Part shown: positions 1 through 40,152 of the stretch, in pieces
How the letters are laid out: each line of letters starts with the position of its first letter
Numbering within the stretch: the first letter of the stretch is position 1
Assembly: GCA_021781515.1 (NCBI GenBank)
Contig: JAJXWR010000013.1
Coordinates: 1-40,152 of the forward strand
Length of the DNA: 40,152 nucleotides
Origin: Pseudomonadota bacterium
GTDB lineage: Bacteria; Pseudomonadota; Gammaproteobacteria; Pseudomonadales; Moraxellaceae
Reading direction: 5' to 3'
Notes under the pieces: model-generated
Seen by the model: only the letters and a program-made list of their open reading frames with translations
Told to the model about the DNA's origin: nothing
The model's database searches: none
Made by a program: the position numbers and the translations under genes

Positions 1-2
1 TC

Positions 3-308
3 GTTGAGCGTTGGTCGCATGATCCTGAAGTGTTAGAAGTGGCATGGCAGACCCTTGCGCCATCGCTTCGGGAGAAACAACTGTTTGTACCGAGAGACGG
101 AGTGATGAGCACGAGTACCCACAGGCCCTGCACACGCCTTGGCGCGAACCCGTGTCAGTCGATAAACTGCAAACCCGTTTGGCACCGTTGTCGTCGAGCC
201 GCTCCTTTGCAAAAAGGGACACTCGATGGGGGTGCCAACGGGAGGAACGTCGACTTGTCTTCATGTAAGTTGGAGCAGTTTGCGTCAAAAGTTCTCTGCT
301 TGGTCTGA
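3..308 (+). CDS. Partial ORF tail of unknown identity, possibly an insertion-sequence gene end
   Basis: The frame is open from the left edge to a TGA at 306-308, so only the C-terminal 101 residues would be visible. I do not recognise the protein. It is rich in Cys, Arg and Ser and shows no clear domain. The TGA lies about 37 bases before a hairpin that resembles an IS200/IS605 right end. A TnpB-type C-terminus, intact or frameshifted, is therefore one possible reading, but I see no TnpB zinc ribbon. The gene usually found before holB in gammaproteobacteria is tmk, and this tail does not resemble thymidylate kinase. It could also be non-coding. Confidence 0.25.
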   Translation, partial: VERWSHDPEVLEVAWQTLAPSLREKQLFVPRDGVMSTSTHRPCTRLGANPCQSINCKPVWHRCRRAAPLQKGTLDGGANGRNVDLSSCKLEQFASKVLCLV

Positions 309-344
309 GTAGGAGTAATATCCTATGCCCCAAGATAAACAGAG

Positions 345-370
345 ACCCCCTGGCTTTAGCCATGGGGGGT
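345..370 (+). repeat. Imperfect hairpin with bulged T, IS200/IS605-end-like
   Basis: CCCCCTGGC (346-354) pairs with GCCA-T-GGGGG (359-368) across a TTTA loop, leaving T363 unpaired in the 3' arm. Subterminal hairpins with an extrahelical T are typical recognition structures of IS200/IS605 Y1 transposases such as IS608. The position after an ORF end and before holB fits an element's right end. No T-tract follows, so a simple terminator is less likely. The assignment is inference from shape. Confidence 0.45.
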
Positions 371-373
371 GTC

Positions 374-561
374 AGAGGAAATAGCAACCAATCGCCACAG
401 AGGAACCGGGAGAGGCAGGCCGGTGAGCTTAGCAGGCATAGACGGTTGATTTATTGTATATACTGTAACGGCTACCAAGGTGTCTTTTTGAGTGTTTCAC
501 GGCATCGGTGGACTGAGTCACTAATATTCAGAACGGTTCTTTTTGGCAGAGAGGTGAGTCA
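374..561. other. Intergenic region before holB
   Basis: No gene is supported here. The stretch ends in GAGGTGA at 551-557, a plausible ribosome binding site for the TTG start of holB at 562. No convincing sigma-70 or sigma-54 promoter stands out. If the left part is a mobile-element end, the insertion separated holB from its usual upstream partners. Confidence 0.4.
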
Positions 562-1593
562 TTGAATTTTGAAAATTGTTTACCTTGGCAAAAGAGTGCG
601 CTGACTGAATGGCAGCGGCATGCCGATCGTCTGGGGCATGCCTATTTATGGGTCGCTGCTCCTGATTTTGGACTGAAAGTGATAGTTCAGGCCTGGTTAG
701 AGGGTTTTTTGTGTCAGTCATCAATGCATCGGCCCTGTGGAGTGTGCGCTTCCTGTCATTGGTTACAGGCCGATACGCATCCGGATGTATTCTGGTTGAG
801 GCCTGAAACAAACAGTCGGGTAATCAAGATTGATAGTATACGGGATCTGTGTAATTTTTCTGAAAAAACTTCAGCGCTGGGAGGGTATCGTTTTATTATC
901 ATTGAGGCCGCAGAATGTTTGAACGCTTTTGCAGCCAATGCGCTGTTAAAAACCCTGGAAGAACCTGGCGAAAAAACTGTATTGATTTTATTGACACATC
1001 AGCCGGCACAATTGACGGCGACCATCAGGAGCCGCTGTCAACACTGGATTATTGCACCGGTGGGCCGTAAACAGGGGGTTGACTGGTTACAGCAGGTGAC
1101 TGCAGTTTCTTTGCAGCAGGCCAGTCGGGCATTGGCGTTGGCGCATAATTCTCCATTAAAAGCCAAGGCTTGGCTGGAATCCGGATGGCTGGATGTGGTG
1201 GAGCGCTTCTGGCGGCATTTAACGGAACTGATGCTGAAAGTCATTGATCCGGTATCCTTAGCTATACTCTACAAGGAACATTGTACGACTCCCGTGTTGG
1301 CAGAACATATGCTGCAGTGGGTTGAGGATTTGTGGCATCTTGGGGTGTTGAATGAGCAAGCCCTGCCGGGATTGTTGCATCATGAGGAGTTGCTGGCAGA
1401 GTATCAACGAATTATTGTAGCGGGGCTGGATTTAGAGCGTTTGTGGCGTTTGTGGCAGCGGCTGTTGCAGACGCCTCTGGAACTGGCGGGTAATGTGCAG
1501 CCGTTGCTGTGGTATGAAAATTTGTTTATTGATTTTTCAGGGGTGTGTGTGGTACGGCGGATGGGTTCAGGTTCGATGGTGATGGGGAGATAG
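562..1593 (+). CDS. holB: DNA polymerase III subunit delta'
   Basis: This is the delta' subunit of the clamp-loader complex, which helps load the beta sliding clamp onto primed DNA. At 343 residues it is close to the E. coli HolB length (334). The zinc module has Cys51, Cys59, Cys62 and Cys65 in the family spacing, and 'NALLKTLEEP' (about 126-135) and the SRC motif (157-159) are present. The Walker A site is degenerate, as is normal for delta'. The start is TTG with GAGGTGA upstream. The stop is 2 bases before the pilZ-domain gene, and ycfH follows, which is the common gammaproteobacterial holB-pilZ-ycfH order. Confidence 0.93.
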   Translation: MNFENCLPWQKSALTEWQRHADRLGHAYLWVAAPDFGLKVIVQAWLEGFLCQSSMHRPCGVCASCHWLQADTHPDVFWLRPETNSRVIKIDSIRDLCNFSEKTSALGGYRFIIIEAAECLNAFAANALLKTLEEPGEKTVLILLTHQPAQLTATIRSRCQHWIIAPVGRKQGVDWLQQVTAVSLQQASRALALAHNSPLKAKAWLESGWLDVVERFWRHLTELMLKVIDPVSLAILYKEHCTTPVLAEHMLQWVEDLWHLGVLNEQALPGLLHHEELLAEYQRIIVAGLDLERLWRLWQRLLQTPLELAGNVQPLLWYENLFIDFSGVCVVRRMGSGSMVMGR

Positions 1594-1595
1594 GG

Positions 1596-1991
1596 ATGGG
1601 TTCTTTTCGTGGAAATGGTATTTTGCAGCAGAAAATTTCTGACAAGGACGTGCTTAATTCGGTGTATATGTCCTTTGTAAAAGGCGGTGGGTTGTTTATC
1701 CCAACCTCGCGGCAGTTTATTTTGGGTGAAGAAATTTTTATTAGTCTATCGGTGATGGATGCTCGTTTTGGTGTGTCCTGCAAGGTCGTCTGGATTTCAC
1801 CCTCAATGCAGACAGAAAGTACCATGATGTTTGGCAAGGCGTCGGATCAGTCAAATCTCAAACAAAATTATATGCGGGCACCCGGTGCCGGTGTGCAGTT
1901 CATTGGTGGTGAACGGGAAGAGGCACAGCGATTTATCGAGAATCAGCTGACCGGTATGATGAATTCAAATCGAGCAACACAAACCATGTAA
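1596..1991 (+). CDS. pilZ: PilZ-domain type IV pilus assembly protein
   Basis: This is a 131-residue PilZ-family protein. It resembles the Pseudomonas pilus-biogenesis PilZ throughout: 'GILQQKISDKDVL', 'YMSFVKGGGLFIPT', 'CKVVWISP', 'GAGVQFIGGE', and the terminal Thr-Met. That subtype is needed for pilus assembly and lacks a clear RxxxR/DxSxxG c-di-GMP site; none is visible here. I chose the ATG at 1596, just after the holB stop, with GGGGAGA upstream, because longer in-frame starts would lie inside holB. It is probably cotranscribed with holB and ycfH. Compared with the Pseudomonas protein it has an insert of about 10 residues before 'RAPGAGVQF'. Confidence 0.88.
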   Translation: MGSFRGNGILQQKISDKDVLNSVYMSFVKGGGLFIPTSRQFILGEEIFISLSVMDARFGVSCKVVWISPSMQTESTMMFGKASDQSNLKQNYMRAPGAGVQFIGGEREEAQRFIENQLTGMMNSNRATQTM

Positions 1992-2049
1992 GGTGTGTGT
2001 TGCTGCAGTGGTTCTATCGGTGCGGTTAGCAACGCAGGAGCAGGCGGAC

Positions 2050-2853
2050 ATGGAGACAATCGCAGAAAAGAATACGTTGCAGTTGACAGATACGCATTGT
2101 CATTTGAATCTTCTGGACTTGCAACCCTTTGCCGGAGAAATGTCAGCGGTGCTGGCAGAGGCGAAGGCCGCTGGAGTCGGTCGTTTTGTCTGTATCGGTG
2201 TAGAGGCGTTGACGCAACCAGAGGTGTTGGCGTTGGCGAAAAAATTCCCGGAAGTGTATGCCACGGTGGGGATTCACCCAAACCATGTGCATGAACATCC
2301 TGTGAACTGGGACTGTCTGACGGCTTGGGCGCGGGAGGACAAGGTGGTGGCGATTGGTGAGACCGGACTGGATTATCACTATACGCCAGAACATGCCCCA
2401 CTGCAGCAGGAGATATTCAGCGGTCATGTTGATCTGGCACGACGGTTGAATCTGCCTTTGGTGGTGCATACCCGGGAGGCGGCTGAGGACACGCTGGCTA
2501 TTTTACGTTCTGCAGGTTCTAAAGCTGGCGTGATGCATTGCTTTACCGAAACCTGGGAGGTTGCTAGAAAAGCACTGGATCTCGGTTTTTATATTTCATT
2601 TTCCGGGGTCGTTACCTTTAAAAATGCAGGTGCATTGCGTGAGGTGGCTCGCAAGGTGCCGGACGATTGCCTGTTGATTGAAACAGACAGTCCATGGCTG
2701 GCTCCGGTACCGCATCGGGGCAAGCATAACCGACCGGCCTGGGTACTTGCCGTAGCGACGGTATTGGCGGAAATACGTAACTGCTCACTGGAGTCGTTAG
2801 CAGAACAGACAACCTGCAATGCAAGTCGTCTGTTTGGTTTTCCACTGGAATAG
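2050..2853 (+). CDS. TatD-family metal-dependent hydrolase (YcfH-like)
   Basis: This is a TatD-type DNase of the amidohydrolase/TIM-barrel superfamily, 267 residues. All expected metal ligands are present: H16-C-H18, E104 in 'GETGLDYHY', H140 in 'LVVHTREA', H163 in 'VMHCFTE' and D213 in 'IETDSPWLAP'. Family members are 3'-5' exonucleases or phosphoesterases; the cellular substrate here is inferred. The ATG at 2050 is preceded by AGGAG at 2036-2040. A GTG at 1993 would add 19 residues that do not look like TatD. The neighbourhood matches ycfH in other gammaproteobacteria. It converges on the next gene with a gap of 10 bases. Confidence 0.9.
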   Translation: METIAEKNTLQLTDTHCHLNLLDLQPFAGEMSAVLAEAKAAGVGRFVCIGVEALTQPEVLALAKKFPEVYATVGIHPNHVHEHPVNWDCLTAWAREDKVVAIGETGLDYHYTPEHAPLQQEIFSGHVDLARRLNLPLVVHTREAAEDTLAILRSAGSKAGVMHCFTETWEVARKALDLGFYISFSGVVTFKNAGALREVARKVPDDCLLIETDSPWLAPVPHRGKHNRPAWVLAVATVLAEIRNCSLESLAEQTTCNASRLFGFPLE

Positions 2854-2863
2854 ATTCCTGGCG

Positions 2864-3616
2864 TTAATTGGCCGCATCATAAGCAGAGTTGAGTTGCGAC
2901 GAGATATTGTCATTAAACGTGGATACGATGTAAGGGACGCTTTTACTGTTGAAGTCGATCATCCGGACTTTGATAAAATTCCAGTAACGGTAGGCATTCC
3001 ACAAGTGCGCATATACTTTTTTCTGACTCATGTAAGCGTGTAGCAGGCTGTCCATATTCTTGCTGAACTCTACCGCCATCTGCTGTGGATCTTCTGAATC
3101 CGCATCAGACGTCGTGGTGGCGACGATAGATCCTCCCATCGGATCGCTGGCGCGTAACAGGTACTCCGCTGTCATACGTTCAATCAACACCGTTTGCTGA
3201 TAAATCAGATTACTGTTGTTGTTGTTCGGCAAATGAGCCGATGCAATGGCATTCTGTACGGCGTCGATCAGCGGTTTAATCTGGTGCTGCACATTGAACA
3301 AGGTGCTTTGCACCACCATGTTCTGTTTGTCATAGGGGTTATTGAGCAGTGACTTGCGGTAAACTTCCCAGGCAGCAGCGACCTTGTTGTCATGCACCTG
3401 ATCAATCAGTGCCTGTGTCTGTACAATCAGGTTGTTGAGTAAATCCATCTGATCTGGATTTCTTTCGGTGACGGTGTACATAAAGTAACGAGTTGCCATC
3501 TTGTAGGCATCGGTTTCAATAGATTGCAGGTTTTGCTGTTGGGGATCCACGCTGGCCTGAGCCGCCGGAGTCCATAAACAGAGCATTCCTAACATCAAAG
3601 CGAAACGGAGTATCAT
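2864..3616 (-). CDS. Secreted or periplasmic protein of unknown function
   Basis: The protein has 250 residues. A clear Sec signal peptide covers residues 1-21, with a hydrophobic core 'LMLGMLCLW' and cleavage near 'AAQA-SV'. The mature part looks mainly alpha-helical, with amphipathic stretches, many Asn and Gln, an Asn run near residue 133 and no cysteines. I recognise no family. The last third is rich in aromatic residues ('YMSQKKVYAHLWNAYRYWNF'). It lies alone on the minus strand between ycfH and the thiolase, and about 360 bases separate it from the thiolase stop, so it probably has its own promoter. Function is unknown. Confidence 0.8.
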   Translation of the reverse strand: MILRFALMLGMLCLWTPAAQASVDPQQQNLQSIETDAYKMATRYFMYTVTERNPDQMDLLNNLIVQTQALIDQVHDNKVAAAWEVYRKSLLNNPYDKQNMVVQSTLFNVQHQIKPLIDAVQNAIASAHLPNNNNSNLIYQQTVLIERMTAEYLLRASDPMGGSIVATTTSDADSEDPQQMAVEFSKNMDSLLHAYMSQKKVYAHLWNAYRYWNFIKVRMIDFNSKSVPYIVSTFNDNISSQLNSAYDAAN

Positions 3617-3974
3617 AATTTCAGTCCTGTAACGATCAGTCCATGGTACGCCAACAGTTTAGATCACTTGGTGAGAAGTAGTAGGGAGAAGTGCATGAAT
3701 TTTCTGTTCTGTAGCGAAATACGCGTAGAACACGCATTCTGGTGCATGGGTGTGGCAAACTGCCGGAGGGCATGGTGCGGCGGATTAATGTGGGTGTTCT
3801 CTGAAGCTAACTGCCTTCGCAGACGGAGCAAAAAAATTCATGGCCAATTCAGGAATGGTATTAAGTGCGGCAACAGCGCCTGGATACCTTGATTTTTTTG
3901 ATGGCGGGATCTGTGGTTGCGTACCTTAGGCGATAACAGGGTACTGAAGCCCCCTGTTATCGTTACAGCAGGGA
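3617..3974. other. Intergenic region between secreted protein and thiolase
   Basis: No convincing gene lies here. A 74-codon plus-strand frame at 3668-3892 has no Shine-Dalgarno sequence and an unconvincing composition. The region should contain the promoter of the minus-strand secreted protein, but I could not fix its boxes. The only strong structure is the hairpin at 3931-3962. Confidence 0.4.
3931..3962 (-). terminator. Strong stem-loop after the thiolase gene
   Basis: The arms CGATAACAGGG (3931-3941) and CCCTGTTATCG (3952-3962) pair perfectly over 11 bp around a 10-base loop, starting 12 bases after the thiolase stop. No T-tract follows on either strand, so it is not a classical intrinsic terminator. 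It could protect the 3' end or assist factor-dependent termination. Confidence 0.45.
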
Positions 3975-5174
3975 TCAGAGTAACTCAATGGCCAAGGCAG
4001 TGGCTTCACCACCACCGATACACAAGGCGGCAATTCCGCGTTTCAGCTGACGCTGACGCAGTGCATGAAGCAGGGTCACGACAATCCTGCAACCAGATGC
4101 GCCGATGGGGTGTCCCAATGCACAGGCCCCGCCGTGTATGTTCATGCGCTCATGCGGAATCTGCAAATCCAGCATGGGCAGCATCGCCACCATGGCGAAT
4201 GCTTCGTTGATTTCAAATAAATCCACGTCATTGATACTCCAGCCGGTACGTTCCAGCAGGCGTTGAATGGCACCGATGGGAGCGAGGGTGAATTCTGCCG
4301 GTGCCCGGGAATAAGTGGACTGAGCGACAATACGCGCCAGTGGTTTTTGTGTAGTGGATAATGCATCTGCACGAGCCAGTATTATGGCGGCGGCTCCATC
4401 AGAAATGCTGCTGGAGTTGGCGGCAGTCAAAGTCCCGTTTTTGGCAAATGCGGGTTTTAACTGTGCAATTTTTTCCGGATTGGCTTTAAGTGGTTGCTCA
4501 TCCTGGGAAACCTCAGTGGTGCCCTGACGGGAGTTCAGGCTAACGGGTGTAATTTCTGCCTGAAACCAGCCTTCTTGTTGAGCGGTTTTTGCTCTGAGCA
4601 GGGAAGTGCGCGCAAAATCATCCATGGATTCCCGGCTGAGCTGGCGTTGATCGGCAGTTTCTTGAGCAAAACTTCCCATGGCCCGGCCAGTACCCGCATC
4701 TTCAAGACCATCAAGGAACAGATGATCTTTAAGGCTCTGGTGCCCCATACGCAGACCAGCACGGGCTTTTTCCAGCAGGTAAGGGGCATTACTCATACTT
4801 TCCATGCCACCGGCAGCAATCAGATGTGCATTACCAGCGCGCAGAACATCGGCAGCGAGCATCATTGCTTTCATTCCGGAGCCACATACTTTATTCACGG
4901 TCGTGGCACCGATTGACTCGGGAATTCCTGCGCCCAAGGAGGCCTGTCGGGCGGGGGCCTGTTTCAGTGCCGCCGGCAAGACGCAGCCCATAATGACTTC
5001 ATCCAGTTGTTCCGCTGCAATCTGGCTGCGTGCAATGGCAGCCTTCAGGGCCAAGGCACCTAATTCGGTAGTGGTAACTGAAGACAGGCTGCCTTGAAAA
5101 CTCCCAATAGGTGTGCGGGCTGCTCCCAAAATAACGATGTCGGTCTGGTTTTTGCTTTGGTTTATCGTACTCAT
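3975..5174 (-). CDS. Acetyl-CoA C-acetyltransferase (thiolase)
   Basis: This is a type II thiolase (AtoB/PhaA type) of 399 residues. It interconverts two acetyl-CoA and acetoacetyl-CoA plus CoA, for short-chain fatty acid or ketone metabolism or polyhydroxyalkanoate precursor supply. The nucleophile Cys97 lies in 'NKVCGSGMKA', the catalytic His in 'GACALGHPIGASG', and the second Cys in 'LCIGGGEATA' near the C-terminus, where most relatives have GGGQ. I chose ATG 5174 because the family homology starts a few residues later ('DIVILGAARTP'). The TTG at 5234 would add 20 unrelated residues. The ATG overlaps the stop of a short leader ORF. No phaB or phaC is nearby, so the pathway is not fixed. 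Confidence 0.92.
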   Translation of the reverse strand: MSTINQSKNQTDIVILGAARTPIGSFQGSLSSVTTTELGALALKAAIARSQIAAEQLDEVIMGCVLPAALKQAPARQASLGAGIPESIGATTVNKVCGSGMKAMMLAADVLRAGNAHLIAAGGMESMSNAPYLLEKARAGLRMGHQSLKDHLFLDGLEDAGTGRAMGSFAQETADQRQLSRESMDDFARTSLLRAKTAQQEGWFQAEITPVSLNSRQGTTEVSQDEQPLKANPEKIAQLKPAFAKNGTLTAANSSSISDGAAAIILARADALSTTQKPLARIVAQSTYSRAPAEFTLAPIGAIQRLLERTGWSINDVDLFEINEAFAMVAMLPMLDLQIPHERMNIHGGACALGHPIGASGCRIVVTLLHALRQRQLKRGIAALCIGGGEATALAIELL

Positions 5175-5245
5175 CAGTTTGTGGCAAGATCCCCGACATA
5201 GTGGTTTATGGCGGGGTGGGATAGCGCTGGCCAACTGGCCACCAT
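5174..5245 (-). CDS. 23-codon leader ORF coupled to thiolase
   Basis: A short ORF (MVASWPALSHPAINHYVGDL plus ATN) starts at the ATG 5245-5243. AAGGAG (5260-5255) lies 9 bases upstream, the best Shine-Dalgarno sequence in this area. Its TGA overlaps the thiolase ATG by one base (TGATG). The thiolase start itself has no good binding site, so translation probably reaches it by coupling. Alternatively the thiolase could start in another frame by error, but the 20 upstream residues in its own frame do not look like thiolase. The peptide has no recognisable function. Confidence 0.5.
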   Translation of the reverse strand: MVASWPALSHPAINHYVGDLATN

Positions 5246-5298
5246 TCCTGCGGTCTCCTTAAAAAAATGGCTATCTCAGGTTTAAAGGAATTCAGCGC

Positions 5299-5811
5299 TC
5301 ACCGGTTAGGGAGACAGCATTTCTTAAATTTTTTCCCACTACCACAGGGGCAGGGATCATTCCGGCCGCAGGTAGGCGGTTTAACTACCGGCCGGGGTTT
5401 TTCCAGCGGGCCGCTAAACAGATCGTGGCCATCAACAAACCACCACGTCCCCTGTTCATGGCTGAAGGTACTCCGTTCATGGTGCAGATGCTGTATATTG
5501 CTGGTCTGGAACCGAACTTTGAATTCGACTTCGTCCTGCCTTAGATCCTGTTGATCTGGATGGCCAGGATCAAGAATTTCCAGTCCCAGCCATTGTGCAT
5601 TTACTGACCAGTTTTCCATGGCCTGACGATCGCCCAGATCCCGGTGATCCGGATGGGTGCTGTGCATAATAAAATCGATAGCGCCCAGGGTGTAGGCTGT
5701 ATAACGGGCACGCATCAGTTCCAGCGCACTGGTCGCTGGCCGTTGGCCATCTATAATCGGCTGACAACATTCACTCAAGGGTAACGAGGAGCCGCATGGG
5801 CATAAGGTCAT
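5299..5811 (-). CDS. ychJ: YchJ-family (UPF0225) SEC-C motif protein
   Basis: This 170-residue protein matches the YchJ/UPF0225 family. An N-terminal Cys-rich motif '[13 protein letters not shown]' (4-16) is followed by an NTF2-like middle ('[17 protein letters not shown]', '[13 protein letters not shown]', '[13 protein letters not shown]') and a C-terminal SEC-C zinc motif '[18 protein letters not shown]'. SEC-C motifs bind zinc and in SecA contact SecB; the role of YchJ itself is not established. It is slightly longer than E. coli YchJ (152) because of a Pro-rich spacer before the SEC-C motif. The ATG at 5811 is set by the conserved N-terminus; the ribosome binding site is weak. Confidence 0.88.
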
Positions 5812-6152
5812 AATTAGTCAATCCATCTGTGGGCTATTGGCGATCCGCTGTGGGCGAATGGAAAAAGTAGCAACAGCATTACGGGTTCAGCGACGCCTAT
5901 TAAGCCAAATTTATGAGCAGTTGCCAAGCCGCTAGTTTAACATCAGGATGATATTTTTGTAGACGTTCAACGGCGGGTTGCGGCGCAGGTAGGAATGGTT
6001 TAAGGGATTGGCTTGTATTTATGGCATTTTTTTTGCATTGTTTTAGGTGTTGAATGGTCAGTGAGTGACGGCAGGGGAATTACTGAGGCGACGTGCGCTC
6101 AGGAGCGACTCTCCGGTGGCCCGACAGGGTTCATTGAAAACAGGAACGCATC
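5812..6152. other. Divergent intergenic region ychJ / fliK
   Basis: This 341-base gap separates the minus-strand ychJ from fliK. It contains the sigma-54 promoter at 6021-6037. The fliK ribosome binding site is an AGGA around 6142-6145. I see no small gene. Confidence 0.5.
6021..6037 (+). promoter_or_regulatory. Sigma-54 promoter of fliK
   Basis: ATGGCATTTTTTTTGCA matches the RpoN consensus (TGGCA then TTGCA) with the invariant GG (6023-6024) and GC (6035-6036) exactly 12 bases apart. The predicted transcript start is about 6048, giving a leader of about 105 bases before fliK. It fits class II/III flagellar control by a FleQ/FlrA- or FlrC-type activator; flrC is in this window. Confidence 0.75.
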
Positions 6153-7415
6153 ATGGTGACTATGGTATCGGGTTTTAGCAACACAGTGGCTCCCGTTGCA
6201 GCGGATTCTGCTGCTGCGCTGACAGCGACGGACGGTGGCTCTGCAGGCAGCAATTTTGCCAATCTGTTAAAACAGGCAACTCCTGAACCCGCTGCAAGCC
6301 CGCCGGTAGTCGCTCAGCAGACTCCCTCTCAGGAAAAACAGATGACGCCAGACAAAAAAGCCCATGTGAAGCGGCAACCTGTGGCAGCAGAAGCCGGAGC
6401 GAACGGTAATCCCTTGCCTGTGGGCTGGCCGGCGGCGATGCCGGCACCGCAGACTACTCTGTTATTGCAGGGCCGGGCAGCTGCCGGGGCTGGTTCTGCA
6501 GTGGCGGGTACGGTGAACGGTGAAAAAACAGCCGGTGGCAGTCGTACAGCAAGGTCAGGTAAGCAGGATAAATTGCTGCAGTCTGCTGTGGAGCGGGGCG
6601 GATTATCTGGTGCATTGACGCACACTGTGGCGGTAGAACAGGGAAACGGCCTTTCAGGCTGGCAGTCACCGCATGCTGGTACAGCGGCAACGGGCGGTGG
6701 TTCTGCGGGGAGTGATCAGGCCGCCGCTGCAAAAAAACAGGTGATGGGGGCGGTGGAAACTGGTGGCAATTTACGTTCGGAAGCCGTAGCACTAACGACT
6801 CAGCTGACCCACTCAGCGGCCAGTGGGGTTCTGTCAACGGCGGCGGATGCCCGGCAACATCCGGCGCAAGGCACTGGTGGATCGTCTGGATCGTCGACTG
6901 CCGCCGCATTTGCCGGAACGTTGACCGGGGTGTTGAATGCTTCGGGAGTCAGGCAGGCGGCGACTGGCGTGCCGAGTAATACAGCGAAAATTTCGGCTCC
7001 GCTGGGGTCGGCTGCTTTTGATGCGGCATTGGGACAACATCTGTTGATGATGGCGGGCAATGGGACTCCTACGGCACGTATTCATCTGACCCCCGCTGAG
7101 TTGGGACCTATTGCCGTGGAAGTGCGTCTTTTGGCACAAAATCAGGTGGCGGTAACCATGATGGTCAGTCATAGTCAGACTCATCAGGTATTGCAACAAT
7201 CGCTGGTGCATTTACAGGAGGCATTTCAGGCGCAGGGAATGCAGTTGCAGACCAGCTTGAGTGGAGGCCAAGGCAATGGGCAACAGGCTCCCGGACGTGA
7301 AGAATGGTTACATAATACACAGTCTGGAGCCTCTGCTCTGCTGTCGCCGTCTGTGGAACTGGCGCAGGCGGCTAAAGCGGTCAATCAATCGTCGTTGCTG
7401 GATACTTATGCCTGA
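6153..7415 (+). CDS. fliK: Flagellar hook-length control protein FliK
   Basis: FliK is an exported molecular ruler. Its C-terminal domain touches FlhB and switches export from hook to filament substrates. The protein has 420 residues. The N-terminal two-thirds is low-complexity, rich in Ala, Gly, Gln, Ser and Thr, as usual. The conserved C-terminal domain (about 300-385) contains 'ARIHLTPAELGPIAVEVRLL', then 'VAVTMMV' and 'LQEAFQAQGMQLQT'. The start is ATG 6153, with a second ATG at 6162 also possible. It lies directly upstream of fliL, the pseudomonad and vibrio order, and behind a sigma-54 promoter. Confidence 0.92.
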   Translation: MVTMVSGFSNTVAPVAADSAAALTATDGGSAGSNFANLLKQATPEPAASPPVVAQQTPSQEKQMTPDKKAHVKRQPVAAEAGANGNPLPVGWPAAMPAPQTTLLLQGRAAAGAGSAVAGTVNGEKTAGGSRTARSGKQDKLLQSAVERGGLSGALTHTVAVEQGNGLSGWQSPHAGTAATGGGSAGSDQAAAAKKQVMGAVETGGNLRSEAVALTTQLTHSAASGVLSTAADARQHPAQGTGGSSGSSTAAAFAGTLTGVLNASGVRQAATGVPSNTAKISAPLGSAAFDAALGQHLLMMAGNGTPTARIHLTPAELGPIAVEVRLLAQNQVAVTMMVSHSQTHQVLQQSLVHLQEAFQAQGMQLQTSLSGGQGNGQQAPGREEWLHNTQSGASALLSPSVELAQAAKAVNQSSLLDTYA

Positions 7416-7640
7416 ATATGTAAAAAAGATAAAATACTGATGCCAAGAAAGCAGAAGGTAGGGGGCTGGGTGTTCAGGCGGGTATTGTTTATGCCGGATA
7501 CATGGAAAAATACAGCGCAATTTTAGTGGAAGGGTGCAGGGGAATGTTGAAAATCGTGATGCAGGGGTACGATAGATTTTTCCTGCATTCAGGGTTAAGC
7601 TGTCAGGCAATGAGTGAGTTAAGTGGAGAGAGGTTGAACC
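7416..7640. other. fliK-fliL intergenic region
   Basis: This is a 225-base gap. I looked for a second sigma-54 promoter and found no GG/GC pair at the correct 12-base spacing. No terminator follows fliK, so readthrough from fliK into fliL is plausible. The fliL ribosome binding site lies in GGAGAGAGG at 7625-7633. Confidence 0.35.
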
Positions 7641-8168
7641 ATGGCGGCGAAAGAGTCAAAAAAAGAGGAAGCAGCAAAAACTGAGGCACCGGCACCGGCG
7701 GAGGCTGCCAAAAGTGGTGGTAGTAAAGTGCTGGTTATGTTGCTGGCGACCATGCTGGTGTCGATGGCTGTTGCAGGCGGCGGGGTCTGGTTACTCCTCG
7801 GGCATCATAAATCAGCCTCTGCCGAGGTAAAATTGCCGGATAAAGCAATTTATTATGAAATGACCCCTGCCTTTACCGTAACACTGACCGATCCGGATAA
7901 TGGCACCTTGAGATACATGCAGGCGTCGGTGTCGATCATGACGCGTAACCCCAAAGTCCAGGACGACCTGAAATCATTTGATCCTGAAATCCGCAATAAC
8001 CTCAATCAGTTATTTTCGAGCTATAAACCTTCGGATCTGATGGCTGCGGGTGGACGCGAGCAACTGGAAAAAAAGGCATTGCAGGCAGTGAATGATGTGC
8101 TCGCCCGGGAAACTAGCCATAAAAATGCGTGTGAAAGTTTTCTCTTCACCAGTTTTGTGGTTCAGTAG
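7641..8168 (+). CDS. fliL: Flagellar basal body-associated protein FliL
   Basis: FliL is a single-pass inner-membrane protein that surrounds the stator units and modulates torque. At 175 residues it fits the family: a charged Lys/Glu/Ala N-terminus (1-27), one transmembrane helix (about 29-53, 'VLVMLLATMLVSMAVAGGGV'), and a periplasmic domain with 'FTVTLTDPDNGTLRYMQASVSIMTR' and a C-terminal 'FLFTSFVVQ'. It begins the run of closely spaced C-ring and export-gate genes, 11 bases before fliM. Confidence 0.92.
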   Translation: MAAKESKKEEAAKTEAPAPAEAAKSGGSKVLVMLLATMLVSMAVAGGGVWLLLGHHKSASAEVKLPDKAIYYEMTPAFTVTLTDPDNGTLRYMQASVSIMTRNPKVQDDLKSFDPEIRNNLNQLFSSYKPSDLMAAGGREQLEKKALQAVNDVLARETSHKNACESFLFTSFVVQ

Positions 8169-8179
8169 CGGAGACGAGC

Positions 8180-9178
8180 ATGGCTGTTCAGGATATTCTC
8201 AATCAGGATGAAATTGATGCGCTATTGCATGGTGTCGATGATGGCATGGTCGAAACCAGCAATGATGAGCCGCCAGAGAGTGTCCGGCAATACGATCTGA
8301 CGTCACAGGATCGTATTGTGCGTGGGCGTATGCCCACCTTGGAAATGATAAATGAGCGTTTTGCCCGTTATACCCGTATCAGTCTGTTTAATATGTTGCG
8401 TTATTCGGCCGATGTGGCGGTGGGCGGTGTGCAACTGATGAAATTCGGGGAATATGTGCACACCCTGTTTGTACCCACCAGTTTGAATCTGGTAAAAATA
8501 AGACCGCTGCGTGGCACCGGGTTATTTATCCTGGATGCTAAACTGGTGTTCAAGCTGGTTGATAATTTTTTTGGCGGCGAAGGGCGACACGCCAAAATTG
8601 AGGGACGGGAATTTACGCCTACGGAATTGCGTATTGTTCAGTTGGTGCTGCAAAATGCCTTCAAGGACATGAAAGAGGCCTGGCGTACGGTTTATGATGT
8701 GGAGTTTGAATACTTGACCTCGGAAGTGAATCCTGCGATGGCTAATATTGTCAGTCCTTCGGAAGTCGTGGTGGTTTCAACCTTTCATATTGAACTGGAA
8801 GGTGGAGGCGGGGATCTGCATATGACGATGCCTTATTCCATGGTAGAGCCTTTGCGCGACATTCTGGATTCGGGGGTACAGTCGGATGTCGATGAAAAAG
8901 ACGTTCGCTGGATCAGTAGTATTCGTGCCGACATTGTGGAGGCCAATTTGCCCGTGACGGCGAATCTGATGGAAAAAACCATTAATTTGCGGGATGTGCT
9001 GTTATTCAAGCCTGGCGATATTATTCCTATTGATGAACCTGATATAACGACTGTTTTTGCCAATGGAATTCCTATTGCACGGGCAAAACTCGGGGTACGT
9101 AATGGTCATATTGCATTGAAAATCAATGATTTTATGGAACGTAAACATTTTAATTTTGATTTCGGGAATCTGCTATGA
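8180..9178 (+). CDS. fliM: Flagellar motor switch protein FliM
   Basis: FliM is the middle C-ring protein that receives CheY-P and sets rotation direction. The N-terminal EIDALL segment (residues 10-15, 'QDEIDALLHGVDD') is the CheY-P binding motif. The CheC-like middle domain follows (about 45-230), and a SpoA/FliN-like C-terminal domain (about 250-325, 'LPVTANLMEKTINLRDVL'). Its 332 residues are the normal length. A GGAGACGAG upstream supports the ATG. Its stop overlaps the fliN ATG by four bases. Confidence 0.95.
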   Translation: MAVQDILNQDEIDALLHGVDDGMVETSNDEPPESVRQYDLTSQDRIVRGRMPTLEMINERFARYTRISLFNMLRYSADVAVGGVQLMKFGEYVHTLFVPTSLNLVKIRPLRGTGLFILDAKLVFKLVDNFFGGEGRHAKIEGREFTPTELRIVQLVLQNAFKDMKEAWRTVYDVEFEYLTSEVNPAMANIVSPSEVVVVSTFHIELEGGGGDLHMTMPYSMVEPLRDILDSGVQSDVDEKDVRWISSIRADIVEANLPVTANLMEKTINLRDVLLFKPGDIIPIDEPDITTVFANGIPIARAKLGVRNGHIALKINDFMERKHFNFDFGNLL

Positions 9179-9582
9179 GTGATTCAGATCAGGACGATAT
9201 GGCGGCTGCCTGGGCGGCAGCCATGGAAGAACAGGCTGTTACTGAGGCATCGCCTGCCGCACCGGCGGCGCAACCTGCCGGTTTTGCGGAATTTGGTGAG
9301 GCGGCGGTTACTCCGGGCACTGGCCCCAATCTGGATGTAATTCTCGACATTCCTGTCAATATTTCAATGGAAGTAGGTGGCACACAAATACCTATTCGCA
9401 ATTTATTGCAGTTAAATCAAGGGTCTGTCGTGGAGCTTGATCGTCTTGCGGGCGAGCCGCTTGATGTTCTGGTAAATGGTACACTGATTGCCCATGGTGA
9501 AGTGGTGGTGGTGAATGAAAAATTTGGTATCCGTTTGACAGATATTGTCAGTCCCTCTGAGCGTATCCGGCGGTTGCATTGA
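9175..9582 (+). CDS. fliN: Flagellar motor switch protein FliN
   Basis: FliN is the C-ring base subunit, which pairs with FliM and docks the FliH-FliI ATPase. The protein has 135 residues. An acidic, Ala/Pro-rich N-terminus (1-50) precedes the SpoA domain (about 58-133), with 'LDVILDIPVNISMEVGG', 'LLQLNQGSVVELDRLAGEPL', 'VLVNGTLIAHGEVVVV' and 'KFGIRLTDIV'. Its start is coupled to fliM through an ATGA overlap, and its TGA overlaps the TTG of fliO. Confidence 0.95.
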   Translation: MSDSDQDDMAAAWAAAMEEQAVTEASPAAPAAQPAGFAEFGEAAVTPGTGPNLDVILDIPVNISMEVGGTQIPIRNLLQLNQGSVVELDRLAGEPLDVLVNGTLIAHGEVVVVNEKFGIRLTDIVSPSERIRRLH

Positions 9583-9950
9583 ACCAAGTACTTACGACCA
9601 CCGTTGTGCCTTCCAGATTGGCTTCAGAAACGGGCAGTTTGTGGGAACTGGGTCTCTCGTTGCTGTTGGTGCTGGCATTGGTACTGGCGGTGGCCTGGTT
9701 AGTGAAACGAACCCAACGCCTGACGGGCTGGCAGTCGGTGATACAGGTTAAATCGTCGTTGGTGTTAGGGGCACATGAGCGTTTGTTGATCGTGGAAGTT
9801 GAGGGGCGGCGTTTGTTTCTGGGAGTGACTCCACAGGCGATTACTTTTCTGACGGAATTGGCAGGTGGAACGGAACCTGCGGTGGCGGCAACAGAACCGC
9901 CTGATTTTTCGCACTATCTGAAAAACATGATTCGCGGGATAAAAAGATGA
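9579..9950 (+). CDS. fliO: Flagellar biosynthetic protein FliO
   Basis: FliO is a small membrane protein that helps assemble the FliP ring of the export gate. It has 123 residues. A single transmembrane segment (about 21-42, '[20 protein letters not shown]') is followed by a cytoplasmic domain with '[30 protein letters not shown]', typical of FliO. The likely start is the TTG at 9579, overlapping the fliN stop (TTGA). The next in-frame Met lies far inside the protein, so TTG is the reasonable choice. It overlaps fliP by an ATGA. Confidence 0.88.
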
Positions 9951-10708
9951 AGAAATCGGTGCTGTGCCGTTCACTGGTGCTGTGGGGCATGGCATTCACC
10001 GGTGGTGCGGCACCGGTATGGGCGGCCGGGACGGGATTGCCGCTAATGACCATGACCGTGGGCACTGGCGGGGCGCAGGAATATACAGTGCCCATTCAGA
10101 TTTTAGTGGTCATGAGTGCGCTAACCCTGCTACCGGCGGCGTTAATGATGATGACCTGCTTTGTGCGGATTATCATTGTCTTTTCATTAATGCGCCAGGC
10201 GCTGGGGTTGCAGCAGGCTCCGTCCAATCAGGTGTTGATTGGACTGGCTTTATTTCTGACTTTTTTTATCATGCGGCCGGTGCTGGATCAGATCAACAGC
10301 CGAGCATTGCAACCGTATTTGCAGGGACAGATGCCTGCAGGTCAGGCGCTGGATGTGGCGGCAGTACCGATGCGCCAGTTTATGTTGAAACAGACCCGTC
10401 AGGATGATCTGGCGTTGTTTGTGCGTTTATCGCATCAGCCCAGGCCGCAGTCTTTGAATGATTTACCCCTGTCCACGCTGATTCCCGCTTTTGCGACCAG
10501 TGAACTTAAAACAGCATTCCAGATCGGTTTTCTGATTTTTATACCTTTTATGATAATCGATCTGGTGGTCGCCTCGGTATTGATGGCCATGGGGATGATG
10601 ATGCTTTCTCCCCTGATCATTTCCCTGCCGTTCAAGCTGATGCTTTTTGTAATGATTGACGGCTGGGGCATGATCATTGGGACACTGGCGGCCAGCTATG
10701 GACTGTGA
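9947..10708 (+). CDS. fliP: Flagellar type III export gate protein FliP
   Basis: FliP forms the core pore of the flagellar export gate as a pentamer with FliQ and FliR. The 253 residues include a cleavable signal peptide (1-26, ending 'PVWA-AG'), as is usual for FliP. Four hydrophobic segments and the signatures '[19 protein letters not shown]', '[18 protein letters not shown]', '[18 protein letters not shown]' and '[19 protein letters not shown]' are present. Start and stop are tightly packed between fliO and fliQ. Confidence 0.96.
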
Positions 10709-10723
10709 GCCGGGAGTTTCGTT

Positions 10724-10993
10724 GTGAATGTTTTGCCCATCATGGATGTGTTTCGCTCCGCCTTGTGGCTGGCGATTGTGCTGACGGCCGTCATTACGTT
10801 GCCGGGTTTGCTGGTGGGTCTGGTGGTTGCCATCTTTCAGGCGGCGACCCAGATTAATGAACAGACCTTGAGTTTTTTACCACGCCTGCTGATTACTCTG
10901 GTGGCCTTGATTGTTACCGGTCCGTGGCTGGGAAAAATGGTCTTTGAATTTACCATGAACCTGTTGCTGAATATTCCGCAGTTGATTGGATGA
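10724..10993 (+). CDS. fliQ: Flagellar export gate protein FliQ
   Basis: FliQ has two transmembrane hairpin helices and wraps around FliP-FliR in the export gate. The 89 residues contain 'ALWLAIVLTAVITLPGLLVGLVVAIFQAATQINEQTLSFLPRLL' (a family hallmark, given here as two adjoining parts around residue 33) and a second hydrophobic helix. The start is GTG at 10724 with CCGGGAG upstream. It lies 6 bases before fliR. Confidence 0.94.
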   Translation: MNVLPIMDVFRSALWLAIVLTAVITLPGLLVGLVVAIFQAATQINEQTLSFLPRLLITLVALIVTGPWLGKMVFEFTMNLLLNIPQLIG

Positions 10994-10999
10994 GCGCTG

Positions 11000-11779
11000 A
11001 TGATCGCCGCCATCCCTGAAATTGATCTGGGTGCCTGGTTAGGGCAATACCTGTGGCCACTGGCGCGTATCGGTGCATTTTTGTTGTCGATGCCTATTTT
11101 AGGAAGCCGGATGGTGCCCCTAAGAATCCGCATGATCTACAGCCTGATGTTGACTTGGGTGGCGTTGCCGTTTTTGCAAACAGTCCCCCGCTGTAATCCT
11201 TTAGGGCTGGAATGCTGGCTGATTGTGGTGCAACAGTTACTGATTGGTTTGGCTATGGGCTTTTGCTTTCAGTTTTTGTTTCAATTGTTTGAAATCAGTG
11301 GTCAATTGATTGCCACCCAAAGTGGTCTGGGATTTTCATCCATGGTTAATCCAGATACCGGGGTCTCTGTGGCGACGATTAGTCAACTCTACTCTATGCT
11401 GATTAATCTGCTGTTTTTAGCAATGGACGGGCACCTGATCCTGATCGATTATCTGATACGCAGTTTTCAGGTGCTACCGATTCGCGACAGTTATGCGTTG
11501 GGAATTCATTGGCCTTTACTTTTTCAAAGCGGAGGCTGGATGTTGTCTTCGGCACTGCTGGTGGCGATGCCTGCCATTGTCGCACTGCTGGTGGTCAATC
11601 TGGCGTTGGCCGTTACTACCCGTGCCGCTCCGCAACTAAATATATTTTCGGTAGGATTTCCGGTCAGTCTGCTGGTGGGTCTCCTGGTGCTGTGGTTGTC
11701 ATTGAAGCCATTGCCTGAGCAGTTTCGTCAATTAGCGGATCAGATGTTTGTGATGTTGCAGCGGATTTTTACCGGTTAG
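11000..11779 (+). CDS. fliR: Flagellar export gate protein FliR
   Basis: FliR completes the FliP5-FliQ4-FliR1 export gate. This 259-residue protein has about six hydrophobic segments and family motifs such as 'WPLARIGAFLLSMPILGSR', 'LIGLAMGFCFQFLFQLFEIS' and 'GQLIATQSGLGFSSMVNP'. In some bacteria FliR is fused to FlhB; here the two are separate, with a 39-base gap. Start ATG 11000 follows the fliQ stop directly. Confidence 0.95.
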   Translation: MIAAIPEIDLGAWLGQYLWPLARIGAFLLSMPILGSRMVPLRIRMIYSLMLTWVALPFLQTVPRCNPLGLECWLIVVQQLLIGLAMGFCFQFLFQLFEISGQLIATQSGLGFSSMVNPDTGVSVATISQLYSMLINLLFLAMDGHLILIDYLIRSFQVLPIRDSYALGIHWPLLFQSGGWMLSSALLVAMPAIVALLVVNLALAVTTRAAPQLNIFSVGFPVSLLVGLLVLWLSLKPLPEQFRQLADQMFVMLQRIFTG

Positions 11780-11818
11780 CGCTGCTGATGCAGCACTGAA
11801 AATCAGGGTTCGAGCATT

Positions 11819-12970
11819 ATGGCTGAAGAAGAAAGTAGTGGCGAACGTTCAGAAGAGGCGTCTGCACATCGTCTGGAAGAAGCACGCAAACATGGCCAGA
11901 TTGCCCGTTCGCGCGATCTGGCGATGACGCTATCACTGATGACCGGTGCAGGAGGGCTGATTTTTTTTTCCAACAATATGGCCCAGGCCCTGGTGCACTT
12001 GGCCAGCATCAATCTGCAGGTCACTCGTCAGGATCTGCTGGATGAAAAAGTACTGCCTTTGCATCTGGCAGAGGCACTGGTGGTGGGAGGGCGTCTCCTG
12101 TTCTGGCCGTTGTTATTGATCATGCTGTCCGGAGTGGCCGGTTCGTTGTTGCTCGGTGGTTTTATGTTTTCAACCGAGATGTTATTGCCCAAATGGGAAC
12201 GTCTGAATCCCTGGCAAGGGATTACCCGGATGTTTTCCTTACGATCCTTACTGGAATTGTTCAAGGCGCTTTTTAAACTGCTACTGGTCGCTTCTTGCTG
12301 TTTGCTGATTTTAAAAAGTCACCGGGATGAGATCGTTGGTATGGTCGATGAACCCGTTCCTGCCCTTTTTCAACATGTAGCACATTTGTTGCTCTGGTCA
12401 TTTTTCTGGATGACCAGTTCACTGATTCTGGTGGCCTTGATGGATGTACCGGCGCAGTGGTTCAGTTTTATGAAAGAGTTGCGCATGACCCACCAGGAGC
12501 AACGTGAAGAATATAAGGAAACGGAAGGCCGCCCCGAGGTAAAGGCACGGTTACGACAGATGCAGCGCAAGATGGCAGAAGCGCGCATGATGTCAAAAAT
12601 TCCTGAAGCGGATGTAGTCATCACCAACCCAACGCATTTTGCCGTTGCTTTGCGCTATAAACCCGACAAGGATCGGGCCCCGGTGTTACTGGCCAAAGGC
12701 ATTGATCACCGGGCCATGCAGATTCGTAAACTGGCGGGTGAGCATAAAATTGTGATGGTAGAGTCCCCTCCCTTGGCCCGCTCTATTTACTACACGACTG
12801 ATCTGGATCGGGAAATCCCTACGGGGTTGTATCAGGCGGTTGCAAGGATTCTGGCGTGGCTGCATGGCGTCAAGATGTATCAGGCGGGAAAGGCCAAGCA
12901 TCCGGGCCAGGTACCGCCGGTCGATATTCCGGCCGACTTGCGGCATGATCGCAACGCTCCGGGAACATAG
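11819..12970 (+). CDS. flhB: Flagellar export switch protein FlhB
   Basis: FlhB has four transmembrane helices and a cytoplasmic domain. It cleaves itself between Asn and Pro of NPTH and, with FliK, changes export specificity. The NPTH site is intact at residues 270-273 ('VVITNPTHFAVALRY'). The N-terminus 'EESSGERSEEASAHRLEEARKHGQIARSRD' is diagnostic (residues 4-33 in two adjoining pieces). It has 383 residues, the normal length. This is the last flagellar gene of the block; flhA, which often follows, is absent. Confidence 0.95.
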   Translation: MAEEESSGERSEEASAHRLEEARKHGQIARSRDLAMTLSLMTGAGGLIFFSNNMAQALVHLASINLQVTRQDLLDEKVLPLHLAEALVVGGRLLFWPLLLIMLSGVAGSLLLGGFMFSTEMLLPKWERLNPWQGITRMFSLRSLLELFKALFKLLLVASCCLLILKSHRDEIVGMVDEPVPALFQHVAHLLLWSFFWMTSSLILVALMDVPAQWFSFMKELRMTHQEQREEYKETEGRPEVKARLRQMQRKMAEARMMSKIPEADVVITNPTHFAVALRYKPDKDRAPVLLAKGIDHRAMQIRKLAGEHKIVMVESPPLARSIYYTTDLDREIPTGLYQAVARILAWLHGVKMYQAGKAKHPGQVPPVDIPADLRHDRNAPGT

Positions 12971-13530
12971 TGGCAGTATTTGTCCGGTAGTGTGTCTCTT
13001 GGTGACTCTGGGTATCGGTGGCAGTGATATGTTCTAATGGGCAACGCAGGCACGGATTCGCAGGCGCTTCTGATCTAAAAAGCAGCGTCAAAAAATAACA
13101 ATACCGTTTGTCGTTTTTTTGGCAGATCGCCTGTAAAAATCAGCGTGCAGTGGCTGAGTGTAGAGTACACTGCAATGAGGCGGATCGGTTGATTGCAGAT
13201 ACAATCTGTTTACATCTTTCACAAAATGATAGTGGACAGGGGAATTGTTTCAGTGGTTATATACGTACAATACGGGATGAAATGTATACTGGTTGAGTCT
13301 GGGGAATGGATAAAGACATAAGCTGGTAAAGACAGTCTGAATAGCACAGGGCAAAACAGACCGGACTGCAGAAACAGACTAGACTGAGTGTAGGGAAAAA
13401 TAAAGAAGAAAAAATAAAGAATACAGACAGATTTTGGGAAGACAGGTTTTCGAGGGGCGGTTTTCTAAAGCGGGTGGGTGTACTGACATTGGCAGGTCGG
13501 TACACTGGGGATGCGTGGCGAGGTGATGCA
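12971..13530. other. Long intergenic region upstream of the secreted-protein cluster
   Basis: These 560 bases hold no supported gene. The first half has scattered hairpin potential, for example GATTG/CAATC around 13191-13206. The second half (about 13310-13440) is purine-rich on the plus strand with repeated CAGACT/AGACTG-like words. No sigma-54 site with correct spacing is present. The gap should contain the promoter of the four-gene cluster. GAGGTGA at 13520-13526 is the ribosome binding site for the ATG at 13531. Confidence 0.4.
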
Positions 13531-15075
13531 ATGATACATCGGGCGTTGGGTGGATGTGCCGCTTTGGGTGTGGTGCTGTGGGGGATAGGTGTGGTTCAGC
13601 CGGTCTGGGCATTGTCAGATCTTTCTGATTCCCAGATGTCAGCGGTTGATGGTGAAGGGGTTGCCATCGTTCTTGAAAATATCCGTGCCACAATGGCACC
13701 GACCAGTTACGTGGAAGCGGTGGGTTCTCCTGACACTGATCCTTCGGTGATTGCCAGCAACGGTGCCCCTTTATTCAGCGGGGCCAATTATCAGTTCTTG
13801 GGTTTGAGTGTGACAGGTACCGGGCCAGGCGAAGGTTTTGGTGGTTCGGGCTGTAATACCGGTGGCCTTTCTGGAGACTTGGCCTGCGCCTTGGGAACCG
13901 CAGCCATCAGCAATCTGGCGGCTTTTGATAATCCACTGATACTGCGGGTGCACTCGTATGACGGCTATAATTTGTCCAACAATTATGTGCCTAACACCGT
14001 GGTGGAGCTGTTGGGGCCGACCAATATGGATCCTTTTCGCCTGGCGCTGTGGACGCAGATTACGCAGTTGAATAATTCCGGGGGAGGGGTGGCTAGTAAT
14101 GGGCTGTTTCAAGGTCAGTTGATCATGGAGGGTAAACTGGCGTCCTTCAAATATTCGCCGCTGATTGGGGGAGTGTCCGCCAATAATCCGATGGCGGGAT
14201 TTGATGCGCGACTTTTCCAAGTGTCGGACAGCAATGCGGGTGATCCTAATTATCAGGCACTGGGCCTGAATATGACCAGTGCCTTTTCGGGAGATATGCG
14301 TATCAGTGTCAATCAAACCAGTGCCAGTCCGAATGCACTTAACCAAGTTCCGGTGTTTGACCAGCAGGAAGGCTTGTTTATCAAGAACCTGTATGTCTAC
14401 TTACCGATGGGTGGCCTGAATTATCAGGCACTGGTGTTTAATACGAATGGCACGGCATCGACCTCTAACGGTAATTTCATGATTGAACTGACCGCTATTC
14501 CGGCACCTAGTGGTGGAGACTGTACTTTCGGACAAGCAAGTGCTTGCGCGGCAGCCTACGGCCTTGTGAGCGGTGATTCATCCGGTTATGGTACGGCGTT
14601 TGACTCTCGGGCTCCGATGAGCGGATCGGGCAGTGGTTTTGGTAATAGTGTGTCGTCGACCACTTATTATCAATCGCACGGCTATATAGACATGGGACTT
14701 TACAATCCCGGCTGTACAACGTCGACACAGTGCGGTATAGCACCGACGGCCGGTTCGACCAGTGACGGGATTTATTTTGCAACGGGAAATAATCTGCAAA
14801 ATACCGCCACTGCCGCTGCCAATACTGAGGTGGGTTTTAATTCCAGTGGCAGTTGTAGTGATACCTGGTGTGTTGAGCACAGCAATTATAGCTACACGAC
14901 CGGCGGAACGGCACCAAATACCCAGACTGTTTATAATGGTACTAATAATAACACCACGACGACCAATCCCTCAGGATCAGGGTATAACCCTGGCATTATC
15001 AATCTGGGGACGGCGCACATGGATGGCATTTTGATCAATCATTTATCGCTGACTACCTTGGGTGCAGGACGCTGA
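13531..15075 (+). CDS. Secreted Gly/Asn/Ser-rich protein, GQDG-type N-terminus (member 1)
   Basis: This protein has 514 residues. A signal peptide covers about 1-27 ('GGCAALGVVLWGIG', cleavage near 'PVWA-LS'). The mature N-terminus 'LSDLSDSQMSAVDGEGVAI' is the same motif as in the next three genes. The body looks beta-rich and is full of Gly, Asn, Ser and Thr. Its eight mature cysteines fall into four close pairs (spacings of 10, 7, 5 and 4 residues), suggesting small disulfide loops outside the cytoplasm. The motif recalls DUF6160/FilA-like proteins annotated near putative pilus genes in Acinetobacter, a weak resemblance. I chose ATG 13531 over a start at 13474 for its ribosome binding site and the signal peptide. 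Confidence 0.8.
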   Translation: MIHRALGGCAALGVVLWGIGVVQPVWALSDLSDSQMSAVDGEGVAIVLENIRATMAPTSYVEAVGSPDTDPSVIASNGAPLFSGANYQFLGLSVTGTGPGEGFGGSGCNTGGLSGDLACALGTAAISNLAAFDNPLILRVHSYDGYNLSNNYVPNTVVELLGPTNMDPFRLALWTQITQLNNSGGGVASNGLFQGQLIMEGKLASFKYSPLIGGVSANNPMAGFDARLFQVSDSNAGDPNYQALGLNMTSAFSGDMRISVNQTSASPNALNQVPVFDQQEGLFIKNLYVYLPMGGLNYQALVFNTNGTASTSNGNFMIELTAIPAPSGGDCTFGQASACAAAYGLVSGDSSGYGTAFDSRAPMSGSGSGFGNSVSSTTYYQSHGYIDMGLYNPGCTTSTQCGIAPTAGSTSDGIYFATGNNLQNTATAAANTEVGFNSSGSCSDTWCVEHSNYSYTTGGTAPNTQTVYNGTNNNTTTTNPSGSGYNPGIINLGTAHMDGILINHLSLTTLGAGR

Positions 15076-15077
15076 TC

Positions 15078-15734
15078 ATGAGCAATTACTCGCAGATTCT
15101 ATCGCTGATGTGGAAGTGGTGCTGCCTGTTGCTGCTTTGTGCGGCTCAGGTAGCGATTGCAGACATGCAGGGCCTGAGTGATACGGCACTATCGCAGGCG
15201 ACGGGGCAGGATGGGATTGCCATGCAGATAGATTTTCACCTGAATACCGGGAATGATGGTAACCCACTGTCAACCTTGGGAGGCTGTGGTGGGTCGTCGG
15301 CACAGGCGAGTCCCTGTACCCTGTCCATACAGGGTTACCGCCCCAATAATCCGAATCTCTGGTTGGTGTTCAAGGATGTGTATGGGTATTTAAGCATTCC
15401 GAATCTGATGATTGATGAACAGAATAATCCTAATGGGGCTACTGCGTACGCAAACCTCAGTCGTTTAAATGGTGTGTCGCCGCAAGGATTACCCACCATG
15501 GAGTTGCATTTTCATCCGGCCGGTGTTACTGCAGGGGATTGCACGGCAACAGCGACGAGTTGTGATATTAATTTGTTCTTGAATATCGGGCGTATGGCCA
15601 CAGAGTTTGGTGCCACGGGTTATCTTAATGATAATAATGGCAGTTTCATGGGGTTGAAAATTTCGGATCTTTCAGGGCCCACTGCCCCGGCCCGGATGAA
15701 TTTTGATGGACAGGTGCGCATCTATGGCTTCTAA
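15078..15734 (+). CDS. Secreted protein, GQDG-type N-terminus (member 2)
   Basis: This is the shortest member, 218 residues, starting 2 bases after member 1 stops. The signal peptide covers about 1-27 ('CCLLLLCAAQVAIA'). The mature start 'DMQGLSDTALSQATGQDGIAM' carries the clearest form of the shared motif. The mature cysteines form two pairs (9 and 6 residues apart). The segment 'LWLVFKDVYGYLSIPNLMI' and the end 'ARMNFDGQVRIYGF' suggest beta-strands. It may be an outer-surface or filament component; no enzyme motif is visible. It is certainly in the same transcription unit as members 1, 3 and 4. Confidence 0.8.
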   Translation: MSNYSQILSLMWKWCCLLLLCAAQVAIADMQGLSDTALSQATGQDGIAMQIDFHLNTGNDGNPLSTLGGCGGSSAQASPCTLSIQGYRPNNPNLWLVFKDVYGYLSIPNLMIDEQNNPNGATAYANLSRLNGVSPQGLPTMELHFHPAGVTAGDCTATATSCDINLFLNIGRMATEFGATGYLNDNNGSFMGLKISDLSGPTAPARMNFDGQVRIYGF

Positions 15735-16848
15735 ATCGTGGGGGTTTGCCTTCAGTGGCGGACGGCTTCTGGGAATGCTGTTTTTGTTGCTGACCTGTCT
15801 GTGCCTGAGTGTATCTGCCTCGGCGCAACTACAGGCTCTGTCGGATGGTTCCCTGGCGGAACAAAGTGGCCAGGGACTGCTCGACATGGTGACCATTAAT
15901 CCCGGACAGGCGGGTGCGGCATCGGCACCGGCAATTGATAATGGGTTGACGTTTTACCGGATGGCTATCAATGGCACATTGAACATGAATGCCAATATTA
16001 ATCAACTGAATCTGGGGTGTGGTGGGGTCAACGACGCATTGGTTCCCGGAGTCTGTGATATTAGTTTTGATTATGTGCGTTTTCTTGGAAATAATGGCAA
16101 TAATGGACCGGGCGCACCGGGCAGTGATTTTACATTGCAACGTCCTTATATTACCTTGGCTGTCAATAATGCGGGTAGTAATAATCGGGATCTGGTGGGC
16201 GTACAGATTGGCTCGCAGTCGGCTACTGGGTATTTTGGTGTAGGGCAGGTGCTGAATAATGGCCAGGTCAATCCCTATAACGGTAAGACCTGTGGTGGCA
16301 GTAACGATCCTAACTGTCAGATCGGTATCAATGCATTCAGTGGTAATATCGGGTTGACGATGAATGGGCAGGTGAGTGGTACGACTTGGCTGTTGCCGCT
16401 TCCTTATACCTCGAAAATCAATAATGTGTCCACTGTACAGTCAGGGACTCGCATGCAGCAGGCCTATGTGATGCTGTCTTCGACACCGACCACGATTGCC
16501 GGTTTATTGACGATCAATGCCTCAATTGCTTTGACGGAACCGATGAAATACATTCATGGTATGTCGTTTAATGGCATTCCGAATTTTGCCTTGTCGATGC
16601 AACGGCAGCAGGTATCCTGGCCCAATTATGATTATACGTCGGCGACGGATGGGTATTATGCGACACCTGCCAATACTGGGTGGTGGATGAATATGCCTTC
16701 CAATGTCACGATTAACGGCATCAATGGTACGTATAATCTCAGTGCCAGCCAGACGGCCGGGGCCTTGTTTGTGACGATACCGTTGTCGAATGTATCAATG
16801 GGTCAGACGCCAGTCCGAAACTGTATGGGTTCGGTTACTTTTTGCTGA
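15724..16848 (+). CDS. Secreted protein, GQDG-type N-terminus (member 3)
   Basis: This protein has 374 residues. The ATG at 15724 overlaps the end of member 2 by 11 bases, with GGACAGG upstream; a start at 15703 would only lengthen the n-region. The signal peptide has a strong core 'LLGMLFLLLTCLCLSV' and cleavage near 'ASA-QL'. The mature N-terminus 'LQALSDGSLAEQSGQGLLDM' is a degenerate version of the shared motif. Six mature cysteines form three pairs (11, 7 and 6 residues apart), the last at the very C-terminus ('RNCMGSVTFC'). The rest is Asn/Gly-rich and beta-like. Function is unknown. Confidence 0.78.
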   Translation: MASKSWGFAFSGGRLLGMLFLLLTCLCLSVSASAQLQALSDGSLAEQSGQGLLDMVTINPGQAGAASAPAIDNGLTFYRMAINGTLNMNANINQLNLGCGGVNDALVPGVCDISFDYVRFLGNNGNNGPGAPGSDFTLQRPYITLAVNNAGSNNRDLVGVQIGSQSATGYFGVGQVLNNGQVNPYNGKTCGGSNDPNCQIGINAFSGNIGLTMNGQVSGTTWLLPLPYTSKINNVSTVQSGTRMQQAYVMLSSTPTTIAGLLTINASIALTEPMKYIHGMSFNGIPNFALSMQRQQVSWPNYDYTSATDGYYATPANTGWWMNMPSNVTINGINGTYNLSASQTAGALFVTIPLSNVSMGQTPVRNCMGSVTFC

Positions 16849-16859
16849 TGGGGGATAGG

Positions 16860-19361
16860 ATGATGCGACAGACTCGTCAGAAAATAATCGCCAGAGATTA
16901 TTATGCTTCCAGGAAAATGCGGTTGTCACTGGCTGTGGCGTCTGCTTTGCTGGGAACCTCTGCCTCTTGGGCAATGACTGCTGTCGATGATACGGCACTG
17001 GCCGGTGTGACCGGTCAGGACGGCCTGACGGTGACCATGAATTCTGCTTCGCAGATTGGTGGACCGAGTTCGGTGGCGAAATGGAATCCCGACGGCCTTG
17101 GAAATGCCGCCAGTGCGGCCATCTTGCTGGATGGTTTGCAGTTTAATTCCATCGGTGCGGACGGTGCGGCGGCGGCCAATTCGAATTTTCAGGTGAATAC
17201 GAACCTGAATGTTGGAACCGACAGCAGCGGTAATTCGGAAATCAATGTGGGAATGTCGTGGACCCGGATGCGTGAGTTGATCCCGGGTGTCTATATGGCC
17301 AATGGGTCGAGCGGCACCATGTTACAAAGCAGCTATAGTCTGGGCAGTATGGTGCTGGACAGCAATGGCAGTTTTGTCATGAGCAATTCCGGCACTGGAT
17401 TGTTATCAGGGGGGAGTGTCAGCAGCAATGGCGGTACCCCGGTTTTTAACGGAGTGGCTGGTCGACAACTGGAACTGACGCTGGGTACACCGCAGTTTGA
17501 TATTTCCAGTCCGGCAGGGCCCAGTGCCCAACTGTATTATCGTCAGGGAGGGGCGGGTAGCCCGGAACTGGTGATGGATAAGCTGTACTTGCAGATGGGC
17601 TTTCCGGCCTCTACGGGTGGGGTGATTGGTGCCTGCAGTTCAGCGTCTTCCTGTGGTTCATTCGTACCCGGGTCATCCGGACTGTATGTTGGGGCACCGA
17701 CGCTGAATTTTAATTTTAATTATCGCCTGGATTACATTGCTACGCCTCCTTCGGGTTCGTCGTATACCACTGTAGGGATGGCTCCCTATACACAGAGTTT
17801 GGCGTATACCGGGTGGACCGGTAATTTTAATAATGCAGAGTTGTTGATGTCGGGTGGTGGGGTCTGGTCCGGACAGTCGACGTATAATCCGAACGTCCCT
17901 TCTGGGCGGAATCAGGGGATGAATTTTGCGTTTCATGCAGATTATGCACCGGATTTTACTTGGCTAATGGGGCTGGGCACTGGATCAGAAATCCTGAAAT
18001 TCAGCGACTGGACCAAGTTGACTGGTGCGCAGTGGGCGCTGAATGCTCCGAACGTAACGCTGGATGTGGTGAACCCGGGGCAGGGACCGGGTGGGCTGTG
18101 TTGGGGCAATACGGTGTATGGTACCAATGCCGGAGCCTGTATGACCTCGTTTAAACGGGTGTATGACAATCTGCAGATTACGCCGCAGTACCTTGATGTA
18201 ACACCGGGGCTTGGTGCCGCTAATGCCACTGCGCTCGGCGTGGTGTTCCGCAATGTTTCCTTGCAGGCCTATGCCCAGAAAGTGGTCTTGCTGGACGATG
18301 CGAATAACACGGGTTCCTACACCGGTGCGGTAACGGCAGCAAATGGCCATGTTGTTCCTAAAACACGCAGTGAGGGGTGGGGACTGATTTATACCTTTGG
18401 GGCACTGGATGGCAATGTGTACCTCTATCCGGGCGACTATGCCCCGGGTTCCAGCACCCCGTCAGGGGATGGGGTGACCTTGGATGTGTTGTTAATGTCC
18501 CAGTCGACGGCTAATAATCCGAATAAATTGTTAGGCAATACCAACTTCATGATTGCCGACACGACTAAAGGCTATGGCATTGGGTTGTTGCAGGCCAACC
18601 TGTTGTTTGGTGCCCATCAGTTGGACTTTAATATGTTGCCCACCGGAATCAATCTGGTGACCAATGATATGCGTGCAGAGATCAATGGGCGTCTGGGTGG
18701 GGGATCGGTGCCCTCAATGACGGCGGTGATCAATATCGGTAATATTGATGTGAACCTCGAAGGGGGGATCAATCTGTTGATTACTGGCGAGACCACCAAG
18801 ACCCAGAGTCAGGATACGGCGACTAACAATCAGTACGCACTGTATGTGCCTGGCAGTTCGCCGTTGAGTGCCACCGGTGCCACGGTGGACAAGTACATTT
18901 ATAGCAATCCGTATTCGTCGGGGGCTGGCTACAATTATCTGGGTTTTTCTGGAACGATGACTTTGGGTAGTTCGGCGACTTTCGGTAAAGGCTGTTCCGA
19001 TCCTTCAGCGATGGGGGTGGGTTGTACGGACAGTTATATTTCTTTGGGTGAACCTTCACAGCCCGGTGTGGATGTGCGTTTTGCGGATTTACAGGGAACT
19101 CTGAGAATTTTGAATGGTAGAATATTTTTGGCCTCCGCTGGTGACCCGGTGATGGGTGGCCCGAATAGTCTGCCGGGGTTGCAGATTGCCGCCGATGTAC
19201 AGGTGGGAAGCACCGCTGGGGGGCAGGCGTTGGCCACCAATGTGATGCTGGGGACGCAAAATTCCTCAGGGTCATTTAGTGGCAACTATGCTGCATTGGG
19301 AAGTATTGTGATGCCTTCGGGGCAGATGTACAGTTCTATTGTTCTGAAACCGCAGCATTAG
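16860..19361 (+). CDS. Large secreted protein, GQDG-type N-terminus (member 4)
   Basis: This is the largest member, 833 residues. The signal peptide is at about 19-45 ('MRLSLAVASALLGTSASWA') after a basic N-terminus. The mature N-terminus 'MTAVDDTALAGVTGQDGLTV' carries the shared motif. Six cysteines form three pairs (5, 12 and 9 residues apart). The body contains many alternating beta-like stretches and repeated words such as 'NIGNIDVNLEGGINLL'. Possible starts are 16848 (TGATG overlap with member 3), 16860 and 16863. I prefer 16860 because GGGGGA lies just upstream. No membrane anchor or sortase motif is seen. It is probably a surface or filament protein. Confidence 0.8.
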   Translation: MMRQTRQKIIARDYYASRKMRLSLAVASALLGTSASWAMTAVDDTALAGVTGQDGLTVTMNSASQIGGPSSVAKWNPDGLGNAASAAILLDGLQFNSIGADGAAAANSNFQVNTNLNVGTDSSGNSEINVGMSWTRMRELIPGVYMANGSSGTMLQSSYSLGSMVLDSNGSFVMSNSGTGLLSGGSVSSNGGTPVFNGVAGRQLELTLGTPQFDISSPAGPSAQLYYRQGGAGSPELVMDKLYLQMGFPASTGGVIGACSSASSCGSFVPGSSGLYVGAPTLNFNFNYRLDYIATPPSGSSYTTVGMAPYTQSLAYTGWTGNFNNAELLMSGGGVWSGQSTYNPNVPSGRNQGMNFAFHADYAPDFTWLMGLGTGSEILKFSDWTKLTGAQWALNAPNVTLDVVNPGQGPGGLCWGNTVYGTNAGACMTSFKRVYDNLQITPQYLDVTPGLGAANATALGVVFRNVSLQAYAQKVVLLDDANNTGSYTGAVTAANGHVVPKTRSEGWGLIYTFGALDGNVYLYPGDYAPGSSTPSGDGVTLDVLLMSQSTANNPNKLLGNTNFMIADTTKGYGIGLLQANLLFGAHQLDFNMLPTGINLVTNDMRAEINGRLGGGSVPSMTAVINIGNIDVNLEGGINLLITGETTKTQSQDTATNNQYALYVPGSSPLSATGATVDKYIYSNPYSSGAGYNYLGFSGTMTLGSSATFGKGCSDPSAMGVGCTDSYISLGEPSQPGVDVRFADLQGTLRILNGRIFLASAGDPVMGGPNSLPGLQIAADVQVGSTAGGQALATNVMLGTQNSSGSFSGNYAALGSIVMPSGQMYSSIVLKPQH

Positions 19362-19393
19362 TCGCAGCCTTAGTTGTAGCGTTAGTCGTAGAA
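19358..19393 (+). repeat. Three 12-base repeats with serial in-frame TAG stops
   Basis: TTAGTCGCAGCC, TTAGTTGTAGCG and TTAGTCGTAGAA lie head to tail. The first TAG is the stop of the 833-residue protein. Because the unit is 12 bases, four more TAG codons follow in the same frame within 30 bases. Confidence 0.6.
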
Positions 19394-19413
19394 AGTGTGT
19401 TCTGGAAGTATAT

Positions 19414-20211
19414 ATGAGTGCTACGTTCATGCCTGTCACCGAAGACAGGCAGCCTGCGAAGTGGCTGGAGATGTTCGCAGAGCGGGGGTATCTGTTATTC
19501 AGCAATTGTCTGCAAGGCACTGAGATTCACCGGTATCGCAGTTGGCTGGAACAGGCTATCGAAGCAGAAGCCCACTGGCGGGGTCAGCGACAGGGGCATG
19601 ATGCGTATCAGTGCGTTTTTTTACCGTACCACCATCAAGGTTTTTTTGAGTTGTTGAGACATGAACTCTTGTCTCAGATCATCAATCTGTTACTAGGTGC
19701 ACAATGCACGCTTTATTCGTTCAGCAATTCCAGCATGCCGTCAGGAGCTGGTAATTTTTCTTCCAGAATTCATGTGGATCGGCATTATTTTACAGGGTCC
19801 TGGCTGGAAGGGGTTGGTGTCTTGTTAGCGCTGGATGATTTTTGCGAAGCCAATGGAGCGTCTTGGTGGCTTGCTGGTTCGCACACGCATGCTGAAGCTC
19901 CGATGGCTGAGCATTTCTATGCGTCAGCGCAGCGTCTTTGTGTTCCTGCCGGTTCTTTGCTCATCTTTCATCCCAGGCTATGGCATGCTGGAGGCATTAA
20001 TCAAACCACCACGCCTCGGCATGCGGTGACCATGGCCTTTTGTAAGCCGCATATCAAACCCCGACTGAATTTTTTAGCACTGATGCAAGGCCGATTGCCC
20101 GAAGATCCGCAAGTATTACAGCGGCTAGGGATGTATGCACAACCGCCGGAGTCGCTGGAGCAGTTTTATTCCGCAAAACCGACGCATTCACAGGATCTGC
20201 GCAACTGCTGA
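19414..20211 (+). CDS. Phytanoyl-CoA dioxygenase (PhyH)-family Fe(II)/2-oxoglutarate oxygenase
   Basis: This 265-residue protein has the double-stranded beta-helix core of PhyH-like non-heme iron oxygenases. The iron-binding HxD is in 'RIHVDRHYFTG', the distal His in 'FHPRLWHAGGINQT', and an Arg suitable for 2-oxoglutarate binding follows in 'TPRHAVTMAF'. The section 'LDDFCEANGASWWLAGSH' is typical of the family. The substrate cannot be told from sequence. Relatives modify lipids, small metabolites or sugar-linked molecules. It lies 52 bases after the secreted-protein cluster and 24 before a glycosyltransferase-like gene, so a role in modifying a surface glycan or lipid is possible but inferred. 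Confidence 0.82.
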   Translation: MSATFMPVTEDRQPAKWLEMFAERGYLLFSNCLQGTEIHRYRSWLEQAIEAEAHWRGQRQGHDAYQCVFLPYHHQGFFELLRHELLSQIINLLLGAQCTLYSFSNSSMPSGAGNFSSRIHVDRHYFTGSWLEGVGVLLALDDFCEANGASWWLAGSHTHAEAPMAEHFYASAQRLCVPAGSLLIFHPRLWHAGGINQTTTPRHAVTMAFCKPHIKPRLNFLALMQGRLPEDPQVLQRLGMYAQPPESLEQFYSAKPTHSQDLRNC

Positions 20212-20235
20212 CCTATCATTTCCGGGAACCATGTA

Positions 20236-20910
20236 TTGAATCGCCAGATGAATTTGTCGTTGACACTGTTGTCAACCCGGCACAGTGATGAACGGGTAAA
20301 TCAGGCCCTGTGGGAAGCCTTGCAGAAACTACATACGCTCAGGGATTTTCAGGTCATTCTCGTCAATGATCTTTTTGCCGCCTGGGAGGTTCCGGCGGTA
20401 GATTTTCCACTGGAGTGTCTGAATACCGCAGGCATGGGGCAATATCAGGCGATATTGCAGGGATTAACACGTTGTCGCAGTGACATTGTTATTATTTTTG
20501 ATCCGGATTATGCGGCAATACTGGATGTATTGGTGGATCAGTTGCTGTCTGCCTGTGCGTTGGGCTTTGACTGGGTATTACTGCGGCGCTTACAGCGGCC
20601 GGGAGTGGCTGCCTCAAGGCGCTGGCTATCCAATAGTTATAACCAGTTGTTGCGATGGATGTGCGCTCTTGGTGTACATGATATCAATAGTCCGGTAATG
20701 GCATTGACAGCAACGGCACTGCGACAGTTGCCTGACTTGCCGCAAGGCGAAGTTAAACTGCACCTGTATGACCGGTTATCCGGGCGAGTGACAGAAATTG
20801 CAGCCGATGCCCCGCAGTCTCCGGGGCGCAGCAGTTATTCCCTGTGGAATTTGCTGCCAGTCCTTGTCGCCAGAGTGCTGGCGGTGTTGCAGTATTTTTA
20901 CTACCGTTAA
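20236..20910 (+). CDS. Glycosyltransferase family 2-like protein
   Basis: This 224-residue protein looks like a GT-A fold, GT2-type transferase. An N-terminal beta-alpha unit ('NLSLTLLSTRHSDERVNQAL'), 'FQVILVNDLF' and the acidic motif 'DIVIIFDPDYAAILDVL' (about 91-107, DPD in place of DxD) are visible. It is close in style to dolichol-phosphate mannose synthase-like enzymes, with a hydrophobic C-terminal stretch. It has no full transmembrane domain. The start is TTG 20236 or ATG 20248. The N-terminal nucleotide site is weaker than usual, so donor specificity and activity are uncertain. It ends 6 bases before the convergent acetyltransferase. Confidence 0.65.
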   Translation: MNRQMNLSLTLLSTRHSDERVNQALWEALQKLHTLRDFQVILVNDLFAAWEVPAVDFPLECLNTAGMGQYQAILQGLTRCRSDIVIIFDPDYAAILDVLVDQLLSACALGFDWVLLRRLQRPGVAASRRWLSNSYNQLLRWMCALGVHDINSPVMALTATALRQLPDLPQGEVKLHLYDRLSGRVTEIAADAPQSPGRSSYSLWNLLPVLVARVLAVLQYFYYR

Positions 20911-20916
20911 TGCGAT

Positions 20917-21888
20917 TTAGTCGGATACGGGGCCAGCGTACCAGTGCAAACTGTGGTGTACCGCCTTGAGTCGGGAAAAGCGCTCTAACACCCGATAGGC
21001 CTGCAAATGTGTCTGGGAAATGCGAATCTCGCAAAAGAGGTATGGGGTATCGCTGATCTGCTGGTGCAGTTGATGGATGAGTGGATAATAGACTCCTTGA
21101 CTACCGGGGATCGCCAGTACCAGACCATTTGCATAATAGCGTAATTGATTCAGGGATTCTGGTAGGATGAAGGCTTCGAGGAGGCCGATGGCGATTATCT
21201 GGTGGTTTTTTTCATAAATAACGGCTGGATTTGCAGTTGAAATGCCCAGAGGAGTGGTCTGTGGGGCTAACAGACGTTGAATCCAGGCCGCATACAGTGC
21301 AGACGATTGTGGTCTCAGCAATGGATCGCGCTGAAATCGTGACTCAATAGTGGATTGCTGTACGATTTGCAGGATGGCAGGGTAATCCGTGGCCCTGTAG
21401 GGGCGTGTATGGCTCATCATTGGGCTTTTGCGGGAGTGACTGAGTGGATGGCTATTGATAAACGTCAGTTTGGTGTCCATCAGTCGAAACCCGAGGTGCA
21501 GTAACTCATTGAGCAATGACCAATGTGTGGCATTGATTTCCAGGTGCCAGTGCCGGATGTCGTTGTTGTGTAACAAGCTAGAGAGCAGAAGGCGACAGGT
21601 ACTGCATAACTCTGTCTGTTTCATGGTACTCAGCAGTTGAATTTGTCCCATGGGCAAGCCAAAAAAATCACTATCCCACGGTAAAGGTTTCCAGGACAGC
21701 AATACAGCACCGCTTTGGTGTGGTAACCAGTAGTGTTTGCTGTAACCTAAGGTGTCGATGTAAGCGAGTTCCGCAACCGTTGCGTGCGTGGTGAAGGGCT
21801 TGTTTTGCCAGCGTGAACTGGAACCCAACAGTGACCAGTCCAGGGAGCGCAACGCTTCGGGAGGCAGTTCCGGGTGAGTAATAGACAT
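20917..21888 (-). CDS. WecD-like GNAT-family acetyltransferase
   Basis: This 323-residue protein contains 'KPLPWDSDFFGLPMGQIQLL' (residues 67-86), a hallmark of WecD/RffC-type enzymes that acetylate amino sugars on nucleotide donors. A GNAT core with 'YRATDYPAILQIVQQS' and a C-terminal 'ISQTHLQAYRVLERFSRLKA' follows. The GNAT acetyl-CoA loop is not perfectly conserved. Its start overlaps the stop of the upstream membrane protein by one base (TAATG), so the two are translated together. The likely role is decoration of a surface glycan; the substrate is unknown. Confidence 0.7.
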   Translation of the reverse strand: MSITHPELPPEALRSLDWSLLGSSSRWQNKPFTTHATVAELAYIDTLGYSKHYWLPHQSGAVLLSWKPLPWDSDFFGLPMGQIQLLSTMKQTELCSTCRLLLSSLLHNNDIRHWHLEINATHWSLLNELLHLGFRLMDTKLTFINSHPLSHSRKSPMMSHTRPYRATDYPAILQIVQQSTIESRFQRDPLLRPQSSALYAAWIQRLLAPQTTPLGISTANPAVIYEKNHQIIAIGLLEAFILPESLNQLRYYANGLVLAIPGSQGVYYPLIHQLHQQISDTPYLFCEIRISQTHLQAYRVLERFSRLKAVHHSLHWYAGPVSD

Positions 21889-23531
21889 TAGTACATCTGT
21901 TCCTTGAACTGTGAATGATCCGAGAGTCGATAGTTAGTAATATATACCTGATGCCTGCCTGCATGAAACAGCGGGCGACACACGCTACATTCAAGATTGC
22001 CGACAAACAAGGCATAGGTCGTCACTGCGGGATCCGGCGTGAATAGGGTCATGTATTGATAATAGGGTGCTTGAGGAAACAGGGTGAGTAGTTCGCCGTT
22101 CAGTGAATGTAGCGCCATCCCGGCGTTGACGGGGGTCAGACCAACGTGCAGTGAAGGGGGAAGTTGATCTGGATCCAGGAAGTAGAGGACATCGGTGTCA
22201 TTGATCAACAGGTAGGTGATGCCGGGAATTTTATGGACAGCCTGAGTGATGAAATCGGCCTGCCAGCGTATGGCTCGCAAATCAGCCTGATCCACCCAGA
22301 GAAATTGCGTAGCGACCGGCCCCACACCAGCGACGGGCCAGCGTCCTTCAGGTGCCCATTGATAACGCAGGGGGTCGAGTTGCAGGCTGTGGTATGCAAT
22401 GAGATACAACACATAGGCAATCAAGGTGGCAGTGAGGGCTTTACGTGTCTGTTGCATCCAGGTGGCTGTCCATAGCGAATGCATCAGGCTGGCCCAGCCC
22501 AACAGCAAGGCGGGCAGTAAAATGACAAAGTAGCGGTCTTCGTAAAAAGACGCATGTAAACTGACGGTCAACAAAAACCATGCGCTGGAGAGCACTGCTC
22601 CTAGCCACAGTTCAACGTGGCGACGCAGACGCAGCGTCCATAGTCCAGCCAACCCGGGGAGTACCCAGAACGGTGAAAAATTACTTAAAAACTGACTGAA
22701 CTGGTAGCGGGGGCTAAAGTCGAAATGACTCATGTGTTGCCGCAAGAGGATACGCCAAGTCCAGTAATCGCTAGGATGCCGCAGATGCAGCAGTAAGAAT
22801 ATAAAGTAGAGCAGACCGGGAGTTAAGGTAATCATCAGGTTTTTATAATTTTTTTGACGCAGATCCAGAAAAACAAAGGGGATGATGATGAGTAAGGCAT
22901 CGGGGCGTACAAAAGGCAGGAATGCTGCACAGGCGGCCCGGGCGCGGTGCTGTTGTTGCAGGTGGAGCACCAGCAGCCAGGAATTACAGAAAAACAGCAG
23001 CAGTTCTCCCAGGAAACTGACCGAAACAAAAACAAACAACGGCATCAGGCCCAGTAGCCACAGGGCGGCCAGCGCAATACCCGGAGCAATTTCCAGCAGA
23101 CGCATTGACCGGTACAGTCCATAGAGTCCGGTAATGCCAAGCAAAGCATGCAGTGCTCGCAAGCCGCACAGATTATAATGGGTCGCCCAGCCGAGCAGAC
23201 CATCAATCAGCAGATTTCCGGGCAGTACGTAGTTCCATAGGTAAAGCGCCGGCTGTGTCCAGGCCTGGCGGCTGAGAAAATAGCGGTAGGCATCATCCAT
23301 GTTGAGTATGGGTAAACTGTCAACCCAATCGCCGGCCCAATGCAGGTCGGGTCGACACACCTGTTGACTGAGGTACAGGTACAGTCCGGTTAACAGCAAG
23401 ACACTGCTCAGCACGCATAGTGGCTCAATATATCTGAATCTTTTATATTTTTTGCCACTGGCGGGCCATGGGGGTGAAGCAGATGATGGAAACTTGGGGT
23501 CAACCGGCATTTCAGGATCCAGAGCAGCCAA
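21888..23531 (-). CDS. Multi-pass membrane protein, GT-C glycosyltransferase-like
   Basis: This 547-residue protein has about ten to twelve transmembrane helices after a Pro-rich cytoplasmic N-terminus. Between the first two helices lies 'PILNMDDAYRYFLSRQAW', an acidic loop motif like the catalytic Asp-containing first loop of GT-C (GT39/ArnT/PMT-like) enzymes. The C-terminal ~180 residues form a soluble periplasmic domain. Such enzymes transfer sugars from polyprenyl-phosphate carriers on the periplasmic side. With the WecD-like partner downstream in the same unit it may form a small glycan-decoration module. The assignment rests on topology and the DD loop, not on full family identity. Confidence 0.68.
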   Translation of the reverse strand: MAALDPEMPVDPKFPSSASPPWPASGKKYKRFRYIEPLCVLSSVLLLTGLYLYLSQQVCRPDLHWAGDWVDSLPILNMDDAYRYFLSRQAWTQPALYLWNYVLPGNLLIDGLLGWATHYNLCGLRALHALLGITGLYGLYRSMRLLEIAPGIALAALWLLGLMPLFVFVSVSFLGELLLFFCNSWLLVLHLQQQHRARAACAAFLPFVRPDALLIIIPFVFLDLRQKNYKNLMITLTPGLLYFIFLLLHLRHPSDYWTWRILLRQHMSHFDFSPRYQFSQFLSNFSPFWVLPGLAGLWTLRLRRHVELWLGAVLSSAWFLLTVSLHASFYEDRYFVILLPALLLGWASLMHSLWTATWMQQTRKALTATLIAYVLYLIAYHSLQLDPLRYQWAPEGRWPVAGVGPVATQFLWVDQADLRAIRWQADFITQAVHKIPGITYLLINDTDVLYFLDPDQLPPSLHVGLTPVNAGMALHSLNGELLTLFPQAPYYQYMTLFTPDPAVTTYALFVGNLECSVCRPLFHAGRHQVYITNYRLSDHSQFKEQMY

Positions 23532-23734
23532 CGGTGAGAATGATTCATTAAATCATAGAAAAAACAAAGAGATTTGTCAATAAATTCAAGTATCATGGCC
23601 TGATTCACAGGCGGATACCACCTATTGAAGCAGTGCCTGTAGTGCGATGACTGTGTAGGGATGCATTTGTGTTTGTTGCTGTATTTCTCAATGGTTAGGT
23701 AAACTGTGTGGTAATCATGATGCCCATGCGGCGA

Positions 23735-23762
23735 TTCAGTTCTATAATAGGCCTGATATAAT
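23735..23762 (+). promoter_or_regulatory. Probable sigma-70 promoter
   Basis: A perfect TATAAT (-10, 23757-23762) lies 16 bases after TTCAGT (23735-23740), a weak -35. The predicted start is about 23769, which gives a leader of about 100 bases before the DUF748 gene. The only nearby gene on this strand is that one. Confidence 0.5.
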
Positions 23763-23801
23763 GTGTATCATGAATTTTTTTTAACCAAGATAGCAGACAC
23801 T

Positions 23802-23870
23802 GAGGGAGGTTGTGAGAAACAGGCTGCCATAGGCAGGCGCTATCCCTCCCCGTTTTGACGGGGTTTTCTT
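23802..23870 (+). promoter_or_regulatory. Structured leader with terminator-like hairpin
   Basis: CCCCG (23848-23852) and CGGGG (23859-23863) form a hairpin followed by TTTTCTT, which reads as an intrinsic terminator. Upstream, GGGAGG (23804-23809) can instead pair with CCTCCC (23845-23850), enclosing a small perfect hairpin CTGCC-ATA-GGCAG (23824-23836). The two folds share bases 23848-23850 and exclude each other, as in attenuators and riboswitches. A roughly 100-base terminated small RNA, or a hairpin that hides a GGGG ribosome binding site, are alternatives. No known riboswitch class was recognised. Confidence 0.45.
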
Positions 23871-23880
23871 GCACAGTGCA

Positions 23881-26800
23881 ATGGCCGTAGTTTCATGGTT
23901 GAGGCGGGGATTACTGCGCACGGTGATCTGGTTATTGACGGGCCTGATCGTTTTACATGCGTCGTTAACCTGGATAGTGCCACTTCTTGTTCGTAAAGGC
24001 GTTGAGTCGTGGTTGCTGACGCATAAAGATGCCGTGGTAAAAATTCAGAAAATTCACTTTAACCCCTGGGTGGGTAGTCTGGCCTTTCGTGGAGTAGACA
24101 TTTATTTGCCCCATCATCCACAGCACCCGGTACTGAATTTACGTTCTTTAGAGATTCAGCCGTCGTTTATGGCCTTGCTGCATAGAAAAATCATCATTAA
24201 ATCGATCACGTTGTTTGAACCCCACCTCTGGTTGATTGCCGATGCCAAGGGGGAGTGGAATGTGAATGAATTGTTGCAGTCCTCCGCAACGCCACCACCC
24301 CGGCAAAATCCAGAGGAAAATGCGGCGGCACCGGGGTGGCTGATTCGCTCGTTTCAGGTGTATGAACTGCATCTGCATATCCTGGATACCCGTCATGATT
24401 TGAGTAAGCCGCTTTTACTGGTATTGCACCGTTCGCGTCTGGAGAATATTGGCACCATTGGCCGTCATGTTGGCCAGATACACCTTCATTTGCATGGGGA
24501 TTTGCCTGGAGAAAAACCCTGGCGTCTGATCTGGGATGGTAGTTTAGCGTTGAAACCCTTGCAAAGTGCTGGGCATATCCAACTGAGCCAGGTGAATTTT
24601 AGGGATTTGCGTACTCCGGTTCGTCAAGTGTATCCGCTGGATATTCGTCATGGCGTCTTGCAGTCACTGAGTTTTGATTACAGTGCCCGGATGGCTGCAG
24701 GTCAGTTGCAGGGATCGGTGCATAATCTGGCGTTACAGGTACAGGGTGTAGATGTGTACGGTGTCGTCAACGGCGTAGATAACAAACGGTCACCACGACT
24801 GATCCTGCGCCAGCTGCGGGTTGAGCAACTGGCAGCGGAGCTTAGCCAACACACCCTGGCGATAAAATCAGTCAGTCTGGATGCCCCTGAACTATTGACG
24901 CACCGCAATCAACAGGGGCAAATCGATGTGGTGCAATTGCTGCAAAAACTGATTCCGCCGCCCGATCCGACCTCACCGTCCTGGCAGGTTGCGCTGCAGG
25001 AATTGCAGATGAACGATGGAAAAGTACATTTTAATGATCTGGCAGATCCGCAGGATAAGGAACTGTTTTTTCAAAATATGCAATTGCGGTTACAGCATCT
25101 GGATACAGGGTCGGCGAGCCTGTGGCCGTTACAGTTTGTTGCCCGAGGGCCGTTGCTGGGGACATTGCGGATCAGGGGGAAAGTCAATAAAACCGCAGGC
25201 GATCTGGACTGGCAGGCAGAAGGCTTACATATTCCGAATTTCAATCCCTTGTTGCCTAAGGCGGCGGGTATTGACGTGCAATCCGGCTTTCTGGATGCGC
25301 ACGGTGTCTTCAGGGGGCAATGGCAGCAGTTGAGCACCATGCAGACCACCGCTTCTGTAGTCATGCGTCAGGTACAGGCGCATCTGGCGGCCGCCGGTGG
25401 GGTGCAATTGGCTTGGCAACTGGCCCGTCTGCAGGGGGACTGGCGCGATCGTCAGGGATTACGCTTGGCGGGACAATGGCAGAACTTGCAGGCGCAACAG
25501 GCACAAATACAGTGGACTCAGCCGACATTGTCTTTCAATGGGATGACCCTTGATGCCCGTCTGCGACAGTTACAACTGGCTACATTGACTGAGGAGCAGG
25601 GACAGGCCTCTGGCCCATGGGGAAGCCTGCAAGTGGCGGATGCTGGGCTGTATGCATTAAAGACACCGCTGGATGCTTCACTGGTTCAGGTGGATACGCT
25701 GCAGGTACAGGGGGTGCAGTCACGTATTCTGCAATCGGGAAAAACGCTGGGTGCTTCGTTGCAGAAATTGGCGCTACAACAAATTCACTGGAATAGTCAA
25801 TCCCAGCGGTTGCGGGTGGCGGACATCCAGAGTCAGGGGACGGCCGTTTCCTTGCAGAAGCAGCCGCACCCGGTGCAATGGAAATGTCAGTCCGTGGATC
25901 TGAGCGGTTTATCCTGGAATGAAAATTCACAACAGGGGGAGTGGACTGTGGCACAGCTTCAGGGGCTGACCTGGACCGGTGCCAAACCCTGGCTGGATCT
26001 GGAGCGTTTGCAGATCCCGGCAGGACAGTTGGATCTGCTGCAACATCGCTTGCAGACTGGGGCGGTGCAACTGCATGTACGTTCAACCCGGCTGGCCGTC
26101 ACACCAGACAATCAACTGAAAATGGTGCAGGAACTGGGTTTGCCTGGCCATGCGACGCCTCAGGCCAGTGCTCCCTCGTCGGCGGCCTGGGGCATCCATG
26201 TGGATGGCCTGCATGCCGTCGTCGATCGGTTGCAGATTCATGATCGGGTACTGGAACGTGCACCGATTGTTGTGCAACAACTGGTACTGGATAATCAGGC
26301 GATAGATTCCAGGCAATCAACACCCAGTACCCTGCATCTGGCGTTTCAGCTTCAGCCTTCTGGTGCCATTGACTGGCAAGGCCAATGGATGCTGAATCCA
26401 CTGCGTGTACAGGGGAATCTCAGTGTACAGGCGCTGGATATGTTGTGGTTGCAACCGTATCTGGAGCAGACCTCCCGCCTGCACATGCAGCATGGCAATT
26501 TTTCGGCGCAAGGGGCAGTGGATTATTCGGCAACAGCGGCGCATTATCAGGGATCTATGGTGCTGAACGACACGTCGTTTGAAGACCAGGCGCAGCAACC
26601 GGTATTATCCTGGGCATCGGTAGCGGTGCCTGATTTGCGGGTTCAGGTTCCCGGCCATACTCATATCGCCCAAGTCGTAATCAATAATCTGTTCAGTCGC
26701 GTCGAAATTGAACAGGACAAGACGTTGAACTGGTTGAATCTGCTGACCCCGGCGACAGCAACGGCTCAGGTCGCCACCGCAGCGACGCCATCAGTGCCAT

Positions 26801-27819
26801 CAGCGCCATCCTCCACGCCGACAAACAGTGTGGCCATTGATCAGATTCAAGTGCATCAAGCGGGGATTGATTTTACCGATCAATCCTTGCCAACACCCTT
26901 CCATGTGAGTATTCATGGGGTAGAAGGAGCGTTTGAGCAACTGGATCAACGACAGCCCACCCATTGGTCGCCGTTTACGCTGCAAGGCATCATCAATCAT
27001 TATGGTCAGGTCGCTGTGCAAGGGCAAATTCAGCCCTTTGTCAGCCCGTTGCCCTTAGAGGTCGGTCTGCATTTTAAAAATATAGAAATGCCCACCTTAA
27101 ATCCGTATTCGATGGTGTTTGCCGGTTATCAGATCGATCAGGGGATGCTGGATCTTAAATTGCAGTATCAGCTGCATAATAACCGTATTGACGGTAAAAA
27201 TCATTTCCGGGTAGATCAACTGGAGTTAGGGCCACACGTGGCCAATGCGGACGGAGAAACCTTGCCACTGAAACTGGCCGTTGATGTATTGCGCAATCGT
27301 GAAGGGGTGATTAATCTGGATATTCCGGTGTACGGAAACCTGGATGATCCCTCCTTTGATATCCGCCGGGTGATTATGACCGCCATTGAGCAGAGTATCA
27401 AGCACGTGGTAGAGTCCCCCTTATCGCTGGTGGCGGATTTATTGGGTGAGGACTCAGAAACCTTACGTTATATTGAATTTGTCCCAGGATCGAGTACCTT
27501 GAATGCCACTTCGCTCACCCGCCTGAAAAAAATCTCAACGGTACTGCTGGATCATCAGGCGCTGATTGTCAGTGTGAAAGCCTACTATGACATGCATACC
27601 GATACCCAGGCGTTACAGCAGTTGTCAGGTGCGGCGAATGTGACCCTGAGTCCGGGTAGCTTGCGTGATCTGGCCATTCGCCGGGCGGAAGCGGTGAAAA
27701 AAACGCTGCTGGACTCAGGCATTGTCGATGATCGGATCTTTATTGATGAACCCGGCATTGCACCGGCGGCTGGACCGTCCACCTGGGTGCGAACGACCAT
27801 TGATATTCGGCATCACTGA
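23881..27819 (+). CDS. AsmA-like / DUF748-family envelope protein
   Basis: This large protein has 1312 residues. One N-terminal transmembrane helix (about 13-35, 'VIWLLTGLIVLHASLTWIVP') is followed by a long, repetitive beta-rich periplasmic region. The C-terminal third has the AsmA/DUF748 signature: 'GMLDLKLQYQLHNNRIDG', 'VDQLELGPHV', 'LPLKLAVDVLRNREGVINLDIPV' (in part) and 'GNLDDPSFDI'. The extreme C-terminus ('FVPGSSTLNATSLTRLKKIS', 'DLAIRRAEAVKKTLLDSGI') resembles an OmpA-like peptidoglycan-binding segment, as in other DUF748 proteins. AsmA-like proteins are thought to bridge the membranes and move or control phospholipids. Starts at TTG 23869 or ATG 23881 are both possible. Confidence 0.85.
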   Translation: MAVVSWLRRGLLRTVIWLLTGLIVLHASLTWIVPLLVRKGVESWLLTHKDAVVKIQKIHFNPWVGSLAFRGVDIYLPHHPQHPVLNLRSLEIQPSFMALLHRKIIIKSITLFEPHLWLIADAKGEWNVNELLQSSATPPPRQNPEENAAAPGWLIRSFQVYELHLHILDTRHDLSKPLLLVLHRSRLENIGTIGRHVGQIHLHLHGDLPGEKPWRLIWDGSLALKPLQSAGHIQLSQVNFRDLRTPVRQVYPLDIRHGVLQSLSFDYSARMAAGQLQGSVHNLALQVQGVDVYGVVNGVDNKRSPRLILRQLRVEQLAAELSQHTLAIKSVSLDAPELLTHRNQQGQIDVVQLLQKLIPPPDPTSPSWQVALQELQMNDGKVHFNDLADPQDKELFFQNMQLRLQHLDTGSASLWPLQFVARGPLLGTLRIRGKVNKTAGDLDWQAEGLHIPNFNPLLPKAAGIDVQSGFLDAHGVFRGQWQQLSTMQTTASVVMRQVQAHLAAAGGVQLAWQLARLQGDWRDRQGLRLAGQWQNLQAQQAQIQWTQPTLSFNGMTLDARLRQLQLATLTEEQGQASGPWGSLQVADAGLYALKTPLDASLVQVDTLQVQGVQSRILQSGKTLGASLQKLALQQIHWNSQSQRLRVADIQSQGTAVSLQKQPHPVQWKCQSVDLSGLSWNENSQQGEWTVAQLQGLTWTGAKPWLDLERLQIPAGQLDLLQHRLQTGAVQLHVRSTRLAVTPDNQLKMVQELGLPGHATPQASAPSSAAWGIHVDGLHAVVDRLQIHDRVLERAPIVVQQLVLDNQAIDSRQSTPSTLHLAFQLQPSGAIDWQGQWMLNPLRVQGNLSVQALDMLWLQPYLEQTSRLHMQHGNFSAQGAVDYSATAAHYQGSMVLNDTSFEDQAQQPVLSWASVAVPDLRVQVPGHTHIAQVVINNLFSRVEIEQDKTLNWLNLLTPATATAQVATAATPSVPSAPSSTPTNSVAIDQIQVHQAGIDFTDQSLPTPFHVSIHGVEGAFEQLDQRQPTHWSPFTLQGIINHYGQVAVQGQIQPFVSPLPLEVGLHFKNIEMPTLNPYSMVFAGYQIDQGMLDLKLQYQLHNNRIDGKNHFRVDQLELGPHVANADGETLPLKLAVDVLRNREGVINLDIPVYGNLDDPSFDIRRVIMTAIEQSIKHVVESPLSLVADLLGEDSETLRYIEFVPGSSTLNATSLTRLKKISTVLLDHQALIVSVKAYYDMHTDTQALQQLSGAANVTLSPGSLRDLAIRRAEAVKKTLLDSGIVDDRIFIDEPGIAPAAGPSTWVRTTIDIRHH

Positions 27820-27952
27820 GGGCAAAGTGTTGCCGTTATGAAGGCATGAGGATTCCGCTTCCGAGGCATTAACAAGGCTGAAGTAGTCGGTGTTGTTTAT
27901 TTGAGTTATTGATTTAGCAGGACTTGATGAGTCAAGAGCAACGCTTGATACC

Positions 27953-27969
27953 TTGGTATATATTGTGCT
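27953..27969 (+). promoter_or_regulatory. Possible sigma-54 promoter of the Ser-rich gene
   Basis: TTGGTATATATTGTGCT has GG (27955-27956) and GC (27967-27968) at the exact 12-base spacing of RpoN sites, and it shares TGGTAT with the flrB promoter at 35045. The -12 element is TGTGC rather than TTTGC, so the match is weaker. The predicted start (~27980) gives a 41-base leader. Confidence 0.4.
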
Positions 27970-28020
27970 TGTGGATAGTGTGCATATTCAGACGGCAACT
28001 ATCGAATGGAGGGTCGAGCC

Positions 28021-28695
28021 ATGACATCAATCAGCAATAACAGCAATCCGTTGTACTATACAAATGCTCAAACACTGACTTCGGTGGCATCACTGGCCCC
28101 TGCATCAGCGACCAGTGATGCCAGTAGTGTCAGTCCTTCAGTCGCACCACATGCTCACCATGGGCATGGCGGTGGTGGTAAGCTGTTGCAGGATATTTTA
28201 AATGCCTTAAGTCAATCCGGAATCAACACTTCAACACTGACCGGTTCAGGAAACACAACTTCGTGCACCACCGACGCAGATGGCGACAGCGATGGTTCAT
28301 CAAGCGTCGCTGGCAGCAGCAGTGCTTCAGCCAGCACCAGCAGTCCGACGCAGGCAATGGCAGCATTCCTGCAGTCGCTGATGAGTACACTGCAAAATTC
28401 CAGTGCTTCTCAAAGTGCGGGATACAGCACCACCCAGTCAGGTATTGACCAGATTACACAACAGGCGGGAAGCAGCAGCAATGTGAATCTGGCATCGTTG
28501 AATGCCAGTTTTCAGAATCTGGTACAACAGTTAGGTGCAACCAGTGCCAGTTCGCCCAGTGTATCTTCTACTAATTCAGCCAATTCAGCCACTGTGCCCA
28601 CTCTGAGCAGTTTTCTGCAGAACCTGCAACAGCAGGTCAGTCAACAAGGCACGGGTAATTTAACAGCGGGCCTTTTGGTGCAGCAGTGGGCCTGA
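28021..28695 (+). CDS. Ser/Gln/Asn-rich protein without signal peptide, unknown function
   Basis: This 224-residue low-complexity protein is dominated by Ser, Thr, Ala, Gln and Asn. A His/Gly patch 'PHAHHGHGGGG' (about 43-53) could bind metal. Amphipathic segments such as 'AMAAFLQSLMSTLQNS', 'LNASFQNLVQQLG' and 'LSSFLQNLQQQVS' recur. It has no Sec signal or transmembrane helix. GGAGG at 28008-28012 supports ATG 28021 over 28006. A possible sigma-54 promoter lies upstream. I do not recognise the family. Export by the flagellar or another type III route is a thinkable but untested reading of its composition and promoter. It converges on metG with a 9-base gap. Confidence 0.72.
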   Translation: MTSISNNSNPLYYTNAQTLTSVASLAPASATSDASSVSPSVAPHAHHGHGGGGKLLQDILNALSQSGINTSTLTGSGNTTSCTTDADGDSDGSSSVAGSSSASASTSSPTQAMAAFLQSLMSTLQNSSASQSAGYSTTQSGIDQITQQAGSSSNVNLASLNASFQNLVQQLGATSASSPSVSSTNSANSATVPTLSSFLQNLQQQVSQQGTGNLTAGLLVQQWA

Positions 28696-28704
28696 GTGTT
28701 GCGG

Positions 28705-30738
28705 CTACTGCACGCGCATGCCCGGCAATGCACCGGCCTCTGGGTGCAACAGAAAAATGTCAGCACCCCCCGGGCCTGCAGCCAGCACCATGCCTTCACT
28801 GACCCCGAATTTCATGCGTCGGGGTTGCAGATTGGCAACGACAACCACCAGTTGGCCGATCAGTTGGCTGGGGTCGGGGTAGGCGTGGCGGATTCCTGCA
28901 AATAGCTGTCGGGGTTGATCTTCGTTGAGATCGACCAAGAGTCGTAGCAGTTTATCAGCACCTTCGACCTGTTCTGCCAGGACGATTTTTCCGAGCCGCA
29001 GATCCAGACGTTTAAAGGTATCGATATCGATGTAGTCAGGGGTGGCAGCGGCGGTTACGGCTTGGCTCGCTGTCGATAATGCTGTTACATTGGTGGTTTG
29101 TGTCAGATCATCACAGGAAGCTGCCACCATGGCTTGTACCTGGGCAGGATCAATACGCTGCAATAAGGCTTTGAAAGGACGTATTTCGTGTTCGCCCAGA
29201 AGATGATGGCGATTATTCCAGTGCATATTATCCACGTTGAGAAACTGGCTACTGGCTTCGGCCAGTTGGGGAATTATCGGTGCCAGATAGGTAATTAACT
29301 GGCGAAAACACTCGATACCCAACGAGCAAATGTGCGCAATTTGTGGATCTGCAGGGTTGATCTTGGCAAGGGCCCAAGGTTTTTGTTCGTCAATCCGTTG
29401 ATTGACCCGATCGGCCAGTGCCATGATGTCACGGACTACACGGCTGAACTGACGTTGTTCATAGCCGTCAGCAAGCGTATCACCCGCAGCGATCAGTTCT
29501 GTCAGTAAGGGATCTGCCACTGGAACCAGTTGATTATTGAATGAACGTTGCATAAAACCAGCACAACGACTGGCAATATTAACGATCTTTCCCACCAGAT
29601 CAGCATTGACCCTGATGACAAAATCATCCAGATTCAGATCAATATCCTCGACGTGATTGCTCAGTTTGGCGGCAAAATAATAGCGCAGGGCATCAGGGTT
29701 CAGGTGTTCCAGGTAGGTTTTAGCCTTGATGAACGTGCCACGCGATTTGGACATTTTAATGCCGCTAACGGTCAAAAACCCAATAGCAAATACCCCGGTG
29801 GGTAAACGGAATCCGGCACCGTGCAACATGGCTGGCCAGAACAAGGCGTGAAAATAGACAATATCTTTGCCGATGAAATGATACAGTTCTGTGGTGCTGT
29901 CTGGGGACCAGAATTGAGAAAAATCCATGCCGGTGCGCTGACACAGTGCCTGAAAACTGGCCATATACCCAATAGGGGCATCCAGCCAGACATAAAAATA
30001 TTTACCGGGAGCATCGGGGATTTCAAAGCCAAAATAAGGGGCATCCCGTGAAATATCCCATTCATTCAGACCTGCTGCAAACCATTCATTTAATTTGTTA
30101 CTGACTTCTGTTTGCAGATGCCCGCCCCGGGTCCAGGATTCCAGCAGATCGCGGAAGTCAGGCAGGCGGAAGAAATAATGATCACTCTCTTTGAGTACCG
30201 GCCTGGCACCGCTAATGGTGGAATAAGGATCAATCAGATCCGTTGGGCCATAGGTAGCACCGCACTGTTCACAAGAATCGCCATATTGATCCTTACTGGC
30301 GCATTTGGGGCATTGCCCCTTGATAAACCGGTCGGCGAGGAATAATTGACGTTCTGGATCAAAAAACTGACGGACCGAACGAATGGCGATGTGATTGGCA
30401 TCCCGGTTACGTTCGTAGATCAGTGAGGAAAAATGGCGGTTTTCTGGAGAATGTGTCGAATGATAATGATCAAAGGCCACATGAAAACCGGCAAAGTCTC
30501 GCTGATGATCAGCGGATACTTCCTGAATCAGTTGCTCCGGTGCCATATTCAGGCTTTCTGCTTTCAGCATGATGGCGGTACCGTGCGCATCATCGGCACA
30601 GACATAATGGATTTCATGGCCGCAGGAACGTTGAAAACGTACCCAGATATCGGTTTGAATATACTCCACCAGATGGCCAAGATGAATGGGGCCATTCGCA
30701 TAGGGCAAAGCGCTGGTAACAAGAATGCGTCGAATCAT
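28705..30738 (-). CDS. metG: Methionyl-tRNA synthetase
   Basis: MetG charges tRNA-Met. From the ATG at 30738 it is 677 residues, the same length as E. coli MetG. The class I HIGH-like motif 'HLGH' (19-22), the zinc knuckle '[17 protein letters not shown]', and the 'KMSKS' loop (about 330) are all intact. A C-terminal tRNA-binding (EMAP/Trbp111-like) domain covers about 575-677 ('[20 protein letters not shown]', '[20 protein letters not shown]'). A longer frame back to 30795 would begin inside the -10 box of its own promoter, so the shorter start is right. No mrp/apbC neighbour is visible. Confidence 0.96.
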
Positions 30739-30794
30739 AAGGGGTTGCAAATCCAGTTCGTAGACGAGTGTAGATAAGGCCTCGGAGCCAGACA

Positions 30795-30800
30795 ATTATA
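30795..30800 (-). promoter_or_regulatory. -10 box of metG
   Basis: The minus strand reads TATAAT at 30800-30795, 57 bases before the metG ATG, with a T-rich region about 17 bases further upstream in place of a clear -35. The transcript start would be near 30788. This also argues against the upstream TTG start. Confidence 0.5.
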
Positions 30801-30886
30801 GCACTTTTATCGAGACGAAAAATCGGTGAAAAGAGAGTTTGATGCTTAGTAGGCAGCTAAGGCGTCTGAGGTATGACGCCAGAAAA

Positions 30887-30918
30887 TCCCGAAGCCAGAG
30901 CAGACGCCGACTTCGGGA
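30887..30918 (-). terminator. Probable intrinsic terminator of the lipase gene
   Basis: On the minus strand, TCCCGAAG (30918-30911) and CTTCGGGA (30894-30887) pair over 8 bp around a 16-base loop and are followed by TTTTC. The structure starts 28 bases after the lipase stop. A second perfect hairpin, GGCGTC/GACGCC (30861-30880), follows between it and metG. Confidence 0.55.
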
Positions 30919-30945
30919 CTTAATGCGTGTACTGCTTGAGGAGAA

Positions 30946-31857
30946 TTACAGGCCAGTATTTTTCAGGCGATTGACCTGGTTACGGATAACTGCCACAGGA
31001 TCGGGAGTAAACCAGCCACGCAGACCCATGAACTGATTGACTTCGTCGCCATGATTCCACGGATAGTCATCACGCAATACCTGTCCGAAATGGCTGCTGC
31101 ACTGTCCGGTCAGGCCGTCATTGCCTTCGTTCTGAAAGGCCATGCTGGTGACACTGAACAGATAATCAGTCGGATCAAACATGTTGGTAAATACAGAGGT
31201 TCCCCCCCAAGAATAATAATGTTGGCCGTTGGCGTAGGAAGCCCCCTGACCACAGGTGCTGGAGGGCAGTCCAGCAGGGTAGGCACTGTTAAATGCCGCT
31301 GCGCCCGGTGTGCTCATGGCTTCCAGTTCGCTCATGGCGCTTTCAGCGTACTGTGTTCCAGCCACTGTATCCAGCAGGCTGCTGAAGGCATTGGCAATGG
31401 GTACGGCAAGATTAGCGAGCGCAGGCACATTATTGGTCAGACCCAATAACACATCCGCCACCGGAGTGCCTTGATGCGGTGAACCGATGGTGGTGACCGA
31501 AGCGACCTGACCGGGGATGACTGCCGCTACATAACGCGAGGCAACGCCACCATGGCTGTGGCCAATCAGATTTACTTTAGCAGCGCCAGTAATGGCCAGA
31601 ATGGTTTGAACTTCACCCAGCAGTTCTTCACCACGGGCCACTGAATTGTTCAAGGCAGACGCCGAAGTTTCAAAAACTGTGGCACCATTGGAACTCAGGT
31701 CAGACGGGATGCCGTACCAGTAATCAATGCCAAACACCTGAGCAAAACCCAGAACACCGGGAACCAGAACCACAGGATAACGTGTCTGGGCATATGTTCC
31801 TGCCCAGTCAGACAGACTCAGTAACAGCAAACCCACTGCAAATGCTATTTTTTTCAT
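30946..31857 (-). CDS. lipA: Secreted triacylglycerol lipase, family I
   Basis: This alpha/beta-hydrolase lipase closely follows the Pseudomonas aeruginosa LipA pattern. It has 303 residues with a signal peptide at about 1-19 to 1-23. The nucleophile is Ser101 in 'LIGHSHGG', with catalytic Asp247 ('GNDGLTGQCS') and His269 ('WNHGDEVNQ'), where relatives have NHLDEVNQ. Cys202 and Cys253 fit the conserved disulfide. It hydrolyses long-chain triacylglycerols outside the cell after type II secretion. I chose ATG 31857 with GAAGGGA upstream. Subfamily I.1/I.2 lipases need a membrane foldase (LipB/LipH), usually the next gene; here metG follows instead. Confidence 0.93.
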   Translation of the reverse strand: MKKIAFAVGLLLLSLSDWAGTYAQTRYPVVLVPGVLGFAQVFGIDYWYGIPSDLSSNGATVFETSASALNNSVARGEELLGEVQTILAITGAAKVNLIGHSHGGVASRYVAAVIPGQVASVTTIGSPHQGTPVADVLLGLTNNVPALANLAVPIANAFSSLLDTVAGTQYAESAMSELEAMSTPGAAAFNSAYPAGLPSSTCGQGASYANGQHYYSWGGTSVFTNMFDPTDYLFSVTSMAFQNEGNDGLTGQCSSHFGQVLRDDYPWNHGDEVNQFMGLRGWFTPDPVAVIRNQVNRLKNTGL

Positions 31858-32556
31858 AATATTCCCTTCTTTTATTGTTTTCAGCCGATGGCTGTGATTT
31901 TTTCCGTTTTTATGCGAATCTTGTTTTTTTAAAGGCATTCATTGCTGCACTGACCAACCGTATGCACCAATCTGACTGATTTTAAGCACAAGAAGTGCCG
32001 ATTCTGGTGTTTAAGGGAAAGAGAGGCAGTACCTGTCTCCAAATGACTATTTTTCAGTCCGTTTAAGTCGATTTTGTGGCTGAAATTCCAGATAGTCCGG
32101 GCGGTGTACCAGGGTTTTCTGGAGAAAGGGAGGCATCTGACCGGTCTGTATTGCTGAGTCTGAGTTAAAAAGTAGCAAAAAACGTTACTGGATTACTCGC
32201 AGAATCAATGAGGCGATCTTATCGACAGTAGTTTTTTTAGCATCAAATCGTTCTTGTTGGCAGAGTGATTTCTGAGCAATCGTCTTCATCCCGTGGCTTT
32301 GAGGGACAGAACAAATACATCTTAGAAATACCCGTTTTCTCGAAGCTGCGGCATCAATGCCAATGCAATGCTGTACTCTTTGGTTAAAACCACAGAAGCA
32401 GGTTCGGTTCCCAAAAGCACCATCAATTAACGATCGGCATCAACGGGCACGAGCCTCTCAGGATGCTCTGCGATCTCTTGATCCAGTGCGTCGATTATCA
32501 CCTGCCCATGAGGCACCCTTGACAATACTGTACTCTCTGATGCTCCTGCAACTCGT
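31858..32556. other. Long intergenic region between lipase and toxin genes
   Basis: About 700 bases without a well-supported gene. In the lipase leader a small hairpin, CAGCC-GAT-GGCTG (31882-31894), lies 25 bases upstream of the start codon. A plus-strand frame at 32357-32626 overlaps the toxin gene antisense and lacks coding character. At 32427-32516 a minus-strand fragment looks faintly like an antitoxin C-terminus. The rest appears to be degraded sequence at the border of the accessory segment. Confidence 0.4.
32427..32516 (-). pseudogene. Possible antitoxin C-terminal fragment (PrlF-like)
   Basis: A 29-codon frame reads VPHGQVIIDALDQEIAEHPE followed by RLVPVDADR and a stop. The stretch 'LDQEIAEHPERLVPVDAD' resembles the region of PrlF/SohA-type antitoxins that contacts the toxin, by memory only. 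It would be a truncated remnant just downstream of the tacT-like toxin. It is also short enough to be chance. Confidence 0.2.
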
Positions 32557-33051
32557 TTATACGGTAGCGCTGCTCAGGCGCAGCATCAAGGTGATAGGAT
32601 CGGCCGGCGAAATCTCGAAGCCATAGTGCTCGTAGAACGACTTGGCACGGTCATGGAGAGAATGAACCAGCAACGCACGCACTCCCGTGTGCTGTGATAC
32701 GACCAGCGCCCGGTTGACGGCGTCTTGCAGCAAGGCGCCCCCGAGCTTGATCCCTTGCATGCGATGATCAACCGCCAATTGCGCCAACACCATGACTGGT
32801 ATCGGATCAGGCATGTTACACCGCACGCCTCCCGTGGCCATCTGGTGCGAAATTGCACCGGCTGCCATTGCGTAGTAACCGTAAACACGGCCATCTTGAT
32901 CGGCGACAACAAACGTGCGGCCGGCACATCTAGCCTGGTTGGCTAGCGCTCGGCGCCTCAGCCAATCATCCAGTACTTGCTCGCCGCAGGAAAATTCATC
33001 GAGGCGATGATCTGTGGTCAGCGGCTGCGGAGCAGTAAGCGTAAGACTCAT
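32557..33051 (-). CDS. TacT-like GNAT toxin (acetyltransferase)
   Basis: This is a GNAT-fold toxin of the type that acetylates aminoacyl-tRNA and stops translation (TacT/AtaT/ItaT group). From ATG 33051 it has 164 residues. Typical segments are 'LDEFSCGEQVLDDWLRRRAL' at the N-terminus, the acetyl-CoA binding stretch 'LAQLAVDHRMQGIKLGGALL' and the C-terminal 'FYEHYGFEIS' with the catalytic-type Tyr. Its ATG overlaps the antitoxin stop by four bases (ATGA), so the pair is cotranslated. The acetyl-CoA loop has MQGIKLGG, acceptable for the family. The tRNA target is not predictable. Confidence 0.88.
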   Translation of the reverse strand: MSLTLTAPQPLTTDHRLDEFSCGEQVLDDWLRRRALANQARCAGRTFVVADQDGRVYGYYAMAAGAISHQMATGGVRCNMPDPIPVMVLAQLAVDHRMQGIKLGGALLQDAVNRALVVSQHTGVRALLVHSLHDRAKSFYEHYGFEISPADPITLMLRLSSATV

Positions 33052-33314
33052 TCCTTGTTCCACGGTGCTTTCAAGGCGAACAATCGCTCAAGGCCAGGGT
33101 TGGGCTTGGGTGGTGCGTCCAGCAGATCGAGAAACTGCTGGAATTTGTCAGCGTCGAGGGTGAAGTGGATCTGATCTAGCACCACCGCTTGCGCCCGTTC
33201 ACAGGCGGCTTCAAGCATGAAATCCGAACGGTTCTTGCCCAACAGACTGGCAGCGTGATCAATCAGATCTCGCTGCTCGGGAAGAGCCCGCAGGTTAATG
33301 GCGGCATCACGCAT
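33048..33314 (-). CDS. TacA-like DUF1778 ribbon-helix-helix antitoxin
   Basis: This is the partner antitoxin, 88 residues from ATG 33314, preceded by GAGGAGATAAAG. The DUF1778 sequence 'MRDAAINLRALPEQRDLIDH' followed by 'GKNRSDFMLEAACERAQAVV' forms the DNA-binding ribbon-helix-helix. The C-terminal part ('LDADKFQQFLDLLDAPPKPN') should wrap the toxin and neutralise it. The complex normally represses its own promoter, which would lie just upstream in 33315-33400. A longer start at 33341 adds nine residues not seen in the family. Confidence 0.9.
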   Translation of the reverse strand: MRDAAINLRALPEQRDLIDHAASLLGKNRSDFMLEAACERAQAVVLDQIHFTLDADKFQQFLDLLDAPPKPNPGLERLFALKAPWNKE

Positions 33315-33422
33315 CTTTATCTCCTCTCCATACATACACAACAGATATACGAATGGTAGGCAGATGTGTAGCCGTTGTCAATACGAGGTGTGATGGCGAC
33401 AATGTGCACAGACTGTGTACTC

Positions 33423-33591
33423 GGCAGGAGCGGGCGGGTGACACGGTGGTATCTGGATGAAGTTTATCTTTGTATAGGTGGGCGATTGCAGTACCTGTGG
33501 CGAGCCGTCGATCAAGTGGGGAGAAGTCTTTGATATTATGGTACAGACACGGCGTAACAAGGAGGCGGCCCATAAGCATCAACTCTCGTGA
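33423..33591 (+). pseudogene. IS6-family transposase relic with frameshift
   Basis: The plus strand encodes 'RVTRWYLDEVYLCIGGRLQY' and then 'LWRAVDQVG' (33435-33521). This matches the first catalytic-Asp region of IS6-family DDE transposases (consensus WxxDExxxxxxGxxxYLWRAVD). One extra base near 33517-33521 shifts the frame, after which 'EVFDIMVQTRRNKEAAHK' continues the same protein to about 33577. The flanking parts, including the other catalytic residues, are gone. It is a dead fragment left between the toxin-antitoxin pair and the glycosyltransferase. Confidence 0.72.
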
Positions 33592-33615
33592 TTACACTCA
33601 CGTTTCTGGCTTCGC

Positions 33616-33698
33616 ATTTCAGATTTATTGATGAACGAATTATATCATATAATACAAAAACTTATTAAACGATTAATACCAAACCACCAATCTGAAAT
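33616..33698. repeat. AT-rich island with nested inverted repeats
   Basis: ATTTCAGATT (33616-33625) and AATCTGAAAT (33689-33698) are a perfect 10-bp inverted repeat. Between them is the perfect palindrome ATTATAT-C-ATATAAT (33639-33653) in very AT-rich DNA, unlike the surroundings. It could be an operator, an old insertion-element end or a recombination site. Confidence 0.5.
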
Positions 33699-33756
33699 CA
33701 AAATCTGGTGTTACGCCAGGATGGCGGCGGTTTTTTCAACACTATCTTCCATGAGA

Positions 33757-34938
33757 CTATCCTCCATGTAACTGGTCCCAATGTAACTGGTGGATGGTGG
33801 TTTGCAGACGGCGACAGAAGGTCGAGAAAGAAAACCGCTCCAGATGTTCAGGGGCTGAATAGGGTTGGGGCCAGGACGTACGGTCTTGTAGTTGCTGAAG
33901 CAAGCGGCGAAAGTCTTGGCCCTGATCTTTACGGGGATCGGTATAGAGGTAGCCGGTTTTTCCATGCACAACGGTTTCGGTAAATGGCGGAGCATTTACT
34001 GCGAGTACAGGTGTATTGCAATACTGTGCTTCGAGCAGATTCAGTCCTAAAGCCTCTTGTTCAGGCAAGCCTGAAAGCACAAAGTCCACGTGCGAATAAA
34101 TCAGCGCAACATCAGGCTGAAATCCCCAGAACCGTACCTGCGCTCGTGCAGGCCGCAGCGCTTTACGTAAATCCCGGACGGAGGCATAGCCGCCTGCACC
34201 GAAAATATCTAAAGAGATGTGCGGAAATTCAGCGAGCACAGGGGCAAGCCAACTAAAGAGTAACGGGAATTGCTTAATAGGTGTTAACCGGGACACAATC
34301 GCCAGGGTTATTGGCGAGCGGCGTTGATAATACGGTCTGGGGAGCAGAGGACGTATCCAGGGTTCTATATAAAAGCAGAGTAAATCACGGCCTTTGCGTT
34401 TATCCCAGTCATAAGGCGAGTTTTTCTGGAACGGTTGCAGCGCTTTTTCCGGAGGGTATGCCTGGATATCGGCTACGGCGTAAAGAGGCTCCGGCCAGGC
34501 ATTGTCAACGTGGGCGTCTTTTAAGGAAGCAGCGACATAGGCAGAAACCGCAAATATTTTTTCATAACCTGCATAACTGTCCGGAGCGAAATCATAAAGC
34601 GGCATGTGTACCATGGCAAAAAGCCGATGGTGCTGCGCCAATTGATTGCGAATACGGGTATCAATGGCCCCGTGTGAAATAATTTTCTGACCGGGCCCAG
34701 GCAAATGAGATTCAATCTCACTCAGGTCTTCTATCGCAAGCAGTTCACAGTTCGGCATTTGCAGCCGTTGCAGTTGCTGCCAGTACCTGGCTTTTTTGTG
34801 CACAAATAAAACACTGCGCCAGCCAATCTGGGAAAAGGCGAGTACGAGGAAACGGGTGTAGACTTCGCCGCCCCCAAAATAGGGGTTCATACTGATTTGG
34901 TAGCAGGTTTTTTGCGTGAATGGTTCAGTGTTGCTCAT
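33757..34938 (-). CDS. Glycosyltransferase family 4 protein
   Basis: This 393-residue GT-B enzyme has an N-terminal 'YFGGGEVYTRFLVLAFSQIG' (glycine-rich acceptor loop) and a C-terminal Rossmann domain ('TLAIVSRLTPIKQFPLL', 'LDIFGAGGYASVRDLRKAL', 'VRFWGFQPDV'). The catalytic E-x7-E is in 'PEQEALGLNLLEAQYCNTPV'. It should transfer a sugar from a nucleotide donor with retention; donor and acceptor are unknown. The C-terminus contains a small internal duplication (QLHWDQLH, from an 11-base direct repeat 15 bases apart). It lies divergently next to flrB, so flagellin glycosylation or envelope glycan synthesis are both possible, unproven roles. Confidence 0.85.
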   Translation of the reverse strand: MSNTEPFTQKTCYQISMNPYFGGGEVYTRFLVLAFSQIGWRSVLFVHKKARYWQQLQRLQMPNCELLAIEDLSEIESHLPGPGQKIISHGAIDTRIRNQLAQHHRLFAMVHMPLYDFAPDSYAGYEKIFAVSAYVAASLKDAHVDNAWPEPLYAVADIQAYPPEKALQPFQKNSPYDWDKRKGRDLLCFYIEPWIRPLLPRPYYQRRSPITLAIVSRLTPIKQFPLLFSWLAPVLAEFPHISLDIFGAGGYASVRDLRKALRPARAQVRFWGFQPDVALIYSHVDFVLSGLPEQEALGLNLLEAQYCNTPVLAVNAPPFTETVVHGKTGYLYTDPRKDQGQDFRRLLQQLQDRTSWPQPYSAPEHLERFSFSTFCRRLQTTIHQLHWDQLHGG

Positions 34939-35044
34939 AGAAAGAGATCATGGTGAGAAATACCAACGGGTTCGCTGCATTTCGCAACGATGGCTTGTTT
35001 TGCAGTATAGATAAGCGCAGATATATCTTCAATGGCTGTACGAT

Positions 35045-35061
35045 CTGGTATGAGAATTGCT
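35045..35061 (+). promoter_or_regulatory. Sigma-54 promoter of flrBC
   Basis: CTGGTATGAGAATTGCT matches the RpoN consensus at 15 of 17 positions, with GG (35047-35048) and GC (35059-35060) 12 bases apart. The expected transcript start is about 35072. That is inside the longest in-frame reading of flrB, so translation must begin later. FleSR/FlrBC operons in Pseudomonas and Vibrio are driven by FleQ/FlrA with sigma-54. Confidence 0.7.
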
Positions 35062-35110
35062 GAACTGCTGCATGGAAGCAAAAAATCCCTGCACGATGAG
35101 GCCAAATCAG

Positions 35111-36169
35111 ATGTCAGCCGTCAAAAAACAGAAATTTCGGGTCGTCTCCCTGGACGAAACGTCAAATGATTGTCAGCAGAGTGATGAACAGCCTACTAAA
35201 ACCATGGTAGGTTCCTGGATGACGGCCTTACCGGGTGGGGCTGTGGTGGTTCAAAGCGATGGCAAAGTGGGTGAATGTAATGCGCAGGCACTGGATATGT
35301 TGGGTGCTCCGTTATTGCATGAATCCTGGGAAAAAGTAATTCATCGGGCTTTTGTGCCGCGTGCTGATGATGGCCATGAAGTCTCTTTACGAGACGGCCG
35401 CAAGGTCAGAATAGATATTCAACCGTTACCGGGACGCAAAGGTCAATTGATCCAGTTGATCGATCTGACTGAATCAAGAATCTGGCAAGACCGGGTAGCG
35501 CATCAGCAACGGGTGAATGCGCTCGGTCGGATGGCAGCATCACTGGCGCATCAATTGCGGACGCCGTTAAGTTCGGCGACCTTATATGCCGCTCATTTAC
35601 AGCGGCCTGAACTGGATGAAGGTTTACGGGTGCGGTTTGCAACCCAGGTGGCGCAACAGTTGCAGGTGATGGAAGGGCAGATTCGGGCGTTACTGTTATT
35701 GGCACGACAAGAATTGCCATTAACCGATCGTATTGATATTGCGGCATGGGCCGAGGAGTGGCGGCAGCGCCTGGTGACCCGACCGAAGGTCTCTCTGGAA
35801 TTTGATCCGGCGCTTAAATCACTGGTGTTAATGGGGCATCGACTTGCGTTGGATGAGGCGATCAATAATTTGCTGCGCAATGCTGAAGAAGTGGTATCAG
35901 TGACGCAACGGGTGGTTGTACGGTTTCAGTGGGACAAGGATCAGCTGTGGATCAGGATCACGGATCAGGGTGGTGGCATGACACCTGAAGTCTTACGTTG
36001 TATAGAGCAACCTTTCTATACCACCAAAACCCAGGGAACTGGATTGGGGCTGGCGTTGGTACGAACGATTCTGTCGGCCCATTCGGGATTTCTGGACGTC
36101 GTCAGTCAGTATGGTCTGGGGAGTACATTCAGTCTGGTATTACCGGTTCATAAGGAGGTTGCAGTATGA
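35111..36169 (+). CDS. flrB: Flagellar two-component sensor histidine kinase FlrB/FleS
   Basis: This cytoplasmic kinase phosphorylates the sigma-54 activator FlrC to turn on basal body and hook genes. From ATG 35111 it has 352 residues: a PAS-like domain (about 35-110), a HisKA domain with phospho-acceptor His147 in 'LAHQLRTPLSS', and a HATPase domain with 'NNLLRNAEEVV', 'ITDQGGGM' and 'GTGLGLALVRTI'. No transmembrane helix is present, as in FleS. The start was chosen because GAGG lies 9 bases upstream and because the sigma-54 promoter excludes starts at 35057 and 35072. It overlaps flrC by ATGA. Confidence 0.9.
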   Translation: MSAVKKQKFRVVSLDETSNDCQQSDEQPTKTMVGSWMTALPGGAVVVQSDGKVGECNAQALDMLGAPLLHESWEKVIHRAFVPRADDGHEVSLRDGRKVRIDIQPLPGRKGQLIQLIDLTESRIWQDRVAHQQRVNALGRMAASLAHQLRTPLSSATLYAAHLQRPELDEGLRVRFATQVAQQLQVMEGQIRALLLLARQELPLTDRIDIAAWAEEWRQRLVTRPKVSLEFDPALKSLVLMGHRLALDEAINNLLRNAEEVVSVTQRVVVRFQWDKDQLWIRITDQGGGMTPEVLRCIEQPFYTTKTQGTGLGLALVRTILSAHSGFLDVVSQYGLGSTFSLVLPVHKEVAV

Positions 36170-37482
36170 GTTCCCTGAAAATTCTGGTTGTTGAAGACGA
36201 TGCCGCCCTGCGGCAGGCACTGGTCGATACATTGATGCTCGCTGGTCTGGAGGTGGCACAGGCCAGTTCGGCGCTGGAGGCAGAGGCTATTATTCAGGAA
36301 TGTAGCTTTGCGATGGTCATTTCCGATATCAATATGCCCGGTGAAGACGGCTGGACCCTGTTACGCAGGATACATGCCCTGGATCCTGGGTTGCCGGTAT
36401 TATTAATGACGGCTTATGCCAGCATTGGTGCTGCCGTTGATGCATTGCAGGAAGGGGCGGTGGATTACATCTCCAAACCGTTTACGCCGGATGCGCTGTT
36501 GACCCGGGTGCTCAAGTACGGCAGAAAAACCTTAAACCAGAAAGAACCGGTGGCGCATAGCGCCAGTACGCAACATCTGTTGACGCTGGCACGCAAAGTG
36601 GCCAGTACCGATGTCAGTGTATTGATCACGGGGGAATCTGGCACCGGTAAAGAAGTGTTGGCACGCTATATTCATAGCCATTCCCGGCGGACGGACAAAC
36701 CTTTTGTGGCTATCAATTGTGCGGCCATACCGGAGAGCATGCTGGAATCGTTGCTGTTTGGTTATGAAAAAGGGGCGTTTACCGGGGCTTATACGGCACA
36801 GGCCGGAAAATTTGAACAGGCGCAGGGAGGCACCCTGTTGCTGGATGAAATATCGGAGATGGGCTTGTCGTTACAGGCCAAACTCTTGCGGGTACTTCAG
36901 GAAAAAGAAGTCGAACGTCTGGGTGCACGGCATCCGATCAGTCTGGATTTACGGGTACTTGCGACCAGTAACCGTCAATTGTCGGTTGAAATTGCCGCAG
37001 GGCGATTTCGCGAAGATCTCTATTATCGCCTGAATGTATTTCCTTTACGCTGTACCCCATTGCGTGATCGTCGCGAAGATATCGGGGAACTGGCGCACTA
37101 TTTCGTCGGCGAATATATTCACAACAAACCGGTTCCCCCGCGTCTGCATGAAGCGGCGTTGCGTAAACTGACCGAATACGACTGGCCAGGTAATGTACGG
37201 GAACTGAGTAATGTGATTCAGCGGGCCTTGGTGCTGTACTCTGGCAGCAGTATCCGGGCAGAGGATATCATGCTCGATGGTCGCCTGGAATCGTTGCAGG
37301 CACCGGTGCCTCAACCGGCATTGAGTCTGCACGGTGATGTGCAAAAACGCGAATTCGAGGTGATTTATGATGTTCTGGGTCAGGTGGAAAGTAAAAAGGC
37401 AGCGGCAGAACGTCTGGGGATCAGTGACCGGACACTGCGTTATAAATTGTCACAAATGCGGGAACAAGGTTTTGCGGTCTGA
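36166..37482 (+). CDS. flrC: Sigma-54-dependent flagellar response regulator FlrC/FleR
   Basis: This NtrC-type activator has 438 residues. A receiver domain (1-120) has phospho-acceptor Asp54 in 'VISDINMPGEDG'. The AAA+ domain has Walker A 'GESGTGKE' (156-163) and the sigma-54-contacting GAFTGA loop (203-208). A Fis-type helix-turn-helix ends the protein ('KKAAAERLGISDRTLRYKLS'). It activates mid-class flagellar promoters, probably including that of fliK at 6021. In relatives fliEFGHIJ follow; here a truncated antitoxin gene and an IS66 element follow. Confidence 0.93.
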   Translation: MSSLKILVVEDDAALRQALVDTLMLAGLEVAQASSALEAEAIIQECSFAMVISDINMPGEDGWTLLRRIHALDPGLPVLLMTAYASIGAAVDALQEGAVDYISKPFTPDALLTRVLKYGRKTLNQKEPVAHSASTQHLLTLARKVASTDVSVLITGESGTGKEVLARYIHSHSRRTDKPFVAINCAAIPESMLESLLFGYEKGAFTGAYTAQAGKFEQAQGGTLLLDEISEMGLSLQAKLLRVLQEKEVERLGARHPISLDLRVLATSNRQLSVEIAAGRFREDLYYRLNVFPLRCTPLRDRREDIGELAHYFVGEYIHNKPVPPRLHEAALRKLTEYDWPGNVRELSNVIQRALVLYSGSSIRAEDIMLDGRLESLQAPVPQPALSLHGDVQKREFEVIYDVLGQVESKKAAAERLGISDRTLRYKLSQMREQGFAV

Positions 37483-37616
37483 TCCCATCAATACACTAGG
37501 GTCTAAGAGCATGGCATGTTGTACCTGGTGATGAAACGCTAACCCGAGAGATTCAGCAAGGTCTCGAAGGGAATCGAGCAGAAATTATCAACTGATAAAA
37601 AGTGAGACCGTCAGCC
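37483..37616. other. Intergenic region flrC-vapB
   Basis: No gene and no clear terminator follow flrC. The stretch holds a repeat-like CTCGAAGGGAATCGAG (37563-37578) that can form a short hairpin (CTCGA/TCGAG). A promoter for the antitoxin would be expected here, but I could not fix one. Confidence 0.3.
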
Positions 37617-37766
37617 ATGACCGCAATCAAAATTTTCAAAAATGGGAATTCGCAAGCCGTGCGCATCCCGTCCGAACTGGCCTATGCGCATACGGATCTG
37701 GAAATCGAGTGCATTGGCGATGAGATCCGTATCCGCCCAGTGCGCCGGACTCCGGATCATTTGTAA
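37617..37766 (+). pseudogene. vapB: VapB-type antitoxin gene truncated by IS66
   Basis: The frame reads 'MTAIKIFKNGNSQAVRIPSE' and then the AbrB-like rest to 'IGDEIRIRPVRRTPDHL', 49 residues. This is a VapB (SpoVT/AbrB) antitoxin DNA-binding domain. Full VapBs of this type are about 75 residues; the missing part binds the VapC toxin. The stop TAA (37764-37766) is supplied by the first bases of the IS66 end, GTAAGCG, at 37763. No vapC follows in the window. If vapC survives, it lies beyond the IS, off the right edge. Confidence 0.8.
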
Positions 37767-37841
37767 GCGTCCGGTAAAGTGCACCTGTGATAAGAGTATC
37801 TGATTCGTTACGATGTCTCAAAGCCAAAGACATGGAGAATC

Positions 37842-38159
37842 ATGATGACACCAGAGGCAAGCCGGGAATTCTGGAAACAACACATCGCTGCCTGGCACAG
37901 TAGTGGATTGAGTGGCAAAGCCTATTGTACAGCGCAAAATATATCCTATCACGGCATGGCCTATCATTTTCATAAGATGAAAGCCAATGCTGAGAGAAGT
38001 AATCCGCCGACCTTTGTGACCCCGACGATGAAGAAAAACGAATCGTCGGGAGTGGTTATAGCGCATCTGGGCAGTGGCGTTATTCTTGAGTTTGCTGAAA
38101 ATATTGCTCAGCCACTGCGTAATGACTGGCTTGAAAGCCTATCGAGATTAACGTCATGA
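37842..38159 (+). CDS. tnpA: IS66 accessory protein TnpA
   Basis: This is the first IS66 ORF, 105 residues. The start 'FWKQHIAAWHSSGLSGKAYC' followed by 'YHGMAYHFHKMK' is the helix-turn-helix of IS66 TnpA (OrfA) proteins, which are needed for full transposition of three-ORF IS66 elements. GGAG lies just upstream of ATG 37842. The end 'LSRLTS' overlaps the tnpB ATG by four bases, so the two are translationally coupled. It looks intact. Confidence 0.85.
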   Translation: MMTPEASREFWKQHIAAWHSSGLSGKAYCTAQNISYHGMAYHFHKMKANAERSNPPTFVTPTMKKNESSGVVIAHLGSGVILEFAENIAQPLRNDWLESLSRLTS

Positions 38160-38497
38160 TTAAGCCATCTCGCCTGTTTGTGGCTATTGAGCCGATTGAT
38201 CTACGCAAAGGCGTTGACTCACTAATGGCATTGGCCAGACAAACCGCTCAGGAAAACTTTGTTGAGCAGGCGGCATGGGTTTTCAGAAACAAATCGGGAA
38301 GCCGTATTAAAGTGATTTACTGGGATGGTCTGGGATTTTGGCTGTGTATTCGTCGACTGGATCAAGGTCGTTTTCATTGGCCTGAGCACACAGCGGCTAT
38401 TTTTGAACTGACCTACGAACAGTTTTTATGGTTGGTTGACGGGATTGATTGGCGTCGGTTCTCTAAGGGGCAGCGAGTGATGGCTAGTGGTTTTTAG
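38156..38497 (+). CDS. tnpB: IS66 accessory protein TnpB
   Basis: This is IS66 Orf2 (TnpB), 113 residues. The family hallmarks 'IDLRKGVDSLMAL', 'WVFRNKSGSRIKVIYWDGLG' and 'FWLCIRRLDQGRFHWP' are all present. Its exact role in transposition is not known, but it is required in studied elements. It overlaps tnpA and precedes tnpC by 66 bases. It looks intact. Confidence 0.92.
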   Translation: MIKPSRLFVAIEPIDLRKGVDSLMALARQTAQENFVEQAAWVFRNKSGSRIKVIYWDGLGFWLCIRRLDQGRFHWPEHTAAIFELTYEQFLWLVDGIDWRRFSKGQRVMASGF

Positions 38498-38563
38498 CTC
38501 GTTTTTTACGAAAAAACAACAATATAACCTAAACTCGTTTGTTTTTCTGATAATATCCATTCC

Positions 38564-40152
38564 ATGAAGACACCCATGGACTCCCTTCAGCCTCTGGCGG
38601 AAACATATACTGCACTCCATGCACAATTTTTACAGATCAACCAGAAATATCTGGGGCTTCTGAACGACAACAGCTTGCTCAGGCAGCATTATGCGGATCT
38701 AGAAAAACGCCATATTGAACAGAGCGAGCAATTACGTTTGCGTGAATTGCAAGTGAGTGAACTTGAGAAGAAAATCAAGAGTATCTACAAACGCCGTTTT
38801 GCCCCAAAAACAGAGGTACTCACTAGTCAGAAAAAAGATGATCCGCTCGCTGCGGTACATGCCGAAGCGATTCTTGAAGACGTTGCCGAGCTGGTAGCGA
38901 AAATCAAGGGCATCCAGAGGCCATCAACGAATGTCGATGGCCCGGTTGCTGATCAACTGCCGGGGATTGATGTTCCGCCAAATGTCGGGGAGAAGCCGCG
39001 CAGAACGGCGTTACCGCCTGAGCTACCCCGGATCATAGTGAATCTGGAGCCTGTGTCCTGTATTTGCGGTACCTGCAACAAACCCATGAGAGAAATTGGC
39101 GAAAAATCACTGAAGAACTGGAAATCAACATTGAGTTTCAAGTGAAACGTTATGTCCGCACCCAGTACACCTGCTGCGATCACTTCACTGTTGCACCCAT
39201 GCCCAACCGGATCATCGATAAAAGCTTTGCTTCCCCCAGCCTGCTGGCCTGGGTGTTAACCCAGAAGTATTTTTTCTACATGCCATTGTACCGTATTGAG
39301 CAAATGTCCAGGCAACTCGGCTTTGCAATTGCTCGTTCCACCCTGGCGGACTGGGTCGGTACCTGTGGCTTTCAGTTGCAGCCACTGTACGACGAACTTC
39401 ATAAGGATTTACTCAAGGCCTCCGTCATTCATGGTGATGAAACCACGTTCAAAATGCTCAAGGGTAAAGATGGGAAACCCGCCACGGCCTATGTATGGCT
39501 CTATCGAACCAGCCCGTCTCTGGATACCCCACCGATCATCCTGCACCAGTTCGAACGTAGTCGAAGTGGTGCACACCCATTAAACTTCCTCGCTGATTTT
39601 CAGGGGGATGCAATGATGGTCGATCAATATAGTGGCTATAAAAAACTTTTCCAGAAAATTACCGGCCTGGATGAACTGGGCTGTAATGCGCATGCTCGAC
39701 GCAAATTTTTCGACCTGTACCTGGCTCACTATAGTCCGTTAGCCAAGGAAGCCCTGGAGTTTATTGGTAAAATCTACCAGGTGGAACGTAAAGCTACTCT
39801 TGAACAGGCAACGCCTGAACAACGGCATCATTTACGGCAGACTTTGAGCAAGCCGATCATTGATCTGTATCATACCTGGCTACAGACCCATCGGGCCACT
39901 GTCACCGACAAGACCGATATTGCCAAAGCCATGGATTACACGCTGAATCATTGGGACGCACTGACCCGTTTTCTCAAAAAAGGCACCTATCCTATAGACA
40001 ACAATGCAGACGAACAACAAGCCAAAAAAATTGCGATGCTTCGCAAAAACAGCCTGTTTGTCGGTAGTGAGGAATCAGGAAAACGAGCCTGTTATATTTC
40101 CAGTCTTTTGGCGACCGCACATGCCAATGGACTTGATCCAGAACAATGGTTG
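38564..40152 (+). pseudogene. tnpC: IS66 transposase TnpC with a -1 frameshift, 3' end outside window
   Basis: The N-terminal half (38564 to about 39105) has the coiled-coil region and the zinc-finger-like 'CICGTCNKPM'. The frame is then lost in a run of five A (39102-39106) and ends at 39145. In the next frame the protein continues without stops to the window edge: 'ITEELEINIEFQVKRYVRTQ', then 'YFFYMPLYRIEQMSRQLGF', the DDE residues in 'VIHGDETTFK' and 'MMVDQYSGYK', and 'YPIDNNADEQQAKKIA'. One missing A explains it. It could be a mutation, a sequencing error, or slippage at the A-run. Confidence 0.85.

Follow-up and report, generated by a model that had tools for sequence, protein, structure and literature searches.

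Four consecutive genes (m1 to m4) on a 40,152-nucleotide stretch of a Moraxellaceae genome, referred to here as the window, encode proteins with a common N-terminus whose most plausible interpretation, on sequence, is that of a C39-type protease leader placed directly after a Sec signal. The four proteins are probably surface or envelope clients that carry two successive tags, the second of which would be read by the C39 peptidase FilB, the likely protease for these leaders. All four genes lie on the forward strand between positions 13531 and 19361. The product of m1 (13531..15075, 514 aa) consists of a signal peptide, the C39-like leader and a beta-rich body with four cysteine pairs, while m2 (15078..15734, 218 aa) and m3 (15724..16848, 374 aa) share the signal peptide and leader and contain two and three cysteine pairs, respectively; counted from the ATG at 15724, m3 overlaps m2 by 11 bases. 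m4 (16860..19361, 833 aa) couples signal peptide and leader to a long beta body and is a giant relative of FilA, its start being uncertain given in-frame starts at 16842, 16848, 16860 and 16917 in the ORF analysis.

The initial annotation described consecutive genes separated by gaps or overlaps of a few bases, each encoding a signal peptide followed by a common motif. Both points were borne out by the forward-strand ORFs and by reading the N-termini by eye, where a hydrophobic signal sequence is immediately followed by the shared motif in every member. It had also counted homologues that never occur together, or the lack of a shared N-terminal domain, as evidence against its reading; relatives of m1–m4 in fact recur as cassettes at the loci of homologues, so that both a common N-terminus and joint occurrence were found. 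The cassette is conserved within the order Pseudomonadales; the loci were picked because they matched the profiles and give no frequency. Genes of about 185–216 aa at the m2 position of a third cassette type were missed by the m2 profile. Scans of the region returned 11 promoter-like sites (7.3 ± 3.1 in shuffles) and 14 terminator-like sites (6.1 ± 2.2 in shuffles), none of which was used.

The leader spans 13612..13656 in m1 (residues 28–42), 15162..15209 in m2 (residues 29–44), 15826..15873 in m3 (residues 35–50) and 16974..17018 in m4, all on the forward strand. Its pattern comprises hydrophobic residues at −15, −12, −7 and often −4, an acidic residue at −10 and glycine at −2, and the positions −15, −12, −7, −4, −2 and −1 read L, L, M, V, G, E in m1; M, L, L, A, G, Q in m2; L, L, L, Q, G, Q in m3; and M, V, L, V, G, Q in m4. 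According to one paper, C39 domains read hydrophobic anchors at three or all four of −4, −7, −12 and −15 (PMC7018657); a second paper gives the consensus L(−12)xxxE(−8)L(−7)xxxxG(−2)G(−1), helical from −10 to −4 (PMC6959990). The leaders of the window conform to the anchor spacing, with all four anchors hydrophobic in m1 and m4 and three in m2 (Ala at −4) and m3 (Gln at −4). Gly-Gly, Gly-Ala or Gly-Ser at −2/−1 is found in none of them, the −1 residue being Gln in m2, m3 and m4 and Glu in m1, and the tag is therefore named C39-like rather than a classical double-glycine leader. Among 29 m1 leaders the −1 residue is Ala in 13, Glu in 13, Gln in two and Ser in one.

Across 161 leaders of m1–m4 and FilA proteins, position −15, which the search pattern did not demand, is Leu, Met, Ile, Val, Phe or Trp in 155, compared with hydrophobic residues at −16 in one, at −14 in 20 and at −13 in 11. 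The pattern looked for a preceding hydrophobic stretch and itself set −12, −7 and −2, along with some of −10 and −1, so these columns are partly circular, including the hydrophobic residues seen at −12 and −7 in 161/161. Position −4 is hydrophobic in 98/161 leaders, and in 15/49 of those from FilA. The pattern found no leader in 4/33 m1, 1/20 m2, 3/37 m3, 0/31 m4 and 1/64 filA products, in several cases because the start was wrong; filA and m3 each include one evident mis-pick, which was kept in the counts.

AlphaFold models of m1 and m4 share a short helix near −10 to −6 (−10 to −7 in m1) and a first strand that begins at +1, and in m4 the first low-confidence stretch stops exactly at −1. Neither single-chain model gave a confident structural match, and a fold-based function was rejected for both. 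For m4, Foldseek returned no match under E 0.001 in PDB or BFVD, and the best VIA match to solved folds (Z 8.4, rmsd 6.5 over 159 residues) is about the tool's typical value for models with no clear match; for m1 the best was Z 6.5, rmsd 6.7 over 177 residues. FapF (5o65) is listed for the m4 model (Z 7.7, rmsd 9.3 over 207 residues), and because it is level with unrelated barrels nothing is drawn from it.

FilB, a C39 peptidase, begins with a hydrophobic stretch and lacks transporter domains. In the genome of the window it is similar to double-glycine protease domains of known structure (6mpz, 4.6e-7), and filB adjoins filC in a row filB-filC-filD-filE (locus L089), on a contig other than that of the cassette. 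FilB resembles FapD (1.4e-34) and FilC resembles FapF (2.2e-11) of the Fap amyloid system of Pseudomonas, which places an unfused C39 peptidase and a FapF-type outer-membrane channel in adjacent genes. On the favoured reading a Fap-like secretion pathway would serve m1–m4, though these are encoded away from the fil locus. FilB or FilC might instead bind the motif as a sorting or docking tag and leave it uncut, a C39-type interaction without cleavage, such as certain type 1 secretion transporters make through their C39-like domains. Two points favour this: Gln is an unusual −1 residue for C39 cleavage, and non-cleaving C39-like domains are known (PMC5557850, PMC10233263). This explanation is nevertheless unlikely, given that the catalytic Cys, His and Asp are retained in 39/39 FilB/FapD-type sequences, that FapC secretion required the active-site Cys of FapD (PMC5557850), and that the first stretch of low confidence in the m4 model runs exactly to −1.

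Family scans support leaders of the C39 type, and with the register of the anchors they uphold the common entry signal proposed earlier, taken here as a signal for entry or processing. In blind hmmscan searches, 26 m1 leaders led to FilA (3) and DUF6160 (12); against NCBIfam they also led to pheromone VP1, three lantibiotic families, lactococcin G-beta and one class I lanthipeptide, and against Pfam to Mersacidin (5), L_biotic_typeA (2) and one unrelated family (1). A further 34 leaders gave FilA (25), bacteriocin_sig (2) and two lantibiotic families (one each). The scanned sets were hand-chosen (26 of 28 m1 leaders, 34 of 70 others), and the matches to bacteriocin families are individually weak (best 0.0063), with few members accounting for them. 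The 26 shuffled m1 leaders, one shuffle per leader, matched no family in NCBIfam. An N-terminus acting as a polymerisation strand or structural filament cap, resembling C39 leaders by convergence, would fit its presence in all four proteins and FilA, the ‘putative pilus’ names of the fil genes and the over-expression of FilF in the A. baumannii pellicle (PMC3203104). This is less likely still, since the blind scans give bacteriocin-leader families where shuffled leaders do not, model confidence is low across the m4 leader, and m1 is confined, among the genomes surveyed, to those with the C39 protease FilB.

A weak resemblance to DUF6160/FilA-like proteins had been suggested for the set, and it proved genuine for m2 and m4. 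In the region of the motif, DUF6160 (PF19657, gathering cut-off 27 bits) matches m2 at 31.6 bits (2e-7) and m4 at 30.7 bits (3.7e-7); m3 stays below the cut-off (17.1 bits, 0.0065) and the Pfam scan gave no match in m1. The NCBIfam FilA model (NF050077) matches m2 at 26 bits (residues 21–53) and m4 at 36.8 bits (residues 26–144), with no match in m1 or m3, and its whole-protein cut-off of 220 bits is reached by none of the four. The N-terminal parts of m2 and m4 match FilA of the Fil operon of Acinetobacter (FilA to FilF); m1–m4 form a cassette of their own. The FilA body profile is matched by large m4 relatives and not by the bodies of m1, m2 or m3. The initial suggestion that the four are components of one extracellular structure, such as a filament or coat, is a conjecture to which the bodies lend no support: no overlap was seen among the iterated body profiles of m1, m2 and m3, and the models of m1 and m4 gave no confident fold.

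Within 293 genomes of the order, FilB was found in 38 and the cassette marker m1 in 32, all 32 of them FilB carriers, leaving six FilB genomes with no m1. The FilB threshold (E < 1e-40) was set after seeing a gap between 4.7e-47 and 4.0e-36. DUF6160 occurs in 39 genomes, 37 with FilB, and the two agree in 290/293; the discordant genomes are G026 (75% complete) and G192 (one match below cut-off), with DUF6160 alone, and G193, with FilB alone. G026 was rejected as a FilB genome and counted as discordant because its C39 match is an ABC-type protein followed by an ATPase-like ORF, and after this correction a smaller first survey stands at 18 genomes with both, one with DUF6160 only and 19 with neither. 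Both DUF6160 and m1 are absent from all 15 genomes with FapD-level C39 only. Fisher values overstate independence because the surveyed genomes are related. Among the named carriers of FilB are Acinetobacter, Alcanivorax, Marinobacter, Alkanindiges and Agitococcus, several of which are oil or lipid users; a role in hydrocarbon use was rejected, as it rests on a mere hint from this list. That cassette and FilB merely mark a shared ecology of alkane- or lipid-using gammaproteobacteria, with no enzyme-substrate link, is very improbable: these genera and the separate contigs would fit, but the set is united by the C39-type leader itself, the 15 genomes with FapD-level C39 alone have neither DUF6160 nor m1, and Kistimonas and P. 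aeruginosa PA7 are also carriers.

Under the favoured reading of m1–m4 as FilB clients, the Sec signal peptide would carry each chain into the periplasm and then be removed, baring a leader of 15–16 residues. FilB, on the periplasmic side, would grip the leader by its hydrophobic anchors (−15, −12, −7 and in many cases −4) and cut after G(−2)-x(−1), where x is Gln, Ala or Glu. Once matured, the beta-rich chain, with cysteines only in short-range pairs, could cross the outer membrane through the FapF-like FilC, assisted by FilD and FilE, and remain on the surface. Anchor spacing, Gly at −2, leader length and the C39 family and triad of FilB are shared with double-glycine leaders and their C39-peptidase ABC transporters (ComA, LahT, PCAT1, CvaB). 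In contrast to those systems, the leader of m1–m4 comes after a Sec signal peptide, FilB has no transporter part and is probably periplasm-facing, and the leader-bearing Fil-type proteins are about 200–890 aa; at −1 they mostly have Gln, whereas Gly, Ala or Ser occupies this position in known C39 sites.

A similar stretch follows the signal sequence of FapE, including FapE proteins retrieved by body similarity. An hhalign comparison of hand-chosen fragments, the 18 Fap fragments being picked by hand from Fap loci, aligned the Fil-type and Fap leader sets (P 2.5e-6), with no match for the shuffled control. Against the families, the Fap leaders matched only FapE and one unrelated family, and no bacteriocin family; several have Pro at −15 instead of a hydrophobic residue. 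Fap loci have Arg, Lys or Gly at −1 where Fil has Gln, Ala or Glu, and Fil clients bear the leader themselves, whereas in the accessible text of the 2017 study full N-terminal loss is reported for FapE only (PMC5557850). The same text presents FapD as necessary for secretion, leaves its substrate unnamed and suggests that the periplasmic C39 class may use a different recognition sequence (PMC5557850); a 2025 review describes FapD no more firmly than as an enzyme that ‘is thought to’ process FapE and FapF (PMC12822426). A broader joint reading, tentative and just short of an even chance, is that FilB, FapD and related periplasmic C39 proteases define, as a class, an export route with two leaders: Sec comes first, then a double-glycine-type leader, whose removal would allow the chain to pass a FapF-like outer-membrane channel. 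The clients of this route would be numerous, fast-evolving and encoded at scattered loci; FapE would be the substrate of FapD, with the cut after G-[RKG], and the S1 preference of FilB would have shifted to Gln, Ala or Glu.

The leader offers a concrete, testable recognition sequence for the periplasmic C39 class, and the co-occurrence suggests substrates for FilB, a little-understood enzyme, naming many possible clients including four unstudied conserved genes. Genes annotated as ‘putative pilus’ in Acinetobacter, Marinobacter, Alcanivorax and some Pseudomonas thereby gain a defined secretion hypothesis. No description of a leader-FilB link was found among titles and abstract openings of mostly non-subscription literature.

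The mature cysteines are at 108/119, 331/339, 395/401 and 442/447 in m1, 70/80 and 155/162 in m2, 99/111, 190/198 and 367/374 in m3, and 259/265, 414/427 and 712/722 in m4 (numbered from 16860), in agreement with the four, two, three and three close pairs with 4–12 intervening residues noted at the outset. Together with the common leader and the cassette, this cysteine rule led to rejection of m1–m4 as ordinary, unrelated secreted proteins. The joint two-leader reading, with the same reserve, would make close pairing a mark of chains that thread a narrow pore. Among 164 distinct mature bodies of m1–m4 homologues and FilA proteins, 133 contain cysteine, always in even number (133/133), and in 131 of these every cysteine belongs to a close pair, against about 5.7 expected with random placement, so that the pairing is not due to chance.

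m1 (13531-15075), m2 (15078-15734), m3 (15724-16848) and m4 (about 16860-19361) lie consecutively on the + strand of the window, which belongs to contig C22 in a genome of 2.79 Mb, and are separated by short gaps or overlap. Their ORF positions and translated N-termini bear out the initial annotation of four coupled genes, each opening with a hydrophobic signal sequence directly followed by a GQDG-like motif. The resemblance to DUF6160 and FilA proteins that it suggested stands only in part. In profile scans, Pfam DUF6160 matched m2 and m4, m3 weakly and m1 not at all, and the NCBIfam FilA match was limited to the N-terminal parts of m2 and m4.

The N-termini picked from m1–m4 and from FilA proteins, a family named after the Acinetobacter fil operon, were aligned (161 leaders) with the Gly of 'GQ' or 'GE' set as -2, where -1 is the last leader residue and +1 the predicted mature start. 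Position -15, left free by the search pattern, was hydrophobic in 155 of the 161, and the other columns comprised a hydrophobic residue at -12, mostly Asp or Glu at -10, Leu or Met at -7 and mostly Gly at -2. Position -4 was hydrophobic in 24/29 m1, 13/19 m2, 18/34 m3, 28/30 m4 and 15/49 FilA leaders. C39 peptidases recognise the precursors of bacteriocins and pheromones through these positions (-4, -7, -12 and -15; PMC7018657); the C39 leader is described as having L-12, E-8, L-7, G-2 and G-1 with a helix at -10 to -4 (PMC6959990). Counted by eye from the apparent signal-peptidase site, the leaders of m1–m4 are 15–16 residues long, similar to the 15–18 residues of class II microcin leaders (PMC10233263). 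Gly -2 is generally followed by Gln, or in m1 by Ala or Glu, and 13 of 29 m1 leaders have a Gly-Ala site, one of the known C39 site variants. Because -1 in the window is Glu (m1) or Gln (m2–m4), not the second Gly of a double-glycine site, the leader is called C39-like rather than double-glycine. A 290 aa protein on contig C16 of the window's genome (L053, 8198-9070, (-)), whose N-terminal part looks cytoplasmic, continues through a single hydrophobic stretch into LDDESLSEVSGQGG and a further tail, and would display the leader behind a membrane anchor in place of a cleavable signal.

When 26 m1 leaders were scanned blind against NCBIfam and Pfam, DUF6160 (12/26) and FilA (3/26) were returned. 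Apart from these, NCBIfam returned pheromone VP1 (2), mersacidin/lichenicidin lantibiotic (2), and lactococcin G-beta, lichenicidin A2, the lacticin 481 family and class I lanthipeptide (1 each), and Pfam returned Mersacidin (5), L_biotic_typeA (2) and a single match to an unrelated family. Most of the matched peptide families are C39-processed; class I lanthipeptide is not known to be. With 34 GQ-type leaders, NCBIfam gave 25 matches to FilA, two to bacteriocin_sig and one to each of two lantibiotic families, and for 26 shuffled m1 leaders it gave no match. Individual E-values were weak (best 0.0063), and what these sequence matches suggest rests on the kind of family matched, not on score.

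Fil operons of relatives are ordered filA-filB-filC-filD-filE. FilB, a C39 peptidase, additionally matches the model of FapD, the protease of the Pseudomonas functional amyloid (Fap) system; FilC matches the model of the Fap outer-membrane channel, FapF, and FilD belongs to the FadL family. In the window's genome, contig C113 carries filB-filC-filD-filE together with a FilF relative, and inspection of the adjoining ORFs showed no leader protein. Two FilA-like proteins are encoded on C124, and a further two proteins with a leader on C10 and C16. Among solved double-glycine protease domains, the FilB of this genome matched 6mpz (4.6e-7), then 7n87, PCAT1 and ComA, and the Cys, His, Asp triad was invariant in 39/39 aligned FilB/FapD-type sequences. 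Because FilB has a hydrophobic stretch at its start and no transporter part, a periplasmic orientation is most likely for it, as demonstrated for FapD (PMC5557850). A gene for a 1059 aa lipoprotein-like protein (L089, 1249-4428, (-)), with zero NCBIfam matches, adjoins the FilF relative in this operon. FilF was over-expressed in A. baumannii pellicle (PMC3203104).

In an order-wide survey of 293 genomes, with cut-offs of E < 1e-40 for FilB and E <= 1e-4 for DUF6160, FilB was present in 38, DUF6160 in 39, both in 37 and neither in 253, with kinship making independent events fewer than genome counts. Among the discordant genomes, G193 has FilB alone, whereas DUF6160 alone occurs in G026, which is 75% complete, and in G192, which has one hit that falls below cut-off. 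Thirty-two genomes carried the cassette marker m1, every one of them with FilB, against 0/255 lacking FilB; six FilB genomes lacked m1. Both DUF6160 and m1 were absent from 15 genomes with FapD-level C39 only. Strong FilB spans eight families of the order sample. Across 114 genomes of the class, DUF6160 was found in three, the same three with strong FilB. Two of them also belong to the order set, and G046, the remaining one, has a single DUF6160 hit that is below cut-off. A further six genomes had FapD-level hits only. Twelve named FilB carriers, hand-picked from 80, all had m1, including Acinetobacter nosocomialis, Marinobacter vinifirmus, Kistimonas asteriae and Pseudomonas aeruginosa PA7.

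FapD is required in the Fap system, its substrate being unproven in PMC5557850 and PMC6173800, and mass spectrometry found complete N-terminal loss for FapE only (PMC5557850). FapD-type loci (20, plus L092) were read by eye. In FapE proteins, identified through the similarity of their bodies, the signal sequence is followed by stretches such as LKDAEMAELRGR, LSDSELAQLRGK and VPEEQLSEIRGK, with hydrophobic -12, L/M -7, mostly L/I -4, Gly -2 and Arg/Lys -1 (L092, L234, L239, L241, L243-L247); Pseudomonas-like ones have Pro, not a hydrophobic residue, at -15. At -1 the Fap loci have Arg, Lys or Gly, and the Fil leaders Gln, Ala or Glu. Loci lacking FapE contain other small proteins with the related stretches P[ML]xxD[QE]LxxSSG[RK]QG (L233, L235-L237, L240), ESLQQANGRQG (L238) or ELEQLRGR (L229, L230). 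L242 has weaker stretches only. Plain Gly-Gly (..ELAQLRGG or ..MRGG) follows a signal-like sequence in proteins of L235 (5549-6319, (-); LDDAELAQLRGG), L236 (6381-7109, (+); LTDQELSELRGG), L229 (6737-7381, (+); ..MRGG) and L231 (5122-5880, (-); ..MRGG). Fil and Fap leader profiles aligned in register (P 2.5e-6 and 4e-5), and shuffled leaders gave no alignment. In NCBIfam, Fap fragments matched FapE and one unrelated family only, with no bacteriocin families. One genome (G014:C11) has both a Fap-like system (L092) and a fil system (L059).

Searches with the m1–m4 bodies, leader removed, found homologues grouped together in relatives as a recurrent cassette. Three gene orders occur: m1-m2-m3-m4 among the window's kin (e.g. 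L037, L038, L042, L110), m1-m2-m4-m3 in other loci (L043, L044, L109, L113) and, in further families (L102-L104, L114, L118), m3-m1-(m2-sized gene, where called)-m4. Profiles iterated from the m1, m2 and m3 bodies had mutually non-overlapping membership. Five members are common to the profiles of m4 and FilA, and the latter is also matched by the 773-888 aa proteins of the third arrangement, for which reason m4 is classed, by profile, as a giant relative of FilA. Flanking genes vary from genome to genome; by eye, a PrpF-like or 2-isopropylmalate-synthase-like gene lies near the cassette in several (L040, L045, L048, L109, L110; L102, L104, L105, L114, L118). G389 and G350 have second clusters, which encode divergent proteins of m1, m3 and FilA type (L132, L133). 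Between m4 and a DUF748/AsmA gene, window positions 19414-23531 encode a PhyH-type dioxygenase, a GT2-like protein, a WecD-like acyltransferase and a 547 aa unknown; this block may be a lineage-specific insertion, since in sister genomes (L037, L038) a gene that by eye resembles the DUF748/AsmA one follows m4 at <200 bases.

Taken as a whole, the most likely course would be Sec export of m1–m4 and signal-peptide removal, binding and cutting of the second leader by FilB, export through FilC and assembly at the surface. The identity of the leader and its link to FilB are probable, and export of m1–m4 through FilC is slightly favoured; a joint filament or coat is rather doubtful. Gln at -1 weakens this reading most, since it would demand an S1 pocket wider than in known C39 enzymes. 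Because the Fap pathway has already been termed a hybrid secretion system that includes a C39 protease (PMC5557850), what is new here is a parallel system, not a wholly new kind; it has putative clients of its own, among them a conserved cassette of four genes, and a defined leader. In the literature searched, DUF6160 was mentioned in a list only, and no C39 leader consensus tied to FilB, DUF6160 or FapE was found in the titles and abstract openings searched, a partial coverage of the literature.

AlphaFold models of m4 and m1, built from 19 and 30 sequences, were beta-rich (mean pLDDT 71.6 and pTM 0.78 for m4; 66.0 and 0.65 for m1), and fold searches with them gave no confident relative. In m4, pLDDT was <50 over residues 1-44, the last of which is the Gln at -1. 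The first strand began at +1 in both models, but in m1 leader confidence was not uniformly low. Both models have a short helix near -10 to -6.

The pairing of every mature cysteine with a close partner, noted for the window, holds across 164 distinct mature bodies drawn from m1–m4 homologues and FilA proteins. Cysteines occurred in 133, always in even number, and were all closely paired in 131, against about 5.7 expected from random placing; 4 of 610 cysteines were unpaired. Most pair positions are unconserved within m1 or within m4, and pairs therefore seem to be gained and lost as units. The fil machinery lies outside the rule, with all cysteines paired in 0/39 FilB, 0/1 FilC, 7/28 FilD and 12/25 FilE among those containing cysteine. 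We infer that close pairing reflects a limit on loop size set by transit of a narrow outer-membrane pore; a comparable cysteine rule applies to autotransporters.
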